This document shows, one piece after another, positions 1-64,000 of a stretch of DNA of 64,000 bases; positions within the stretch are counted from its first letter, which is position 1, and each line of letters begins with the position of its first letter. The stretch spans positions 310,001 to 374,000 of the forward strand of contig CALSRZ010000005.1 in assembly GCA_943788895.1 (NCBI GenBank), read 5' to 3'. The stretch comes from an uncultured Pseudomonadales bacterium. GTDB taxonomy: Bacteria > Pseudomonadota > Gammaproteobacteria > Pseudomonadales > Porticoccaceae. The position numbers were made by a program, and so were the translations under genes. The notes under the pieces are model-generated. The model made no database searches. It saw nothing but the letters and a program-made list of their open reading frames with translations, and was not told where the DNA came from.

Positions 1-1295
1 AAACCGGCAAGCCGACATTGATCTGCTGTAAGACTATTATTGGTTTTGGTTCACCGAACAAGCAGGGCAAAGAAGACTGTCACGGCGCCGCACTTGGCGT
101 AGACGAAGTTGCCCTGACTCGCGAAGCACTTGGCTGGACTCACGGACCTTTCGAAATTCCTGAAGATCACTACGCGGGTTGGAGTGGTATTGAAAAAGGT
201 GCTTCCGCACAGACTGCCTGGGCCAACAAGCTGGAAGAGTACCGCGCAGAATACCCAGAGCTGGCCGCAGAATTTGAGCGCCGCACCAGAGGCGATCTGC
301 CAGAAGACTTCAGTGCCAATGCTGATGCCTATATTGCAGAATGCCAGAGCAAGATGGAAAAAGTGGCTTCGCGTAAAGCCTCACAAAACTGTCTTAACGC
401 CTACGGCCCAGAGTTGCCTGAACTGCTCGGCGGCTCCGCTGACCTCGCAGGCTCAAACCTGACTATCTGGTCTGGCTCAAAAGATATCAGCGGCGACAAT
501 GCCGACGGTAACTACATCTATTACGGTGTCCGTGAATTTGGTATGAGCGCGATTATGAATGGTATCGCCCTTCACGGTGGCTTTGTAAACTACGGTGCCA
601 CCTTCCTGATGTTTATGGAATACGCCCGCAACGCAGTGCGTATGTCGGCACTGATGGGTCTGCAGAGCATCTTTGTCTACACCCACGACTCCATCGGTCT
701 CGGTGAAGATGGCCCGACTCACCAGCCAGTTGAACAGCTCAGCGCGCTGCGCTCAACACCAAACCTGCACACCTGGCGTCCCTGTGACACCGTAGAGTCT
801 GCGGTTTGTTGGAAGAGTGCTATCGAACGTCGCGACGGTCCAAGTGCACTGGTCTTCAGTCGTCAGGGTCTGGCACCCATGCCACGCTCCAACGATCAGG
901 TCGCCGCTATTGCCCGCGGTGGTTATATCTTAAAAGATTGCGCCAACCCTCAGGCAATTCTGATTGCCACCGGTTCTGAAGTTGAGTTGGCTGTATCTGC
1001 TGCTGACGATCTGGCCGCTAAAGGTATTCAGGTTCGCGTAGTCTCCATGCCCTGTGCAGAGATCTTCTCCGCTCAGGATGCCGACTACCGCGATGCCGTA
1101 TTGCCACCAGCGATTCGTGCGCGAGTAGCTGTCGAAGCACTGCACGCTGACTACTGGTACAAGTTTGTCGGTCTCGATGGCCGCGTTGTGGGTATGACCA
1201 GCTTTGGCGAATCAGCTCCCGGCAATGTATTGATGGAAGAATTTGGTTTCACCGTTGCAAACGTTGTCTCCAATGTTATGGAAAGCATCGGCTAA
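1..1295 (+). CDS. tkt: Transketolase, 3' part (5' end outside window)
   Basis: Transketolase moves two-carbon ketol units between sugar phosphates in the non-oxidative pentose phosphate pathway, using thiamine diphosphate. The frame is open from the first bases of the window, so the N-terminal ThDP-binding half is cut off. Visible features are the [16 protein letters not shown] segment, the pyrimidine-domain stretch [19 protein letters not shown] and a C-terminal domain ending in MESIG. The stop overlaps the epd start by one base (TAATG), so the two are probably translated together. Transketolase supplies erythrose-4-phosphate, the substrate of the next gene's product. A TTG at position 18 is internal and should not be taken as the start. 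Confidence 0.96.
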
Positions 1296-2332
1296 TGATT
1301 CGCGTAGCCATTAATGGCTATGGCCGAATCGGCCGTTCAGTATTGCGTGCTCTGTATGAATCAGATGCGCGCAGTGCTGTAACAGTAGTTGCTATCAACG
1401 AGCTGGCCGATTGTAAAACCATCGGCCATCTAACCCGCTATGACTCCACCCACGGACGCTTTCCCGGCACTGTTGAAGTCTCTGATGACCAGCTGTGTAT
1501 AAACGGCGACAACATCGCCATTCTGCACAGTGAGCAAATAGACCAGCTGCCCTGGGGCGAACTGGATATAGATGTGGTGCTGGAATGTAGTGGTGCCTTT
1601 GCCGACCGTGCCACCGCGCAGCAGCATATAGATAGAGGGGCAAAACGGGTGCTGTTTTCTCAGCCCGCCGAGTCCAATGTTGATGCCACTATTGTCTATG
1701 GTATCAATCAGCATATTCTCACTGGTGATGAAACTATTATCTCCAGCGCCTCCTGCTCCACAAACTGTGTTGTACCGGTTATCAAAGTGCTCAACGATCG
1801 CTTTGGTGTCGATGGCGGTGTTATCACCACTATCCACTCGGCGATGAATGATCAGCCAGTAATCGACGCCTATCACCATACAGATCTGCGCAAAACCCGC
1901 GCTGCCATGCAGTCGATTATTCCCGTAGACACCGGCCTGGCTCTGGGCATTGATCGCCTGCTACCCGAGCTTACCGGGCGCTTTCAGGCCCAGGCGATGC
2001 GCGTGCCAACCGTCAATGTATCGGCGATTGATCTATCGGTAATGCTCGATAAACAAGTAGATACGGCCGCCGTGAATGCCGCCTTATCAGAAGCAGCGCA
2101 GGGATATTTAGACGGCGTGCTCGGTTATACCGAAGAGCCACTGGCCTCCTGTGATTTTAATCACGACCCGCGCAGCGGCATAGTCGATGCCAGCCAGACC
2201 AGAGTCAGCCAGCAAAAGTTAGTCAAAGTGCTAATCTGGTTTGATAATGAATGGGGCTATGCCAACCGTATGCTCGACACCCTTTTACACTGGTGTTCAG
2301 ACGAACTTTTTAGCACCACCACCACCAAATAA
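1295..2332 (+). CDS. epd: D-erythrose-4-phosphate dehydrogenase
   Basis: A GAPDH-superfamily enzyme that oxidises erythrose-4-phosphate to 4-phosphoerythronate for pyridoxal phosphate synthesis. The N-terminal Rossmann motif is [10 protein letters not shown]. The catalytic Cys is about residue 154 in SASCSTNC and the catalytic His about 181 in [10 protein letters not shown]. Epd-type signatures separate it from glycolytic [29 protein letters not shown] and [15 protein letters not shown]. Length 345 residues is normal. It lies between tkt and pgk, the usual tkt-epd-pgk-fba order, and overlaps tkt by one base. A GAPDH side activity is possible, but the residues around the phosphate site favour Epd. 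Confidence 0.9.
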
Positions 2333-2348
2333 ATATTTAAGGATCAAC

Positions 2349-3506
2349 ATGACCGTCAAATTAATGACCGAGCTAGACCTGGCCGGCAAACGAGTACTTA
2401 TCCGCGAAGACCTCAATGTTCCGGTTAAAGACGGAAAGGTAACCAGCGATGCAAGAATTAAAGCCGCACTGCCAAGCATTCAGCACGCCTTAAAAGCCGG
2501 TGCCAAGGTCATCCTGATGTCGCACCTGGGGCGACCCACCGAAGGTGAATACAATATTGAATTTAGTATGGAGCCAGTGGCCAACTATTTAGCCGACCTG
2601 CTCGGACAGTCCGTTCGGCTTGAGCAGAGCTGGACCAATGGCCTCGAGCTCGAGGCCGGTGAAGTGGTTATTCTGGAAAATGTGCGCTTTAACCCGGGCG
2701 AGAAAAAGAACGACGATATCCTTGCCAAAGCCTACGCCAACCTCTGCGATATCTTTGTGATGGATGCCTTCGGCACCGCCCACCGCGCCCAGGCCTCAAC
2801 TCACGGCGTGGCAAAATTTGCCCCCGTCGCCTGTGCTGGCCCACTGTTGGCCAAAGAGCTGGATGCCCTGTCTAAAGCACTGGCTGCACCTACTCCGCCA
2901 GTAGCGGCGATTGTCGGTGGATCAAAAGTATCCACCAAGCTAATGGTTCTTGAAGCACTCTCCGACAAGGTTGATCAGTTAATTGTCGGCGGTGGTATCG
3001 CCAACACCTTCCTCGCCGCAGCAGGCAAGCCGGTAGGTAAATCCCTCTGTGAATTTGATCTGATTCCCGCCGCTCAGGAACTGATGAAGAAAGTTAATAT
3101 TCCACTGCCCACCGATGTAGTGGTAGGCAAGGAATTTTCTGAAAACGCTGAAGCCACCATCAAGTCTGTGGATGATGTTGCCGAAGACGATATGATCTTT
3201 GATATAGGCCCGGATTCAGCCGCAAGCCTGGCCGCGATGCTGACAGAAATGGGCACGATTATCTGGAACGGCCCCGTCGGCGTTTTTGAATTTGATCAAT
3301 TTGGTCAGGGAACAAAAGCTCTGGCATTAGCCATTGCTGAAAGTGCCGGTTTCTCAATTGCCGGGGGTGGAGATACCCTTGCTGCAGTGGATAAATATGA
3401 AATCACTGAACAAGTGTCCTATATTTCTACTGGAGGCGGCGCGTTTTTGGAATATGTCGAAGGCAAGGAATTACCCGCTGTTGCTATGCTTGAACAGCGC
3501 GCATAA
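2349..3506 (+). CDS. pgk: Phosphoglycerate kinase
   Basis: Transfers phosphate between 1,3-bisphosphoglycerate and ADP in glycolysis and gluconeogenesis; cytosolic. The N-terminal substrate-binding region has [12 protein letters not shown] and MSHLGRP. The C-terminal nucleotide-binding region has [17 protein letters not shown] and GGGDTLAAV. Length 385 residues is typical. The ATG at 2349 is chosen because an AAGGA Shine-Dalgarno sits just upstream and [16 protein letters not shown] matches family N-termini. The frame is open further upstream but only through epd. It sits 16 bases after epd, probably in one operon. Confidence 0.97.
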
Positions 3507-3643
3507 AAAACACTTATAAAAAGATTAATACAAAAAATAGCGGGGAGAAAATCGTTAGCAGTAGAGCTAGATTGAATCGGTGGCTAAAAAAGCCAGATTC
3601 TAAAAACTACTGTTAAAAAATTTAGTACTAAAGGAATAGTCAT

Positions 3644-4729
3644 ATGGCATTAATCTCTCTCCGGCAGATGCTGGATCACGCCGCCGAACATAATTACGGC
3701 GTGCCAGCATTTAACGTAAATAATCTCGAACAGATGCGCGCCATTATGATGGCCGCAGATCAAACCGACAGCCCGGTAATAGTTCAGGCATCAGCAGGTG
3801 CTCGCAAATACGCCGGCGCACCCTTTCTCCGTCATCTTATTCAGGCAGCTATCGAAGAGTGGCCGCATATTCCGGTGTGCATGCATCAGGATCACGGCAC
3901 CAGCCCCGCCGTTTGCCAGCGTTCGATACAGCTGGGATTTAGCTCGGTGATGATGGACGGCTCATTGGAAGGCGATGGCAAAACCCCCTCCAGTTATGAA
4001 TATAACGTCGATGTCACCAAGCGCAGCGTCGAGATGGCCCATGCCTGCGGTGTCTCTGTGGAGGGCGAACTTGGCTGTCTTGGATCCTTGGAAACCGGCG
4101 AGGCCGGAGAGGAAGACGGGCAGGGCGCAGAGGGAAAATTAACCCAGGAGCAAATGCTTACCGATCCCGAAGAGGCAGCAGATTTTGTCGCCAAGACCGG
4201 CGTTGATGCCCTGGCGATCGCCTGCGGCACCAGCCACGGTGCCTATAAATTTAGTCGTCCACCGACCGGCGATATTCTGGCTATTGAGCGTATCAAGGAT
4301 ATTAACCAACGAATTCCGGGCACCCATCTGGTGATGCATGGATCATCTTCAGTACCTCAGGAATGGCTTGCGGTTATCAATCAGTACGGTGGTGAGATAC
4401 CTGAAACCTATGGTGTCCCCGTCGAACAAATCTGCGAAGGTATTAAGTACGGTGTGCGGAAAATTAATATAGATACAGATCTTCGACTGGCCTCAACGGG
4501 CGCCGTGCGTCGCTTTCTAAAAGAGAATCCCAGCGCCTTTGATCCCCGCGCCTACCTAAAAGAAACCACTGCCGCGATGAAGGATATTGCCGTTGCCCGC
4601 TACGAAGCTTTTGGCACCGCAGGTAATGCTGGGAAAATAAAACCCATTAGTCTTGATGCCATGACCGAGCGCTATGCCCGCGGTGAACTGGATCCAAAAA
4701 TTAACTGGCTTGAGGAGCTGGTAAGTTGA
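3644..4729 (+). CDS. fba: Fructose-bisphosphate aldolase, class II (Calvin-type subfamily)
   Basis: A zinc-dependent aldolase that interconverts fructose-1,6-bisphosphate with DHAP and glyceraldehyde-3-phosphate. Metal-site residues are visible in MHQDHGTS (H81, D83, H84) and in [14 protein letters not shown]. The DHAP phosphate-binding loop lies in MHGSSSVP, and [11 protein letters not shown] is also conserved. The 361-residue length and insert pattern match the longer class II subtype found in pseudomonads and autotrophs, not E. coli FbaA. The AAAGGAAT upstream is a good ribosome site. The 137-base gap after pgk could hold its own promoter. The stop overlaps the next gene by four bases. Confidence 0.96.
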
Positions 4730-5082
4730 ACAGACATGAAAAAATAAACTATGTCGAATTTCCGGCGACAGATATGCAAAAAACAAAAGCATTTTTTAGC
4801 CGGGTTTTCGATTGGCAGTTTAAAGATTATGGCGATGAATACACCGCCTTTTCCAATGCCGGATTGGAGGGCGGGTTTTTTAAATCTGGCCTTTCCACTA
4901 GTGCTAAAAACGGAAGTGCATTGGTTGTTTTCTATAGCTCGCAATTAGAAAAGACCCAGAAAAAAATTGAAAAGGCCGGCGGAAAAATTATAAAACCGAT
5001 CTTTTCATTTCCCGGTGGTCGGCGTTTTCACTTTAGCGATCCGAGCAATAATGAATTTGCAGTTTGGTCTGATAAAGACTGA
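4726..5082 (+). CDS. VOC (glyoxalase/bleomycin resistance fold) family protein
   Basis: A 118-residue single-domain vicinal oxygen chelate protein. It opens with [18 protein letters not shown], the typical first beta-alpha unit, and closes with [14 protein letters not shown], the typical last strand with its metal-ligand Glu. The substrate cannot be told from sequence. The start is a TTG at 4726 inside the fba stop region (TTGA overlap), with GAGGAGCTGG just upstream as ribosome site; the nearby ATG at 4736 is out of frame. Translational coupling to fba is therefore likely, although a functional link is not evident. Confidence 0.85.
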
Positions 5083-5129
5083 AAGTAGTTTTGAAATTAC
5101 GGAAGATTTAAATTTTAAAAGGAAGAAAA

Positions 5130-5549
5130 ATGAAAACTACGGAAGCAATAGGCAGCTGTCTGTGCGGAGAAGTGGAATACCAAATAACCGGCAATATGGG
5201 TATTTTTCAATACTGCCACTGTTCGCGCTGCCGCAAGGTGACTGGCAGTGCCCATGCCTCAAATCTATTTGTTACCCCAGCACAATTTAACTGGCTTAAG
5301 GGCCAGTCATCAGTGGTTAATTTTCTGCCGCAAGAGACCAAATATTTTGCCACTGCTTTTTGTGAAAAATGTGGTTCATCACTGCCATGGCGCTCGAAGG
5401 GTAGCGAGGTGGTTATTGTGCCGGCCGGTACACTGGATACCAGTCCCGGTATCGAGCCAGCTCAAAATATATTCTGCAATTCAAAAGCAGATTGGTATAA
5501 GGCTTCAAGCAAATTGCCTGAACACGCTGAGCTTCCTGTTAAGGCATAA
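5130..5549 (+). CDS. GFA/CENP-V domain zinc protein
   Basis: A 139-residue member of the family named after glutathione-dependent formaldehyde-activating enzyme. Zinc-binding cysteines are visible in GSCLCGEVEY, in QYCHCSRCRKVTGS and in FCEKCGSSLPW, the standard two-site arrangement. Most members have no proven substrate, so the formaldehyde role should not be assumed. An AAAAGGAAG ribosome site lies before the ATG. The next gene starts two bases after the stop, so the pair is probably co-translated. Confidence 0.88.
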   Translation: MKTTEAIGSCLCGEVEYQITGNMGIFQYCHCSRCRKVTGSAHASNLFVTPAQFNWLKGQSSVVNFLPQETKYFATAFCEKCGSSLPWRSKGSEVVIVPAGTLDTSPGIEPAQNIFCNSKADWYKASSKLPEHAELPVKA

Positions 5550-5550
5550 A

Positions 5551-6078
5551 GTGAAAAAATACTATCAAAATTTGGCTCACTACAATCAGTGGATAAATAA
5601 GAGAATTTACTCTGTCGCCGCCAAATTAAATCAAGATGCGCTAAGCCAAAATCACGGTGCTTATTTTGGGTCGATTATTGGAACCCTCAATCATATTCTT
5701 GTCGGTGACATTTTATGGTTTAAGCGCTTTGCTACCCAACCCGCTAATTATCAATCTCTTGAGTATTTCCGTTCAGTTAAAAAACCTGCTTCACTTGATG
5801 AGATATTGCATGATGAGTTATCCGAGCTATCGGAGGTAAGGGAGCATACGGATGCCGTAATAGTGCAATTCACATCAGAAATTACTGATGAGATGATCGC
5901 CAGCACGCTGAAGTATAAGAATTCCAAAGGCCAGGAATTTAATAAAAATTTGGGTGATTTATTACTACATGTTTTTAATCATCAAACCCATCATCGCGGC
6001 CAGGTTTCAACGCTGCTTTATCAGGCTGGAATAGATATTGGCGTGACAGATATGGTGGCGGGGATTACCGAAAAGTAA
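5551..6078 (+). CDS. DinB-family protein (four-helix metal-binding fold)
   Basis: A 175-residue protein starting at GTG 5551, one base after the preceding stop. It has the DinB/YfiT-like pattern: an N-terminal HYNQW helix, a first His in GTLNHILVGD and the C-terminal HxxxH-type pair in VFNHQTHHRGQVS, which together would form a metal triad. The C-terminal GQVSTLLYQAGI segment is also typical. Family members act as thiol-dependent transferases or are uncharacterised. The frame runs upstream inside the GFA gene, but that stretch has no family similarity. Confidence 0.85.
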   Translation: MKKYYQNLAHYNQWINKRIYSVAAKLNQDALSQNHGAYFGSIIGTLNHILVGDILWFKRFATQPANYQSLEYFRSVKKPASLDEILHDELSELSEVREHTDAVIVQFTSEITDEMIASTLKYKNSKGQEFNKNLGDLLLHVFNHQTHHRGQVSTLLYQAGIDIGVTDMVAGITEK

Positions 6079-6157
6079 AAATATATTTTAATAACATCTG
6101 AAAATACTTCTAAAATTACTGTATTTCATTGCCCATTATCTTAAGAAGGAGAACCCG

Positions 6158-6418
6158 ATGAATTTGGATAAGTTAATCGATCTGTTATTACAAAAAGGTT
6201 TTACCGCTGTGACTGGTGCGGTGGGTTTAAAGCTTATTCTGATTGATGGGATGATGGCAGGAGACGATAGGTTAGAAATTTTAATTATTGGTGCACTGCT
6301 TCTTTCAGTGGCTACTGCCATCTCTTATCTGTCCTGGAAAACCCGCGTCACCATTAAGCACCAGAAAAGTATTGTGGCGGATAAAGGGATTGCTGACGAA
6401 CTCGCTGAAAACCCTTAA
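6158..6418 (+). CDS. Small hypothetical membrane protein
   Basis: An 86-residue protein with a strong AAGAAGGAG ribosome site. It has a weakly hydrophobic N-terminal helix (about 12-30) and one clear membrane segment (about 40-59, LEILIIGALLLSVATAISYL). A charged tail follows (KTRVTIKHQKS). No family was recognised. It stands alone between the DinB gene and an AhpD-like gene. Confidence 0.65.
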   Translation: MNLDKLIDLLLQKGFTAVTGAVGLKLILIDGMMAGDDRLEILIIGALLLSVATAISYLSWKTRVTIKHQKSIVADKGIADELAENP

Positions 6419-6562
6419 CGGCTAACCGCAGATCGGATATAGCGACCATCTTTGCTGTCTCTGGCTTTTTACAATGAGTTGTCCCATGATCCAGCCAGCT
6501 CTTTTATCTAATGCGTCTTTTCATGCGTATAACCAACGATAAACCACTATTGGCTAATCCCT

Positions 6563-7114
6563 ATGTATATTTCGGTAAAACCTCTTAACAAATATCCATT
6601 CTGGCTGCGGCCATTCTTCTGGAATCAACAGCGCAAATATGGCGCAGTACTGGATCCCGGCTTGCTCTGGGGCCGGGTGCCAAAGCTGTTTGCCGCTGTT
6701 GCTCTGCTCTATGGTGTGCTTGACCGCAAGCGCTCGCCCCTGGAGCCGGTATTGCGTTCACTGGTAACGGTGCGGGTCTCCCAAATTAACTGGTGCGACT
6801 TCTGCGTCGATATTAACTCTATGACATTGGCAAAACGTGCCGACTCAATGGATAAAGTTGAGCAGTTGGCAGACTGGCAGAAGCAGGATATTTTTAGTGA
6901 CAAAGAGCGCCTGGCTCTTGAGTATGCCGAAGCGATAACCTATTCCGATCAGCAGGTAACGGAAGAGTTAATGCAACGCTTAAAACTTATCTTTGATGAT
7001 GATACTATCGTCGAACTAACCGGTCTTATTGCCTTTCAGAATCTATCCAGCAAGTTCAATAGCGCCCTTGATGTTCCAGCTCAGGGATTTTGTGCTCGTC
7101 CGGAACGTCAATAG
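6563..7114 (+). CDS. Carboxymuconolactone decarboxylase / AhpD-like family protein
   Basis: A 183-residue all-helical AhpD-fold protein. The redox CxxC is in NWCDFCVDINS (about residues 72-80). The His that normally follows the second Cys by four residues in AhpD is Asn here. Flanking features fit the family: RSLVTVRVSQIN before the CxxC and ERLALEYAEAIT after it. A peroxidase-partner or alkylhydroperoxidase role is possible, but the missing His makes activity uncertain. The ATG at 6563 gives the family N-terminus; no strong Shine-Dalgarno is visible. Confidence 0.82.
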   Translation: MYISVKPLNKYPFWLRPFFWNQQRKYGAVLDPGLLWGRVPKLFAAVALLYGVLDRKRSPLEPVLRSLVTVRVSQINWCDFCVDINSMTLAKRADSMDKVEQLADWQKQDIFSDKERLALEYAEAITYSDQQVTEELMQRLKLIFDDDTIVELTGLIAFQNLSSKFNSALDVPAQGFCARPERQ

Positions 7115-7156
7115 ACCGCAGAATTATTACTTACTTTATAAAAGGTTATCAGTTAG

Positions 7157-7472
7157 ATGTCAGAATTTACCAATGTCACAGTCAGCAAAGAAGCCAATGT
7201 TTATTTCGACGGCCAAGTTACTAGCCGCACCATTATATTTGCCGATGGCACCAGAAAAACCCTTGGCGTTATGCTTCCCGGAGACTATGAGTTTGGTACC
7301 GAAGTCAAAGAGCTGATGGAGATTACCTCTGGTGAGCTGGATGTTTTACTGCCCGGCGCTGACTGAGTGGCAGGCGTTTACCGGCGATATGGCTTTTGAA
7401 GTGCCCGCCAATGCCAAATTTGGCGTCAAGGTGCGTCAGGTTACCAACTATGTCTGTTCATACTTTGCCTGA
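7157..7472 (+). pseudogene. ppnP: Pyrimidine/purine nucleoside phosphorylase, frameshifted as read
   Basis: PpnP (YaiE family) is a small cupin that phosphorolyses nucleosides. The first frame (7157-7366) encodes 69 residues ending at DVLLPGAD, then TGA. The rest of the protein (EWQAFTGDMAFEVPANAKF to NYVCSYFA) continues without a gap in the +1 frame, to a stop at 7470-7472. One surplus base lies around 7351-7366. Restored, the protein is about 104 residues, close to the family length of about 94. Other single-base disruptions occur nearby, so a sequence error is more likely than real loss. Confidence 0.85.
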
Positions 7473-7489
7473 TTTCCGAGTATAAGTCG

Positions 7490-7791
7490 GTGAGTATCCC
7501 GTAACCCATCTGCCGGAATCAGAGATAAGCTGTTCCAGCTGTCAGGCCTGCTGTTGCAAGCTTGAGGTGATGCTTATCACTGATACCGGGGTTCCCAAAG
7601 AGCATATCAAAACCGATCGCTGGGGCGCTGAAACTATGATGCGTCTCGACGATGGCTGGTGCTCGGCGCTCGATCGGAGTACGCTGCTGTGCACGATTTA
7701 CGAGAACCGCCCGTGGATCTGCCGGGAATTTGAAACGGGCTCTTATGAATGTAAAGTCGAGCGATCAGAGGGTATGTCATTAGATGGCTGA
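7490..7791 (+). CDS. YkgJ-type cysteine cluster protein, 5' end uncertain
   Basis: A Cys-rich protein of the YkgJ (zinc/iron-chelating) family. [14 protein letters not shown] carries the CxxCxxCC-like N-terminal cluster, with further Cys in GWCSAL, LLCTIY, WICREF and YECKVE. The cluster frame is open only from 7486 and has no good start codon before it. A GTG at 7490 (MSIP...) in the neighbouring frame would join it if one base were missing near 7500. The downstream GTG/ATG at 7567-7572 would cut off the essential cluster, so it is not a credible start. The 3' end overlaps the next gene by 8 bases. Confidence 0.75.
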
Positions 7792-8083
7792 AGAACAACC
7801 TAACAACCCCCTGCATGGGATTACTCTGGAGCAGGTCGTCACTCGCCTTGAGCGACGTTATGGCTGGGCTTATCTGGCTGCCAATATCAATATCAACTGC
7901 TTTAAAAGCAACCCCTCGGTAAAATCCAGTCTTAAATTTTTGCGCAGAACCCTGTGGGCCAGAGAGAAAGTCGAAGCTCTGTATATCGCTGCTTTTAGCG
8001 ATGACAAGCCTGCTGCCCAACCTGCAAAAAAAGTTGCTGAAAAACCCAATCCATGGACATCAGGCAAGCTTAAAAACTCTTGA
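7784..8083 (+). CDS. VF530 (DUF2132) family DNA-binding-like protein
   Basis: A 99-residue protein. Residues 5-67 match the VF530 family closely: [43 protein letters not shown] and [11 protein letters not shown]. Family structures suggest a DNA-binding-like fold, but no cellular role is established. The C-terminal 30 residues are a Lys/Ala/Pro tail. The start overlaps the YkgJ-like gene by 8 bases, which suggests coupling. Confidence 0.9.
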
Positions 8084-8203
8084 GACCAATATTTGGTTGT
8101 GTAATTTTGGGTTATCTGGTCTAAGGTTGTTTTAATAAAAAGTTTTTAAAAAATTGTCTGTTTACGGAAAAGCAGACTCACAGAGCACAGGGAAAGGCTA
8201 TCT

Positions 8204-8575
8204 ATGTCATCGTCTCTTACTTTCTATGAATGCAAACATTGTTCTGCCACGGGCACCTGCACCAATGGTGAAAATCAGGCCGCCTGTCGCGCCTGCGCGA
8301 GATTAAATGAACTGCCATTCTGGCGACGTTCGGGGCAGGTTGGTTTGGTCTGTGGCTGCTGCCGTGGGCTGGGTAAAGCCGAACTATTTACCGATCGATT
8401 AAATAAAAGAATGGCTCCTGTACTAGCGGTATTGTTAGTTTTCTGCGTATTAACTTTAATAATGGTAACGTCAATTTTTAATCATCAGCACTTTAGCGAA
8501 ATATTAGCGTTTGGTAGTGCAATTATTGGCACAGTTACCGGGTTTTATTTTTCAACCAATAAAAATGATTTGTAA
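8204..8575 (+). CDS. Hypothetical Cys-rich zinc-ribbon membrane protein
   Basis: A 123-residue protein of unknown function. The N-terminal half has eight Cys in pairs (C10/C13, C19, C28/C31, C50, C52/C53), resembling a DnaJ-type zinc centre (ECKHCSATGTC, CRACA, CGCCRGLG). Two membrane segments follow (about 72-92 and 99-117). It precedes the membrane protein at 8626 by 50 bases in the same direction. A cytoplasmic zinc domain tethered to the membrane is the simplest reading. No homolog was recognised. Confidence 0.7.
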   Translation: MSSSLTFYECKHCSATGTCTNGENQAACRACARLNELPFWRRSGQVGLVCGCCRGLGKAELFTDRLNKRMAPVLAVLLVFCVLTLIMVTSIFNHQHFSEILAFGSAIIGTVTGFYFSTNKNDL

Positions 8576-8625
8576 GTTTAATCAACCGGACTTTGGGGGG
8601 AATCCAAATTACGGAGTAAATTAAA

Positions 8626-9486
8626 ATGGATTTAATGGATTCAAAAAATGTAAATAACAGAATTAAAAAACGCAGTATTGCAATCGCGATTATTGCTCAT
8701 CTCTATCTAGCCGTCTTTACTTTGGGCGTATCACTAATACTGCTTTTGGTGGCTGGGTTCATAACAGCTATGCTGTTGGAAAAAGATATTAGCGAAGCCA
8801 GATCAAGTGCAAATACCTTTAACAAAAATTTTCCGTTTAGATATTTTGGCCATATTTTCGGTAGCTTCCAACATGTTTTTTACAATGCCTACAGCATTGA
8901 AAAAGATATTTATGCGGCCATAGAAACAGAGCTAAAAGCAAAAACACCAGTCACTTCTCTCGATGCACTGTCGATTTCTGATAAGGATAAAGATCTCAAA
9001 AATAGTGAGCAGAGAAGTTTTATAAAGGGCGAGTCATCACCTACTGCTCGTGGCACGGCAATTACACTGATTTTAAATCAAGCCAGTTTTGGCTCTATGC
9101 GTTCTATCGAATGGCGAGTTCTGGCCGGTGGTTTTGTCGATAAAAATGCCAAATTTAATTTAATCGCCTATTCGCCATTTACCATTTTCTTCTGGATTGC
9201 CTCATATATAAGACGTGAAACTGATCTGCTGAGCCGAGTGAGAACCATCTACCCAGGCTCTTATAACGATATGGATGTCGCCACTCAGGTGCGCTGCCTT
9301 CACGAGGCGGTATTTGATGCAATGATCGCGGAGCTGGATAAAAACGGCATAGATACCAGTGAGCTAAAAGTACAGAAGATGCAGACCATGAATATCAATA
9401 TCTCTGGCGGCAAGGTCAATATGGGCAATGTAGTTCAGGGTGCGATGAATAAGATTGGCGGTGCGGTCAAGGCGGCTAAGGCATGA
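8626..9486 (+). CDS. Hypothetical membrane protein with C-terminal ISGG-N-GN-QG motif
   Basis: A 286-residue protein, family not recognised. It has a strongly hydrophobic segment at about 18-51 (one long helix or a hairpin) and a second possible membrane segment near 178-195 (LIAYSPFTIFFWIASYI). The middle is soluble. Residues 256-272 (NINISGGKVNMGNVVQG) form a Gly/Asn-rich beta-type motif that recurs at the N-terminus of the next gene's product. A GGAG ribosome site lies upstream. The stop overlaps the next start (ATGA), so the two are co-translated. A role as a membrane effector or anchor recruited through the motif is inference. Confidence 0.75.
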   Translation: MDLMDSKNVNNRIKKRSIAIAIIAHLYLAVFTLGVSLILLLVAGFITAMLLEKDISEARSSANTFNKNFPFRYFGHIFGSFQHVFYNAYSIEKDIYAAIETELKAKTPVTSLDALSISDKDKDLKNSEQRSFIKGESSPTARGTAITLILNQASFGSMRSIEWRVLAGGFVDKNAKFNLIAYSPFTIFFWIASYIRRETDLLSRVRTIYPGSYNDMDVATQVRCLHEAVFDAMIAELDKNGIDTSELKVQKMQTMNINISGGKVNMGNVVQGAMNKIGGAVKAAKA

Positions 9487-9814
9487 CGGGCTCGGATATA
9501 AAAATTAATGTCTCTGGGGCAACGCCAATTTTGGCAATATCAATCAGGGTGATAATGCGCAGTTGGAGTCGACTCAGGTAGTGCGTTTTGAGGCGGTGGA
9601 TGTGGAGGCGTTCTATCAGTCGATTGCCAATATAGCCGCCTATAACAATATTGATTTCAACGACTACCAGCAGCTTAGGGCGCAGGTGGCTGAGCTGGTT
9701 AAACACCCCGAGCAACCGGGGTTTGTGGATATTGTTGAGGGCATGTATGAAAAATACAGCTGGGCGGTAAAACCTTTGGCGGCACTGTTTTCGGCTGTTT
9801 GTGCTGGTAGTTAA
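9483..9814 (+). pseudogene. Hypothetical protein with N-terminal ISGG-N-GN-QG motif, frameshifted as read
   Basis: Starts at ATG 9483, overlapping the previous stop. Its first frame reads KINVSG and then runs out; one base is missing in the GGGG at 9516-9519. The paralogous motif upstream has GGCGGC there. Adding one base gives KINVSGGNANFGNINQGDNA, then a soluble domain of about 85 residues (VEAFYQSIANIAAYNNI to AALFSAVCAGS) and a stop at 9812-9814. The motif matches residues 256-272 of the preceding protein at nearly every position. No known domain was recognised in the C-terminal part. The frameshift is probably a sequence error. Confidence 0.7.
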
Positions 9815-9861
9815 GTTGGGTGGTATTTGATCGAGTGTCTGTTGTGGATGGTTGCGGCCAT

Positions 9862-10008
9862 AGTGGGCTAAGGCTATCCCAGACTCGCCGTAAACCCGGT
9901 CGCTACCGGCATCCTGCCTAACGCGACACTCACATCCCTGTATATCGTCCATGGGGGCTCGAATGCGGCATCCCTGCCGCATACGGTCTGGGATAGCCTT
10001 AGCCCACT
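9862..10008. repeat. MITE-like inverted-repeat element 1 (147 bp)
   Basis: Perfect 23-bp terminal inverted repeats at 9862-9884 and 9986-10008 (arm begins AGTGGGCTAAGGCTATCCCA). About 100 bases lie between, including a CCATGGGGGCTCGAATGCGGC-type segment. There is no coding capacity. This fits a non-autonomous mobile or REP-like intergenic element. Confidence 0.75.
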
Positions 10009-10088
10009 CTGACCTTCAACTGAAACTACGAGCCACTGTTCTATTTTTTATTCGATATATTTTTAGAACACTCAGGGTAGGTTTTAAG

Positions 10089-10197
10089 GGCGGAGCCTAG
10101 GAAGGTGTTACGGGACCGTGCGCCGTCGGGAACGGCGCTCGAACGCCCATGGATGGCTTGAGTGAGTCCCGGAATACCTTCCTAGGTTCCGTCCGCC
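10089..10197. repeat. MITE-like inverted-repeat element 2 (about 109 bp)
   Basis: Imperfect terminal inverted repeats. The left arm starts GGCGGAGCCTAGGAAGGT; the right arm reads ACCTTCCTAGGTTCC then GTCCGCC. The shared core is CCTAGGAAGGT, with GGCGG outside it and CGGGA inside it. The centre includes GAACGGCGCTCGAACGCCCA then TGGATGG. The arms differ from element 1, but the GCTCGAA and CCATGG core words resemble it. Confidence 0.7.
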
Positions 10198-10237
10198 ACG
10201 CTACAATTTAAAAACAAAAAACCTAAGGACCAATTCC

Positions 10238-10414
10238 ATGTTCACAGCCTACGCTCTGGTAGCAATAAATATCATCAGTATTTTTATCTGTTACGATATC
10301 GCAAAAAATCGCGACGGTAACACCCGCTTCTGGGGTTGGATGGGACTCCTTTTTGGTCCCCTGGCAATACCATTCGCACTGTTTTGCAAAGCAAAAAACG
10401 GGGATAAAAAGTGA
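10238..10414 (+). CDS. Small membrane protein (58 aa)
   Basis: A 58-residue protein with a TAAGGA ribosome site. It has two short hydrophobic segments (about 3-19, AYALVAINIISIFICYD, and 33-49, GWMGLLFGPLAIPFALF) separated by a charged loop (AKNRDGNTRFW). The stop overlaps the GTG start of the next gene (GTGA), which supports translation. The pattern resembles short integral proteins with a GWMGLLFGPLA-type helix, but no function can be assigned. Confidence 0.7.
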   Translation: MFTAYALVAINIISIFICYDIAKNRDGNTRFWGWMGLLFGPLAIPFALFCKAKNGDKK

Positions 10415-10809
10415 CTGGTGAGATCGATCTAAAAAAGCTTTTGGAAAATCTGTCGCCACTCCTGGATAGTTGCGACTATGTCTTCTGTACCTTTAAAGAT
10501 AGCGCCTATGGTGACTATGCCGAGCTGCAACCCGTAGCCTCATTTCTCGAAGACGAAGGCTTAACCCTAGTGATCCCCAAAGAACGAGCGGATCGGGAGG
10601 GGATAAGCTATCAGGGCGTATTTAAGCGCATAACCCTGAATATATACTCCAGTCTCGAAGCGGTCGGCTTAACCGCTGCCGTATCTACCCTGCTTGCGGA
10701 AAATGGCATCAGCGCCAATATGATCGCCGCTTATTATCACGACCATATTTTTGTTAACGCTGATAATGCTCAGCGTGCGCTGGCGCTATTACAGTCAGAT
10801 AACCTCTGA
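10411..10809 (+). CDS. ACT domain-containing protein
   Basis: A 132-residue protein with two ACT-like units of the PF10000/PF13840 type. The first contains DYVFCTFKD and the second ITLNIYSSLEAVGLTAAVSTLLAENGISANMIAAYYHDHIFV. Such proteins probably bind an amino acid or small ligand; no specific role is known. The GTG start at 10411 overlaps the preceding small gene by four bases. The 3' end overlaps the convergent cobA by 15 bases. Confidence 0.85.
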   Translation: MTGEIDLKKLLENLSPLLDSCDYVFCTFKDSAYGDYAELQPVASFLEDEGLTLVIPKERADREGISYQGVFKRITLNIYSSLEAVGLTAAVSTLLAENGISANMIAAYYHDHIFVNADNAQRALALLQSDNL

Positions 10810-11652
10810 AACCAGCATCTCGCTGGGTATCTGTGTGGTTAGGTCTGCCAGTTTTTGCGCATAGCCATTGGCTTTCACCACATCACCCATAACCAATAGA
10901 GCGGGCGAAGGCAGCGGGTGCTGCTCAACTCTCGCGGCAATATCACTAATGGTTCCCACCAGAACCTGCTGTTCATCCGCAGTGCCCTGTGCCACCACAG
11001 CGAAAGGTTTATTCGCCGAACAGCCTCGGGCGATAAGCTCTGAAGTAATTTCCGGAAGATTCGACAGGCCCATATAGAACACCACAGTGCTATCTTTTTG
11101 CAGCGCCAGATCCCAGTTGATATACATCCTGCCATTCTGTCTGTGACCGGTAATAAAGGTCACCGCATGGGCGTGATCGCGATGGGTTAAGGGAATCTGG
11201 GTAGCCGCAGCACAGCCAATAGCGGCAGTGATGCCGGGGACAATATGGCAGTTGATGCCCTGTTCATTCAAATGTTCAACCTCTTCGCCGCCACGACCAA
11301 AAATAAACGGGTCGCCGCCTTTAAGGCGCACTACATTCTTTCCGCAGCGGGCGAGTATTGCCAGCAATTCGCAGATCTGCTCTTGGGGCAGACTGTGCTG
11401 GTCTTTCTTTTTACCGACGTAAATCAGGTCACAATTTGTCTGTGCGTATTCAAGCAGTGCAGGGTTTGCCAGACGGTCGTAAACGATGGCATCGGCTTCC
11501 TGTAGTAGACGCATAGCTTTGACTGTAATCAGTTCTGGATCTCCCGGTCCCGCGCCAACCAGAAAAACTTCCCCAGCGGTCTTTTGCTCAGTCTCTTTTA
11601 GAGAGGTGTCTTGGGTCTTTGAATCGGCAAATAAATTTAAAATATTAGTCAT
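10795..11652 (-). CDS. cobA: Uroporphyrinogen-III C-methyltransferase
   Basis: SUMT methylates uroporphyrinogen III twice with S-adenosylmethionine to give precorrin-2, the precursor of the siroheme used by nitrite reductase. The SAM-binding motif VGAGPGDPELITVKA follows an N-terminal extension of about 27 residues. Also conserved are YDRLANPALLEYA, RLKGGDPFIFGRGGEE and VPGITAAIGCAA. Length is 285 residues. No CysG-type oxidase/chelatase domain is attached, so precorrin-2 must be finished elsewhere. It is the last gene of the nitrate operon, shortly after nasA, and probably serves NirB. Confidence 0.95.
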   Translation of the reverse strand: MTNILNLFADSKTQDTSLKETEQKTAGEVFLVGAGPGDPELITVKAMRLLQEADAIVYDRLANPALLEYAQTNCDLIYVGKKKDQHSLPQEQICELLAILARCGKNVVRLKGGDPFIFGRGGEEVEHLNEQGINCHIVPGITAAIGCAAATQIPLTHRDHAHAVTFITGHRQNGRMYINWDLALQKDSTVVFYMGLSNLPEITSELIARGCSANKPFAVVAQGTADEQQVLVGTISDIAARVEQHPLPSPALLVMGDVVKANGYAQKLADLTTQIPSEMLVSEVI

Positions 11653-11658
11653 GGGGTT

Positions 11659-14421
11659 TTATCCAATTGTACTTGTGATGGGGGATGGGGGAATTTCTTC
11701 AAACAGCATAGGGCCCTCTAATTGGGAATCTAGCTGGCTATTTGGCTTGGCAGTTGAGAGCGCTATAAGACTGTTGAGTTCGGGAATACAGGAGCCGCAG
11801 TTAGTGCCACAGTTCAATTGCTCGCCCAGCGCCTGAGCAGAATTAGCACCGGCTTCAATCGCTTCGACAATGCGCTTCTCACTGACTTTAAAGCAGGAGC
11901 AGATCAGTCTGCTATCCGGTTTCTGACTGTTGCTGGGCCCCGAGAGCAGCGACCAGTAAGTGTCGATAACACTGTTGTTAAGCAGCGTCTGCATCCAGGT
12001 TTTTGGCGGTAGCGCCTGTTTATCTCGGTGACTAAAAATGGCCAGCTCCATACGATCGTCGGTATAACAAATAAGGCGCTGATCGAGATTCGCCCTATCG
12101 GAAAATTGGGCATAGGCCTGGGGGCAGCGGATAAATCGCTACTAGCTGCAGCCATATAAGTCTGCCAGTTGAAGTCACTGTCCAGTGCGACCTGATAGAT
12201 AAATCCCAGGCTTTCCGGCAGGGGTGAAACCACCCAGTTAATAAAGTCTGAACAGTTAATCTTGTTGCGGCTGACTACAGTGGCCCAACAGGGTGTCTCG
12301 ACTTTTTTCAGATTGGCGCGGCTGTATTTAAATTCTGGCTGCCCGGAGACCGGATCAATAATCGGCGCCACCAGCGCATCGACTCGGGCACTGCTGGCGA
12401 ACTGATCATTCCAATGAATCGGCACAAACAGTTGTTTTAGCTGCATGCCCGCATCGATTTGGGTGATAACTTTTATGCTGCTCTGTTGCGTAGTAATTTC
12501 AGCTAAATCGCCATTCTCTAGGCCGAAATCTTTTGCCGTCTGCGGATGTATAGCAACGGTGGGTTGTTCAATATGGGTCAGTAGTTCAGGGGCACGACCG
12601 GTGCGAGTCATGGTGTGCCACTGATCGCGAATACGCCCGCTATTCAGGGTTAGGGGGAATTTCTCTTCAGACTTACGGCGCAGGGGAAGGCTGGCAGCAA
12701 CCGTTATAAATCTAGCTTTGCCGCTGGGGGTTATAAATTGGCCGCCTTCAAATAGACGCTCGGAGCCATTGGGTTTGGCGGCGGTAACCGGCCACTGAAT
12801 CGGGCTCAGTTGGTCGTATTCTAATTCTGTAATCTCACTTAGGGCACTGATATTAAATAATCTGCTGCCGCCGTTTTTAAAACCGCTAAGCCGGGCGTGC
12901 TCAACAAAAATATCTCGTGCTGACTGGTAGTTAAAGGCATCTTTAAAGCCCATGGCCTGAGCGACCTTAGAGATTATCCACCAGTCTGATTTGGCGTCGG
13001 CTATAGGTGTTACCAGCGCGCGCTGGCGGGAGATGCGTCGTTCAGAGTTGGTTACAGTGCCGGACTTTTCACCCCAGCCACTGGCGGGCAAGAGTATATT
13101 TGCCGTGGTAGTGGTATCGGTCTCGGCGATACAGTCGGAGACAATCACCGTGTCACACTGTTCCAGAGCGGCTTTTACACGATTGGCATCGGGCATACTG
13201 ACCACCGGATTGGTGCCCATAATCCAAATCGCTTTAATTCGGCCATCGGCGACGGCATCAAATAGATCTACAGCTTTAAAACCGGGCTCTTGACTCATAT
13301 TGTCAGCTTTCCAAAATTCCCTGACGGTAGCGATGGTTTCACTGCTGTAGTCCATATGCGCGGCGAGCATATTGGCTAGGCCGCCGACTTCACGACCACC
13401 CATGGCATTGGGCTGGCCGGTAATTGAGAAAGGTCCTGCGCCGAGTTTACCGATGCGGCCGGTGGCCAGATGGCAGTTGATAATGGCATTGCATTTATCG
13501 GTGCCGGTGGCGGATTGATTAACGCCCATAGAGTAAAAAGTAATCGCCTTTTCGGTCTCGGCAAACCACTGATAAAAGGTTTGTAGATCATCTGAGCTAA
13601 CCGCAATTTTCTCTTCAAGTTCGGCCTGGCTGTGGGACAGGGCCTCAGCGAGGGCAGTCTCAAATCCCTCGGTGTGCTGTGCAATATAGTGTTGGTCAAG
13701 GCTGTTAGTTTTGCTTCAGGTAACGGAGTAAGCCATTGAATACAAAAGCATCTGAACCCGGTGCAATCGCCAGATGCAGATCGGCGAGATCACAGGTGGC
13801 GGTTCGGCGGGGATCGATAACCACAACTTTCATCGCCGGATTTTTTTCTTTGGCCGCGGCGATACGGCGATACAGCACTGGATGAGTCCAGGCGGCGTTG
13901 GAGCCGGTCAGCACTAACAGGTCGCACTGTTCCAGGTCTTCGTAGTTGCAGGGGACGGCATCAGCGCCAAAGGCGCGTTTATAGCCAGCCACGGCGGATG
14001 ACATACAGAGTCTTGAATTGGTATCCACATGACCGGTGCCGATAAACCCTTTGGCGAGTTTATTGGCCACATAGTAGTCTTCGGTCAGCAACTGCCCGGA
14101 GAGATAGAAGGCAATTGCGCCGGGGCCATGTTCTTCTCGAATGGTATTTAACCTGTCGGCAACGGTTTCTATCGCGGTTTCCCAGCTGACCGTTTGGCCT
14201 TCAATAGAAGGGTGCAACAGTCGACCCTGACTGCCCATGGTTTTGTCCAGTGCAGCGCCTTTAACGCAGAGTTTGCCTAAATTGGCCGGGTGTTGCTGAT
14301 CTCCGGAGACGGCAATAATCTGGTTATTTTCAACTTTTGCACTGACGCCACAACCCACACCACAGTAGGGGCAGGTTGTTTTTATTTGGCTATCAGTTAG
14401 CAGGTTGTCGCTGTCAGTCAT
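11659..14421 (-). pseudogene. nasA: Assimilatory nitrate reductase catalytic subunit, two frameshifts as read
   Basis: A molybdopterin enzyme that reduces nitrate to nitrite in the cytoplasm. The N-terminus has the [4Fe-4S] site CPYCGVGCGVSAKV with GKLCVKG, then the molybdopterin oxidoreductase core and the C-terminal MGD-binding domain (GRIRDQWHTMTRTGRAPEL). A BFD-like [2Fe-2S] domain ends it (ICSCFKVSEKRIVEAI, NCGTNCGSC). The frame breaks at about 13704, where one surplus T splits KQNNSLDQHY, and at about 12125-12140, where one base is missing near a C run before QAYAQFSDRANLD. Restored length is about 920 residues, normal for NasA with a BFD domain. It lies 10 bases after nirD. Sequence error is favoured over true loss. 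Confidence 0.88.
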
Positions 14422-14431
14422 GGATGAAAAA

Positions 14432-14791
14432 TCACAGACTCAGCAGTACTTGATCGTCAACCAGTGACACAGAGAAAGCACTGACCGATACCTGGTCATT
14501 TTCAAGGCATTCACCGGTCAGCAGGTCAAAATGTTGTTTATACAGCGGTGATGCAACCACCAGTTTGCCGCCAATATCGCCGACCATGCCCCTTGATAGT
14601 ACATGGGCTTTACCAATCGGATCCCAGTTGCCTATGGCATAGACCTGCGGGGTTTCACTGGGCAGATAAAACAGCGCGATCTGCTGGCCATCGACTTCTG
14701 CACAGATGCCAGAATTTGGAATCAGATCAGATAGCCCACAGAGAGTGATTGTTTGGGGTTCGATTGCTTGTTGCGTATTACTCACAGTCAA
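14432..14791 (-). CDS. nirD: Nitrite reductase [NAD(P)H] small subunit
   Basis: A 119-residue Rieske-fold partner of NirB. The Cys and His ligands of a true Rieske cluster are absent (IGNWDPIGKAHVLSRGMVGD, VASPLYKQHFDLLTGECLEN). This is the known state of enterobacterial NirD, which is thought to act structurally. It sits 5 bases downstream of nirB, in the conserved nirBD order. Confidence 0.94.
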   Translation of the reverse strand: MTVSNTQQAIEPQTITLCGLSDLIPNSGICAEVDGQQIALFYLPSETPQVYAIGNWDPIGKAHVLSRGMVGDIGGKLVVASPLYKQHFDLLTGECLENDQVSVSAFSVSLVDDQVLLSL

Positions 14792-14796
14792 TTCTC

Positions 14797-17322
14797 CTAG
14801 GCTGATTTAGCTAAAATTTGTTGGCGTTCTTCTTCGGTGGCGGGTCTTGGCTGGCCGCGCTCTTCGACAAAGATAATTTCACGGTCTTCCGCTTCAGAAT
14901 TTACAAACTGGCGGAAGCGCTTGAGTTTTTCCGGATTTTCAATGGTGGTTTTCCACTCACACTGGTAGGTGTCGACAATATTATTCATCTGATCTTCGAG
15001 CTCGGCGCCTATTCCCAGAGAGTCTTCGATAACCACTTTCTGCAGATATTCCAGACCGCCTTCGAGGTTATCCATCCATACCGAGGTTCGCTGCAGGCGA
15101 TCTGCAGTGCGCACGTAAAACATCAGGAAGCGGTCGATATATTTGATCAGTGTCTCGTCGTCGAGATCGGTGGCAAACAGGTCTGCATGTCGTGGCTTCA
15201 TTCCGCCGTTACCGCAGACAAAAAGATTCCAGCCGTTCTCGGTGGCGATAATGCCAAAGTCTTTTGACTGCGCCTCTGCACATTCGCGGGTACAGCCAGA
15301 GACTGCAGACTTGAATTTGTGCGGGGAGCGCAGACCTTTGTAGCGGTTCTCTACATAGAGTGCCATGGCGACACTGTCCTGAACGCCGTAGCGACACCAG
15401 GTGCTGCCAACGCAGGATTTCACGGTGCGCAGTGCCTTGCCGTAGGCGTGGCCGGTTTCAAAACCGGCTTCGATCAACTCTTCCCAGATAGCCGGGAGAT
15501 GTTGCACGCGGGCACCAAACAGATCGACACGCTGAGCGCCGGTGATTTTGGTGTAGAGCTGGTACTTTTTGGCGACCTGGCCGAGAACAATTAATTTGTC
15601 GGGGGTGATTTCACCGCCTGGAATACGCGGCACGACGGAGTAGGTGCCGTTCTTCTGCATATTGGCGAGGAAGGTGTCGTTGGTATCCTGCAGGCCAACG
15701 TGTTTGTCTTCGAGAACATAGTCGTTCCACAGGGAGGCGAGAATCGAACCAGCGGTCGGCTTACAGATATCGCAGCCGCGGCCAGTGCCGTGTTTTTCAA
15801 TCAGCTCTTCAAAGCTTTTGATCGATTCAACTTTAATAACATGAAACATTTCCTGACGCGTAAAGTTGAAGTGTTCGCACATGGCGGTATTCACTTCCAG
15901 ACCGCGTGCGGCCATCTCATCGTCGACAATATTTTTCAGCAGTGCGGTACAGCCACCGCAACCGGTGCTGGCGGCAGTTTCGGCTTTAACCTCTGCCAGT
16001 GAGCAGAAGCCAGCATCCATGGCACTGACAATATCGCCTTTGCTGACATTGTGGCAGGAGCAGATAGTGGCTGTGGCAGGCAGTGCTGCAGCGCCAAGGG
16101 CGGGTGCTTCACCAGCGTTGTAGGGCAGGATCAGGGTCTGTGGATCGGCGGGCAGATCAATGCCGTTGAGGAAATACTGCAGCAAGGTGTCGTAGTCGGA
16201 ACAGTCACCAACCAATACTGCGCCGAGTAATTTTTTACCATCGGCGCTGACAATCAGGCGCTTGTAGACATCAATGCGCTCATCGCTGAAAGTGTAGGCG
16301 ACAGAGCCTTCTTCTTTACCGTGGGCATCGCCAATCGAGCCAACATCGACACCGAGCAGTTTTAACTTGGTGCTCATATCGGCACCCTGGAAGGCAACGC
16401 TATCATTGCCCAGCTGGCTGACCGCGGCTTCAGCCATACGGTAACCCGGTGCCACCAGTCCAAAAATTCTACCGCCAAACAGGGCGCATTCGCCGATCGC
16501 AAAAATATCTGAGTCGCTGGTTTTACAATGGTAGTCGACTTCGATACCGCCGCGTTCGCCAACAGTTAGGCCGCAGTCGCGCGCCAGTTGATCGTAGGGG
16601 CGAATACCGGCGGAGAAGACAATCATATCGGTGGCCAGTGAGCCACCATCGGCAAACTGCATCACCAGGCGCGTGTCGCCATCGCTGTTTTCTTCAATAA
16701 CCTGAGTGGCTTTGCTGGTGTGTACCTGAACGCCGAGTGCTTCAATCTTGCGGCGCAGCATGGCGCTGCCGCCATTGTCGAGCTGAACGCCCATCAGTCC
16801 CGGGGCAAATTCAACAACATGGGTTTCCAGGCCGAGATTTTTGACGGCGTTGGCACATTCCAGTCCGAGCAGTCCACCACCCACGACCACACCGATTTTG
16901 CGGTCTTTGGCCTGGGCTTGAATCATGCCGAGATCGTCAATCGTGCGGTAGACCAGGCAGGGTTCAAGGTCGTTGCCTTTTACTGGAGGTACAAAAGGGT
17001 AGGAGCCTGTCGCCAGTACCAGTTTGTCATAGGCATACTGTTTGCCGCTTTCGGTGGTGACGATTTTATTATCGCGATCAATGCTCGCGACAAAGTCGCC
17101 AAAGTGCGCTTCAACGCCAAGCTCACGGTAGTGATCTCTGGTGGTCATTGCGAGATCTTCTGGAGTGCGTCCAGAGAAGACTTCGGAGAGATGAACCCGG
17201 TCATAAGCTGGGCGGGTTTCACCACCGATCACGGTGATATGAGCCTCTATTTCTGATGCAACCAGTTGCTCGACATAATGGTGTCCCACCATGCCATTTC
17301 CGACGACGACGACTTTTAACAT
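14797..17322 (-). CDS. nirB: Nitrite reductase [NAD(P)H] large subunit
   Basis: A siroheme enzyme that reduces nitrite to ammonium with six electrons from NAD(P)H. The N-terminal pyridine-nucleotide-disulfide oxidoreductase part has VVVGNGMVGHHYVEQL for FAD and VVVGGGLLGLECANAVK for NAD(P)H. The BFD-like [2Fe-2S] region has CSCHNVSKGDI and STGCGGC, followed by a related RGCDICKP segment. The C-terminal siroheme/[4Fe-4S] region has CVGSTWCRYG and SGCTRECAEAQSKDFG. Length 841 residues is standard. It starts 43 bases after nrtD. It is free of the indels that affect nasA. Confidence 0.97.
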   Translation of the reverse strand: MLKVVVVGNGMVGHHYVEQLVASEIEAHITVIGGETRPAYDRVHLSEVFSGRTPEDLAMTTRDHYRELGVEAHFGDFVASIDRDNKIVTTESGKQYAYDKLVLATGSYPFVPPVKGNDLEPCLVYRTIDDLGMIQAQAKDRKIGVVVGGGLLGLECANAVKNLGLETHVVEFAPGLMGVQLDNGGSAMLRRKIEALGVQVHTSKATQVIEENSDGDTRLVMQFADGGSLATDMIVFSAGIRPYDQLARDCGLTVGERGGIEVDYHCKTSDSDIFAIGECALFGGRIFGLVAPGYRMAEAAVSQLGNDSVAFQGADMSTKLKLLGVDVGSIGDAHGKEEGSVAYTFSDERIDVYKRLIVSADGKKLLGAVLVGDCSDYDTLLQYFLNGIDLPADPQTLILPYNAGEAPALGAAALPATATICSCHNVSKGDIVSAMDAGFCSLAEVKAETAASTGCGGCTALLKNIVDDEMAARGLEVNTAMCEHFNFTRQEMFHVIKVESIKSFEELIEKHGTGRGCDICKPTAGSILASLWNDYVLEDKHVGLQDTNDTFLANMQKNGTYSVVPRIPGGEITPDKLIVLGQVAKKYQLYTKITGAQRVDLFGARVQHLPAIWEELIEAGFETGHAYGKALRTVKSCVGSTWCRYGVQDSVAMALYVENRYKGLRSPHKFKSAVSGCTRECAEAQSKDFGIIATENGWNLFVCGNGGMKPRHADLFATDLDDETLIKYIDRFLMFYVRTADRLQRTSVWMDNLEGGLEYLQKVVIEDSLGIGAELEDQMNNIVDTYQCEWKTTIENPEKLKRFRQFVNSEAEDREIIFVEERGQPRPATEEERQQILAKSA

Positions 17323-17365
17323 TGATCTATTTCCTTAATTAATATGTTTCTGGATTTGTTCGCTT

Positions 17366-18232
17366 TTATGCTGCTTCCGGAGCACTAACCTTGTCGGTTT
17401 TTGGCTCAGATTTTGATGCAGATTCAACCTGTTTCGGCTTTGCAGCAGGGTTCTTCTGCTTCTCATAGAGGAAGCGTAAAACTTGCTGACGATAGGCATT
17501 AAATGCCGGGTCTTCAGCCAGTGATAAACGATCGCGGGGACGCTGCAAATTAATATCCAACACTTCGCCGATAGAGGCGGCCGGACCATTGGTCATCATG
17601 ACGATGCGATCGGAGAGCAGGACCGCCTCGTCGACATCGTGAGTAATCATTACCACGGTGTTGCCGAGTCGATGTTGAATTTCCATCAGTGAGTCTTGCA
17701 GGTGCGCGCGGGTCAGCGCATCAAGTGCGCCAAAAGGTTCATCCATCAATAATACTTTTGGCTGCATAGCCAGACAGCGGGCAATACCGACACGCTGTTT
17801 CATACCGCCAGAGATTTCTCCCGGGCGCTTGTGCATGGCGTGATCCATATGCACCAACTTGAGGTTGTGCTCAATCCACTCGCGAATCTCGGCTTTGGTT
17901 TTGGTTTTCTTAAAAACACATTTAACCGCGAGCTCAACATTCTGATAAACCGTCAGCCATGGCAGTAGCGCGTGATTTTGGAAGACAACCGCGCGGTCTG
18001 GGCCCGGCTCATCAACTTCCCGGCCCTCGAGAATAATGCCGCCTTCGGTGGCCTGGTAGAGGCCGGCAATAATATTTAGCACGGTGGATTTACCGCAGCC
18101 GGAGTGACCGATTAACGAGATAAATTCTCCCTGTTGAATGGACAGATTCACATTCTGCAGTGCGCGAAATGGCTCCGCTTCCGTGGGGAATTCAATTCCT
18201 ACCTGACTAATTTCTAGGTAGTTCTTTTGCAT
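17366..18232 (-). CDS. nrtD: Nitrate ABC transporter ATP-binding protein
   Basis: ATPase of the nitrate/nitrite/cyanate-type importer. Walker A is GHSGCGKST, the ABC signature ISGGMKQRVGIARCLA and Walker B VLLMDEPFGALDALTR, followed by the switch His in MITHDVDEA. The C-terminus ends in a Lys/Pro/Ala-rich tail and lacks the NrtA-like regulatory domain of cyanobacterial NrtC, so it is NrtD-like. The ATG at 18232 is preferred because AAGGAAAT precedes it. An upstream in-frame ATG at 18295 would add a low-complexity NNLRNNLRN segment encoded by a short tandem repeat. Confidence 0.93.
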   Translation of the reverse strand: MQKNYLEISQVGIEFPTEAEPFRALQNVNLSIQQGEFISLIGHSGCGKSTVLNIIAGLYQATEGGIILEGREVDEPGPDRAVVFQNHALLPWLTVYQNVELAVKCVFKKTKTKAEIREWIEHNLKLVHMDHAMHKRPGEISGGMKQRVGIARCLAMQPKVLLMDEPFGALDALTRAHLQDSLMEIQHRLGNTVVMITHDVDEAVLLSDRIVMMTNGPAASIGEVLDINLQRPRDRLSLAEDPAFNAYRQQVLRFLYEKQKNPAAKPKQVESASKSEPKTDKVSAPEAA

Positions 18233-18298
18233 AATTATTTCCTTAAAACAAATTCTGGGTTTGTTGCGCAGGTTATTGCGCAAGTTATTGCACAAGGC

Positions 18299-19300
18299 CT
18301 AGCGGAAAATCGCCTGTTTGTCCCAGCTAACACGTTTTTGTAGAGCCAGCATTAAGCGATCCAAAATAAAACCGATAATGCCAATGGTGATTACCGCGAC
18401 CATAATTCGGCCGAGAGAACTGGATGATCCATTTTGGAATTCATCCCAGATAAATTTTCCCAATCCCGGGTTTTGCGCGAGCATTTCAGCGGCGATTAAA
18501 ACCATCCAGCCAGTCGCCAGGGAAAGGCGCAGTCCGGTAAAGATAAGTGGGATCGCTGAGGGGATAACAATGGTCTTGATATAGACCGGCCATGACAGTC
18601 GCAGTACGCGACTTACGTCGATCAGGTCGCGGTCGATACTGGCGACACCGACAATGGTGTTGACCACAGTGGGCCACAGACAGCAGAGCGCGACGGTGAA
18701 TGCCGAGGTTAAAAAGGCTTTTTCAAAGTAGGGGTCATCGCTGACATAGAGTGCTGATACCACCATGGTAACTAGCGGCAGCCAAGCCAGCGGTGACACT
18801 GGCTTGAATGTTTGAATAATCGGATTGACGGCGCTGTAGACTTTTTCGCTAAGGCCGCAGGCGATACCTAGAGGTATGGCAATCAGGGTCGCAATTAAAA
18901 AGCCAAAGGCGACAGTGTAGAGGCTGGTGAAAATTTGATCGAAGTAGGTTGCCTTGCCGGTGTAGGGACGGATTTTTACTTTAGCATCTGGATTTTTAGC
19001 CAGCTTCTTGGCATTGCGTACTTCTTGGCGAACATAAAATGCATCGGCTTTTTCGCGCTCGGCATGATGTTCTTCGATTAATATTTTTGATTGGTTCCAA
19101 ACATCTCCCGGTCCCGGAAACTGACCCAGAGAGGTAACAATATTGCTGGCGGTTGCCTGCCAGAGAAACAGGAACATCACAATCCCGGTTAGCGGTAGTA
19201 CCGCTGCCTTTACCGTTTTTTCCAAAGCGCTTAACAGGTTAGCTACTGTGATCAGAGACTGTAATTTTGCGATCTTGGATGTGATTGTTGCTGTACTCAT
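18299..19300 (-). CDS. nrtB: Nitrate ABC transporter permease
   Basis: A 333-residue inner-membrane permease of the NrtB/SsuC class. It has an N-terminal membrane segment (PLTGIVMFLFLWQAT), a periplasmic insert (FYVRQEVRNAKKL) and the binding-protein-dependent transport domain. The EAA-type loop lies around VSRVLRLSWPVYIKTIVIPSAIPLIFTGLR. GWMVLIAAEML and the C-terminal RVSWDKQ segment are typical. It lies between nrtA and nrtD in the standard order. Confidence 0.94.
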   Translation of the reverse strand: MSTATITSKIAKLQSLITVANLLSALEKTVKAAVLPLTGIVMFLFLWQATASNIVTSLGQFPGPGDVWNQSKILIEEHHAEREKADAFYVRQEVRNAKKLAKNPDAKVKIRPYTGKATYFDQIFTSLYTVAFGFLIATLIAIPLGIACGLSEKVYSAVNPIIQTFKPVSPLAWLPLVTMVVSALYVSDDPYFEKAFLTSAFTVALCCLWPTVVNTIVGVASIDRDLIDVSRVLRLSWPVYIKTIVIPSAIPLIFTGLRLSLATGWMVLIAAEMLAQNPGLGKFIWDEFQNGSSSSLGRIMVAVITIGIIGFILDRLMLALQKRVSWDKQAIFR

Positions 19301-19418
19301 TTTCGGTGCCTTAATTTAAATTCTTTATATTGCTGTCTTAATTAATTCGGTTTTCAAAACAATCGGCAGGCCGGTTTTGGCCTGCCGTTGTTTTCGTTAC
19401 TGCTCGGTTTAAGAACTC

Positions 19419-20807
19419 TTATAGAATTTCGTCCTTAAGACCAATTGGGAATTTCTTCAGGTAATCATTGGGCTTGGAACCGTCGTAGACGATTTCATCA
19501 ATAAAGTGTTTCTGTGGTGAGCGGAAGCCGCTCTCTTTAGTAAACTCCGGAAAATCTGCAGCGCTCACAACACCCTCTTCGATCAATTCCAGTGCCGCAG
19601 TTTTGTAAATATCCGGGCGGTAAACGCTGGCAGCAACATCGAAATACCACTGGTCAGATTTGGGTTCTGAAATCTGTCCCCAGCGACGCATCTGAGTCAG
19701 GTACCAGACTGCATCTGAGTAGTAGGGGTAAGTGGCGAAGTAACGGAAGAACACGTTGAAGTCAGGAACCGAACGCTTGTCACCTTTTTCGTACTCAAAG
19801 GTGCCGGTCATGCTGTTGGCAATTACATCGTAGTCGGCGCCAACATAGTTGCTCTGGGAGAGAATCTTAACCGCGGCAGGACGGTTGGCATTGTTGTTTT
19901 CATCGAGCCATTTAGCGGCGCGAATCAATGCTTTAACCACGCGTGCTGTAGTGTTTGGATACTTCTCGGTGAACTCCTTAGTCATACCGAAAACTTTTTC
20001 CGGGTTGTTCTTCCAGATTTCGTAATCAGTGACTACAGGTACACCAATACCCTTAAATACAGCCTGCTGATTCCAGGGCTCACCGACACAGTAGCCGTAG
20101 ATAGTGCCGGCTTCGAGAGTTGCTGGCATCTGTGGTGGAGGTGTTACAGACAGCAGTGCCTGTGCATCTAATGTGCCGCTGCTATCACCTTTGTGCGGTG
20201 CGTAGTAACCGGGGTGAATATCGCCCGCAGCCAACCAGTAACGCAGTTCATAGTTGTGCGTGGATACAGGGAATACCATACCCATTTTGAACGGCTTGCC
20301 TTCGGCGGTAAATTTGTCAACCACTGGCTTCATGTAGTCCGCTTTGATCGGGTGAACAGGCTTGCCATCTTCCATCGGCACATAGGGTTTCATCTGCTTC
20401 CATATATCGTTGGAGACAGTGATCGCATTACCATTAAGATCCATACTAAAGGGTGTGACGATATGTGCTTTGGTGCCGTAGCCGATGGTTGCCGCTAGAG
20501 GCTGGCCGGCAAGCATATGTGCGCCGTCCAGTTTGCCGTCGATAACGCCGTCGAGCAGTACTTTCCAGTTGGCCTGGGCTTCGATGGTCACATATAGACC
20601 TTCGTCTTCGAAGTAACCGTTTTCATAGGCGATGGCGATAGGTGCCATATCCGTTAACTTAATAAAACCGAATCTGAGTTCGTCTTTTTCAGGTTCGCCC
20701 AGCTCTGCTATTGCGGAGGTGCCATTTAACATCAGGCCTGCAAAGGCCAATGTTTTAAGTGTGCGAGAAAGCCCGCGTTTAAATTTGTTTGATGTAGCGG
20801 AGTGCAT
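19419..20807 (-). CDS. nrtA: Nitrate-binding periplasmic protein
   Basis: The substrate-binding component of the nitrate importer, in the CmpA/NrtA family. A Sec-type signal peptide is visible ([19 protein letters not shown]). The mature part begins [20 protein letters not shown] and has [37 protein letters not shown] and [12 protein letters not shown], all family-conserved. Length is 462 residues. A GAGG ribosome site precedes it. The 5' leader holds a terminator and sigma-54-like promoter, so expression should depend on nitrogen limitation and on NasT. Confidence 0.95.
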
Positions 20808-20836
20808 AAAACCTATACCTCAATATTTAAAATGAC

Positions 20837-20884
20837 AAAAAAAATGCCCGCCTACTATCCGTGGTAACGGCGGTAGGCGGGCAT
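20837..20884 (-). terminator. Leader terminator of nrtA transcript (putative NasT antitermination target)
   Basis: In the RNA sense, a 12-base arm ATGCCCGCCTAC pairs with GTAGGCGGGCAT around a 17-base loop, followed directly by eight U. A smaller hairpin (CTCAT-CGCTG-ATGAG, 20900-20914) and the word GGGTAACGATGCCC precede it. A strong terminator inside the leader makes sense only if conditionally read through. The ANTAR protein NasT is encoded just upstream. The GGGTAACGA-[A/T]-GCCC word recurs in the porin leader. Confidence 0.8.
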
Positions 20885-20944
20885 CGTTACCCGGTGACGC
20901 TCATCAGCGATGAGGTCTTGCATTGCAGTGCGTATAAGTAACTA

Positions 20945-20960
20945 TTCAATAACTGTGCCA
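20945..20960 (-). promoter_or_regulatory. Putative sigma-54 promoter of nrtA operon
   Basis: In the minus-strand sense the sequence reads TGGCACA-GTTA-TTGAA, close to the sigma-54 -24/-12 consensus TGGCACG-N4-TTGCW. It sits immediately before the leader hairpins, so a start about 12 bases downstream would place the whole antitermination region in the transcript. NtrC-type activation is inferred. Confidence 0.6.
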
Positions 20961-21085
20961 GTTATTTAAATTAAGTCGAAAATAGTTTTTTGCGGGAAAA
21001 CAGGTTAAAAACAGGGGAAAAATACAAAGTATTGGAAAAAAACACGGCGAAGCGTCATCTGTTGAGGATGATCAGGCCTAGCATA

Positions 21086-21115
21086 TTTGGTGAGGCAAAG
21101 AAGCCAAGCACCAAA
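21086..21115 (-). terminator. Hairpin downstream of nasS
   Basis: TTTGGTG pairs with CACCAAA, with an inner GGC/GCC pair, 28 bases after the nasS stop. There is no U tract, so it is a weak or Rho-assisted terminator candidate only. Confidence 0.35.
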
Positions 21116-21142
21116 TCTGTGCATTTATATGGTGCGTAGCGG

Positions 21143-22369
21143 TTATCTGTTCCGAGTTGGCACGCTGGGGCTGACCATCAGGTCGCTGCCAAGCTCAATC
21201 CTGTCATTAAGCATCCAGGGTTCGGCATGAATACCTTCAGGCTTGGAGTCCTGCTCGGGGAAGTTCAACCCTGCCCGAGTGGCGGCCTCACGGTAGAGGT
21301 CGCTGCGGAAACATTGCTGTGCCAGAGAGGCCATCTTGTCGCAATCAACCGGCTTGCCGAGAAGTGGAGTAAATTGTTCAAGCATTGATTCAGCCTGTGA
21401 ACGCCATGGGAAACCGGCATGGTGGCTGGAGAAAACATGGAAGTTGGAGCGACTTCGGGTAATCTTCGAGCGTTGCTGAATAAGCTCGCCGGTCAGCGGT
21501 GGACGCAGGTAGTCGGCGGGAAGATCCAGATATTCTGGTCGCGAGAGGATATCGACGGTGGTCTTGCGATTGTCCATATCGGCGAGCCATTCACAGGCGG
21601 CCATCAGTGCCAGTCGCAGGCGCAAATGAGTCGAGGGGTTTCGCGTGTGCCATGATTCCAGTACACCGAGAACTTTTTCCGGTGCGTTATTCCATATTTC
21701 AAATCCGGTGGTGGCCATAATGCCAACACCGTATTCAACGGCAATGGTGTTCCAGGGCGCGCCGACACAAAAGCCATCGATAACGCCCTGAGCCAGACTG
21801 TCGACCATCTGTTCCGGCGGCAAGACAATAATCCGCACTTCGGTATCCGGATCAATACCACCAGCGACCAGCCATTTTCTGAGCAGCAATGTGTGGCTGG
21901 AGAAAGAGTGCACGGTGGCAAAGGTCAGTCTGGTATCCGGGTTTTTATTTAATACTGCCCGCAATGATTGTGCTGAGGTCAGGGCATCTTTTGGCGGCTG
22001 ATCAGAATCAGCGCAGTTATTCATTTTGCTCCATAGCGATGAGGATACTGTCACCCCATTGCCATTTAGAGAGAGCACCAGCCCGGTGATCATTGGTGCG
22101 CGAATACCGGCCGCGCCCATGGTTGTCACCAGCGGCATAGGTGCCAGCATCTGGCAGGCGTCGAAGGTGCCGGCAATGGTTTTGTCGCGAATATTGGCCC
22201 AGGAAACTTCTCTATGCAGGGTCACATTTAAGCCAAACTTTTCATACAACCCGAGATGCTGTGCAACAATCAGCGGGGCGCTATCGGTGAGGCGCATATA
22301 GCCGAGATTGAGATGGTCGAGCTCGGCGGTGGGTAAGTTTTTATTGATTTGTATATTCATAACCGGCAC
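21143..22369 (-). CDS. nasS: Nitrate sensor NasS (NrtA-like without signal peptide)
   Basis: A 408-residue CmpA/NrtA-family protein (LNLGYMRLTDSAPLIVAQHLG, FDACQMLAPMPLVTTMG, GFCVGAPWN, EIWNNAPEKVLG). It lacks a signal peptide, as expected for the cytoplasmic nitrate sensor that sequesters NasT. In known NasST systems nitrate binding releases NasT to antiterminate the nitrate operon. The GTG at 22369 overlaps the nasT stop by one base; an ATG nine bases in is an alternative. Position next to nasT and ahead of nrtA supports the assignment. Confidence 0.92.
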   Translation of the reverse strand: MPVMNIQINKNLPTAELDHLNLGYMRLTDSAPLIVAQHLGLYEKFGLNVTLHREVSWANIRDKTIAGTFDACQMLAPMPLVTTMGAAGIRAPMITGLVLSLNGNGVTVSSSLWSKMNNCADSDQPPKDALTSAQSLRAVLNKNPDTRLTFATVHSFSSHTLLLRKWLVAGGIDPDTEVRIIVLPPEQMVDSLAQGVIDGFCVGAPWNTIAVEYGVGIMATTGFEIWNNAPEKVLGVLESWHTRNPSTHLRLRLALMAACEWLADMDNRKTTVDILSRPEYLDLPADYLRPPLTGELIQQRSKITRSRSNFHVFSSHHAGFPWRSQAESMLEQFTPLLGKPVDCDKMASLAQQCFRSDLYREAATRAGLNFPEQDSKPEGIHAEPWMLNDRIELGSDLMVSPSVPTRNR

Positions 22370-22968
22370 TAGGAATTTTTATTAAGTATTTGTACAACGG
22401 ATTTGGCCGCCTGAGGCAGGCTCTGATTGCTGTCCATAGAAAGGTTGCGCAACACTTTGTGGGCGCTGTCTTCACTGATTCCCTGTTGATCCATCAGCAG
22501 GCGTTTGGCTTTGTCTATCACCGATAGACTTTCCAGCTGAGTTCTTGTGGTATCCAGTTTTTGGCGCAGTGACTGAAAGGACTTAAATTGCGCCATGGCA
22601 ACGTCGATAACAGGTTTTACTTTTTCCGTGTCTACGCCACCCATCATATAGGCGGTGACACCGGCATCTACGGCATCTTTAATAAAGTCGGGATCTTCCT
22701 CTTCCGAGAACATCACTACCGGTGTGGGATTGTGAGCATTGATCACCGACAGGCTGTCGAGAACATCACGGCCCGGGGACTGTAAATCAATAAGGATAAT
22801 ATCCGGTTTGAGCTGTTCGATTTGAAACAGTAAACCTGTTGCAGAGGGCAGTATGGAAATAACCTCAAAGCCGTCTTGAATAAGTTTTTCTTCAACCCGG
22901 GCAGAGCGCTGCGGAAGGTCATCCACCAACATCACACGAGCGTGATTTGTTTCTGCCACTGAGGTCAT
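22369..22968 (-). CDS. nasT: ANTAR-domain antiterminator NasT
   Basis: A 199-residue response-regulator-like protein. The receiver-like half has ARVMLVDDLPQRSARVEEKL and DIILIDLQSPGRDVLDSL. The C-terminal ANTAR RNA-binding part has KRLLMDQQGISEDSAHKVLRNLSM. ANTAR proteins bind paired hairpins in leaders and prevent terminator formation. The ATG at 22968 is chosen because the longer frame starts inside the porin terminator. It overlaps nasS by one base, the conserved nasT-nasS pair. Predicted targets are the nrtA and porin leaders. Confidence 0.93.
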   Translation of the reverse strand: MTSVAETNHARVMLVDDLPQRSARVEEKLIQDGFEVISILPSATGLLFQIEQLKPDIILIDLQSPGRDVLDSLSVINAHNPTPVVMFSEEEDPDFIKDAVDAGVTAYMMGGVDTEKVKPVIDVAMAQFKSFQSLRQKLDTTRTQLESLSVIDKAKRLLMDQQGISEDSAHKVLRNLSMDSNQSLPQAAKSVVQILNKNS

Positions 22969-23004
22969 AAATTTATCTATTGTAAAAAAAACTGAAAAAG
23001 TGAA

Positions 23005-23040
23005 AAATAAAAAAGGGGCGCAGATCATATCCACGCCCCG
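23005..23040 (-). terminator. Terminator after the porin gene
   Basis: GGGGCG (RNA sense) pairs with CGCCCC around a 13-base loop and is followed by a U-rich run interrupted by one A. It lies 30 bases after the porin stop and separates it from nasT, so nasT needs its own promoter or read-through. Confidence 0.75.
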
Positions 23041-23071
23041 ATCTTATTATTACTATCTTTGGGAGATAGGA

Positions 23072-24277
23072 TTAAAACTTCATATTCAACGTCAACCAGA
23101 CTTTATCGGTATCAGTTGCATGGGTGTCTGCAGAGTAGCTGGCATATTTAAGCTGTGCAGAAAGGTTTTTATTGATTTTGTAGGTGCCGACAATATCCAG
23201 TTCCGAACCTAGATCTGCGCCGCCTTCGTCTGCAGTAAATTTATGGTAGAAAACAACAACGGGGATACCAGAAATTTTACCGGCTACTTTTAAGTAGCTG
23301 TCTGCCAGTCCTGTTCCAGGGGTGCCGAGGAACTTATCAGCCCAACCCTGGAACTTGTGCAATGTCGCTAGTGGGGTTTTAAAGCCAACACCTTCATCAC
23401 TGCCAAGCAATTCATAACCCAGAGCAACAGTTACCTTTTTGACCGGTATGCTGAGCTCAGCCATCAGGTAATCAGTGTCGAATGAGGCAGGGTTGTCGCC
23501 ATAGTCTGACTGCGAGGCGATACTGGCGGCCAATGTTGCTTTACCAAGTTTGCCTTTGTAGTCGATACCGTAAGTACTGGTCGAGTTAGCAGCCGCATTG
23601 TCGAAATCGAGAAGATAGGCGTAACCCTTAAATGAATGTCCTTTAGCCGGTGAGTAAGAGGCTAACAGCGCATGGGAATCAGACCCCCACTGCTTGGCCT
23701 GAACTGTGCTGTCGATAGGGCCAAAGATACGGTTTACGTTCCAGATGTAACTGTAGTCGATTTTCACCGAATGAAAATCTGGCAGGCTGACAGTTAATGC
23801 ATCATAAGTTTGCTCATTCTGTCTCCAGCCAACACCACCGACAAAACGCTGACCGGCGTGCAAAATACGCTGACGACCAAGCTTGGCGCTGTAGGATGAA
23901 CCTGCATAGCCGACAAAAGCCTGGTTCATATCTGTACCCTTGGGGTCGGCGACGATTGGGTAGCCAGCATTACCATTGGTTGGCGTCTTGTAGCTCTCGT
24001 TACCAATAACGGTGACATAGTCTACTTCGATACCTGCAGTAAACCCATTGTAGGCAGCTGATTTCCAGGTTAGGCGAGATTTCAGTGTAGAGGCGCCGGC
24101 ATCTTTATCGATACCATCCTGATCGACCATTTCGTAGCGGTAACGGAAAGATGTTGAAGCGCTGCCATCAGTGAACATCTGGCTGACACTGGTTGCATCT
24201 TCGGCAGAGGTTGCGACAAAGGGCTGCAGGCATAGAAGCGCCGCTGCAGCGGTTGAGATGATGCGTGTGTGGTTCAT
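23072..24277 (-). CDS. Putative nitrate-regulated outer-membrane porin
   Basis: A 401-residue beta-barrel protein. It has a signal peptide (IISTAAAALLCLQPFVATSA), many alternating amphipathic strands (FRYRYEMVDQDG, AKLGRQRILHAGQRFVGGVGWRQNEQTYDAL) and a C-terminal Phe (WLTLNMKF), as required for barrel assembly. It resembles the alginate-export-like porin superfamily. A nitrate or anion role is inferred from position next to nasTS and from its leader, which combines a sigma-54-like promoter and a terminator like that of nrtA. The sequence alone cannot give substrate specificity. Confidence 0.8.
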   Translation of the reverse strand: MNHTRIISTAAAALLCLQPFVATSAEDATSVSQMFTDGSASTSFRYRYEMVDQDGIDKDAGASTLKSRLTWKSAAYNGFTAGIEVDYVTVIGNESYKTPTNGNAGYPIVADPKGTDMNQAFVGYAGSSYSAKLGRQRILHAGQRFVGGVGWRQNEQTYDALTVSLPDFHSVKIDYSYIWNVNRIFGPIDSTVQAKQWGSDSHALLASYSPAKGHSFKGYAYLLDFDNAAANSTSTYGIDYKGKLGKATLAASIASQSDYGDNPASFDTDYLMAELSIPVKKVTVALGYELLGSDEGVGFKTPLATLHKFQGWADKFLGTPGTGLADSYLKVAGKISGIPVVVFYHKFTADEGGADLGSELDIVGTYKINKNLSAQLKYASYSADTHATDTDKVWLTLNMKF

Positions 24278-24313
24278 AGTAAATCCTATTGTGAAAAACG
24301 AAGGTCAAAAAAC

Positions 24314-24353
24314 AAAAAAAGCCCGTGCACAAATTTTCGTTTGCGCAGGGGCT
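24314..24353 (-). terminator. Leader terminator of porin transcript (putative NasT target)
   Basis: In the RNA sense a 14-bp stem with one mismatch and one G-U pair (AGCCCCTGCGCAAA against TTTGTGCACGGGCT, loop CGAAAA) is followed by seven U. The word GGGTAACGAAGCCC at its 5' side matches the nrtA leader at all but one base. A terminator before the coding region implies conditional read-through. Confidence 0.8.
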
Positions 24354-24389
24354 TCGTTACCCAGCAGACTGCAATGTCGCTAATCACAA

Positions 24390-24405
24390 TACAATATCCG
24401 TGCCA
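24390..24405 (-). promoter_or_regulatory. Putative sigma-54 promoter of porin gene
   Basis: Minus-strand sense reads TGGCACG-GATA-TTGTA. The -24 half is a perfect consensus; the -12 half has GT for GC. A start about 12 bases downstream would transcribe the whole leader terminator, the same geometry as upstream of nrtA. Confidence 0.6.
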
Positions 24406-24539
24406 AGCCAATAAAATCAATAACTTAGCTGATTTTGAGGGCGCTTAAGGAATGGTTTTGAAACAAGCTGGTGCGAGACTTTTTGGTTTGGCTATATCTT
24501 GGGGCAGTTTTTATTCTGGATGATTTACGTTTAGGAATC

Positions 24540-24574
24540 GGCGCCATTAAACAGTGTGGCTGTTTAATGGCGCC
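24540..24574. terminator. Perfect 15-bp hairpin after pit gene
   Basis: GGCGCCATTAAACAG and its exact complement flank a 5-base loop, ending 6 bases from the pit stop. There is no U tract on the minus strand. It is a likely transcription end or mRNA-stabilising hairpin for pit. Confidence 0.6.
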
Positions 24575-24580
24575 TGAGAT

Positions 24581-25861
24581 TTATTGGCCAAAGCTGGCTT
24601 TGAATATATAGAAGAAGATAATACAGAGACCGGCACCTGCAGGCAAAGTGACCAGCCAGGATAGGAAAATCGATCCCACCATGCGCAGATTCAATGCGCC
24701 AATACCACGGGCTAAACCAACGCCGAGAACCGCACCAACCAATGTGTGTGTGGTTGAGATTGGCAGGCCGGTACCAGAGGCAATAACCACAGTAGCAGCG
24801 GCGCCCAATTCAGCAGCAAAGCCACGGCTTGGTGTCAGCTCGGTAATCTTGCGGCCGATGGTGCCCATCACTTTAAAGCCGTAAGTGGCGAGGCCTACAA
24901 CGATTCCGCCACCACCCAAGAGTAGTATCCACGGAGGCATAATACTCTTTGCGGTAATATCACCGCCGGAAGAGACAATGCTTACCACGGCGGCCAGAGG
25001 GCCTACAGCGTTAGCCACATCGTTTGAACCGTGGGCAAAGGCCATAGCACAGGCAGTAAAGATCATCAGGACGGCGAAGACGCGCTCAACATTGGCGAAG
25101 CGATTATCTGTTTCCAAGCTCAGGTCACGCTTAATTCGGGATAATAGGTAGCTGCCAATTATCGCCACAACAATACCGACCATTGATGCGATCAGTGCAG
25201 AGTCTGCAAAGCTCAATGCCATGCCGTTATCTTTAAAGACGTGCTTGAGACCTTTTAGCAGGGTCACCATGGCGATAAGAAAGCCAACGAAAAACATATA
25301 GATAGGAATATAGCGTTTGGCTTTTGTAAAGGGGTCGTCCTGAAGCAGGATAAGGCGTTGAACACTGCGGAAGAGCGCGAAAGACAGGGTACCTGCTATC
25401 ACTGGAGAGACCACCCAGCTGGCGACAATAGTGCTCACCTTGCCCCAATGAACCGCATCCACAGAAACGCCAATCGCCGCAAAGCCGACAATCGCACCGA
25501 CAATAGAGTGGGTTGTCGACACTGGCCAGCCCATAAAGCTGGCCACCATCAGCCATGTGCCTGCAGCCAGCAGCGCGGATAGCATGCCAAATACCAGATC
25601 ATTGGGTCTTTCGGCAAAGATCGCGGAATCGACAATGCCTTTGCGAATGGTCGAGGTGACTTCGCCGCCCGCCAGATAAGCGCCGGCGAACTCAAATACC
25701 ATGGCGATAAGAATCGCCTGTTTAATGGTCAGCGCCTTGGAGCCAACCGAGGTACCCATTGCATTAGCGACATCATTTGCGCCGACGCCCCAAGCCATAA
25801 AAAAGCCGGCCAGCGCGGCAATGATAATGAGAATAGCCCCGTATTCAGTAAAAAATTCCAT
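24581..25861 (-). CDS. pit: Inorganic phosphate transporter, Pit family
   Basis: An inner-membrane phosphate (or sulfate) permease driven by the proton gradient. Both inverted PHO4 signature repeats are present: GVGANDVANAMGTSVGS near the N-terminus and AHGSNDVANAVGPLAAV in the second half. About ten hydrophobic segments are seen. GWPVSTTHSIVGAIVG and GLPISTTHTLVGAVLG are the paired family motifs. The ATG at 25861 gives the family N-terminus (MEFFTEYG); a TTG five codons earlier is possible. It follows the DUF47 gene, a frequent pairing. Confidence 0.93.
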   Translation of the reverse strand: MEFFTEYGAILIIIAALAGFFMAWGVGANDVANAMGTSVGSKALTIKQAILIAMVFEFAGAYLAGGEVTSTIRKGIVDSAIFAERPNDLVFGMLSALLAAGTWLMVASFMGWPVSTTHSIVGAIVGFAAIGVSVDAVHWGKVSTIVASWVVSPVIAGTLSFALFRSVQRLILLQDDPFTKAKRYIPIYMFFVGFLIAMVTLLKGLKHVFKDNGMALSFADSALIASMVGIVVAIIGSYLLSRIKRDLSLETDNRFANVERVFAVLMIFTACAMAFAHGSNDVANAVGPLAAVVSIVSSGGDITAKSIMPPWILLLGGGGIVVGLATYGFKVMGTIGRKITELTPSRGFAAELGAAATVVIASGTGLPISTTHTLVGAVLGVGLARGIGALNLRMVGSIFLSWLVTLPAGAGLCIIFFYIFKASFGQ

Positions 25862-25909
25862 AGTCCCGGTTCCCAAAAGTGATTATTTTCTAGTGGATTT
25901 TTCTAGTTA

Positions 25910-26590
25910 TTATTTTGCTAGAAGTAGCTCAACTTGGTTGCCAATAAGCTCGGCGGTATCGGCCAGACCACCGATCTGATCAATGATGTTATACATAAAA
26001 ATCACATCAATGGGTGATAGATCAGCTTCGATATTAAATAATTTCTTACGTAATTTCTGCTCTTTTTTGTCGACTTTCTGCTCTTGCGCAGCCAGATCAC
26101 GAATTAGCTTTTTGACAAATTTTACTTCCGATCCGGCAAACCCGGTTTCGAGCAGTTCATCGAGTTCATTGATCGCGCCATGGGCTTTGCGGCAAGTCTC
26201 TGTGGCGCTCTCAGCAAAACCAATAAAGTCATCGTGAAGTTTTTTCGGTATAGCCATTTTTCGACCCAGAACAATACCGCATATATCTTTGGTGAGATTG
26301 GCAATATTGTCCTGCTGGGTAATGATGCTTAGAAGGTCGCCCCTTGAAACCGGCATAAACAAGCTTTTAGGCATATGCATGCGAAATTGTTTTTTAAGGT
26401 CGTCGGCACTCTGTTCTTCGGCGCTGATTTGATCAAAGACCTGCGTTGCCTTGTCCCAATTATCTTCAAATGTCGCCTTTAGGAAAGCGTCTAAAAGGTC
26501 GACGCACTTTATTGCGGCTGCCATATGATTCTGCAGTGGTTTGACGGGGGACACCCCAAAGATATTGGAAATCGAGTTACTCAATGCCAT
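25910..26590 (-). CDS. DUF47 / PhoU-like Pit accessory protein
   Basis: A 226-residue helical protein of the TIGR00153/DUF47 family (PLQNHMAAAIKCVDLL, FRMHMPKSLFMPVSRGDLLSIITQQDNIANLTKDI, DVIFMYNIIDQIGGLADTAELIGN). Such proteins resemble PhoU and usually precede a Pit permease, which they are thought to regulate. That arrangement is seen here with a 48-base gap to pit. Confidence 0.92.
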   Translation of the reverse strand: MALSNSISNIFGVSPVKPLQNHMAAAIKCVDLLDAFLKATFEDNWDKATQVFDQISAEEQSADDLKKQFRMHMPKSLFMPVSRGDLLSIITQQDNIANLTKDICGIVLGRKMAIPKKLHDDFIGFAESATETCRKAHGAINELDELLETGFAGSEVKFVKKLIRDLAAQEQKVDKKEQKLRKKLFNIEADLSPIDVIFMYNIIDQIGGLADTAELIGNQVELLLAK

Positions 26591-26651
26591 CTGAAACCCC
26601 TTTTAAAGTATTTTTAAGTTTATTCTAACGCCCTTTTCTACGCCTTCCCAT

Positions 26652-28757
26652 CTAAGCCTGTCCATATTGCTCGCTGTGACCCAGCCAGCGGGCAATTAAT
26701 AGGTCCACATTTTCCGGATACTGCTGCAGAAGTGTCAGGGCGATTGTCTTTACCTCAGGCAGCATATGGGAATCTCTCTGCAGGTCGGCAATATGAAACT
26801 GCATATCGCCAGTTTGTCTGGTACCCAGCACTTCCCCGGGCCCGCGTATCTCCAGATCCTTCTCAGCAATCTTAAAGCCATCATTGGTCTCGCGCATAAT
26901 TTTCAGGCGCGCCGCGCTGTTGCCAGAGATAGGCGGTTGATAGAGCAGAACACAGTGGCTGTTTTCACTGCCGCGCCCCACACGGCCGCGCAGCTGGTGG
27001 AGCTGGGAGAGACCGAGACGCTCGGAGTTCTCGATAATCATCAGGCTCGCATTGGGCACATCAACGCCCACTTCAATAACTGTTGTGGCGACCAGTAAGT
27101 TGATCTCACCATCTTTAAAGGCCTGCATAATCTGCACCTTTTCTTTTGGCTTAAGACGGCCGTGAATCAAACCGATAGACAGCTCCGAGAGCATTAGTTG
27201 CAGCTCTTGGGCGGTTGCCTCGGCAGCCTGAGCTTCGAGCACATCCGATTCTTCAATTAGCGTGCATACCCAGTAGGCCTGACGACCGATGGTGCAGGAG
27301 GCGCGCACCCGCTCAATAACGTCGTTGCGTCTAAGATTGTTGAGAACCACCGTTTCCACCGGTGTGCGTCCCGGGGGCAGTTCGTCGATCACCGAGCAGT
27401 CGAGATCCGCATAGGCACTCATAGCCAGAGTTCTTGGAATAGGTGTCGCAGTCATAATCAACTGGTGGGGGGTGGAACCCAGACCCTCGGTATCAGCGTC
27501 AAGATTGGCGCCTTTCTTGCGCAGCGCCAGGCGCTGATGAACGCCGAAGCGGTGCTGCTCGTCAATAATTGTCAGGCCGAGATTATGGAATTCGACGCCT
27601 TCTTGAAACAGCGCATGGGTGCCAATAATAATCTGCGCGCTGCCATCGGCAATAGCGGCCAGCTGCACTTCGCGGCCCTTGCCCTTGAGTTTTCCTGTTA
27701 GCCAGGCAATGCGTATACCCAGAGGTTTCAGCCAGGTCTCGAAATTAACTCGGTGCTGCTCGGCGAGTATTTCTGTGGGCGCCATCAGTGCGGCTTGCAT
27801 ACCGCTGGCAATCGCCTGCACAGCGGCGAGAGCCGCGACCACGGTTTTGCCGGAGCCAACATCTCCCTGAACCAATCTCAGCATCGGCAGCGACTGACTG
27901 ATATCGGCACTGATTTCCGTGGCAACACGCTGCTGTGCAGAGGTCAGTGTAAATGGCAGTTGCTCGAGGAAGCGTTGACTGGCGGCCTCATTGGGGGCCA
28001 GTGCTGGAGCTCCTTGCTGTTGAATCTTCTGTCGCAGCCGCAACAGACTTAAATGATGGGCGACCAACTCTTCAGCGGCGAGCCGCTGCTGGGCAGGATG
28101 TTCTCCCTCTGCGAGCAGATTCAGTGCAGTGCCCGGTGGTGGGTTGTGCAACAGACGCAGGGCATCGACCAGAGAGTAAGTCAGCCTGGGACTGTCCAGA
28201 TCTGCATATAGTAGATCTTCAAGTCGATGAGTATCCAGTCGTTGCAATGCCTGACCACAGAGATCGCGAATTCGCTGTTGAGTAACACCCTCGGTTGCCG
28301 GATAGATCGGGGTCAGGGTTTCTGCCAGTGCCGGCGGTTTGGCCTGATTGAGATGCTGATACTCAGGATGGTACATCTCCAGGCCAGCTTTGCCGCGCCG
28401 CACCTCGCCAAAACAGCGCAGTTGGGTTCCAGCTTGCAGGCTCTGTTGCTGAGCCTGATTAAAATGGAAGAAGCGCAGTGTGATTGTTCCGCTGTGATCC
28501 TGAATTCGGCAGACCAGGCTGCGGCGTCGACCAAAGACCACATCAGAGGCTTTTATCTCGCCTTCAATAACCACCTCGGTCAGTGGTTGGATGCCGCCAA
28601 TAGCGGTGATTTTTGTACGGTCTATATAGCGCAGCGGCAAATGAAAAAGCAGATCCTGAACGCTGTGCAGGCCGAGTTTTTGCAGTTTGCCGGCAAGCTG
28701 TGGGCCAACGCCGCGCAGCTTATCGACACCAATTTCATGCAGAGCCGAGGCAGCCAT
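26652..28757 (-). CDS. recG: ATP-dependent DNA helicase RecG
   Basis: A branch-migration helicase that remodels stalled forks. It has an N-terminal wedge/OB domain (HLPLRYIDRTKI), Walker A VQGDVGSGKTVVAALAA, a DEAH-like box IDEQHRFGVHQR, motif III MTATPIPRT and the helicase C-terminal part (RLGLSQLHQLRGRVGRG). Length 701 residues is normal. The start overlaps the oxyR stop (TAATG), so oxyR-recG form an operon as in pseudomonads. Confidence 0.97.
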   Translation of the reverse strand: MAASALHEIGVDKLRGVGPQLAGKLQKLGLHSVQDLLFHLPLRYIDRTKITAIGGIQPLTEVVIEGEIKASDVVFGRRRSLVCRIQDHSGTITLRFFHFNQAQQQSLQAGTQLRCFGEVRRGKAGLEMYHPEYQHLNQAKPPALAETLTPIYPATEGVTQQRIRDLCGQALQRLDTHRLEDLLYADLDSPRLTYSLVDALRLLHNPPPGTALNLLAEGEHPAQQRLAAEELVAHHLSLLRLRQKIQQQGAPALAPNEAASQRFLEQLPFTLTSAQQRVATEISADISQSLPMLRLVQGDVGSGKTVVAALAAVQAIASGMQAALMAPTEILAEQHRVNFETWLKPLGIRIAWLTGKLKGKGREVQLAAIADGSAQIIIGTHALFQEGVEFHNLGLTIIDEQHRFGVHQRLALRKKGANLDADTEGLGSTPHQLIMTATPIPRTLAMSAYADLDCSVIDELPPGRTPVETVVLNNLRRNDVIERVRASCTIGRQAYWVCTLIEESDVLEAQAAEATAQELQLMLSELSIGLIHGRLKPKEKVQIMQAFKDGEINLLVATTVIEVGVDVPNASLMIIENSERLGLSQLHQLRGRVGRGSENSHCVLLYQPPISGNSAARLKIMRETNDGFKIAEKDLEIRGPGEVLGTRQTGDMQFHIADLQRDSHMLPEVKTIALTLLQQYPENVDLLIARWLGHSEQYGQA

Positions 28758-29680
28758 TAGCGACGTGTTATCCCAGGTAGATTGCTGTCATAAATAGACT
28801 GGCGCAGTGCGTCGATGGCCTTGTGGCGTGGGAAGCTGGCACGCCAGGCCAGTGCCGCAGTGCGGGTTGGCGAAGTTCCAGAAAAAGGTCGCGTTTCTAA
28901 GCCATTTCGAAGATCTTCGGCGCCAATGGCAGCAGTTTTAGGTAATATCGTGATGCCCAGTCCAGAGGCAACCATATAGCATAGGGTCTCCAGCGAACTG
29001 CCTTCGGTCATGGTATGAACCGATGCGGGCTGCGGTTTTGCGCAATTAATATTTGGCAGGGCTTCAATCACCTGATCTCTAAAGCAGTGCCCTTCACCCA
29101 TCATCAGAACATTTTCATTGTCCAGATCAGTGCGCTCGATGCTGCTCTTTTTGCACAGTGGGTGATCTTTGGGTAACAGCACTATAAAGGGCTCTTCGTA
29201 GAGTGGCTGAACTACCACATCGGGTTCGCTAAATGGCAGGGCGACAATAATCACGTCCACCTCGCCATTGCGCAGCTGTTTGCGCAGAGTGCTGGTAAAG
29301 CTCTCTTCAATAACCAGTGGCATCTGCGGTGCGGATTTTTGCAGAGGCGGAATAAAGTGCGGAAACAGGTAGGGGCCAATGGTAAAGATGGCACCCACAT
29401 TTAACGGGCTGTTGAGTTGGTCTCTACCGGAGATGGCGATATCTTTAATCGCCGCAGCTTCCTCTAAGACGCGCTGCGACTGGGCGATAACACGCTCGCC
29501 GACAGGGGTGGAGTGAACACTGCTTTTAGAGCGTTCAAAAAGCTCAACACCCAGCTCACCCTCAAGTTTTTTAACCGCTATACTAAGCGTCGATTGATTG
29601 ACGTTGCAGCGTTCTGCAGCCTTGCCAAAATGTTGCAGCTGGGCGAGTGTGACTACATAGCGAAGTTCGGTGAGTGTCAT
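28757..29680 (-). CDS. oxyR: LysR-type peroxide regulator OxyR, atypical second cysteine
   Basis: A 307-residue LysR regulator of the peroxide response. The N-terminal helix-turn-helix is LAQLQHFGKAAERCNVNQSTLS. The sensing Cys is C199 in GEGHCFRDQV. The usual resolving Cys at 208 is Leu (IEAL), and the next Cys is C213 (INCAKPQ). The rest of the effector domain fits OxyR (LCYMVASGLGITILPKTAA). It is upstream of and overlapping recG. It diverges from the SDR gene at 29740, with about 60 bases between the starts that may hold its autoregulatory site. Confidence 0.9.
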   Translation of the reverse strand: MTLTELRYVVTLAQLQHFGKAAERCNVNQSTLSIAVKKLEGELGVELFERSKSSVHSTPVGERVIAQSQRVLEEAAAIKDIAISGRDQLNSPLNVGAIFTIGPYLFPHFIPPLQKSAPQMPLVIEESFTSTLRKQLRNGEVDVIIVALPFSEPDVVVQPLYEEPFIVLLPKDHPLCKKSSIERTDLDNENVLMMGEGHCFRDQVIEALPNINCAKPQPASVHTMTEGSSLETLCYMVASGLGITILPKTAAIGAEDLRNGLETRPFSGTSPTRTAALAWRASFPRHKAIDALRQSIYDSNLPGITRR

Positions 29681-29739
29681 TTAACAACCCCTGGATAGAC
29701 TGTAATAATAGCCAAAATAGATTAAATAGGAAGCGTTGA

Positions 29740-30582
29740 TTGAAAATTTTATTAGCAGGCTGTGGCGATATTGGCTGTCGGACTGGATTGCGCTTAGCGC
29801 CGCAGTTTGAATGTTTTGGTCTCAAGCGCAATCCGCAAAATTTGCCAGATTCTATCAACCCGATTGCTGGCAGCCTGACCGATCTCAATCGTCTGCAGGA
29901 AGTTCTGGCTGAGGGTTTTGATGTGCTGGTAGTGACATTGACCCCAGGTGAATTTACGCCGGAGGCCTATCAAAAATCCTATGTGGATGGTGCGGCAACG
30001 ATTGCATCGGCGATTAATAACGCTGAGCATAAGCCGCGACTGGTAATCTGGGTTTCCAGTACCAGTGTCTATGGCGATAGGCAGGGTGCCTGGGTCGACG
30101 AGCAGTCAGTAACAGCACCGCTGTCATTTTCCGGCAAGTTGCTGTTACAGGCAGAGGAACAGATTGCCGCACTGCCCTGCGCGTCGATTATTGTTAGATT
30201 TTCCGGTATCTATGGCCCCGGCCGCACGCGTATGCTGGGTCAGATACTGGCCGGCAAAGGCCGCCCGGCTCAGCCCGAGCAGTGGAGTAATCGTATTCAC
30301 AGTGATGACTGTGCGGGGGTGTTGGCGCACCTTATTCGCTGCTTTGAAAATGGCGATAAGCTCGACAGTCTGTATGTGGCAACTGATTGCGCACCGGTGA
30401 CTCAGCATGATTTACGTCTGTGGCTGGCGGCGCAATTAAACGTTGATTTACAGGATGAAATTGTCGAGCAGAAGGCGATTCGCCGCTGTAGTAACCAGCG
30501 GCTTTTAGAGACCGGCTATGAGTTTATCTATCCGGGTTATAAAGAGGGTTATCAGTCTTTAATTGATGCTTTGCCTGAATAG
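29740..30582 (+). CDS. NAD-dependent epimerase/SDR family protein (YeeZ-like)
   Basis: A 280-residue extended-SDR protein. It starts at TTG 29740 with ILLAGCGDIGCRTGLRL, a Rossmann Gly-rich motif. Later motifs are VWVSSTSVYGDRQG, IIVRFSGIYGPGRTRML and NRIHSDDCAGVLAHLI. The canonical Tyr-x3-Lys pair is not evident, so it may be a non-catalytic or atypical member like E. coli YeeZ. AGGAAG upstream is the ribosome site. It is divergent from oxyR. Confidence 0.82.
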   Translation: MKILLAGCGDIGCRTGLRLAPQFECFGLKRNPQNLPDSINPIAGSLTDLNRLQEVLAEGFDVLVVTLTPGEFTPEAYQKSYVDGAATIASAINNAEHKPRLVIWVSSTSVYGDRQGAWVDEQSVTAPLSFSGKLLLQAEEQIAALPCASIIVRFSGIYGPGRTRMLGQILAGKGRPAQPEQWSNRIHSDDCAGVLAHLIRCFENGDKLDSLYVATDCAPVTQHDLRLWLAAQLNVDLQDEIVEQKAIRRCSNQRLLETGYEFIYPGYKEGYQSLIDALPE

Positions 30583-30616
30583 CCCTTCTTAAATAACTTC
30601 TTTTAAATAGCTATTC

Positions 30617-31000
30617 TTAAATAACTACGATCCCATCCATTTCTACCTGCGCGCCCTTGGGTAATTCACTGACGCCGATTGCTGCGCGGGCCGGGAATGG
30701 CTGCTGAAAATATTCCGCCATCACTTCATTGACCGCAGTAAAGTTGCCGAGGTCGGTGAGGAAGATATTGAGTTTAACTATATTGCTAAGATCGCCGCCG
30801 GAGGCTGCGCAGACCGCGCTGAGGTTATCGAAAACCTGGCGAATACTGGCTTTGATATCAGCATCGACCAGTTCCATTGTCTGGGGGTCGAGGGGAATCT
30901 GTCCAGAGAGATAAACAGTGTTGTTGACCTTAACTGCCTGGGAGTAAGTGCCTATGGCTGCGGGGGCGTTGTCGGTATGAATTACGGCTTTATTGGTCAC
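30617..31000 (-). CDS. ridA: RidA family enamine/imine deaminase
   Basis: A 127-residue YjgF/RidA protein that hydrolyses reactive 2-aminoacrylate-type imines from PLP enzymes. Signatures are [23 protein letters not shown], the active-site Arg in [21 protein letters not shown], and [17 protein letters not shown] start at 31000 with GGAGA upstream follows spoT by 21 bases, as in pseudomonads. Confidence 0.95.
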
Positions 31001-31021
31001 GGTAGTCTCCGATGTTGGTCA

Positions 31022-33136
31022 TTAATTTTTAACGCGATGGATGCGGCGCACATGTTTCAAGCCGCGAATGCGTCTGAGAATATCTGCCAGATGAATACGG
31101 TCGCGCACGGTCAGAACGACGTCGACTACACTGGTAAAGGCATCTTTTTCATCGACGCTGATATTTTCAATAGTGGCATCTGATTCGGTCATTCGCGATG
31201 CTAGGGCAGCAATAAAGCCGCGCTCCGGTGTGATCTCTACTTTGAGCTCGACAGGGAACTCACCGCTGACATTATTTGACCAGGCCAGCGGCATACACTT
31301 TTCTGGGTTGTTGCGAATTTCGACAAGATTGCGGCAGGATTCCAGATGAATCACTAGGCCTTTACCCGGAGAGATATGGCCGACGATCGGGTCTCCTGGT
31401 ATCGGGTGGCAGCAGCGGGCATATTGCAGCAGCAGACCATCAGAGGCATCAACCATAACCGGGAGTGTCGAGTTTTTGCTCTCTTCACTGGGCTTGCGTT
31501 TGGCTGCCGGAACCAGCAGGTTTGCCACAGCAAAGGGCACGCGATTGCCGAGGCCAATCTGCTGCAGAATATATTCAAAGGTCTTGGCGCCGGTCTCTTT
31601 GAGCAAGCCTTTGATCTGTGATTTCTTAAGCTGCTTATAGCTGGTTCCAAGGCGGCTGAGGGACTGGTCGAGCAGCCGCTTGCCGAGGTCGACAGACTCA
31701 TCGTGTTGCTGGTGTTTAAGGAAGTGGCGAATCGCACTGCGCGCTTTTGCGGTGACGACAAAGTTTAGCCAGTTTGGATTTGGCTGGGCTTCCTCGGCGC
31801 TGATAATTTCTACTTTTTGACCACTTTGTAACTGTTCGGAAAGCGGCGTCAGTTGCCCATCTACACGACAGGCAATACAGCTGTTGCCAAGTCCGGTATG
31901 CACCGAGTAGGCGAAGTCGATAGGTGTGGCGCCAGAGGGCAGTTCGACTATATTGCCCTTGGGTGTAAACACATAGACTTCGTCGGGGAATAGATCCGCC
32001 TTAACATGCTCGAGAAATTCCAGAGAGTCGCCTGCCTGCAGCTGCATATCGAGCAGGCCCTGAACCCATCTGGCGGCGCGGCGCTGATTGACGTCACCAC
32101 TCTGACCGCCAGTCTTGTATTCCCAGTGAGCGGCGATGCCGTAGCTGGCCATGGCTTCCATCTCGACGGTGCGTATCTGCACTTCGATCACCACACCATG
32201 CATACCCACTAATACCGTATGCAGGGACTGGTAGCCGTTGGCTTTGGGGATGGCGATATAGTCTTTAAATTCGCCGGGCACCGGCTTGAAAAGATTGTGC
32301 ATCATGCCGAGTATTCGGTAGCAGTCATCAACACTGTTAACGATCAGGCGGAAGGCGAATACATCCATAATGTCACGGAACGAGCGATGCTTTTCGCGCA
32401 TCTTGCGATAGATGCTCCAGAGATGCTTTTCGCGGCTCTTAACTGTGCCTTCTAAGTCTTCTTTATCCAGGCGTATTTCAATCGCCTGATGAATTTCGGT
32501 GACAACTTCTTTGCGATTCTTTTTTGCTGCCTTCATGGCTTCGCGCAGACGCCGGTGGCGCAGCGGGTACATGGCGGCAAAGCCGAGGTCTTCGAGCTCG
32601 AGACGAATATCGTTGATACCCAGACGCTGGGCAATTGGGGCATAAATATCGAGAGTTTCGCGAGCGATGCGCCGACGTTTGGCCGGGGCTAACACCCCGA
32701 GGGTGCGCATATTGTGCAGTCGGTCGGCGAGCTTAACCAGAACCACGCGAATATCCCGCGACATCGCCAGAGTCATTTTCTGGAAACTTTCCGCCTGCTG
32801 CTGGGCTTTTGATTCAAACTCGATTTCGGTGAGCTTACTGACCCCATCAACCAGATCGGCGACTGGGCGGCCAAAGCGACGACTTATCTGGCCTTTGGTA
32901 ACCCCGGTATCTTCAATAACGTCGTGAAGCATGGCGGCCATCAGGCTCTCATGATCCATACGCATATCAGCGAGGATATGGGCAACGGCCAGGGGATGGG
33001 AAATATAGGCATCGCCACTCTGGCGCATCTGGCCTTCGTGGCATTTCTCGGCAAATTTGTAGGCGCGCTCTACGCGGCTAACTTCTTTGGCGTCGAGATA
33101 GAAAGAGAGTTTATCTAACAGTAAGCGCAGCGCCAA
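31022..33136 (-). CDS. spoT: Bifunctional (p)ppGpp synthetase/hydrolase SpoT
   Basis: The stringent response enzyme. The HD hydrolase domain has the intact HDVIEDT motif (H71, D72) and RLADRLHNMRTL. The synthetase domain has YRILGMMHNLFKPVPGEFKDY and GYQSLHT. The TGS domain begins DEVYVFTPKGNIVELPSGATPIDFAYSVHT, and an ACT domain closes the protein. Length is 704 residues. The start is TTG 33136 with an AGGGAGAGAG ribosome site. The intact HD motif favours SpoT over RelA. Confidence 0.97.
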   Translation of the reverse strand: MALRLLLDKLSFYLDAKEVSRVERAYKFAEKCHEGQMRQSGDAYISHPLAVAHILADMRMDHESLMAAMLHDVIEDTGVTKGQISRRFGRPVADLVDGVSKLTEIEFESKAQQQAESFQKMTLAMSRDIRVVLVKLADRLHNMRTLGVLAPAKRRRIARETLDIYAPIAQRLGINDIRLELEDLGFAAMYPLRHRRLREAMKAAKKNRKEVVTEIHQAIEIRLDKEDLEGTVKSREKHLWSIYRKMREKHRSFRDIMDVFAFRLIVNSVDDCYRILGMMHNLFKPVPGEFKDYIAIPKANGYQSLHTVLVGMHGVVIEVQIRTVEMEAMASYGIAAHWEYKTGGQSGDVNQRRAARWVQGLLDMQLQAGDSLEFLEHVKADLFPDEVYVFTPKGNIVELPSGATPIDFAYSVHTGLGNSCIACRVDGQLTPLSEQLQSGQKVEIISAEEAQPNPNWLNFVVTAKARSAIRHFLKHQQHDESVDLGKRLLDQSLSRLGTSYKQLKKSQIKGLLKETGAKTFEYILQQIGLGNRVPFAVANLLVPAAKRKPSEESKNSTLPVMVDASDGLLLQYARCCHPIPGDPIVGHISPGKGLVIHLESCRNLVEIRNNPEKCMPLAWSNNVSGEFPVELKVEITPERGFIAALASRMTESDATIENISVDEKDAFTSVVDVVLTVRDRIHLADILRRIRGLKHVRRIHRVKN

Positions 33137-33164
33137 AAAACTCTCTCCCTAGTTTTAACGAGCC

Positions 33165-33488
33165 TTAGATAGACGGCTCTTGAGGAGGTGCTGAGGCTGT
33201 TAAAGCTTCGACAACGGCATCTACGGTTGCTTCAGCAGTAGCGGCTTCGCTATCTTCCTCTGCGTCAACGATTTCATAGTCCTGACGAACTTCGGTAAGA
33301 ATAGCGGCAGTCACTAAGCCTTCTTCGATTTCACGGAGTGCTATAACGGTAGGCTTATCATTTTCTTCAGGTACCAGAGCTGGGCGGCCGCCGGTGGCTA
33401 TTTGGCGCGCGCGCTTGGAGCCAACCATGACCAGTTCAAAACGATTATCAACGTGATCCAAACAATCTTCTACAGTAATTCGAGCCAT
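33165..33488 (-). CDS. rpoZ: RNA polymerase omega subunit
   Basis: A 107-residue omega subunit: [32 protein letters not shown] and [15 protein letters not shown] are family-defining. The acidic, Ala-rich C-terminal tail is longer than in E. coli. It lies between gmk and spoT, the usual gmk-rpoZ-spoT order. Confidence 0.97.
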
Positions 33489-33663
33489 TTTATATCCACC
33501 GGGGTAAAAAAATTTAATCTAAACTTGATCGATTATTGCAACGAAATGTTGCTGAGTCGCCCAGTTTACCTAAAGCGACGAGTTACGACAATAAAGTTAC
33601 TGTAATTAAGTTGCGAGAATAACTTTCCCTTGAACGATGCTAGGGCAATTCGCTGAAGCGGCC

Positions 33664-34305
<642 letters not shown>

Positions 34306-34365
34306 TTAGGTAGGCAGTTTACATCAGCGGTGAAATTATTCCAGATGCCTCAATCCCTGCGACTG

Positions 34366-35235
34366 CTATTTTTTGCTGCTGTTTTTTCCGGCCATTGTTT
34401 CTGGAGAGAAGGTTTCATTCTGCGGGTCGAAAATCTGATTTAACTTGCCAGCGAGACGGATACCAGCCATCAACAGGCGTTTTTCAATAATCGGTTGATT
34501 GCGATTGATATAGTCAGCACTAATGGCGAGCGGCTTTTTGCCGATATTACCCGCAGGGTTTTTAAGGCCAAATTCATAGACCTGTGGGCGCAGGGATTTT
34601 GATTCTTCAGCCCAGTGCAAAAAACTATCCTGCTGCCATTGCTCGGCCTGTTTTTCACTGACAGTATCGAGCCGTTCAATATAGTCCTCAACACTTAGCT
34701 TGGCTATTGCAATCAGGCCGCTGTCCCAAACCCAGTGCAGATTTTTGGTTCTTTTATTTTTCGGCCATTTAATCGCAATGCTGTTGCCGCCGCGATCATT
34801 GTGGCGACCCACATGCAGTGGCTGGTGAATATCCCCGGCGAAGTGGATAAAAAATCCCAGAGCATCACGGCGCTCGCGGCTGGAGAGCTCGGGGTTGGCA
34901 AGCTGCAAATAAGAGTGATTCAGTGCGCTGAGAACATCGCCCTTTGCGCTGCGCTTAGCTGTGCCGACCTGCTGGTGATCCGCAACGTTAATATAGTGCC
35001 AGTATTTGGATTTTTTCCAGACGGGAATACCGCGAATTTTATCCGGCCACAGCGATAATTCGCCGAGGTCGTCAGTGATGGATTTAATCTCCAGAGCAGT
35101 TTTCTCGCTGAGGTGGTTTTCAGCAATGCCAACAATAATTCGGTGGCCGTCGGCACCAAAAGCACAGGCCCGACCAGTGAATATGGACAGGTAAAAAACA
35201 CTGATGTAAGTGAGTATCCACTTGCTATTAAGCAT
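34366..35235 (-). CDS. Secreted S1/P1-type nuclease
   Basis: A 289-residue zinc-dependent single-strand nuclease / 3'-nucleotidase family protein. A signal peptide ends near GRACAFG, leaving an N-terminal region starting FGADGHRIIVGIAE. Zinc-site motifs are WPDKIR, KYWHYINVAD, HFAGDIHQPLHVGRHNDRGGNS and LHWVWDSGLI. The full trinuclear zinc ligand set appears present. It probably acts in the periplasm or outside the cell to degrade nucleic acid. It sits between housekeeping genes gmk and yicC without being part of either operon. Confidence 0.9.
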   Translation of the reverse strand: MLNSKWILTYISVFYLSIFTGRACAFGADGHRIIVGIAENHLSEKTALEIKSITDDLGELSLWPDKIRGIPVWKKSKYWHYINVADHQQVGTAKRSAKGDVLSALNHSYLQLANPELSSRERRDALGFFIHFAGDIHQPLHVGRHNDRGGNSIAIKWPKNKRTKNLHWVWDSGLIAIAKLSVEDYIERLDTVSEKQAEQWQQDSFLHWAEESKSLRPQVYEFGLKNPAGNIGKKPLAISADYINRNQPIIEKRLLMAGIRLAGKLNQIFDPQNETFSPETMAGKNSSKK

Positions 35236-35270
35236 ATAAATTCACTGTGCTTTTGAGGTCTATACGGTGT

Positions 35271-36134
35271 TTATTCAATATTCTGAATCTGTTCACGCAT
35301 CTGTTCGATCAGCACTTTTAGCTCCACAGATGCCTGGGTGGTAACCCCGGCAATTGATTTCGAACCCAGAGTATTGGCTTCGCGATTGAGCTCCTGCATC
35401 AAGAAGTCCAGCCGTCGACCAATCGACTCCTTGCTGCTCAATACTCGGCGAATCTCGCTGATATGGGCTTCGAGACGATCCAGCTCTTCGTCGACATCGG
35501 TGCGGTTGGCAATAATCACCATCTCCTGCTCCAGACGATCATTGTCGAACTGCTCTTTAAGGTCGCTGAGTTTTTGCTGCAGACGCTGGCGCTGGTCTGC
35601 GAGGATGCCGGGCAGGTTATCGCGCACGATCACCAGTTGGGCTTCAATGCCGACAAGGCGCTGTTCAATCATCTCGGCGAGCTTTTCACCCTCGCGCTGA
35701 CGGCCTTCAAGCAGTTGCTCGACGGTTGTGGCGAAGGTTTTTTTGGCTGCAGTCAACAGTTCATCTGTATCTATATTCTGTTCTTTCAAAATACCCGGCC
35801 AGCGCAAAATATCCAGAGGCGAGATCGCGGCGGGGTTTTTCAGTTCGCCAGAGATTTCTTCGGCGATATCGATATAGCGCTTGGCCAGCTGCAGGTCAGC
35901 TTCAACGCTGTCATCGGAATTATTAAACGCCAGCTGCATTGAGCAGTCGATTTTGCCGCGGTTGAGTTTTTTTCGGGCAACTTCACGCAGTGGCATTTCG
36001 ATTTGACGCAAGGTATCGGGCAGTCGAAATCCGGTTTCCAAGAAACGGTGGTTCACTGAGCGCAGTTCGCAGGTTACCGAACCCCAGCTAAAATCAATGG
36101 TATTGCGGGCAAATGCCGTCATGCTGCGGGCCAT
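35271..36134 (-). CDS. yicC: YicC/YloC family endoribonuclease-like protein
   Basis: A 287-residue YicC-family protein: MARSMTAFARNTIDFSWGSVTCELRSVNHRFLE at the N-terminus, with the conserved C-terminal DFLMQELNREANTLGSKS and LKVLIEQMREQIQNIE. Family members have been linked to RNA decay. It is divergent from rph with about 125 bases between, a conserved arrangement. Confidence 0.94.
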   Translation of the reverse strand: MARSMTAFARNTIDFSWGSVTCELRSVNHRFLETGFRLPDTLRQIEMPLREVARKKLNRGKIDCSMQLAFNNSDDSVEADLQLAKRYIDIAEEISGELKNPAAISPLDILRWPGILKEQNIDTDELLTAAKKTFATTVEQLLEGRQREGEKLAEMIEQRLVGIEAQLVIVRDNLPGILADQRQRLQQKLSDLKEQFDNDRLEQEMVIIANRTDVDEELDRLEAHISEIRRVLSSKESIGRRLDFLMQELNREANTLGSKSIAGVTTQASVELKVLIEQMREQIQNIE

Positions 36135-36259
36135 AATATCTCCAGTTAAAAAATTAATTGCGCCATGGTAACAAAGGCGGTCACGGGGTTGGTAGATTTG
36201 CTACAATTCGCCCGATTTTTATTTCACGTGCTTTAACTAATCCCTAATAGGAAAGAATT

Positions 36260-36979
36260 ATGTCTCGACCCAGCGGCCGCCGCCCCGAACAACTTCGCCA
36301 AGTCAAAATCACCCGTGATTTCACCTGCCATGCAGAGGGTTCTGTGCTGGTTGAGTTTGGCAATACCAAAGTTATCTGTACTGCCAGTGTCGAGCCGGGT
36401 GTGCCGAGATTTTTGCGCGGTAAGGGCGAGGGCTGGGTGACAGCGGAATACGGTATGTTGCCGCGCTCGACGGGCAGTCGAATGGGCCGTGAAGCGGCGC
36501 GTGGCAAGCAGAGTGGCCGTACTCAGGAGATTCAGCGTCTGATTGGCCGCTCTCTGAGAGCAGCGGTAGATCTGAAAAAGCTCGGTGAGCACACCATCAA
36601 TATTGACTGTGATGTTATTCAAGCGGATGGCGGCACACGTACTGCATCGATTACCGGCGCCTGTGTTGCACTGGTCGATGCGATTCGCCACCTACAGCGC
36701 AAGAAGGCGATTGTCGATGATCCGCTGTTGACCATGATTGCCTCGGTGTCGGTGGGTGTTTACAAAGGCACACCAGTGTTAGATCTTGATTACCCCGAAG
36801 ATTCAAATGCTGAAACCGATATGAATGTGGTGATGAATGCTGATGGCGGCTTTATCGAAGTTCAGGGCACTGCTGAAGCGGCACCTTTCAGTGAAGAAGA
36901 GTTGAGCTCTATGCTAAAACTCGCCAAGCAGGGTATTGCCGATCTGGTCCGTGTTCAGCAGATGGCCTTAGCCCAATAA
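36260..36979 (+). CDS. rph: Ribonuclease PH
   Basis: A phosphorolytic 3'-5' exoribonuclease that trims tRNA 3' ends. Motifs: [36 protein letters not shown], the phosphate-site [16 protein letters not shown], and [19 protein letters not shown]. Length 239 residues is normal. AGGAAAG precedes the ATG. pyrE follows 43 bases later, as in many proteobacteria. Confidence 0.97.
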
Positions 36980-37022
36980 TCAGTCAGCAAAACAAGCAAC
37001 TCTAACAATAAAGATTAAAATT

Positions 37023-37673
37023 ATGACAAATGATAGCAATTACAAAACCCAGTTTATCGACAATGGCCTGCGCAGTGGCGCGCTAAAGTTTGGTGAATTT
37101 ACCCTTAAGTCCGGGCGTGTTTCACCGTACTTTTTTAATGCTGGGCAGTTTTATACCGGTCGCGCACTAGCGGAGTTGGGGCGCTGTTATGCGGCGGCTA
37201 TTGTCGAGTCAGGTATTGAGTATGACGTTCTTTTTGGGCCCGCCTACAAAGGGATTACATTGGCTGCGGCAACCTCGGTTGCGCTGGCCGACCACTATGA
37301 TCTCGATGTGCCATACTGCTTTAATAGAAAAGAAGCAAAAAACCATGGTGAGGGCGGCAATATGGTGGGTGCACCTCTCGAGGGGCGCATATTAATTATT
37401 GACGATGTGATTACTGCGGGAACGGCGATTCGCGAAGTGATGGCGATTGTCGATGCGGCCGGTGCTAAAGCGGCTGGCGTGGTGATTGGTTTGGATCGCA
37501 AGGAAAAGGGCAAGTCTGAGCTGTCAGCGATTCAGGAAGTGGAAAAGCAATTTTCTATTCCGGTAGTGGGCATTGTCGATATCGACGATATTCTCACTTA
37601 CCTCAAGGATAAGCCTGAGAGCGGTGATCTGGTCTCTTCAATTGAAAGTTACAGGCAAGAGTACGGCGTATGA
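37023..37673 (+). CDS. pyrE: Orotate phosphoribosyltransferase
   Basis: Makes orotidine monophosphate from orotate and PRPP. The PRPP loop is [18 protein letters not shown]; other conserved parts are [30 protein letters not shown] and [13 protein letters not shown]. Length is 216 residues. The stop overlaps the next start (ATGA). Confidence 0.97.
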
Positions 37674-38241
37674 TAAAAACGGTATTGCTGATTGTATTGA
37701 CTGGCCCATGGATGGTGCTTGATGCAGCTGAGCTTTACCGTTATTACAATCAGCAGGGGCGTGTTGGTCACTACAGATACCCCGCCGCCGGATGCGGCAA
37801 CTAATGACTATGAAGTGGTCAATGAATCCGGTCGGCTACTGCGCATAGTTTCAGCGCTGGACCGCGACGCTGAGCTTTCCGTTGATCAGAGTAAGCAGGA
37901 CCATTATCTGCTCAGCAGTTTTAGCACTGTCGATGAAATCCAGTCTTTAAAAGCAGCGCAAGGTGCAGCTGTTGATGCGTGAGATTGAGCAGCTGGAAAA
38001 CAACCTGACCGCGCTCTCCACCCGCGAAAATAAAATCTATTTTGATGCCGCGAATATCGAACTCAGCGGTGAGACGGTGCCGGCATCTGTCTCTGAGCAG
38101 TTGCAAATCCTAGAGGGTGCCAGAGTTGAACTGAGTGAAACTCTGGCCCAACGGCGTGAGGAGTACACAGCTCTTGAGCAACTCTATAAAGGGTATATCG
38201 CTCAGGTTTCGCGAATTAAAGAAGGCCCAAAAAAAGGATAG
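37670..38241 (+). pseudogene. DUF4124-like exported protein, two frameshifts as read
   Basis: Starts at ATG 37670 overlapping pyrE. It has a signal-like N-terminus ([19 protein letters not shown]) and then LYRYYNQQG, the DUF4124 opening. The frame then breaks at GGGG 37756-37759 (three G restores GVLVTTDTPPPDAATNDYEV). It breaks again at AAAA 37949-37952 (three A restores SLKQRKVQLLMREIEQLENN). The C-terminal half is a coiled coil (residues about 90-185). Restored length is about 189 residues. Both breaks are one surplus base in a homopolymer, so an intact gene is likely in the real genome. Confidence 0.75.
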
Positions 38242-38262
38242 TAACTAGTTACTATCCTTTTT
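38229..38262. terminator. Bidirectional terminator between the DUF4124-like gene and slmA
   Basis: A perfect 22-base palindrome (GGATAGTAACT and its complement) is flanked by an A run on one side and a T run on the other. It overlaps the stop codon of the upstream gene and can serve both converging transcripts. Confidence 0.8.
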
Positions 38263-38286
38263 CGTTTCTTGCTGTTAATCAACAGA

Positions 38287-38873
38287 TTATTCAAACATTG
38301 CCGCAGTCACTAACTGCCACTGTTCCTGCCAGTCTTTGGTCGGTGCGGTTTTAAACTGGCTGCGAACAAACTGACTGATTTTTCCGTCGGCACTGCAGAG
38401 CATTAAATTGGCGGCGGTAGAAACCGGTACCTGCAGTTTTAAGCCATCGCGAACTTCCGCTTCACGCAATATCTGCTTTAACTGCGACTCCAATCGGTCG
38501 AAGAACTGGGCGATACGATCGTGCAGTCGATCGGTTTCGCCGGTCAGTGCATCGCCGTTGAGAATGCGCGTGATACCGGGATTCTTTTCGGCAAAGGCCA
38601 GTACCAGGCTGAGTATGCGATAGCACTGATTTACCGGGTTGGGCTCGTCGCTGATAATGCCGCGCACACGGGCAAAAACCGTATCCTCAATAAAGTCGAT
38701 CAACCCTTCATACATTCGGGTTTTACTCGGGAAGTGTCGGTAGAGAGCAGCTTCGGAAACACCGAGTTCTGCTGCCAGTGCCGCTGTAGTAATTCGTCCA
38801 CCGCCTGATTTCTCAAGCATACGGGCGAGAGCCTGAAGGATTTCCTGGGCGCGAGTGCCGGGTTTTTTAGCCA

Positions 38874-38874
<1 letters not shown>
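38287..38874 (-). CDS. slmA: Nucleoid occlusion factor SlmA
   Basis: A 195-residue TetR-family protein that binds DNA sites and blocks FtsZ assembly over the nucleoid. The N-terminal helix-turn-helix is TTAALAAELGVSEAALYRHFPSKTRMYEGL. The C-terminal part LMLCSADGKISQFVRSQFKTAPT is SlmA-specific. Location beside argB/coaBC/pyrE is the conserved context. The start overlaps the argB stop (TAATG). Confidence 0.93.
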
Positions 38875-42402
<3,528 letters not shown>

Positions 42403-42436
42403 TGTAAAGGGTCACTATGTAAGGTTCACTATAGTC

Positions 42437-43633
42437 CTAGCGTTCAAGCCGTTCAGAGATAGCTTCGATAATATCTCTGGCCAGTTGCGCCTTGCTCCTT
42501 TTACTAAATGCCTGGCTGCTATCAGCGGTGATCCACCAGGCTTCATTGTCATCGGCATTAAAGCCGACATCTGTCCTTGAAACATCGTTGGCGACGATGG
42601 CGTCGAGCTTTTTGCGGGCTAATTTATCTCGCGCATAGGTCTCAATATCCTGAGTCTCTGCGGCAAACCCGACAACATAAAGATCGTTAAAGTTATCGGC
42701 CACGGCGCTGACAATATCCACATTCTTTTCCAGCTTAAGCTCAATGCTGTCAGCCGTTTTTCTTAATCTTTTGCTCGGCGACACTGACCGGCCGATAGTC
42801 GGCGACAGCGGCAGCGGCAATAAAAATATCGGCATCGCTGCAGGCGGCCATTGCCGAGCTGTGCATTTCAGAGCGCTGATAATCGGAATAATTGTGCAGC
42901 GATCTGGTGCGGCAAGGGCGACTGGCCCGGAGATGATGGTTACCTCTGCGCCAGCTTCAATGGCGGCGGCGGCGATGGCATAGCCCATCTTTCCAGAGCT
43001 GTGGTTGCTGATATAGCGCACCGGATCTATAGCTTCGCGGGTGGGGCCGGCGGTGATCACGACTTTTTTGCCGCTCAGCTGGCCGCTCTGAAAACAGTTG
43101 GCGACTTGCTCGGCAATATCCTCGGGCTGCTGCATGCGCCCTTCGCCAATATCGCCACAGGCCTGAATGCCGTTGTCCGGGCCGAAAACCAACACATCTC
43201 TCTGCTCGAGAGTTCGCATATTGTCGCTGGTTGCCGGATGCGACCACATGCCCTGATTCATGGCTGGCGCCACGGCAACTTTTGCCGGGGTGGCCAGATA
43301 GAGAGCATTGAGCAGGCTGTTGCCGCGACCGTGAACCATGCTGGCAATAAAGTCTGCGGTGGCTGGTGCAATAAGTAATAGGTCTGCCCAGCGCGCCAGT
43401 TCGATATGCCCCATACCGGCTTCGGCTTCAGGGTCGAGCAGATCTGCATGGACTGGATGTCCAGAGAGTGCCTGCAATGTCAGTGGACGAATAAATTCTT
43501 CAGCGGAGGGGGTCATCACAACCCGCACCTCGGCACCACGATCTTGCAGGCGCCTGACAATCTCGGCGCTTTTATAGGCGGCGATCCCGCCAGTGATACC
43601 AACAATTATTCGTTTGTTTGAAAGGGTGCTCAT
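42437..43633 (-). CDS. coaBC: Bifunctional phosphopantothenoylcysteine decarboxylase/synthase (two compensating indels)
   Basis: Carries out two coenzyme A steps: CTP-dependent ligation of cysteine and FMN-dependent decarboxylation. The CoaC half has GITGGIAAYKSAEIVRRL, PAMNQGMW and ACGDIGEGRM. The CoaB half has ITAGPTREAIDPVRYISNHSSGKMG and VANDVSRTDVGF. Between about residues 252 and 292 the read frame gives nonsense, while the alternative frame reads MHSSAMAACSDADIFI then AVADYRPVSVAEQKIKK, as expected. One A is missing at 42866-42868 and one is extra at 42757-42761. The ATG at 43633 is chosen from the family start MSTLSNKRIIVG. Confidence 0.92.
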   Translation of the reverse strand: MSTLSNKRIIVGITGGIAAYKSAEIVRRLQDRGAEVRVVMTPSAEEFIRPLTLQALSGHPVHADLLDPEAEAGMGHIELARWADLLLIAPATADFIASMVHGRGNSLLNALYLATPAKVAVAPAMNQGMWSHPATSDNMRTLEQRDVLVFGPDNGIQACGDIGEGRMQQPEDIAEQVANCFQSGQLSGKKVVITAGPTREAIDPVRYISNHSSGKMGYAIAAAAIEAGAEVTIISGPVALAAPDRCTIIPIISALKCTARQWPPAAMPIFLLPLPLSPTIGRSVSPSKRLRKTADSIELKLEKNVDIVSAVADNFNDLYVVGFAAETQDIETYARDKLARKKLDAIVANDVSRTDVGFNADDNEAWWITADSSQAFSKRSKAQLARDIIEAISERLER

Positions 43634-43713
43634 TAATCGTCCAGACACAGCAAATAAAGACTGTAAGATACCATTATGAGCGGGACTTCTGTAGCAATAA
43701 ATAAGGACTTACT

Positions 43714-44388
43714 ATGGCTATAACCCAATGGCCGGAGAACGAGAGGCCGAGAGAGAAGCTAATGCTTCGCGGTGCATCGGCACTTTCTGATGCTGAATTG
43801 CTGGCGATATTTTTGCGTACTGGACTGCCGGGTATCACGGCCATTGATCTGGCGCGCAGTCTGCTGTCAGAGTTTGGCGGGCTCGGCGCACTGCTAGGTG
43901 CAGACCGCAAAGCATTCTGTTCGGCAAAGGGGGTGGGTACGGCAAAGTTTGTCCAGCTCAAGGCGTCACTTGAATTGACCCGCCGCTACCTGCAGGAGCA
44001 GCTTGAAGAGCAGCCGGTGTTTACCAGTCCGGAAAAGGTCAGTGATTATCTGTCGGTGCAGATGCGCGAATACAAGCGCGAGGTGTTTATGCTGCTGTTG
44101 TTGGACAGCAAGCATCAGCTGCTGGATACCTATGAGTTGTTTCAGGGGACTCTGGATGCAGCCAGCGTTCATCCCCGCGAGGTTGTCGCCCGGGCGCTGC
44201 GAATGGATGCCGCTGCGGTGATTGTTGCCCACAACCACCCTTCCGGTTTGGCCGAGCCTAGCCAGGCGGATATAGATATCACCAGGCGTTTAAAGTTGGC
44301 TCTGGATCTGGTGGATATTCGTCTGCTCGATCATTTTGTTATTGGCCGTGGACAGGTCGTCTCTCTGGCTCAGAGAGGCAAATTATAG
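43714..44388 (+). CDS. radC: RadC family JAMM-domain protein
   Basis: A 224-residue RadC: helix-hairpin-helix N-terminus ([16 protein letters not shown]) and C-terminal MPN/JAMM metal motif [20 protein letters not shown]. The historical DNA repair role is doubtful; the metal site suggests a hydrolase. It is divergent from coaBC, the conserved coaBC/radC/rpmB/rpmG neighbourhood. Confidence 0.95.
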
Positions 44389-44436
44389 GCATATTGAATT
44401 TATATAAGCGAATAAGCATGAATAAGGTAATTTCGT

Positions 44437-44465
44437 TTGATTCAGTATGGCCTTTCTGGTATAAA
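44437..44465 (+). promoter_or_regulatory. Sigma-70 promoter of rpmB-rpmG
   Basis: TTGATT, 17 bases, TATAAA, a close match to the -35/-10 consensus. A GC-rich hairpin (GCGGGA-GGG-TCCCGC, 44478-44492) follows in the leader, and rpmB begins about 110 bases downstream. Confidence 0.75.
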
Positions 44466-44573
44466 TTGCGCCCCTTTGCGGGAGGGTCCCGCGGCTGGGG
44501 TTAGATATCCAGAATTCACGTGTCGGGCGGATGCAAATCCGGTCAGCACAATTTGCAATCAGAGGCAGTAGAA

Positions 44574-44810
44574 ATGTCCAGAGTATGTCAGGTCACAGGC
44601 AAGCGCCCAATGGCTGGAAACAATGTATCTCACGCGAAAAACAGAACACGTCGTCGCTTTGAGCCAAATCTTCACACTCATCGTTTTTGGGTTGAAGCAG
44701 AAAAACGCTTTGTTAAGCTTCGTGTATCTACTAAAGGTATGCGTATCATCGACAAAAAAGGTATTGAACAAGTCTTGTCCGAGCTTCTGGCTCGTGGCGA
44801 GAAAGTCTAA
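44574..44810 (+). CDS. rpmB: 50S ribosomal protein L28
   Basis: A 78-residue L28: [47 protein letters not shown] and DKKGIEQVL. The internal ATG at 44574 is the family start; the frame extends upstream without similarity. rpmG follows 11 bases later. Confidence 0.98.
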
Positions 44811-44821
44811 GGAGACCACTG

Positions 44822-44989
44822 ATGGCTAAGTCAGCGAGAGAAAAGATTCGTTTAGTGTCCAGCGCCGGAACCGGTCACTTCTACACTACTGATAAAAACA
44901 AGCGCAATATGCCTGAGAAAATGGAGATCAAGAAGTACGATCCCACTATCCGCAAGCATGTGATCTACAAAGAAGCCAAAATTAAGTAA
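44822..44989 (+). CDS. rpmG: 50S ribosomal protein L33
   Basis: A 55-residue L33: [36 protein letters not shown] and a C-terminus ending EAKIK. It lacks the zinc-binding Cys pairs, so it is the Cys-minus (C-) form. The TAAGGAG ribosome site overlaps the rpmB stop. Confidence 0.98.
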
Positions 44990-45012
44990 TTTTGCTTCTT
45001 AGCTAGACGCGC

Positions 45013-45045
45013 AAAAAATCCTGCCGATTGGCGGGATTTTTTTTG
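45013..45045 (+). terminator. Terminator of rpmB-rpmG
   Basis: ATCCTGCC pairs with GGCGGGAT (one G-U), loop GATT, with an A run before and eight T after. Confidence 0.85.
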
Positions 45046-45246
45046 GCTGCTTTTTATGCGCTTTCTCGCCCTCTCTATATGCGCTTTCTCGCTTAAGCTA
45101 TTTGCGCTGATCATAGCAAAGCGACCTCAGCTAATACTCTCTGTCCCAAACTTGCACGGTTTGAAGTTTTACCTATAAGCGAGAAAGCGCATATAGAGAG
45201 GGCGAGAAAGCGTATATAGAGAGGGCGAGAAAGCGCACATAAAAAG
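45046..45246. repeat. Large inverted repeat with an extra tandem unit in one arm
   Basis: The left arm (about 45048-45095) is the complement of the right arm (45176-45246), apart from one extra 23-base copy of a TATATAGAGAGGGCGAGAAAGCG unit in the right arm. A loop of about 80 bases separates them. The unit GCGAGAAAGCGCATATAGAG occurs in several near-copies. No open frame is present. Confidence 0.75.
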
Positions 45247-45253
45247 CCAGGCA

Positions 45254-45287
45254 TAAAAAAACCCGATAATTTCTTATCGGGTTTTTC
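45254..45287. terminator. Terminator of the csp gene
   Basis: ACCCGATAA pairs with TTATCGGGT across a GAAA tetraloop (csp sense) and is followed by seven U. The A run on the other side makes it usable in both directions. Confidence 0.9.
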
Positions 45288-45322
45288 AAATTTGCTGATT
45301 TGCCCTAGGGCATGATCAGAAA

Positions 45323-45532
45323 TTAGTCGGCAACTACGTTCTCAGCTTGAGCGCCTTTCTGACCTTGAGTAACTTCCATAGTTACTGCTTGGCCTTCTTT
45401 CAAAGATTTGAAGCCTTCAGCCTGGATAGCGCTGTGGTGTACAAATACGTCACCGCCGCCTTCCTGCTCGATAAAACCAAAACCTTTACTGTCGTTGAAC
45501 CACTTTACAGTGCCAGAAACTCTCTCCGACAT
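45323..45532 (-). CDS. Cold-shock-domain RNA chaperone (CspA family)
   Basis: A 69-residue cold-shock domain: [21 protein letters not shown] with RNP1, [10 protein letters not shown] with RNP2, and [21 protein letters not shown]. The ATG at 45532 has GAGG upstream; a longer frame start is unsupported. It binds single-stranded RNA/DNA. Whether it is cold-induced cannot be told from sequence. Confidence 0.95.
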
Positions 45533-46116
45533 AACTAACCTCACTTATAAATAATGTATACCGTTTAAGGTGTTTAAAATATATCCAGCCTCGTAACGGG
45601 GCTAGCCTACACCTTTATATAGACCATTTTGTTACCGAAATAACAGGACTGCATAAAGGCATTACTGCATCAACAAAACAATAAAGTTTAATGTACGTTG
45701 AATTAGAATCGCGAAGTGTATGCGCTTTTTTATGATTTGGCTAATTTTTGCGCGATTTTAGTGCAAATAAAACCGCTTTTTGCTTATTTTTTAATCAATT
45801 TTTCTGATTTGGGGTAAAAATTGATGGTGAATTGAGCCATTGGAGGGTTTTTATCATCAAATGGCCGAAAATTTAAAAGTGCTGATATTGATAGATTGGT
45901 CGTCTATTTGGTCGTCTAATTAGTGCTTCAAGCAGGTTTTTACAGGGTGAAAAAGGCGACACTAATCTTCACCTCAATAGACTCAAGCCAGAGGTTCAGC
46001 CGGCGAACCAGTTTCAGGTCAAATGTGTTAATGTCGGCACTGAGATCGGCCAGCTTGTGACCAGGTATGATCCGCAGCCTTTTTTAAACCCGAGAAAGAT
46101 ATTTGACTGATTTGCT
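45533..46116. other. AT-rich 584-base intergenic region upstream of csp
   Basis: No gene is recognised. The first 120 bases on the csp side probably contain its promoter and 5' leader: TATATA lies at 45616-45621 on the minus strand, and there is a GGCTAGCC palindrome. The rest is AT-rich with short homopolymers and one doubled TTGGTCGTCTA word near 45897-45916. Confidence 0.5.
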
Positions 46117-46476
46117 ATGAATAACAGACCACCTGAATCCGAATTTACCCAGCCACCATTAGATGATCTTAAGAATCTTGCTTTACTGGTATATATACTC
46201 CAGGGTCTTGGCTTTGTGACTGGCGGTTTAACCTGGGTCGCGGCAGTGATGGTCAACTATATCAAGCTTGATTCAGTCAGGGACAGTTGGCTGGAGAGCC
46301 ATTTTCGCTGGCAGATCAATACATTCTGGTATGGACTACTGTGGTGGGTTGTTGGCCTGGTGCTGTGGCTGCTGTTGCTCGGCTGGCTGGTGTGGGGCCT
46401 GCTGTCACTCTGGGCGTTGTATCGTATTGTTCGAGGCGCGCTGACTCTCAATGACAATAAGCCTATTGTCTTCTGA
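46117..46476 (+). CDS. DUF4870-like membrane protein
   Basis: A 119-residue inner-membrane protein with three hydrophobic segments: about 24-47, 70-90 (WYGLLWWVVGLVLWLLLLGWL) and the adjoining 90-102. The conserved-looking TWVAAVMVNYIKLDSVRDSWLESHFRWQINTFW is typical of the DUF4870/YtbE-like group. Function is unknown. Confidence 0.78.
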   Translation: MNNRPPESEFTQPPLDDLKNLALLVYILQGLGFVTGGLTWVAAVMVNYIKLDSVRDSWLESHFRWQINTFWYGLLWWVVGLVLWLLLLGWLVWGLLSLWALYRIVRGALTLNDNKPIVF

Positions 46477-46543
46477 TCTATTTTTTCGATGGGTCGCTGA
46501 TACTTGATGGGACACTTAAGGTATTGTCAGCTCGAGGAAACCT

Positions 46544-47215
46544 ATGACTATTTATACACATACATTAGATGCTGTGCCGCAAACATTGCCTGTCGGTAAG
46601 GTGGTCTGTGTCGGCAGAAATTATGCGGCCCATGCCAAAGAGTTAAATAACCCGGTTCCCACCGAGCCGGTACTGTTTATTAAGCCGGCCACTGCGTTGG
46701 TCGACCTTGAGCAGCCGGTTTCGATCCCGTTGCAGTTTGGTGTCTGTCATTTTGAAGCTGAGATGGCGGTACTTATTGGTGAGCGTCTGACCAGTTGCAA
46801 TGAGCAGCAAGCGGCAACTGCTATCGCCGGTGTCGGCGTGGCGCTGGATTTAACCCTGCGCGAGCTGCAGTCGGCGCTGAAAGAAAAGGGCCTGCCCTGG
46901 GAAAAGGCCAAGGCCTTTGATGGTGCCTGCCCAATATCAGCATTTGTCAGCCTGCAGAATATTGAGGATTTACAGGATCAGCAGATTCAGTTGCATCAGA
47001 ACGGCGAGCTGCAACAGGATGGCAACAGTGCAGATATGCTGACGCCGATATTGCCATTGCTGGTTTATATCAGTCAGTTTTTTACCCTCTCGCCCGGTGA
47101 TATTGTTCTGACCGGAACGCCTGCTGGCGTTGGCCCACTGGCGGTGGGCGATAGCCTGAAAATTTCTCTGGGCGATATAATTGATGTCCAGACTAAGATT
47201 GTAGAAAGAGATTGA
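46544..47215 (+). CDS. Fumarylacetoacetate hydrolase-family protein
   Basis: A 223-residue FAH-fold hydrolase or isomerase of the YcgM type: VVCVGRNYAAHAKELNNP, EPVLFIKPATALV, HFEAEMAVLIGERL with metal-ligand Glu, KAFDGACPISAFV and DIVLTGTPAGVGPL. Substrates may be acylpyruvates. A GAGGAAA ribosome site is present. It leads a tight run with the next two genes. Confidence 0.92.
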   Translation: MTIYTHTLDAVPQTLPVGKVVCVGRNYAAHAKELNNPVPTEPVLFIKPATALVDLEQPVSIPLQFGVCHFEAEMAVLIGERLTSCNEQQAATAIAGVGVALDLTLRELQSALKEKGLPWEKAKAFDGACPISAFVSLQNIEDLQDQQIQLHQNGELQQDGNSADMLTPILPLLVYISQFFTLSPGDIVLTGTPAGVGPLAVGDSLKISLGDIIDVQTKIVERD

Positions 47216-47216
47216 T

Positions 47217-47435
47217 ATGACGTTGAAAAAAGGTATTTACAAGCATTACAAAGGCAATCTGTACGAGGTTATTGATGTTGCCCGACACAGCGAGACCCAA
47301 GAGTCTCTGGTGGTCTATAAAACCCTCTACGGTGATTTCAGTACCTGGGTTCGCCCGCTGGATATGTTTCAGGAGAGCGTAGACAGAGATGGTGAGCAGG
47401 TTGCCCGTTTTGAATTTGTTGAGTCAAGCGATTAA
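47217..47435 (+). CDS. DUF1653 family protein
   Basis: A 72-residue protein: GIYKHYKGNLYEVIDVARHSETQE and VVYKTLYGDFSTWVRPLDMF match DUF1653 throughout. Function is unknown. It starts one base after the preceding stop. Confidence 0.9.
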   Translation: MTLKKGIYKHYKGNLYEVIDVARHSETQESLVVYKTLYGDFSTWVRPLDMFQESVDRDGEQVARFEFVESSD

Positions 47436-47437
47436 CC

Positions 47438-47857
47438 ATGTTGTTTATTGCCTCCGGTGTAGCTATTCCAGACAGCGAGATTGAGTTTACTGCGGTTCGC
47501 TCTCAGGGTCCGGGTGGGCAGAACGTCAATAAGGTTTCATCGGCTATCCATCTGCGTTTCGATATTAACCGCTCTTCACTGCCGGATGTTTTTAAACAGC
47601 GCTTGCTGAAAATCAGCGATCAGCGTATCTCCAAAGACGGCATTATTGTTATTAAGGCGCAGACTACTCGCAGCCAGGAAAAGAATCGTGCCGAGGCGTT
47701 GGAGCGCTTACAGCAACTGCTGATGCAGGTGACATACACCCCCAAGGTTCGCCGTCCTACAAAACCCACCAAGGGTTCGCAAAAGCGCCGTATGGATAAA
47801 AAAACCCGTCACGGGAAACAGAAAGCGCTGCGCTCAAAGATATCGCCAGATTCATAA
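47438..47857 (+). CDS. arfB: Peptidyl-tRNA hydrolase ArfB
   Basis: A 139-residue ribosome-rescue factor that releases peptides from stalled ribosomes lacking a stop codon. The catalytic GGQ is in SQGPGGQNVNKVSSAIHLRF. The basic C-terminal tail that enters the mRNA channel is present (KRRMDKKTRHGKQKALRSK). It starts two bases after the DUF1653 stop. It lacks the release-factor codon-recognition domain. Confidence 0.95.
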   Translation: MLFIASGVAIPDSEIEFTAVRSQGPGGQNVNKVSSAIHLRFDINRSSLPDVFKQRLLKISDQRISKDGIIVIKAQTTRSQEKNRAEALERLQQLLMQVTYTPKVRRPTKPTKGSQKRRMDKKTRHGKQKALRSKISPDS

Positions 47858-47920
47858 CGCCGTTAGGTATACGGATGTTGGCGGTGTAAACTGCGCCGAT
47901 TCCACCTAAGGGTCAGCCCC

Positions 47921-48913
47921 ATGTCAGATTCTCAAAGCCACCCGTTCGATAGCCTGAGCCCCGATCTATTAATAGATGCGGTTGAGAGCCTTGGTTTTGT
48001 CAGCGACGGCCGCTTTCTGGCATTAAATAGTTACGAAAATCGCGTCTACCAAATTGGCATCGAAGATCAGACGCCGATGATTGCCAAGTTCTATCGTCCC
48101 GGGCGCTGGTCTCGCGAGCAGATTCTCGAAGAGCACGACTTTTGCTATGAGTTGCTCGAACAGGAATTGCCAGTGGTTGTGCCCTGGAGAAATTCTCAGG
48201 GCGGCAGTCTTAACAGCTACGCTGACTTCACTTTTGCGCTCTATGAACGCAAAGGTGGCCGCGCGCCAGAGCTGGATAATCTCGACAATCTTTTTATTCT
48301 CGGGCGTTTGATGGGGCGTATTCATGGCATAGGTGCGACCAGGCCGTTTAAATACCGCCCGCAATTGGATGCACAGGGTTTTGGTTGGGACTCCTATAAG
48401 CTGATCAGCGAGCAGTTTATGCCTAACGAATTGCGCCCGGCCTACGATAGCCTTGCGTTGGATATCCTAAAAAAGATCGAGCAGATTCTTGAGGATTATG
48501 GAGAGATTAAACGTATTCGTGTGCATGGCGATTGTCACTCGGGAAATATTCTGTGGCGCGATGACAATCCGCATTTTGTTGACTTTGACGATGCGCGAAT
48601 GGCGCCGGCAATTCAGGATTTATGGATGTTGCTGTCTGGTGATCGCCATGAGCAGACAGTTCAGATGGCAGAAATTGTCGAGGGCTACAATGAATTTTAT
48701 GAGTTCGATCTTCGCGAGTTGAGGCTGATTGAGGTAATGCGCACCCTGCGAATTATGCATCACAGTGCTTGGATCGCCAGACGCTGGTCTGATCCAGCCT
48801 TTCCTATGGCGTTTTCCTGGTTTAATTCACCGCGCTATTGGAGCGAGCATATTCTTGAGTTGCGAGAGCAGTTGGCGGCTCTCAATGAACCGCCAATAGA
48901 GTTGATGGGTTAG
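47921..48913 (+). CDS. srkA: Stress response kinase SrkA (YihE)
   Basis: A 330-residue APH/choline-kinase-fold Ser/Thr kinase. Signatures are NSYENRVYQIG, the catalytic loop RVHGDCHSGNILW and the metal motif VDFDDARM. Family members protect cells from envelope stress and death pathways. It is convergent with the DUF481 gene, with 6 bases between stops. Confidence 0.92.
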   Translation: MSDSQSHPFDSLSPDLLIDAVESLGFVSDGRFLALNSYENRVYQIGIEDQTPMIAKFYRPGRWSREQILEEHDFCYELLEQELPVVVPWRNSQGGSLNSYADFTFALYERKGGRAPELDNLDNLFILGRLMGRIHGIGATRPFKYRPQLDAQGFGWDSYKLISEQFMPNELRPAYDSLALDILKKIEQILEDYGEIKRIRVHGDCHSGNILWRDDNPHFVDFDDARMAPAIQDLWMLLSGDRHEQTVQMAEIVEGYNEFYEFDLRELRLIEVMRTLRIMHHSAWIARRWSDPAFPMAFSWFNSPRYWSEHILELREQLAALNEPPIELMG

Positions 48914-48919
48914 CCAGTA

Positions 48920-49807
48920 TTACCAGCTATAGTTAACGCCAATGGTCAGCTGGCTATCCGACTTTTCTGTACCTGCCGCCGGCTGATTGTCATAAATCCA
49001 CTCCAGCTTTAGTTCGGTAAATAAATTTTCTACCACTGGGACTTTTAAGCCCAAATCAGCCCTGAGGTCCGAGTCTTTTAAATCTGTCAGGGCGATAAAT
49101 ATCGTATGGCTGTGGAATAGCTCAATATTATCCAGCACCCGGGTGCGATAGTCGGCGGCCCAGCTCCAGGTTAGACGGCGGTCTGAGGTTTGATCTTCAA
49201 AGTCCTCACTGATCCACAGCAGACCGGTCTCCGCTGACAGGGCGGTTAATTCAGACTCCCAGAACTGACGACCTATAGCGCTACCTACAGCATAGTACTG
49301 GTCGATGGCCCTCTCTTCATTGGCGCCAAAGGCGACGCTATTCTTCCAGAACCACTGTTCCTGAAAGAACCAGTCGACCCCATAGCCGAGAGCGTACTCA
49401 GTATTCGGCGAGGAACCGTTGAGGCTATGGGTTTCATAGTTGAGATTTGAGCGGTGGCGAAAGTCACCCTCTCGCCACGCCACATCACTGTCAAAGTCCC
49501 AGTCTTCACGCTCCTGGTTACCACTGGCATAGGCGCCGGTAAACGATAGGCTGCCGCTATAGGTGTTGTTAAATACTTCCGCAGGCTGTTCGCCGAAGGG
49601 TTCGCCATTGATAGAGGTGATCTGCTCCAGGGCAATAGACAGGGCGCCAAAACTATCGGAATTCCAAGTCATATGGCTGTCATTCTGCTCGCCGAGCTGC
49701 CCCTGAATAATATCGCCATTAGTCAGGGTAATCTGATCCGCAGAAACGCCAGTCGCCAGAACTGCCATCCAAATGAAAAGGTATTTCGTAAAACGTCCAT
49801 ATTGCAT
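48920..49807 (-). CDS. DUF481 (YdiY-like) outer-membrane protein
   Basis: A 295-residue protein with a signal peptide (YLFIWMAVLATGVSA). A small N-terminal beta domain (ITLTNGDIIQGQLGEQ) is followed by a DUF481 barrel: YSGSLSFTGAYASGNQEREDWDFDSDVAWREG, and a C-terminus LTIGVNYSW ending in an aromatic residue. The function is uncharacterised; a homolog is salt-induced in E. coli. Confidence 0.88.
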   Translation of the reverse strand: MQYGRFTKYLFIWMAVLATGVSADQITLTNGDIIQGQLGEQNDSHMTWNSDSFGALSIALEQITSINGEPFGEQPAEVFNNTYSGSLSFTGAYASGNQEREDWDFDSDVAWREGDFRHRSNLNYETHSLNGSSPNTEYALGYGVDWFFQEQWFWKNSVAFGANEERAIDQYYAVGSAIGRQFWESELTALSAETGLLWISEDFEDQTSDRRLTWSWAADYRTRVLDNIELFHSHTIFIALTDLKDSDLRADLGLKVPVVENLFTELKLEWIYDNQPAAGTEKSDSQLTIGVNYSW

Positions 49808-50007
49808 TACTGTCTCCAGAAAAATAAAAAACGAAAGGTGGTGATTATTTGAAGTCGGCTATTTTACAGATTTCATTGAGATGGTCATTACTCGTCGAAA
49901 ATTACTTTAACTTTCTGATGGTTAATCAGTAGAATGCCATTCCATGGATATTGGCCAATTGCCAGCCGAAATTATTTGAAGTTATTTAAGTGTTTAAGGA
50001 GAAAAAA

Positions 50008-50394
50008 ATGAGCGAATTTCCGACAGAGTTAAAGTATGCCAGCAGCCACGAGTGGGCCAGATTGGAAAGTGATGGCAGTGTGGTTGTTGGAATTACAGAT
50101 CACGCACAGGATGCCCTGGGCGATGTTGTTTACATTGAGCTGCCGGAAATGGGTGCCAGTGTTGATGCCGGGTCTGAAGTTGCGGTTATTGAATCGGTGA
50201 AAGCCGCCTCTGATATCTATTCTCCAGTCACTGGTGAAGTGGTTGAGGTTAATCCCGCTCTGGAAGATGAGCCGGAGACAGTCAACAGCTCGCCCTACGC
50301 AGACGGTTGGTTGTTCCGTGTGATGCCTTCGGATACGGCAGGTATGGATGACCTTATGGATGCAGACGGCTACGCGGCTACTGTCGAAGAGTAA
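50008..50394 (+). CDS. gcvH: Glycine cleavage system H protein
   Basis: A 128-residue lipoyl carrier. The lipoylated Lys is in [15 protein letters not shown], with [16 protein letters not shown] and the C-terminal [10 protein letters not shown]. It shuttles the aminomethyl group between P, T and L proteins. An AAGGAG site precedes ATG 50008. gcvT and gcvP are not adjacent in this window, and no glycine riboswitch is seen upstream. Confidence 0.96.
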
Positions 50395-50441
50395 TTCTCT
50401 CTGGCAGCTTATATAAGCTGAGCTGTTAGCTAGAGCCGATT

Positions 50442-50469
50442 AAGCCCCGATATCTGTCGGGGCTTTTTT
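50442..50469 (+). terminator. Terminator after gcvH
   Basis: AAGCCCCGA pairs with TCGGGGCTT around a 6-base loop, followed by a T run. Confidence 0.88.
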
Positions 50470-50488
50470 GTGTCCTGATTTTAGCCGT

Positions 50489-51145
50489 TTAATCGCGCAG
50501 AGAGATAATCGGCCACTGTTTATCCTGTGCCTCTGCTTGCAGCCGATCACAGGGGTCAACGGCAACCGGGTTGTCGACTTCGAGAAGCAGCGGCAGATCA
50601 TTGGCGGAGTCACTGTAGAACCAGCTGCCCTCAAGGGTCTCAGACTGCTCTTGCAGCCATTTCTTAAGCCGGACAACTTTGCCCTGTTGATAGGTGGGGG
50701 TGCCGACAACTTTGCCGGTGTAGCGGCCATCGGCAATTTCAGGCTCTGCGGCTAAAAGCTCTGTAACACCTAGGCTGTGACAGATAGGTTCGACGACAAA
50801 GCGATTGGTTGCGGTGATAATCAGTAGTCGATCACCGGCCGCGCGATGCTTTTCCAGAAGCGCCTGAGCTTTGGGCAATTGCATGGGCGCAATCACCTGC
50901 TGCATAAACTTTATGTGCAGTTCGCGCAGCTCGGCCATGGGTATTTCTGTGAGCGGGCGCAGAGAAAATTCCAAATAGGCAAAAATATCCAAGCTACCGG
51001 CGACATAATCAGCGTAGAATTGGTCGTTGGTTTTTTGGAACTGCTGCGCGTCGACACGCTGTTCGGCAACGAGAAATTCACCCCAGCTGTGGTCGCTGTC
51101 GCCAGCTATCAGGGTGTTGTCCAAGTCGAATATAGCGAGAGCCAT
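50489..51145 (-). CDS. HAD-superfamily subfamily IB phosphatase
   Basis: A 218-residue HAD phosphatase. Motif I is [17 protein letters not shown]; motif II lies in [11 protein letters not shown]; motif III/IV is [14 protein letters not shown]. It resembles the PA0335-type proteins next to rppH-ptsP, sometimes called histidinol-phosphatase; SerB-like specificity is also possible. It is divergent from rppH, the conserved arrangement. Confidence 0.9.
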
Positions 51146-51270
51146 GGAATTTAGTCCGGTTGGGTTTCTGTGAACGGCAGGATAACCATGCAGCTCTTTT
51201 GTCTCAAGAGAAAATTGCCGCGACCCCGAGACTGTGGAACAATAAGATTAAAATAAAAGGGTGATGTATT

Positions 51271-51771
51271 GTGGTTGATAAGGATGGTTTCCGCTCAAAT
51301 GTCGCTATTGTGATCAGTGATGGCAATGGCAGATTGTTTTGGGCAAAAAGACTCGGGCAGACGGCCTGGCAATTTCCCCAGGGCGGTATTGATCGCGGTG
51401 AGAAGGTTGAAGATGCTCTCTATCGTGAGCTCTATGAGGAAGTAGGGCTCGAGTCTGGCGACGTCGAGATTATTCAGCGGTCAAAAAAATGGCTGAGATA
51501 CCATATTCCCCAACAGATGCAGCGCAAGCACTCCAAGCCCCTCTGTATAGGTCAAAAGCAGCGCTGGTTTTTCCTGCAGATGAACTGCGACCCCGGTAAA
51601 GTTCGTTTCGATACCAGTGGAACTCCGGAGTTTGATGATTGGCAGTGGGTGAATTACTGGTATCCGGTGAACTCTATTATTTCCTTTAAACGAACCGTTT
51701 ATCGCAATGCTCTGCAAGAGTTCTCTGCGGCAAATGCCCGTCTGCAAACGATTCAGCAAAAGGCCGTTTAA
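51271..51771 (+). CDS. rppH: RNA pyrophosphohydrolase RppH
   Basis: A 166-residue Nudix hydrolase that removes the 5' pyrophosphate from mRNA and so starts decay. The Nudix box is GGIDRGEKVEDALYRELYEEVGL. DGFRSNVAIVISD, WQFPQGG and SFKRTVYRNALQEF are RppH-specific. The start is GTG 51271 with AAGGGTG upstream. ptsP begins two bases after the stop. Confidence 0.96.
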   Translation: MVDKDGFRSNVAIVISDGNGRLFWAKRLGQTAWQFPQGGIDRGEKVEDALYRELYEEVGLESGDVEIIQRSKKWLRYHIPQQMQRKHSKPLCIGQKQRWFFLQMNCDPGKVRFDTSGTPEFDDWQWVNYWYPVNSIISFKRTVYRNALQEFSAANARLQTIQQKAV

Positions 51772-51773
51772 TT

Positions 51774-54059
51774 ATGTTGGCGTCATTGCGCAATATAGTG
51801 CAGGAGGTCAACAGCGCCCGCAGTCTCGGGCAGGTGCTGAGCATTATTGTCAAGGAAGTGCGCTCGGCAATGCAGGCCGGTGTCTGCTCCGTCTATCTAT
51901 TTGATGAGTCTGATCAACGCTATGTGCTGATGGCCAGTGAAGGTCTGCGCAGTGAGGCGATTGGCAAAGTGCGGTTGGCGATGCGCGAAGGTCTGGTCGG
52001 ACTGGTTGCCGCCAAAGAAGAGCCGCTCAATCTTGAGAACGCCGACAAACATCCCAACTTCGCCTATTTTGAAGAGACCGGTGAAAGCCCCTACCATTCT
52101 TTTCTCGGTGTGCCGATTATTCACCACCGCAAAGTGTTGGGTGTTTTGGTTTTACAGCAGGAAACCCTGCGCAAATTTGGTGACGAGGAAGAGGCCTTTG
52201 TTGTTACCGTCTGCGCTCAGCTATCCGGCGCTATAGCCCATGCCGAGGCGACAGGTGCATTGCGAAAGCTGGCCTCAGCGGGCCGTGGCAAAAGTCGCGA
52301 GGCAATGTTTCGCGGTATTCCCAGCTCGCCGGGGGTTGGTATCGGCCGCGTGGTACTGGTTTCAGACACTGCGGATCTGGCTTCTGTGCCCGAGCGTTTT
52401 GCCGAAGACTCCGCCGCTGAAATCGAAATTTTTCGCACCGCACTAAAGTCAGCTAAAGAGGATATGCGCAATCTCGGTGAAGGCCTGGAGAGCAAGCTTA
52501 GCTCTGAAGAGATGGCGCTGTTTGAAGTCTATATCCGCATGCTCGACGACCGCTCGCTGGGTGGTGAGGTTATCGCCGCAATTATTGCCGGCCAGGCCGC
52601 ACAGAGCGCCTGGAGTTCGGTGATCCTAAAACACGTTCGCACTTTCCAGAAGATGGATGACCCCTATCTGCGTGAGAGAGCGGCGGACGTTAATGATCTG
52701 GGTAAGCGTGTACTGGGTTACTTGCAGCGCAACGAAAAAAAATCCCTGCCCCTGCCGCGACGCATAATTCTAGTCGGTGAAGATCTCTCGGCATCGGCAC
52801 TGGCGGATATTCCAGTTAGTCAGCTGGTGGGAATCGTTTCGGTTAAAGGTTCGAGCAACTCGCATATGGCGATTGTTGGACGGGCGCTGGGCGTGCCCAC
52901 GGTGATGGGTGCGGTGGATCTGCCCTGGGCCGAACTGGAAGGCCATGAATTAATTATTGATGGCTTTAGCGGCGATGTTATCAGCCGTGCCAGTCGCAGT
53001 ATGAGACGCCTCTATGTACAGCGTCAGCGCGAGGAAAGACAGCTCGCCAAAGATTTGGAAAAGCTTCGCGATATTCCCTGTATTACGCCGGACGGGGTGA
53101 CCCTGTCACTGTGGATGAACACCGGTCTGCGTCAGGATATTGCCGTATCACTGAAAAGTAGTGCTGAAGGAGTTGGCCTGTACCGTACGGAAATACCATT
53201 CCTTATGCGCTCCAGTTTCCCCACTGAAGATGAGCAGACGGTAATCTATCGAGAACAGTTGCAGGCTTTTGCGCCTAAGCCGGTGACTATGCGCACCCTA
53301 GATATTGGCGGTGACAAAGATCTGCCCTACTTCCCTATTGAAGAGGAAAATCCGTTTCTCGGTTGGCGCGGAATTCGTATCTCTCTCGATCACCCGGAAA
53401 TTTTCCTCGCCCAGATTCGCGCGATGTTGCGCGCCAGTGAGGGGCTGAATAATTTGCGTATTATGCTGCCGATGATCAGCAGCGTGCCCGAGCTGGATCG
53501 CGCCCTTGAGCTGATTGATCGCGCCTATGATGAGCTGTTGCAGGAAGAGGGCTACAGTATTAAGCGCCCCGAGATCGGTGCCATGATTGAGGTTCCAGCG
53601 GCGGTCTATCAGGTGAAAGAGTTGGGTCGACGGGTGAACTTTCTCTCCGTGGGTACCAATGACCTGACCCAGTATCTGCTCGCGGTGGATCGCAATAATC
53701 CCCGCGTGGCCAATCTCTATAACACGCTGCACCCATCGGTATTGCGTGCGCTTAAAATAATCCACGAGCAGGCGACGTCGGTAAACTGCCAGATCAGTGT
53801 CTGCGGTGAGGTTGCCGGTGATCCCCTCGGGGCGGTGGTGTTGCTCGGCCTCGGCTATGACAATCTGTCTATGAGTGCCAATGGCCTGCTAAAAGTTAAA
53901 TCCATGTTAAACCAGGTATCCAAGGCTGAGGCGCGCGCTCTGGCCAAGCGCGCCCTGCGTATGTCGGATGCCGCTACTGTATCGGTGTTTTTATCCGATG
54001 CACTCAATCGTCCGGAGCTTTCAAAACTCTACCGACCGGTGCAGATAGAGAAGTCCTAG
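51774..54059 (+). CDS. ptsP: PTS-Ntr phosphoenolpyruvate phosphotransferase (EINtr)
   Basis: First enzyme of the nitrogen-related PTS; it passes phosphate from PEP to NPr. The N-terminal GAF domain (about 1-150, SLGQVLSIIVKEVRSAMQAGVCSVYLFD) may sense glutamine or 2-oxoglutarate. The phosphorylated His is in GSSNSHMAIVGRALGVPTVMG. The PEP-binding barrel has GVGLYRTEIPFLMR, LDIGGDKDLPYF and SVGTNDLTQYLLAVDRNNP. Length is 761 residues. Confidence 0.96.
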   Translation: MLASLRNIVQEVNSARSLGQVLSIIVKEVRSAMQAGVCSVYLFDESDQRYVLMASEGLRSEAIGKVRLAMREGLVGLVAAKEEPLNLENADKHPNFAYFEETGESPYHSFLGVPIIHHRKVLGVLVLQQETLRKFGDEEEAFVVTVCAQLSGAIAHAEATGALRKLASAGRGKSREAMFRGIPSSPGVGIGRVVLVSDTADLASVPERFAEDSAAEIEIFRTALKSAKEDMRNLGEGLESKLSSEEMALFEVYIRMLDDRSLGGEVIAAIIAGQAAQSAWSSVILKHVRTFQKMDDPYLRERAADVNDLGKRVLGYLQRNEKKSLPLPRRIILVGEDLSASALADIPVSQLVGIVSVKGSSNSHMAIVGRALGVPTVMGAVDLPWAELEGHELIIDGFSGDVISRASRSMRRLYVQRQREERQLAKDLEKLRDIPCITPDGVTLSLWMNTGLRQDIAVSLKSSAEGVGLYRTEIPFLMRSSFPTEDEQTVIYREQLQAFAPKPVTMRTLDIGGDKDLPYFPIEEENPFLGWRGIRISLDHPEIFLAQIRAMLRASEGLNNLRIMLPMISSVPELDRALELIDRAYDELLQEEGYSIKRPEIGAMIEVPAAVYQVKELGRRVNFLSVGTNDLTQYLLAVDRNNPRVANLYNTLHPSVLRALKIIHEQATSVNCQISVCGEVAGDPLGAVVLLGLGYDNLSMSANGLLKVKSMLNQVSKAEARALAKRALRMSDAATVSVFLSDALNRPELSKLYRPVQIEKS

Positions 54060-54173
54060 TCTAAAAATTTAGACTCTGAGGCTAATTTATATTGATAATA
54101 TTCACCCGACTGCGTAGCCGATAGATATATAAAAAGCTATGATCTGCGCAGAATAAAATTCTCGGGAATACAG

Positions 54174-55019
54174 ATGTTAAGCTATCCAACTATTGATCCT
54201 GTCGCACTCTCGGTGGGGCCCTTTAGCATAGGCGATACTGTCCTTGGACCCCTGCAGGTTCACTGGTATGGAATTATGTATCTGCTGGGCTTTGCGCTGG
54301 CTTGGGTGTTGGCTGTGCGCAATAGTCAGCGGCCCTGGTCGCCGATCAAAAAAGCGCAGGTTGAAGATGTGATTGTCTATGGTGCCTGGGGGGTTATTCT
54401 CGGTGGCCGCTTTGGCTATATGCTTTTTTACGGCGCCGATAAATGGCTCGCCGATCCCGGTATGATCCTGCGTATCTGGGAGGGCGGCATGTCTTTCCAC
54501 GGCGGTCTGATCGGTGTTGCCATAGCAATGGTGATTTTTTCGCGCAAACATCAGGTGTCTTTTTTAGGGCTTGCCGATTTTGTGGTTCCTCTGGTTCCCG
54601 GTGGTCTGTTCTTTGGTCGCCTGGGTAATTTTATCGGTCAGGAACTCTGGGGTCGCCCCACAGATATGTCCTGGGGAATGATTTTTCCTGCCGACCCTGA
54701 GCAGCTTGCCCGTCACCCATCGCAGCTTTACGAAGCCTTTTTAGAAGGGCTGGTACTGTTTTTTGTTATCAACTGGTTTGCCAGAAAGCCGCGCCTGTTT
54801 GGCGAGATCTCCGGACTATTTTTAATTCTCTACGGCCTGTTCCGATTCGCGGTTGAATTTGTTCGCCAGCCAGATCCTCAGTTCACAGACCAATCCGTGC
54901 TGCTTGAATGGCTGGGCTGGATGACTCGAGGCCAAGCTCTGTGTATACCAATGATTCTTTTAGGGCTGTGGATGATGCGTAACAGCTTGAGACTACTTTT
55001 TAGCCGCAAGGCTGTTTAA
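54174..55019 (+). CDS. lgt: Prolipoprotein diacylglyceryl transferase
   Basis: Attaches diacylglycerol to the lipobox Cys of prolipoproteins; inner membrane. About seven hydrophobic segments. The Lgt signature is FFGRLGNFIGQELWGRPTD, with VHWYGIMYLLGF, WEGGMSFHGGLIG and HPSQLYEAFLEGL. Length is 281 residues. The stop lies inside the first copy of an 18-bp tandem repeat. Confidence 0.96.
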   Translation: MLSYPTIDPVALSVGPFSIGDTVLGPLQVHWYGIMYLLGFALAWVLAVRNSQRPWSPIKKAQVEDVIVYGAWGVILGGRFGYMLFYGADKWLADPGMILRIWEGGMSFHGGLIGVAIAMVIFSRKHQVSFLGLADFVVPLVPGGLFFGRLGNFIGQELWGRPTDMSWGMIFPADPEQLARHPSQLYEAFLEGLVLFFVINWFARKPRLFGEISGLFLILYGLFRFAVEFVRQPDPQFTDQSVLLEWLGWMTRGQALCIPMILLGLWMMRNSLRLLFSRKAV

Positions 55020-55098
55020 CAGCTCAGGGCTTTTTAACAGCTCAAGGCTGTTTATCCGCTCAGGGCTGTTTATCCGCTCAGGGCTGTTTATCCGCTCA
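55009..55098 (+). repeat. Five-copy 18-bp tandem repeat between lgt and thyA
   Basis: Five consecutive 18-base units (GGGCTGTTTATCCGCTCA type). The first contains the lgt stop; units 4 and 5 are identical, and units 1 and 2 share a TTAACAG variant. A partial GGGCT follows. The array fills the gap up to the thyA ribosome site. Confidence 0.9.
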
Positions 55099-55119
55099 GG
55101 GCTATAGAAGGTTTATTAA

Positions 55120-56025
55120 ATGAAGCAGTATTTAGATTTAGTCAGACATATTCGCGATCACGGCGTAAAGAAAGAAGATCGCACCGGCACTGGTACCACC
55201 AGTATTTTTGGCTACCAGATGCGTTTTGATTTGGGCGAAGGCTTCCCACTGGTTACCAGTAAAAAAGTTCACCTTAAATCTATTCTCCACGAACTGCTGT
55301 GGTTTATTCGTGGCGATACCAATATCCGCTATCTGGTGGAGAACGGTGTTGGCATCTGGAATGACTGGCCCTACCAGAGCTGGTTGCGTAAAACAGGGGA
55401 AGAGGATCTCTACCCGATGTACTCGCCGGAGTGGAAAGAGAAGAAGAAAGAATTTATTCACCTGATAAAAGACGATGCAACCTTTGCTGAAGAGCACGGC
55501 GATCTCGGTCCGGTCTACGGTCACCAGTGGCGGAACTTTGAAGGCGTAGATCAGCTTGCCCAGCTGGTTGAAGATATTAAATCCAATCCCGACTCCAGGC
55601 GTCTTATTGTCTCGGCATGGAATCCCAAGGATATTCCGGTAATGGTTAAGTCCGGGTTGCCGCCATGCCACAGCCTGTTCCAGTTTTATGTCACTGAAGG
55701 CCGTTTGTCCTGCCAGCTCTATCAGCGCAGTGCCGATGTGTTCCTCGGTGTGCCATTTAATATTGCCTCCTATGCCATATTGACCCTGATGATTGCCCAG
55801 GTGACCGGCTTGAAGCCCGGCGATTTTGTGCACACCTTTGGCGATGCCCACTTATATAGTAACCATATGGATCAGGTTGAAGAGCAGCTCTCGCGAACTA
55901 CTTTCCCGCTGCCGACCCTGAAGATAAACCCTGAGGTCGATAACCTGTTTGATTTTGTCTACGAAGACTTTGAGTTGCTCGACTACCAGTCCCACGGCCC
56001 GATCTCTGCGCCGGTGGCTGTCTAA
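55120..56025 (+). CDS. thyA: Thymidylate synthase
   Basis: Methylates dUMP to dTMP with methylene-tetrahydrofolate. The catalytic Cys is in [42 protein letters not shown] and [18 protein letters not shown] are conserved. The 301-residue length reflects an insert of about 37-50 residues ([19 protein letters not shown]) missing from E. coli ThyA. It overlaps folA by one base (TAATG), which couples dTMP synthesis to folate recycling. Confidence 0.96.
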
Positions 56026-56528
56026 TGAAAATTTCTCTGATTGTCGCAGTGAGTCGCAATGGCGTGATTGGTCTAGATAACCAGCTGCCCTGGCACCTGC
56101 CCGAAGACCTTAAATATTTTAAATCGGTCACCATGGGCAAGCCGATCATTATGGGTCGCAAGACCTTTGATTCGATTGGCAGACCACTGCCCGGGCGCAC
56201 CAATATAGTAATCACCAGAGATAGCAGTTGGCAGGCGGAGGGCGTTGAAGTGGCCCAGACTCTGGTGCAGGCCATGACCCTTGCGAAGTTAGCCTGTGCT
56301 CGCGCAGATGTCGATGAAGCTATGGTTATCGGTGGCGAGCAGATCTATCGCATGACATTGCCCGCGGCTGATCGCCTTTATCTAACCGAGGTACAGGCCG
56401 AGGTCCAGGGCGATGCCTTTTTCCCGGAGTTCGATACTCAGGAGTGGCATCAGGTCAGTGAGCAGTTGCCAGAAGTTACAGATACCCATCCGTATCGATT
56501 TGTTGTTCTTGAAAGGATAAAAAAGTAG
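56025..56528 (+). CDS. folA: Dihydrofolate reductase
   Basis: Regenerates tetrahydrofolate from the dihydrofolate made by Thy[30 protein letters not shown] with the active-site Asp, MGRKTFDSIGRPLPGRTNIVI and VIGGEQIYRMTLP are present. Length 167 residues is normal. Confidence 0.96.
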   Translation: MKISLIVAVSRNGVIGLDNQLPWHLPEDLKYFKSVTMGKPIIMGRKTFDSIGRPLPGRTNIVITRDSSWQAEGVEVAQTLVQAMTLAKLACARADVDEAMVIGGEQIYRMTLPAADRLYLTEVQAEVQGDAFFPEFDTQEWHQVSEQLPEVTDTHPYRFVVLERIKK

Positions 56529-56593
56529 TTGTTACATTAGGTAACAAAGGCCATGATTCGATTTGTCATCTATAACTTATTTGAGCTGTCAAA

Positions 56594-56622
56594 TTGATTC
56601 TTGAACAACAGACTGTTACAAA
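56594..56622 (+). promoter_or_regulatory. Candidate promoter of the TonB2-type operon
   Basis: TTGATT, 17 bases, TACAAA, about 100 bases before the DUF3450 start, in a 193-base gap after folA. No Fur-box-like 19-mer is apparent around it. Confidence 0.4.
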
Positions 56623-56721
56623 GGTGACCGAAAAATAATTTGTCAGGATTTGGAGGGGTGCATTAGTTCCAACTCTGACAGCGAAAGATCATCAATCCGA
56701 TAGACCCAAGTTGAGGGAACT

Positions 56722-57504
56722 ATGAAAAACCAACCACTAAAGGCACTGGCATTTATTGCCATTCTTGCTGGTGGCACAGCTGCTATTGCAGTTCAGGCCG
56801 CAGAAGTAAGTGATGTGCTAAAAGCCGGCGCCAGTAAAGTTCAGGCGGCAAAATCTGCACAGGCAAATGTTGACGGTATCGCCGATAAGACCGATGGCCT
56901 GTTGCAAGAGTTCAAGCAGGTAAACAAGCAGATCGAAAGTCTGCGCGTCTACAACTCACAGCTTGAGCGTCAAATTGACAGCCAGAAGCAAATGATGGCT
57001 GAGCTCGAAGAGTCAATTGAGAATGCCACTATCATTGAGCGAGGCATCTCGCCACTGATGGAAAGCATGCTTAAAGGTCTTAAAGAGTTTATTGCCCTGG
57101 ACGTTCCTTTTAAGAAAGAACAGCGTCAAGAGGCGATTGAGCTTCTGTTTGATAACCTCGATAGCGCCAAGTTCTCTGCGGCAGAAAAATTCCGCCAGAT
57201 CCTTGAAGTCTACGATATTGAATCTGAGTACAGCCTGTCACTGGAAACCTATCGCGATCTGGTAGATATCAACAGCGACGGTTCTGAAGTTGAAGTGGAC
57301 ATGCTGCGTATCGGCCGTGTTGCACTGATGTATCAGACAAAAGATAAATCACAGACCGGTGCCTGGAACAAAGCGACCAACTCTTGGGAAACGCTGGGTT
57401 CTGACTACCGTCGTCCTGTAGACCAAGGCATTCGTATCGCTAAGAAGTTAGCGCCGCAGGATGTTCTGGAAATGCCAATTACTGCCCCGGAGACAGCACA
57501 ATGA
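56722..57504 (+). CDS. DUF3450 family periplasmic protein
   Basis: A 260-residue protein with a signal peptide (LAFIAILAGGTAAIAVQA). A coiled coil follows (about 40-100, IADKTDGLLQEFKQVNKQIESLRVYN). The rest matches DUF3450 (PFKKEQRQEAIELLFDNLD, ETYRDLVDINSDGSEVEVDMLRIGRVALMYQT). It is the first gene of the TtpC-ExbB-ExbD-TonB operon, where this family is always found. Its molecular role is not known. It overlaps the next gene by 4 bases. Confidence 0.93.
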   Translation: MKNQPLKALAFIAILAGGTAAIAVQAAEVSDVLKAGASKVQAAKSAQANVDGIADKTDGLLQEFKQVNKQIESLRVYNSQLERQIDSQKQMMAELEESIENATIIERGISPLMESMLKGLKEFIALDVPFKKEQRQEAIELLFDNLDSAKFSAAEKFRQILEVYDIESEYSLSLETYRDLVDINSDGSEVEVDMLRIGRVALMYQTKDKSQTGAWNKATNSWETLGSDYRRPVDQGIRIAKKLAPQDVLEMPITAPETAQ

Positions 57505-58871
57505 ACATGAAATTCGTTAAAGTTTGTGCCGCTTTCATCGCTGCTGCTTCTCTAAGCATGCCAGCCCTGGCACAGGATGCAAAAACTCTTGATGAGCTGC
57601 TGCTGATGATTCAGACCTCAAAGATTTCTGAGTCTGCAGAGTACCGTCAGCGCGAAGCTGATTTTAAACGCGATCAGCGCAAGCAGGCCGCACAGCTTGC
57701 CCAGGCAAAGAAAACCAAAACTGCCGAAGAGCGCCGTTCAGATCGTCTCGAGCAGAATATTCGCGACAACGATATCAAACTTGCCGCACTGCGTGAGCAG
57801 CGTGACAAGCGTCTCGGTTCTCTAAAAGAGCTGTTTGGTCACCTGACTGGTGCTGCCGGTGATATTCGCGCCAACCTGACTCAGTCAGTTGTCAGCGCAC
57901 AGATCCCTGGCCGTACAGAGTTCCTCGACGAGCTGATTGAGAAGATGAGCAGCGACACCCGTCTGCCGTCAATCAACGATATCGAAAAGCTCTGGTATGA
58001 GCAGCAGCGTGAGATGATTGAAAGTGGTCGAGTGGTTAAATTCAACCGCACTGTTTTGCGAGCTGATGGCTCACAGCAGGAGATGGAAGTTGTTCGTGTT
58101 GGTACCTACAACCTGATGGCCGATGGCATGTACCTCGAGTACAGCCCGGAGAATGGTCTAGTATCTGAGTTGGCTCGCCAGCCATCTGGACACCAGGGCA
58201 GCGCTGCCGATCTTCAGGAAGCAGTTGATGGTTTCACCAAGGTTGGCCTCGATCCTACTGGTCCACTAGGTGGCGGTCTATTGCGTGCGCTTATCAACAC
58301 GCCAACACTGGTTGAGCGCTGGCACTTCGGTGGCATCGTTGGCTATGTGATCACTGCGGTATTTATTATTGCTATCCTTCTCGCTGTATGGCGCTTTGTA
58401 TTCCTGCAGGGTGTTTCCGCGAAAGTATCTTCGCAGTTGAAAGATTCGAGTACAGCTAATATAGATAACCCACTGGGTCGTGTACTGGCAGTTGCCCAGG
58501 CCAACCCAGGTCTGGATGCGGAATCTCTTGAACTCAAGCTTCACGAGGCGGTGCTTAAAGAGCGTCCGTCAATTGAGTCCGGTTTAAGCCTACTTAAGAT
58601 TATCGCCATGGTTGCCCCACTGCTGGGTCTACTGGGTACGGTAACCGGTATGATTATTACCTTCCAGATGATCACATTGTTTGGTGCTGGCGATCCCAAG
58701 GCGATGGCCGGCGGTATTTCTCAGGCGTTGATTACAACGGTACTGGGTCTGGTAGTTGCCATCCCAACGGTACTGATGCACACATTGGTCAACGGAAAAG
58801 CACAGCGCATTCTTCATATTCTCGAAGAGCAGAGTGCTGGCATTGTGGCTGGTTCAGTAGAGGGTCGCTAA
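57501..58871 (+). CDS. ttpC: TtpC-type MotA/TolQ/ExbB proton channel protein
   Basis: A 456-residue inner-membrane protein. It has a signal peptide, a periplasmic coiled-coil domain (about 30-115) and a C-terminal TolQ/ExbB domain with three membrane segments (about 277-299, 370-392 and 410-432). The core LLKIIAMVAPLLGLLGTVTGMIITF is family-defining. In Vibrio the TtpC component is needed for TonB2 function. It is part of the six-gene operon. Confidence 0.93.
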   Translation: MNMKFVKVCAAFIAAASLSMPALAQDAKTLDELLLMIQTSKISESAEYRQREADFKRDQRKQAAQLAQAKKTKTAEERRSDRLEQNIRDNDIKLAALREQRDKRLGSLKELFGHLTGAAGDIRANLTQSVVSAQIPGRTEFLDELIEKMSSDTRLPSINDIEKLWYEQQREMIESGRVVKFNRTVLRADGSQQEMEVVRVGTYNLMADGMYLEYSPENGLVSELARQPSGHQGSAADLQEAVDGFTKVGLDPTGPLGGGLLRALINTPTLVERWHFGGIVGYVITAVFIIAILLAVWRFVFLQGVSAKVSSQLKDSSTANIDNPLGRVLAVAQANPGLDAESLELKLHEAVLKERPSIESGLSLLKIIAMVAPLLGLLGTVTGMIITFQMITLFGAGDPKAMAGGISQALITTVLGLVVAIPTVLMHTLVNGKAQRILHILEEQSAGIVAGSVEGR

Positions 58872-58872
58872 G

Positions 58873-59397
58873 ATGTTTTTTGTTGATACTCTGGCAGAAA
58901 TTGGAAAGTTTATGGATTCAGGCGGGATGGTCCTTTGGGCCATCGTCGTCCTGTTGTTCGTTATGTGGACTCTCCTTTTCGAGCGCATGTGGTATCTCAA
59001 ATCCGACGTTAGCCAAGATGTTCAGGGTGCTCTAGATATTTGGGAGTCGCGCGACGAGCGTAAATCCAAACGCGCTCATCAAATCAGAGAGCAGTTGATC
59101 TCTGAAGTAAGCGTAAAGATCGACGAAAATCTCATGATGATTAAAACACTGGTTGCACTGGCCCCGCTGTTTGGTTTGCTGGGTACGGTAACCGGAATGA
59201 TCGTGGTATTTGACGTTATGGCATTTACTGGCGGCGGCGACGCCAAGGCGATGGCTGGCGGTGTTTCCCAGGCAACTGTACCGACAATGTCGGGAATGGT
59301 TGCCGCTCTATCAGGTGTGTTTGGCATGACTTATGTTGAGCGCGCTGCAGAGCGAGAGAAGCATCTGTTGGAAGATCACCTGACCATGGATCACTAA
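58873..59397 (+). CDS. exbB: ExbB-type biopolymer transport protein
   Basis: A 174-residue MotA/TolQ/ExbB proton-channel subunit of short form: VLWAIVVLLFVMWTLLFERMW, TLVALAPLFGLLGTVTGMIVVFD and VSQATVPTMSGMVAALSGVFG. It works with ExbD to energise TonB. It is the second ExbB-like gene of the operon, one base after ttpC. Confidence 0.95.
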   Translation: MFFVDTLAEIGKFMDSGGMVLWAIVVLLFVMWTLLFERMWYLKSDVSQDVQGALDIWESRDERKSKRAHQIREQLISEVSVKIDENLMMIKTLVALAPLFGLLGTVTGMIVVFDVMAFTGGGDAKAMAGGVSQATVPTMSGMVAALSGVFGMTYVERAAEREKHLLEDHLTMDH

Positions 59398-59437
59398 CTG
59401 GAGCCTGTCAGAAACAAGGTTTCTGTGAGAGAAAACT

Positions 59438-59842
59438 ATGCGTAATAGAACAAGTGGATCACAACCTCAGGGTGAAGCAATTGACTTGACCCCAATGCTG
59501 GACGTGGTTTTTATCATGCTGATCTTTTTTATTGTCACAGCATCTTTTATCAAGCTGCCCGGTGTCGAGGTTAATAAGGTCGACGCCGATACGGCAGACT
59601 CCTACAAGAAAGTGGGAATCTTGGTGGCGATTAGCGAAAACAATGAAATCTGGATTGATAAAAAGCGTGTTGAAACGACCGCGTTAAAAATTAGTTTGAG
59701 CAGGTTGTACAACGAAAATCCAAAGGGCGGCATGGTTATCCAGGCCGACAATGAATCGAATATTGAAGTAGTCGCCAAGGTCGCTGATGTCGCACAAGAC
59801 ATCGGCATCCGTCCGGTGGCCATTTCGGTAGAACAAGACTGA
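59438..59842 (+). CDS. exbD: ExbD-type biopolymer transport protein
   Basis: A 134-residue ExbD: one membrane helix near the N-terminus preceded by IDLTPMLDVVFIMLIFFIVTASF, with the essential Asp of the proton path in PMLD. The periplasmic domain follows. It lies between exbB and tonB. Confidence 0.95.
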   Translation: MRNRTSGSQPQGEAIDLTPMLDVVFIMLIFFIVTASFIKLPGVEVNKVDADTADSYKKVGILVAISENNEIWIDKKRVETTALKISLSRLYNENPKGGMVIQADNESNIEVVAKVADVAQDIGIRPVAISVEQD

Positions 59843-59852
59843 GTTAATAAGT

Positions 59853-60461
59853 ATGCCTGTTATCAGAGTTGGTATTGCTGCTGCACTTGGAGTTCTGGTT
59901 ACTTTTGCATTGATTATTTTGATGTACAAATTGATCGACTCGGGCAACAAAGATCTTGATGAAAAGGAAACGATTAAAATCGCTGACTTTCTTCATGTTG
60001 ATAGACAGTTGACCGAGAATGCAAAAAAGACCGAAGTCGAGAAGCCTGAAGATCCGGAGACACCTCCACCGGAAATTCCCGAAGACAATATAGAGTTTGA
60101 GGTTCCTGACAATGCGATCAGCATGGCGGCACCTTCGGCCAATGCCAATCTAAAGATTGGTGGCGCTGGCGGTTTTGCCCGAGACTCCGACTATATTCCT
60201 GTGTATGTTCCCCAGCCGCAGTATCCGCGCCGGGCTCAAACACGAGGCAAAGAGGGTTACGCGGTTATCGAAGTGGTTATTACCACCACTGGTGGTGTAC
60301 GTGATCCGGTAATGATCGAAGAATTTCCTGAGGGCTGGGGCTTTGGTCGTGCGGCCCTTAGAGCTGCATCCAAGCTCAAGTACAACCCGCGGGTTGTCGA
60401 TGGCGTAGGCCAGGAAGTTCCGGGTGTGTTGTATAAATTTACTTTCCAGATGGCGAAATAA
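59853..60461 (+). CDS. tonB: TonB2-type energy transducer
   Basis: A 202-residue TonB: N-terminal membrane anchor (GVLVTFALIILMYKLID), a short Pro/Glu-rich spacer (EKPEDPETPPPEIPEDN) and a C-terminal TonB domain (QYPRRAQTRGKEGYAVIEVVIT, AALRAASKLKYNPRV). The short periplasmic spacer is typical of TonB2. It drives TonB-dependent receptors, none of which are encoded in this window. Confidence 0.94.
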   Translation: MPVIRVGIAAALGVLVTFALIILMYKLIDSGNKDLDEKETIKIADFLHVDRQLTENAKKTEVEKPEDPETPPPEIPEDNIEFEVPDNAISMAAPSANANLKIGGAGGFARDSDYIPVYVPQPQYPRRAQTRGKEGYAVIEVVITTTGGVRDPVMIEEFPEGWGFGRAALRAASKLKYNPRVVDGVGQEVPGVLYKFTFQMAK

Positions 60462-60471
60462 GGAGTAACTG

Positions 60472-61833
60472 ATGTCTAGAAGCACAAAAATTCTAGCCGT
60501 ATTCGGCGCTGCTTTTGTTTTGCCGCTAATGATGGCCGTGGTTGAACCACAGTCCTTATTGAGTACTTCGGTATTTGCAGAAGAAGAAAAGAAAGAGCCT
60601 AAATACAAAGACGTAAAAACTCGCAAGCGTCAGTCTGTTGGCAGTCGTTGCGCAAAAGCTCTGGAGAAAGTTCAGCCGAAACTCGAAGAAGAGGAATGGG
60701 CAGTTGCACTCGAGATGCTCAATGATATCGAGGCCAACGCTAAAACCTGTAAGACCGATTATGAACAGACTCAGGTGTGGAAATTCGCAGCCTATGTTCA
60801 TTACTCGCTCGAAGACTACAACGGCGCAATCCGTTCTTATAAGCGTGTTGTTGATGGAATAGGTACGCCGCCAGAATTAAAACTCGATACTCGTTACACC
60901 TTGGCGCAGCTCTATACAGTTCAGGAAGATTACCGCAATGCGGCCCTTCAGCTTGAAGCCTGGATGGATGAGTCGGCGATTATTGGTGCCGATGCGCGAA
61001 TGCTGCTGGCACAGATCTACTACCAGTTGGAACGCAAGAAAGAGTCACTGCAAATGGTTGATGCGGCGATTAGCGATGTTGAGTCCAAAGGTATTCTGCC
61101 CAAAGAGGGCTGGTGGGGATTGCAGCGTGTTCTCTACTATGAAAAGAATAACTACCCCAAGGTCATCAGCATTCTTGAGAAGCTGGTTAAGCACTATCCG
61201 AAGTGGACCTACTGGCGTCAGCTCGGCGGCATGTATGGACAGCGCGAGCGCGAGATGGATCGTCTGGTGGCTACTGAAGTTGTCTACCTGAATGGCGAGT
61301 TGAGCAAAGAAACTCAGGTTATGAGCATGGCTTATATGTATCTGGGTGCTGAAGTTCCCTACCGTGCAGCGACCATTATCGAAAAGGGTATGATCGACGG
61401 CATTATTAAGAGCTCTGCAAAGAACCTCGAAGTTCTGGGTACTGCCTGGTATCAGTCAAAAGACCTTAACAATGCAGTAAAAGCGTTGGAAAGTGCCTCG
61501 AAGAAATCTGATACAGGAAATCTTCAGGCGCGTCTTGCCGGTATCTACCTGGATCTTGGCCGCGACTCTGAAGCCTATCGTGCAGCCAGTCGCGCGGCCA
61601 AAAAAGGCGGTGTAAAACGTCCTGAAGCCAACTACCTAGTGATGGGTAATGCGCTGATTAACCTGCACTGTTACAAGGATGGTGTTGCGGCCTTTAAGAA
61701 GTCTCTTAAAGTTGCCAAGACTGAAAAGAGTAAGCGCTATCCAAAGCAGTGGATTCGTTATGCCGACACCGAAGGTGCTCGATTGCAGAAACTTCGTGAT
61801 GTAGGTGCTACGGTTCCAAGCTGTAGTAAGTAA
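60472..61833 (+). CDS. TPR-repeat periplasmic protein of TonB2 operon
   Basis: A 453-residue protein with an N-terminal signal or anchor (ILAVFGAAFVLPLMMAVV) and repeated TPR-like helices (YVHYSLEDYNGAIRSYKRVV, LAQLYTVQEDYRNAALQLEAWM, LAQIYYQLERKKESLQMVDAAI, LGTAWYQSKDLNNAVKALESA). This gene closes the conserved DUF3450-ttpC-exbB-exbD-tonB operon in many marine gammaproteobacteria. A scaffolding role at the TonB complex is inference. Confidence 0.92.
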   Translation: MSRSTKILAVFGAAFVLPLMMAVVEPQSLLSTSVFAEEEKKEPKYKDVKTRKRQSVGSRCAKALEKVQPKLEEEEWAVALEMLNDIEANAKTCKTDYEQTQVWKFAAYVHYSLEDYNGAIRSYKRVVDGIGTPPELKLDTRYTLAQLYTVQEDYRNAALQLEAWMDESAIIGADARMLLAQIYYQLERKKESLQMVDAAISDVESKGILPKEGWWGLQRVLYYEKNNYPKVISILEKLVKHYPKWTYWRQLGGMYGQREREMDRLVATEVVYLNGELSKETQVMSMAYMYLGAEVPYRAATIIEKGMIDGIIKSSAKNLEVLGTAWYQSKDLNNAVKALESASKKSDTGNLQARLAGIYLDLGRDSEAYRAASRAAKKGGVKRPEANYLVMGNALINLHCYKDGVAAFKKSLKVAKTEKSKRYPKQWIRYADTEGARLQKLRDVGATVPSCSK

Positions 61834-61856
61834 AGCTCCAGTTACAAAGTAGAAAT

Positions 61857-61891
61857 AAAAAAGCCCGGTGCTCAAAGAGTCCCGGGCTTTT
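61857..61891. terminator. Bidirectional terminator between the TonB2 operon and ilvD
   Basis: AGCCCGG pairs with CCGGGCT around a 13-base loop, with an A run before and a T run after. It serves the convergent transcripts. Confidence 0.85.
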
Positions 61892-61934
61892 CTTTAGCTG
61901 TTATAAATCGCGCAGCTATCTTTACTCTCTTAGC

Positions 61935-63770
61935 TTACAACTGAGTCAGATCTCGCACCGCGCCCTTATCAGCACTGGTAGCCAGTTTGGCATAGGCTTT
62001 AAGTGATGCAGAAACCTTGCGTGGACGATCTTCCACCGGCTTCCAGCCCGCCTTATCCTGCGCCTCGCGACGGCTGGCAAGTTCTTCGTCTGAGACCAGC
62101 ACGTCAATACTGCGATTGGGGATATCAATACGCACTGTATCGCCCTGCTGTACCAAGCCAATATTGCCGCCGGCACCAGCTTCAGGTGAGACATGACCAA
62201 TTGATAATCCCGAGGTACCACCCGAGAAGCGACCATCGGTAATCAGCGCACAGGCCTTGCCGAGATTCTTCGATTTGATATAGCTGGTAGGGTAGAGCAT
62301 CTCCTGCATACCGGGACCACCGCGCGGTCCCTCATAGCGAACAATAACTACATCACCCGCTTTTACTTCATCATTTAGAATACAGGCGACAGCCTCATCC
62401 TGGCTTTCAGTAATAAATGCCGGACCTTCAAAAACATGGATAGACTCATCGACACCAGAGGTCTTAACCACACAGCCATCCGGGGCAAGGTTGCCGGTAA
62501 GCACTGCCAGGCCACCTTCAAGACTAAAGGCATTTTCCAGATTGCGAATACAGCCATTGGCGCGATCGGCATCCAGTGATGGCCATCTAGTGCTCTGGCT
62601 AAAGGCAGTCTGAGTGGGAATTCCCGCTGGGCCCGCCTTGTAAAAAGTCTTTACCTCTTCACTGACATGACCGCTGACAATATCCCACTTCTCCAGCGCT
62701 TCTTTGAGAGAGGCTGAATGAACCGTAGGTATATCACCGTGAATAAGGCCGGCGCGTTCGAGTTCTGCGAGGATACCCATAATGCCACCAGCGCGATGCA
62801 CATCTTCAACATGGTATTCCGGTGTATTCGGTGCAACCTTACACAGCTGCGGCACAACACGGGACAGGCGATCGATATCGGCCATATCAAATTCGATACC
62901 GGCTTCCTGAACAGCGGCTAAAAGATGCAGGATAGTATTGGTAGAACCACCCATACAGATATCCAGCGTCATAGCATTTTCAAAGGCCTTAAAGTTGGCG
63001 ATTGAACGTGGCAGCACCGAGTAATCATCTTCGTCGTAATGTTGGCGCGCCAGCTTAACGATAGTGCGACCGGCTTCCTGAAACAGTTCGCGACGATCGG
63101 AGTGCGTGGCCAGCACAGTGCCATTACCGGGTAGGGATAGACCTAGCGCCTCAGTTAGACAGTTCATGGAGTTGGCGGTAAACATACCAGAGCAGGAACC
63201 ACAGGTTGGACAGGCGGAGCGCTCGTATTCAGCCACTTTCTCATCGCTGGCGTCGTCATCAACGGCGATAACCATCGCATCGACCAGGTCGAGTTTATGA
63301 TCGGCAAGTTTGGTTTTACCGGCTTCCATAGGGCCACCGGAAACAAATATTACCGGAATATTCAGGCGCATAGCCGCCATCAACATACCCGGAGTAATCT
63401 TGTCACAGTTGGAAATACACACCAGCGCATCGGCGCAGTGGGCGTTGACCATATACTCGACAGAGTCGGCAATAATATCTCGCGAAGGCAGTGAGTAGAG
63501 CATGCCGTCGTGACCCATGGCGATACCATCATCAACTGCGATAGTGTGAAACTCGCGGGCAATACCGCCAGCTTTGGCAATCTCTGCTGCAACCAGATCA
63601 CCCATGTCTTTTAGATGAACATGACCGGGAACAAATTGCGTATAGGAGTTGGCGATGGCGATCATCGGCTTATTAAAGTCGTCATCCTTCATGCCGGTGG
63701 CGCGCCAGAGAGCTCTGGCTCCAGCCATATTACGACCCTGGGTCGTAGTGTGGGATCGATATTTGGGCAT
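61935..63770 (-). CDS. ilvD: Dihydroxy-acid dehydratase
   Basis: An iron-sulfur dehydratase in isoleucine/valine/leucine synthesis. Cluster and metal motifs: [34 protein letters not shown] and [40 protein letters not shown] is also conserved. Length 611 residues is normal. No other ilv gene is adjacent. Confidence 0.97.
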
Positions 63771-63853
63771 CTTATCTCTCAGTAAATGCTAAAAATTAAT
63801 CAAAATTACAGGACTGCTAGGATAGCAGAAAGCACAGCGCAGAAAAATCTGCG

Positions 63854-64000
63854 CTACAAGCTTTTGCTAAAGATTCGTGACTGGCGCTGGTAGTTATACA
63901 GCGATTGTTTTTCGGCGGGCAGCTCACTGAGCTCGGCCTCGGTAAAACCCTGCTCTCTAAACCAGTGGGCAGTCTGGGTCGTCAGCACAAAGAGTGTTTT
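63854..64000 (-). CDS. argA: N-acetylglutamate synthase, C-terminal part (5' end outside window)
   Basis: The last 48 codons of a minus-strand gene cut by the window edge. LFVLTTQTAHWFREQGF and SLYNYQRQSRIFSKSL match the C-terminal GNAT domain of ArgA closely. It would catalyse the first step of arginine synthesis. It lies about 80 bases upstream of ilvD in the same direction. Confidence 0.88.
   Translation of the reverse strand, partial: KTLFVLTTQTAHWFREQGFTEAELSELPAEKQSLYNYQRQSRIFSKSL

Follow-up and report, generated by a model that had tools for sequence, protein, structure and literature searches.

A Porin Gene Beside nasTS With an nrtA-Like Leader Switch: a Predicted Entry Pore for Nitrate and Nitrite

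Organization of the Porin–nasTS Locus

The window, i.e., the whole stretch of 64,000 nucleotides that was analysed, came from an uncultured marine bacterium of the family Porticoccaceae. A porin gene, the regulatory genes nasT and nasS, and genes of nitrate and nitrite assimilation were located on its minus strand. The features are given below in the direction of transcription.

24389–24406, minus: sigma-54-like promoter of the porin gene, TTGGCAC-N5-TTGTAT, recognized by sequence and sigma-54 spacing
24367–24378, minus: candidate upstream hexaloop hairpin GAC-ATTGCA-GTC (P1 candidate), present also in the near-identical locus L009
24349–24362, minus: hexaloop hairpin GGGTAACGAAGCCC (A1, G4), a P2-type ANTAR element, recognized by its fold
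24318–24355, minus: intrinsic terminator that shares an arm with the hexaloop hairpin; U tract, 24314–24320
23072–24277, minus: porin open reading frame, 401 amino acids, outer-membrane protein, predicted 18-strand barrel
23015–23039, minus: second terminator, between the porin gene and nasT, GGGGCG...CGCCCC followed by T6
22369–22968, minus: nasT, receiver plus ANTAR antiterminator (PF03861, 58.7 bits; PF00072, 44.4 bits)
21143–22369, minus: nasS, nitrate/nitrite sensor of the NMT1/NrtA-like family (PF13379, 245 bits)
20944–20961, minus: sigma-54-like promoter of nrtA, TGGCACAGTTATTGAAT, recognized by sequence
20839–20893, minus: nrtA leader, a hairpin/terminator switch (model R1, E 2.5e-7; fold z −6.2)
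19419–20807, minus: nrtA, nitrate-binding protein (PF13379, 319 bits)
18299–19300, minus: nrtB (Pfam)
17366–18295, minus: nrtC (Pfam)
14797–17322, minus: nirB (Pfam)
11904–14421, minus: nasA, split over two frames, named by similarity, with a homolog in L009
10795–11652, minus: cobA, named by similarity, with a homolog in L009

The start of nasT was placed at an internal ATG, and its product could be aligned with EutV and Rv1626. A cognate ANTAR protein for the leaders described below is encoded in the same genome by this gene (22369–22968). In the 99% identical relative G061 (locus L009), nasA occupied a single frame of 926 amino acids; the split in the window is a frameshift or an assembly error. 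A Pit-type phosphate transporter gene and a small neighbor (24581–26590, minus) lay immediately upstream of the porin gene, and pit also adjoined the porin in L009, L010, and L017. A two-way terminator-like inverted repeat was found in the gap between nrtA and nrtB (19364–19387). The second strong terminator (23015–23039) left scant room for a nasT promoter; hence, expression of nasTS may require read-through out of the porin gene.

Predicted Structure of the Porin

The porin was predicted to be an OprD/AlgE-like 18-strand barrel. The AlphaFold2 model, obtained with a 40-row alignment, had a mean pLDDT of 84.4 and 18 long strands arranged in a barrel, the fold of the OprD/Occ family. The closest solved folds were OccK/OprD channels and AlgE, with identities of 12–16%, and the VIA-align Z values were 29.9 for a BenF-like porin, 29.6 for OccK9, and 27.4 for AlgE. 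The NCBIfam Opr-porin model NF033923 gave 36.6 bits for the porin, which was under its cut-off of 150 bits. The Pfam model Alginate_exp (PF13372) scored 41.7 bits against a cut-off of 25.2, and the best stretch covered residues 98–165 only.

Five arginines (R45, R47, R137, R144, and R152) were invariant in 40 porin rows, some of which had no link to nasT. Two of them sit in the loop after strand 5, which we take to be the place of constriction in OprD-type pores; the model was weak at residues 148–152. The net charge of the whole protein was negative (−6 for the window porin), and the mean was −18.9 for nasT-linked porins (29 rows) versus −13.1 for the loci classed below as "other" (44 rows). 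Since nasT-linked porins were the more negative on average, the charge of the whole protein lends no support to a selection of anions.

The Porin and nrtA Leaders

From 5' to 3', the porin leader consisted of the sigma-54-like element, GGGTAACGAAGCCC, the terminator, and the porin start codon. An earlier note on this DNA had placed a sigma-54-like promoter so that the terminator is transcribed, and this arrangement was confirmed, as the element at 24389–24406 precedes the terminator at 24318–24355. GGGTAACGAAGCCC alone folded into a stem of four base pairs with the hexaloop AACGAA, which has A at position 1 and G at position 4. The terminator fold had an energy of −21.2 kcal/mol (z −4.3), and none of 200 shuffles was equally stable. 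The 3' arm of the hairpin, GCCC, doubles as the 5' arm of the terminator; hence, the two structures are mutually exclusive. The porin leader therefore has the A1/G4 hexaloop overlapping the 5' arm of a terminator that marks ANTAR/NasT targets. The earlier note had set the conserved word ahead of the terminator. Both word and terminator proved real, but the word overlaps the terminator through the shared GCCC arm.

The corresponding word of the nrtA leader, GGGTAACGATGCCC (20879–20892, minus), agreed with the porin word in 13 of 14 letters, in line with the near-identity claimed earlier. Its terminator had a fold energy of −29.2 kcal/mol (z −6.2). The minimum-energy fold of the nrtA word gains an inner A–U pair, which leaves a 4-base loop; the word was nevertheless counted as the same hexaloop. 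The exact sequence GGGTAACGAWGCCC occurred at only two sites of the bacterium's own genome, in the porin and nrtA leaders, with one further site at one mismatch. A covariance model, R1, was built from relatives, one of them 98% identical. In the window, R1 matched the porin leader (24314–24363, E 2.6e-8) and the nrtA leader (E 2.5e-7), and all other matches had E values of at least 1; across the own genome these two were the only matches at E ≤ 0.01. The Rfam scan of the window yielded no match at the gathering threshold.

A 9-base word was found in opposite orientation in the two leaders (CATTGCAGT / ACTGCAATG; porin leader, 24363–24407; nrtA leader, 20893–20937, minus). Such a word had 9–11 bases in L009, L020, L021, and L025 and at most 7 in the other 15 of 19 loci. 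Its role might be that of a DNA-binding site or of an element pairing in trans.

Covariation and the Upstream Hexaloop

Covariation was evaluated in an alignment of 45 leaders (24 porin and 21 nrtA), in which three rows were extended by 3 bases and the scanner-positive nrtA leader of L031 was omitted. In the terminator, 96.3% of the cells were paired, and double-change cells numbered 62 versus 17.3 in shuffled alignments and at most 13 in slid controls. In the hexaloop stem, 86.8% of the cells were paired (41 distinct leaders), and 10 double-change cells were counted versus 5.8 in shuffled alignments. This weaker signal is explained by two of the five pairs being near-invariant and the outermost pair being unpaired in 21 of the 41 distinct leaders. 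The three-arm column set read G-C-G in 31 leaders, A-T-A in 6, and mixed in 8; such joint variation of three arms is expected if one arm serves two structures.

Candidates for an upstream hexaloop P1 (A1, G4) were present in 2 of 24 porin and 2 of 21 nrtA leaders, versus 3–5% in shuffled sequences. A relaxed search returned 3 of 24 porin and 6 of 21 nrtA leaders, versus 12–15% in shuffled sequences; the excess in nrtA leaders (6/21 versus 15%) is at most weak. The porin leader of the window has one P1 candidate, although P1 is not conserved among its relatives. For this reason, we liken the leader to an ANTAR switch in its mode of action without classing it as dual-hexaloop.

Distribution of the Switch Across Porin Homologs

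The homolog set comprised the best 80 of at least 589 loci encoding a relative of the porin. In 29 of these best 80 loci, nasT adjoined the porin, and the same-strand order porin–nasT–nasS was found in 27 of the 29; no nasS was seen in L044 and L087. Leaders were scanned for a hexaloop with A1 and G4, at least three G–C pairs, and a 3' arm within a terminator followed by a U tract; L018 had no upstream sequence and was excluded from the counts. The scanner was positive at 24 of the 29 nasT-linked porin leaders versus 0 of the 50 others among these best 80. Dinucleotide shuffles were positive in 2 of 1450 cases for the nasT-linked leaders and 3 of 1580 for all leaders, and the background was 68 of 7380 segments of 381 bases (both strands, all loci). 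Ahead of the nasT, nirB, nasA, or pit genes of the porin loci, the scanner gave no match. In all five nasT-linked loci that it missed (L033, L049, L066, L080, and L087), weaker forms of the switch were seen by eye: A replaced G at loop position 4 in L066 and L080, a clear U tract was lacking in L049 and L087, and one of the five had a weaker stem. When pairs independent on the porin tree were compared, with scanner misses scored as misses, 5–7 of 8 had the leader tracking nasT, and none showed the opposite (median p 0.03, range 0.016–0.063).

The strict sigma-54 pattern occurred at 21 of 29 nasT-linked loci, 3 of 6 assimilatory loci without nasT, and 2 of 44 "other" loci. An NtrC-like site (at most 3 mismatches) was found at 8 of 27 loci versus 3.3% in shuffles, with L025 and L061 dropped; this apparent site is only suggestive. 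One metagenome-assembled genome (SI075_bin53) carried two porin–nasT loci with unlike leaders, L013 and L014, which represent a duplication or two mixed strains.

The stretches of L016, L017, and L018 contained porin, nirB, and cobA, and nasTS, nrtABC, and nasA were absent from the stretch examined. The corresponding genomes (G056–G058, completeness not given) had no ANTAR match. The NrtA query, which also detects NasS in G059–G062, had no match in G056–G058, and the NasA search there returned nothing above 31% identity. The L016 and L017 leaders retained the sigma-54 element, the loop G4 and the terminator stem were gone, and R1 had no match on them at E 5; the L018 stretch begins within the porin, with the leader outside it. 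In a quick tree, the three loci branched off at different points among the nasT-linked ones, so loss probably happened at least twice. Judged from these leaders, porin, promoter, and nirB would have outlived NasT in two relatives whose switch has decayed. In L017, a formate/nitrite transporter gene (PF01226, 219.7 bits) lay between the porin and nirB, indicating nitrite as a substrate. An open reading frame between this transporter and nirB (L017, 10387–12111) resembled, by eye, a fused PP2C-type phosphatase/protein kinase. The prediction of the earlier note that the porin belongs to the NasS/NasT regulon was thus supported across genomes, and its proposed comparison of leaders beside nasTS gave the switch in 24 of 29 and weaker forms in the remaining five.

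Association of the Leader With Porin and nasT

NasT was surveyed in 293 genomes of the order, 92 of which had a match, and the best 30 loci of the 92 matched genomes were read. A porin lay directly upstream of nasT in 8 of these best 30 loci and did not in 22. The strict scanner was positive before the porin in 7 of the 8 loci that have one and within 400 bases of nasT in 1 of the 22 without. The leader of L203, where a porin adjoins nasT, was detected under relaxed limits only, and the relaxed scanner was positive on a poor stem in L217, a nasT locus without porin. In G272, the leader stood directly before nasT with no intact porin; the stretch between them ends like a porin C-terminus in a non-significant alignment (E 0.62), which suggests an eroded porin. 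According to these sequence surveys, the leader is a companion of the porin, not of nasT alone.

At E 0.001, R1 had 30 matches in 25 of the 293 genomes of the order, located before porin (4), nrtA (8), nasA (11), nasT (1), distant NrtA-like genes (3, 29–31% identity), a distant NirB-like gene (1, 35%), and other genes (2). It was silent in G179, G203, G304, and G311, although a porin adjoins nasT there, so the model is narrow. The search of the genus with R1 gave one match (G012, E 0.006) without an adjacent nas gene. A long open reading frame with a C-terminal ANTAR-like stretch (36% identity to NasT) was seen near an R1 match in G262 (L156, 1731–2996), and a second match 2 kb away in that genome lay upstream of a NasA-like gene (L168). 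This frame reads like a NasR-type one-component regulator.

Genomic Neighborhoods and Substrate

Nitrate, nitrite, or cyanate genes flanked 54 of the 80 porins (best 80 of at least 589) versus none of the 20-kb control stretches (20 stretches, 13 relatives). The marker identity limits behind these counts were fixed after the neighbor table was viewed, and six of the 80 loci, together with the window, supplied the marker proteins; without the six source loci, 50 of 74 porins were flanked, and among the loci not beside nasT, 21 of 45. By marker, the 80 loci comprised 29 with nasT, 7 assimilatory without nasT, 16 respiratory, 2 cyanate, and 26 with none. Family models confirmed NarG (2352 bits), NapA (1558–1587 bits), and cyanase (above cut-off), and Pfam models fitted NarH, NarI, FNT, and MoaA near porins; the names NnrS and NarK came partly from reading sequences by eye. 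The porin directly followed narI in L048, L063, and L085 and was near NapA in L030. In L019 (8873–11206) and L071 (3860–11242), a porin homolog was found near cyanase and a distant NrtABC-like transporter, and these surroundings suggest cyanate use. The 26 loci without a marker included L029 (NnrS-like, moaA), L074 (narK-like, moaA), and five with amtB. These five were Colwelliaceae loci, and amtB was also present in 2 of the 20 control stretches.

The dedicated nitrate or nitrite porin predicted by the earlier note gained support from the assimilatory, respiratory, nitrite-only, and cyanate neighborhoods. Homologs with neither leader nor nas neighbors, which that note had counted against the idea, do exist and make up 44 of the 80 loci ("other"): 26 had no marker, and 18 adjoined respiratory nitrate genes or cyanase. 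Judging by gene content, the latter 18 would widen the nitrate-porin idea and not refute it.

FNR-type boxes were found upstream of the porin in Colwellia-type members, at 13 of 50 loci without nasT (expected 0.014 per locus) and at 0 of 29 with nasT. The 13 loci were L029, L034, L036, L038, L056, L059, L060, L065, L070, L072, L082, L083, and L088; most belong to one clade and are hence not independent. Two boxes, 41–60 bases apart, were present in 11 of the 13.

Discussion

The leader carries the same presumably nitrate-responsive RNA switch as that of nrtA, and many relatives stand beside nitrate, nitrite, or cyanate genes; hence, the protein is probably a dedicated pore for small nitrogen-containing ions. 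The reading that we favor, with a probability of about 0.75, is that the window porin is a NasT-controlled pore of the outer membrane, dedicated to the entry of nitrate and nitrite and regulated in two steps. In the first step, sigma-54 RNA polymerase, probably with NtrC, would initiate the porin transcript under nitrogen shortage. In the second step, the leader would adopt either the terminator (off) or the hexaloop hairpin, whose shared arm was seen in the sequence and in the covariation. As in Paracoccus, nitrate or nitrite would free NasT from NasS, and NasT would then bind and hold the hexaloop hairpin, so that no terminator forms and the porin is made alongside NrtABC. The pore would let nitrate and nitrite pass and feed the periplasmic substrate to NrtA. 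Its relatives may serve Nar/Nap respiration, nitrite-only assimilation, and cyanate under other regulators.

The name of the Pfam match would make the protein an exporter of alginate or another polysaccharide. The PF13372 score exceeds the cut-off and AlgE is included in the fold matches; the match is, however, limited to residues 98–165, the identity to AlgE is 12–15%, OccK/OprD chains outrank AlgE, and no alginate genes were seen by eye among the open reading frames of positions 1–36000 of the window. This reading is hardly credible and was set aside on account of the short Pfam stretch, the low AlgE identity, and the higher rank of OccK/OprD. It is also very unlikely that the leader acts as a plain terminator or as an attenuator answering to something other than NasT. 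The upstream P1 of the dual-hexaloop motif is missing and Rfam had nothing at gathering in the window, but the same element stands upstream of nrtA here and of nasA in other families of the order; it is tied to the presence of nasT across porin loci, and two loci from genomes with no ANTAR match have it in decayed form.

The element might instead serve autoregulation of nasTS, with the porin merely the first gene of the operon and not necessarily nitrate-specific. The single-strand order porin–nasT–nasS at 27 of 29 nasT-linked loci, where the scanner detected no separate leader before nasT, and the leader immediately ahead of nasT without an intact porin in G272 fit such an arrangement. At nasT loci without porin, however, the leader was scarce (1 of 22 versus 7 of 8 with porin, best 30 loci), which weakens the autoregulation reading; the G272 gap resembles a porin C-terminus and may be an eroded porin (non-significant, E 0.62), a strong terminator separates the porin from nasT, and the porin is retained without nasTS at nirB-only loci. 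We regard autoregulation as unlikely. It is likewise rather doubtful, though to be reckoned with, that the porin serves under nitrogen stress as a general pore for anions or small nutrients, its link to nitrate genes reflecting timing and not cargo. Pores of the OprD/Occ fold are often permissive, 26 of the 80 loci (best 80 of at least 589) lack a strict marker, and amtB lies near the porin in five Colwelliaceae loci, yet in 2 of 20 controls too. Against a general pore, the porin recurs at assimilatory, respiratory, nitrite-only, and cyanate loci, to which small nitrogen anions are common and nitrogen starvation is not.

Beyond the dedicated pore of the window, the homologs may well represent an undescribed porin family for small nitrogen anions (nitrate, nitrite, and probably cyanate) in marine gammaproteobacteria, wired by the regulator of the local pathway; this broader reading is somewhat favored. 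The proposed wiring would consist of NasT switches and sigma-54 for assimilation, FNR-type boxes in Colwellia-type members, and nar/nap clusters for respiration. The passage of nitrate and nitrite through the outer membrane is usually ascribed to unspecific porins. If the reading is true, the family would fill a gap at the outer membrane in several nitrogen pathways, and a NasT-switched porin would indicate a specific entry step, which could be limiting for uptake at the nitrate concentrations of the ocean. The porin and nrtA leaders are also a natural set for asking how few hairpins an ANTAR switch needs.

Comparison With Known Systems

The predicted 18-strand barrel is common to the window porin, the OprD/Occ channels, and AlgE; the window porin differs from them in its 12–16% identity, its score below the Opr cut-off, and its many relatives among nitrogen-anion genes. 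OprP-type phosphate porins are nutrient-anion porins induced by the regulon of their own nutrient, as proposed for the window porin, and presumably belong to another family and answer to another regulator. Leader control by NasS–NasT is already known, and an outer-membrane porin as its target would be new among the literature matches listed. The nirBD genes of Pseudomonas aeruginosa are reportedly another leader target of NasS–NasT. None of the matches listed, which may not include all earlier work, described a porin controlled by NasT or dedicated to nitrate, and the phrase "nitrate porin" did not occur in the full-text literature searched. The available parts of PMC6759348, PMC7261876, PMC4410273, PMC7787665, PMC10732223, and PMC4827864 describe no such porin.

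In Paracoccus denitrificans, the NasS–NasT complex comes apart in the presence of nitrate or nitrite, and the nasA leader RNA is a binding target of NasT, according to the available portions of the two reports (PMC3795266; PMC5424462). The word "porin" is absent from the main text of both (PMC3795266; PMC5424462). As described in these portions, nasTS lies there beside nitrate assimilation genes and the leader has hairpins and a terminator, as in the window; the Paracoccus targets are transport and reduction genes, whereas the window porin carries its own copy of the switch. An outer-membrane protein would thereby join the known NasT targets. In a Bradyrhizobium nasT mutant, the "outer membrane protein" gene blr1311 was up 2.31-fold, i.e., in the opposite direction, in the accessible part of that study (PMC6759348).

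ANTAR proteins hold hexaloops against terminators, as set out in the sections available of PMC3369931 and PMC8934654. Of the 11 RNA-contact residues of EutV named in the available text of PMC8934654, five are kept in NasT in our own reading of the alignment (equivalents of Lys147, Lys149, Glu160, Arg168, and Met172; chain numbering shifted by two); NasT has His at Tyr164 and differs at Arg142, Lys143, Asn173, Arg175, and Arg177. In vivo, both hexaloops of the EutV system, P1 included, were reported in that text to be needed (PMC8934654). As far as these excerpts describe it, the dual-hexaloop motif of EutV, NasR, and AmiR has an A1/G4 hexaloop with a terminator-sharing 3' arm (P2), which was also found in the window leaders. 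Unlike in EutV, NasR, and AmiR, P1 is not conserved in window-type leaders, which nearly match the minimal binding unit with a single hexaloop put forward in the portion available of PMC8934654.
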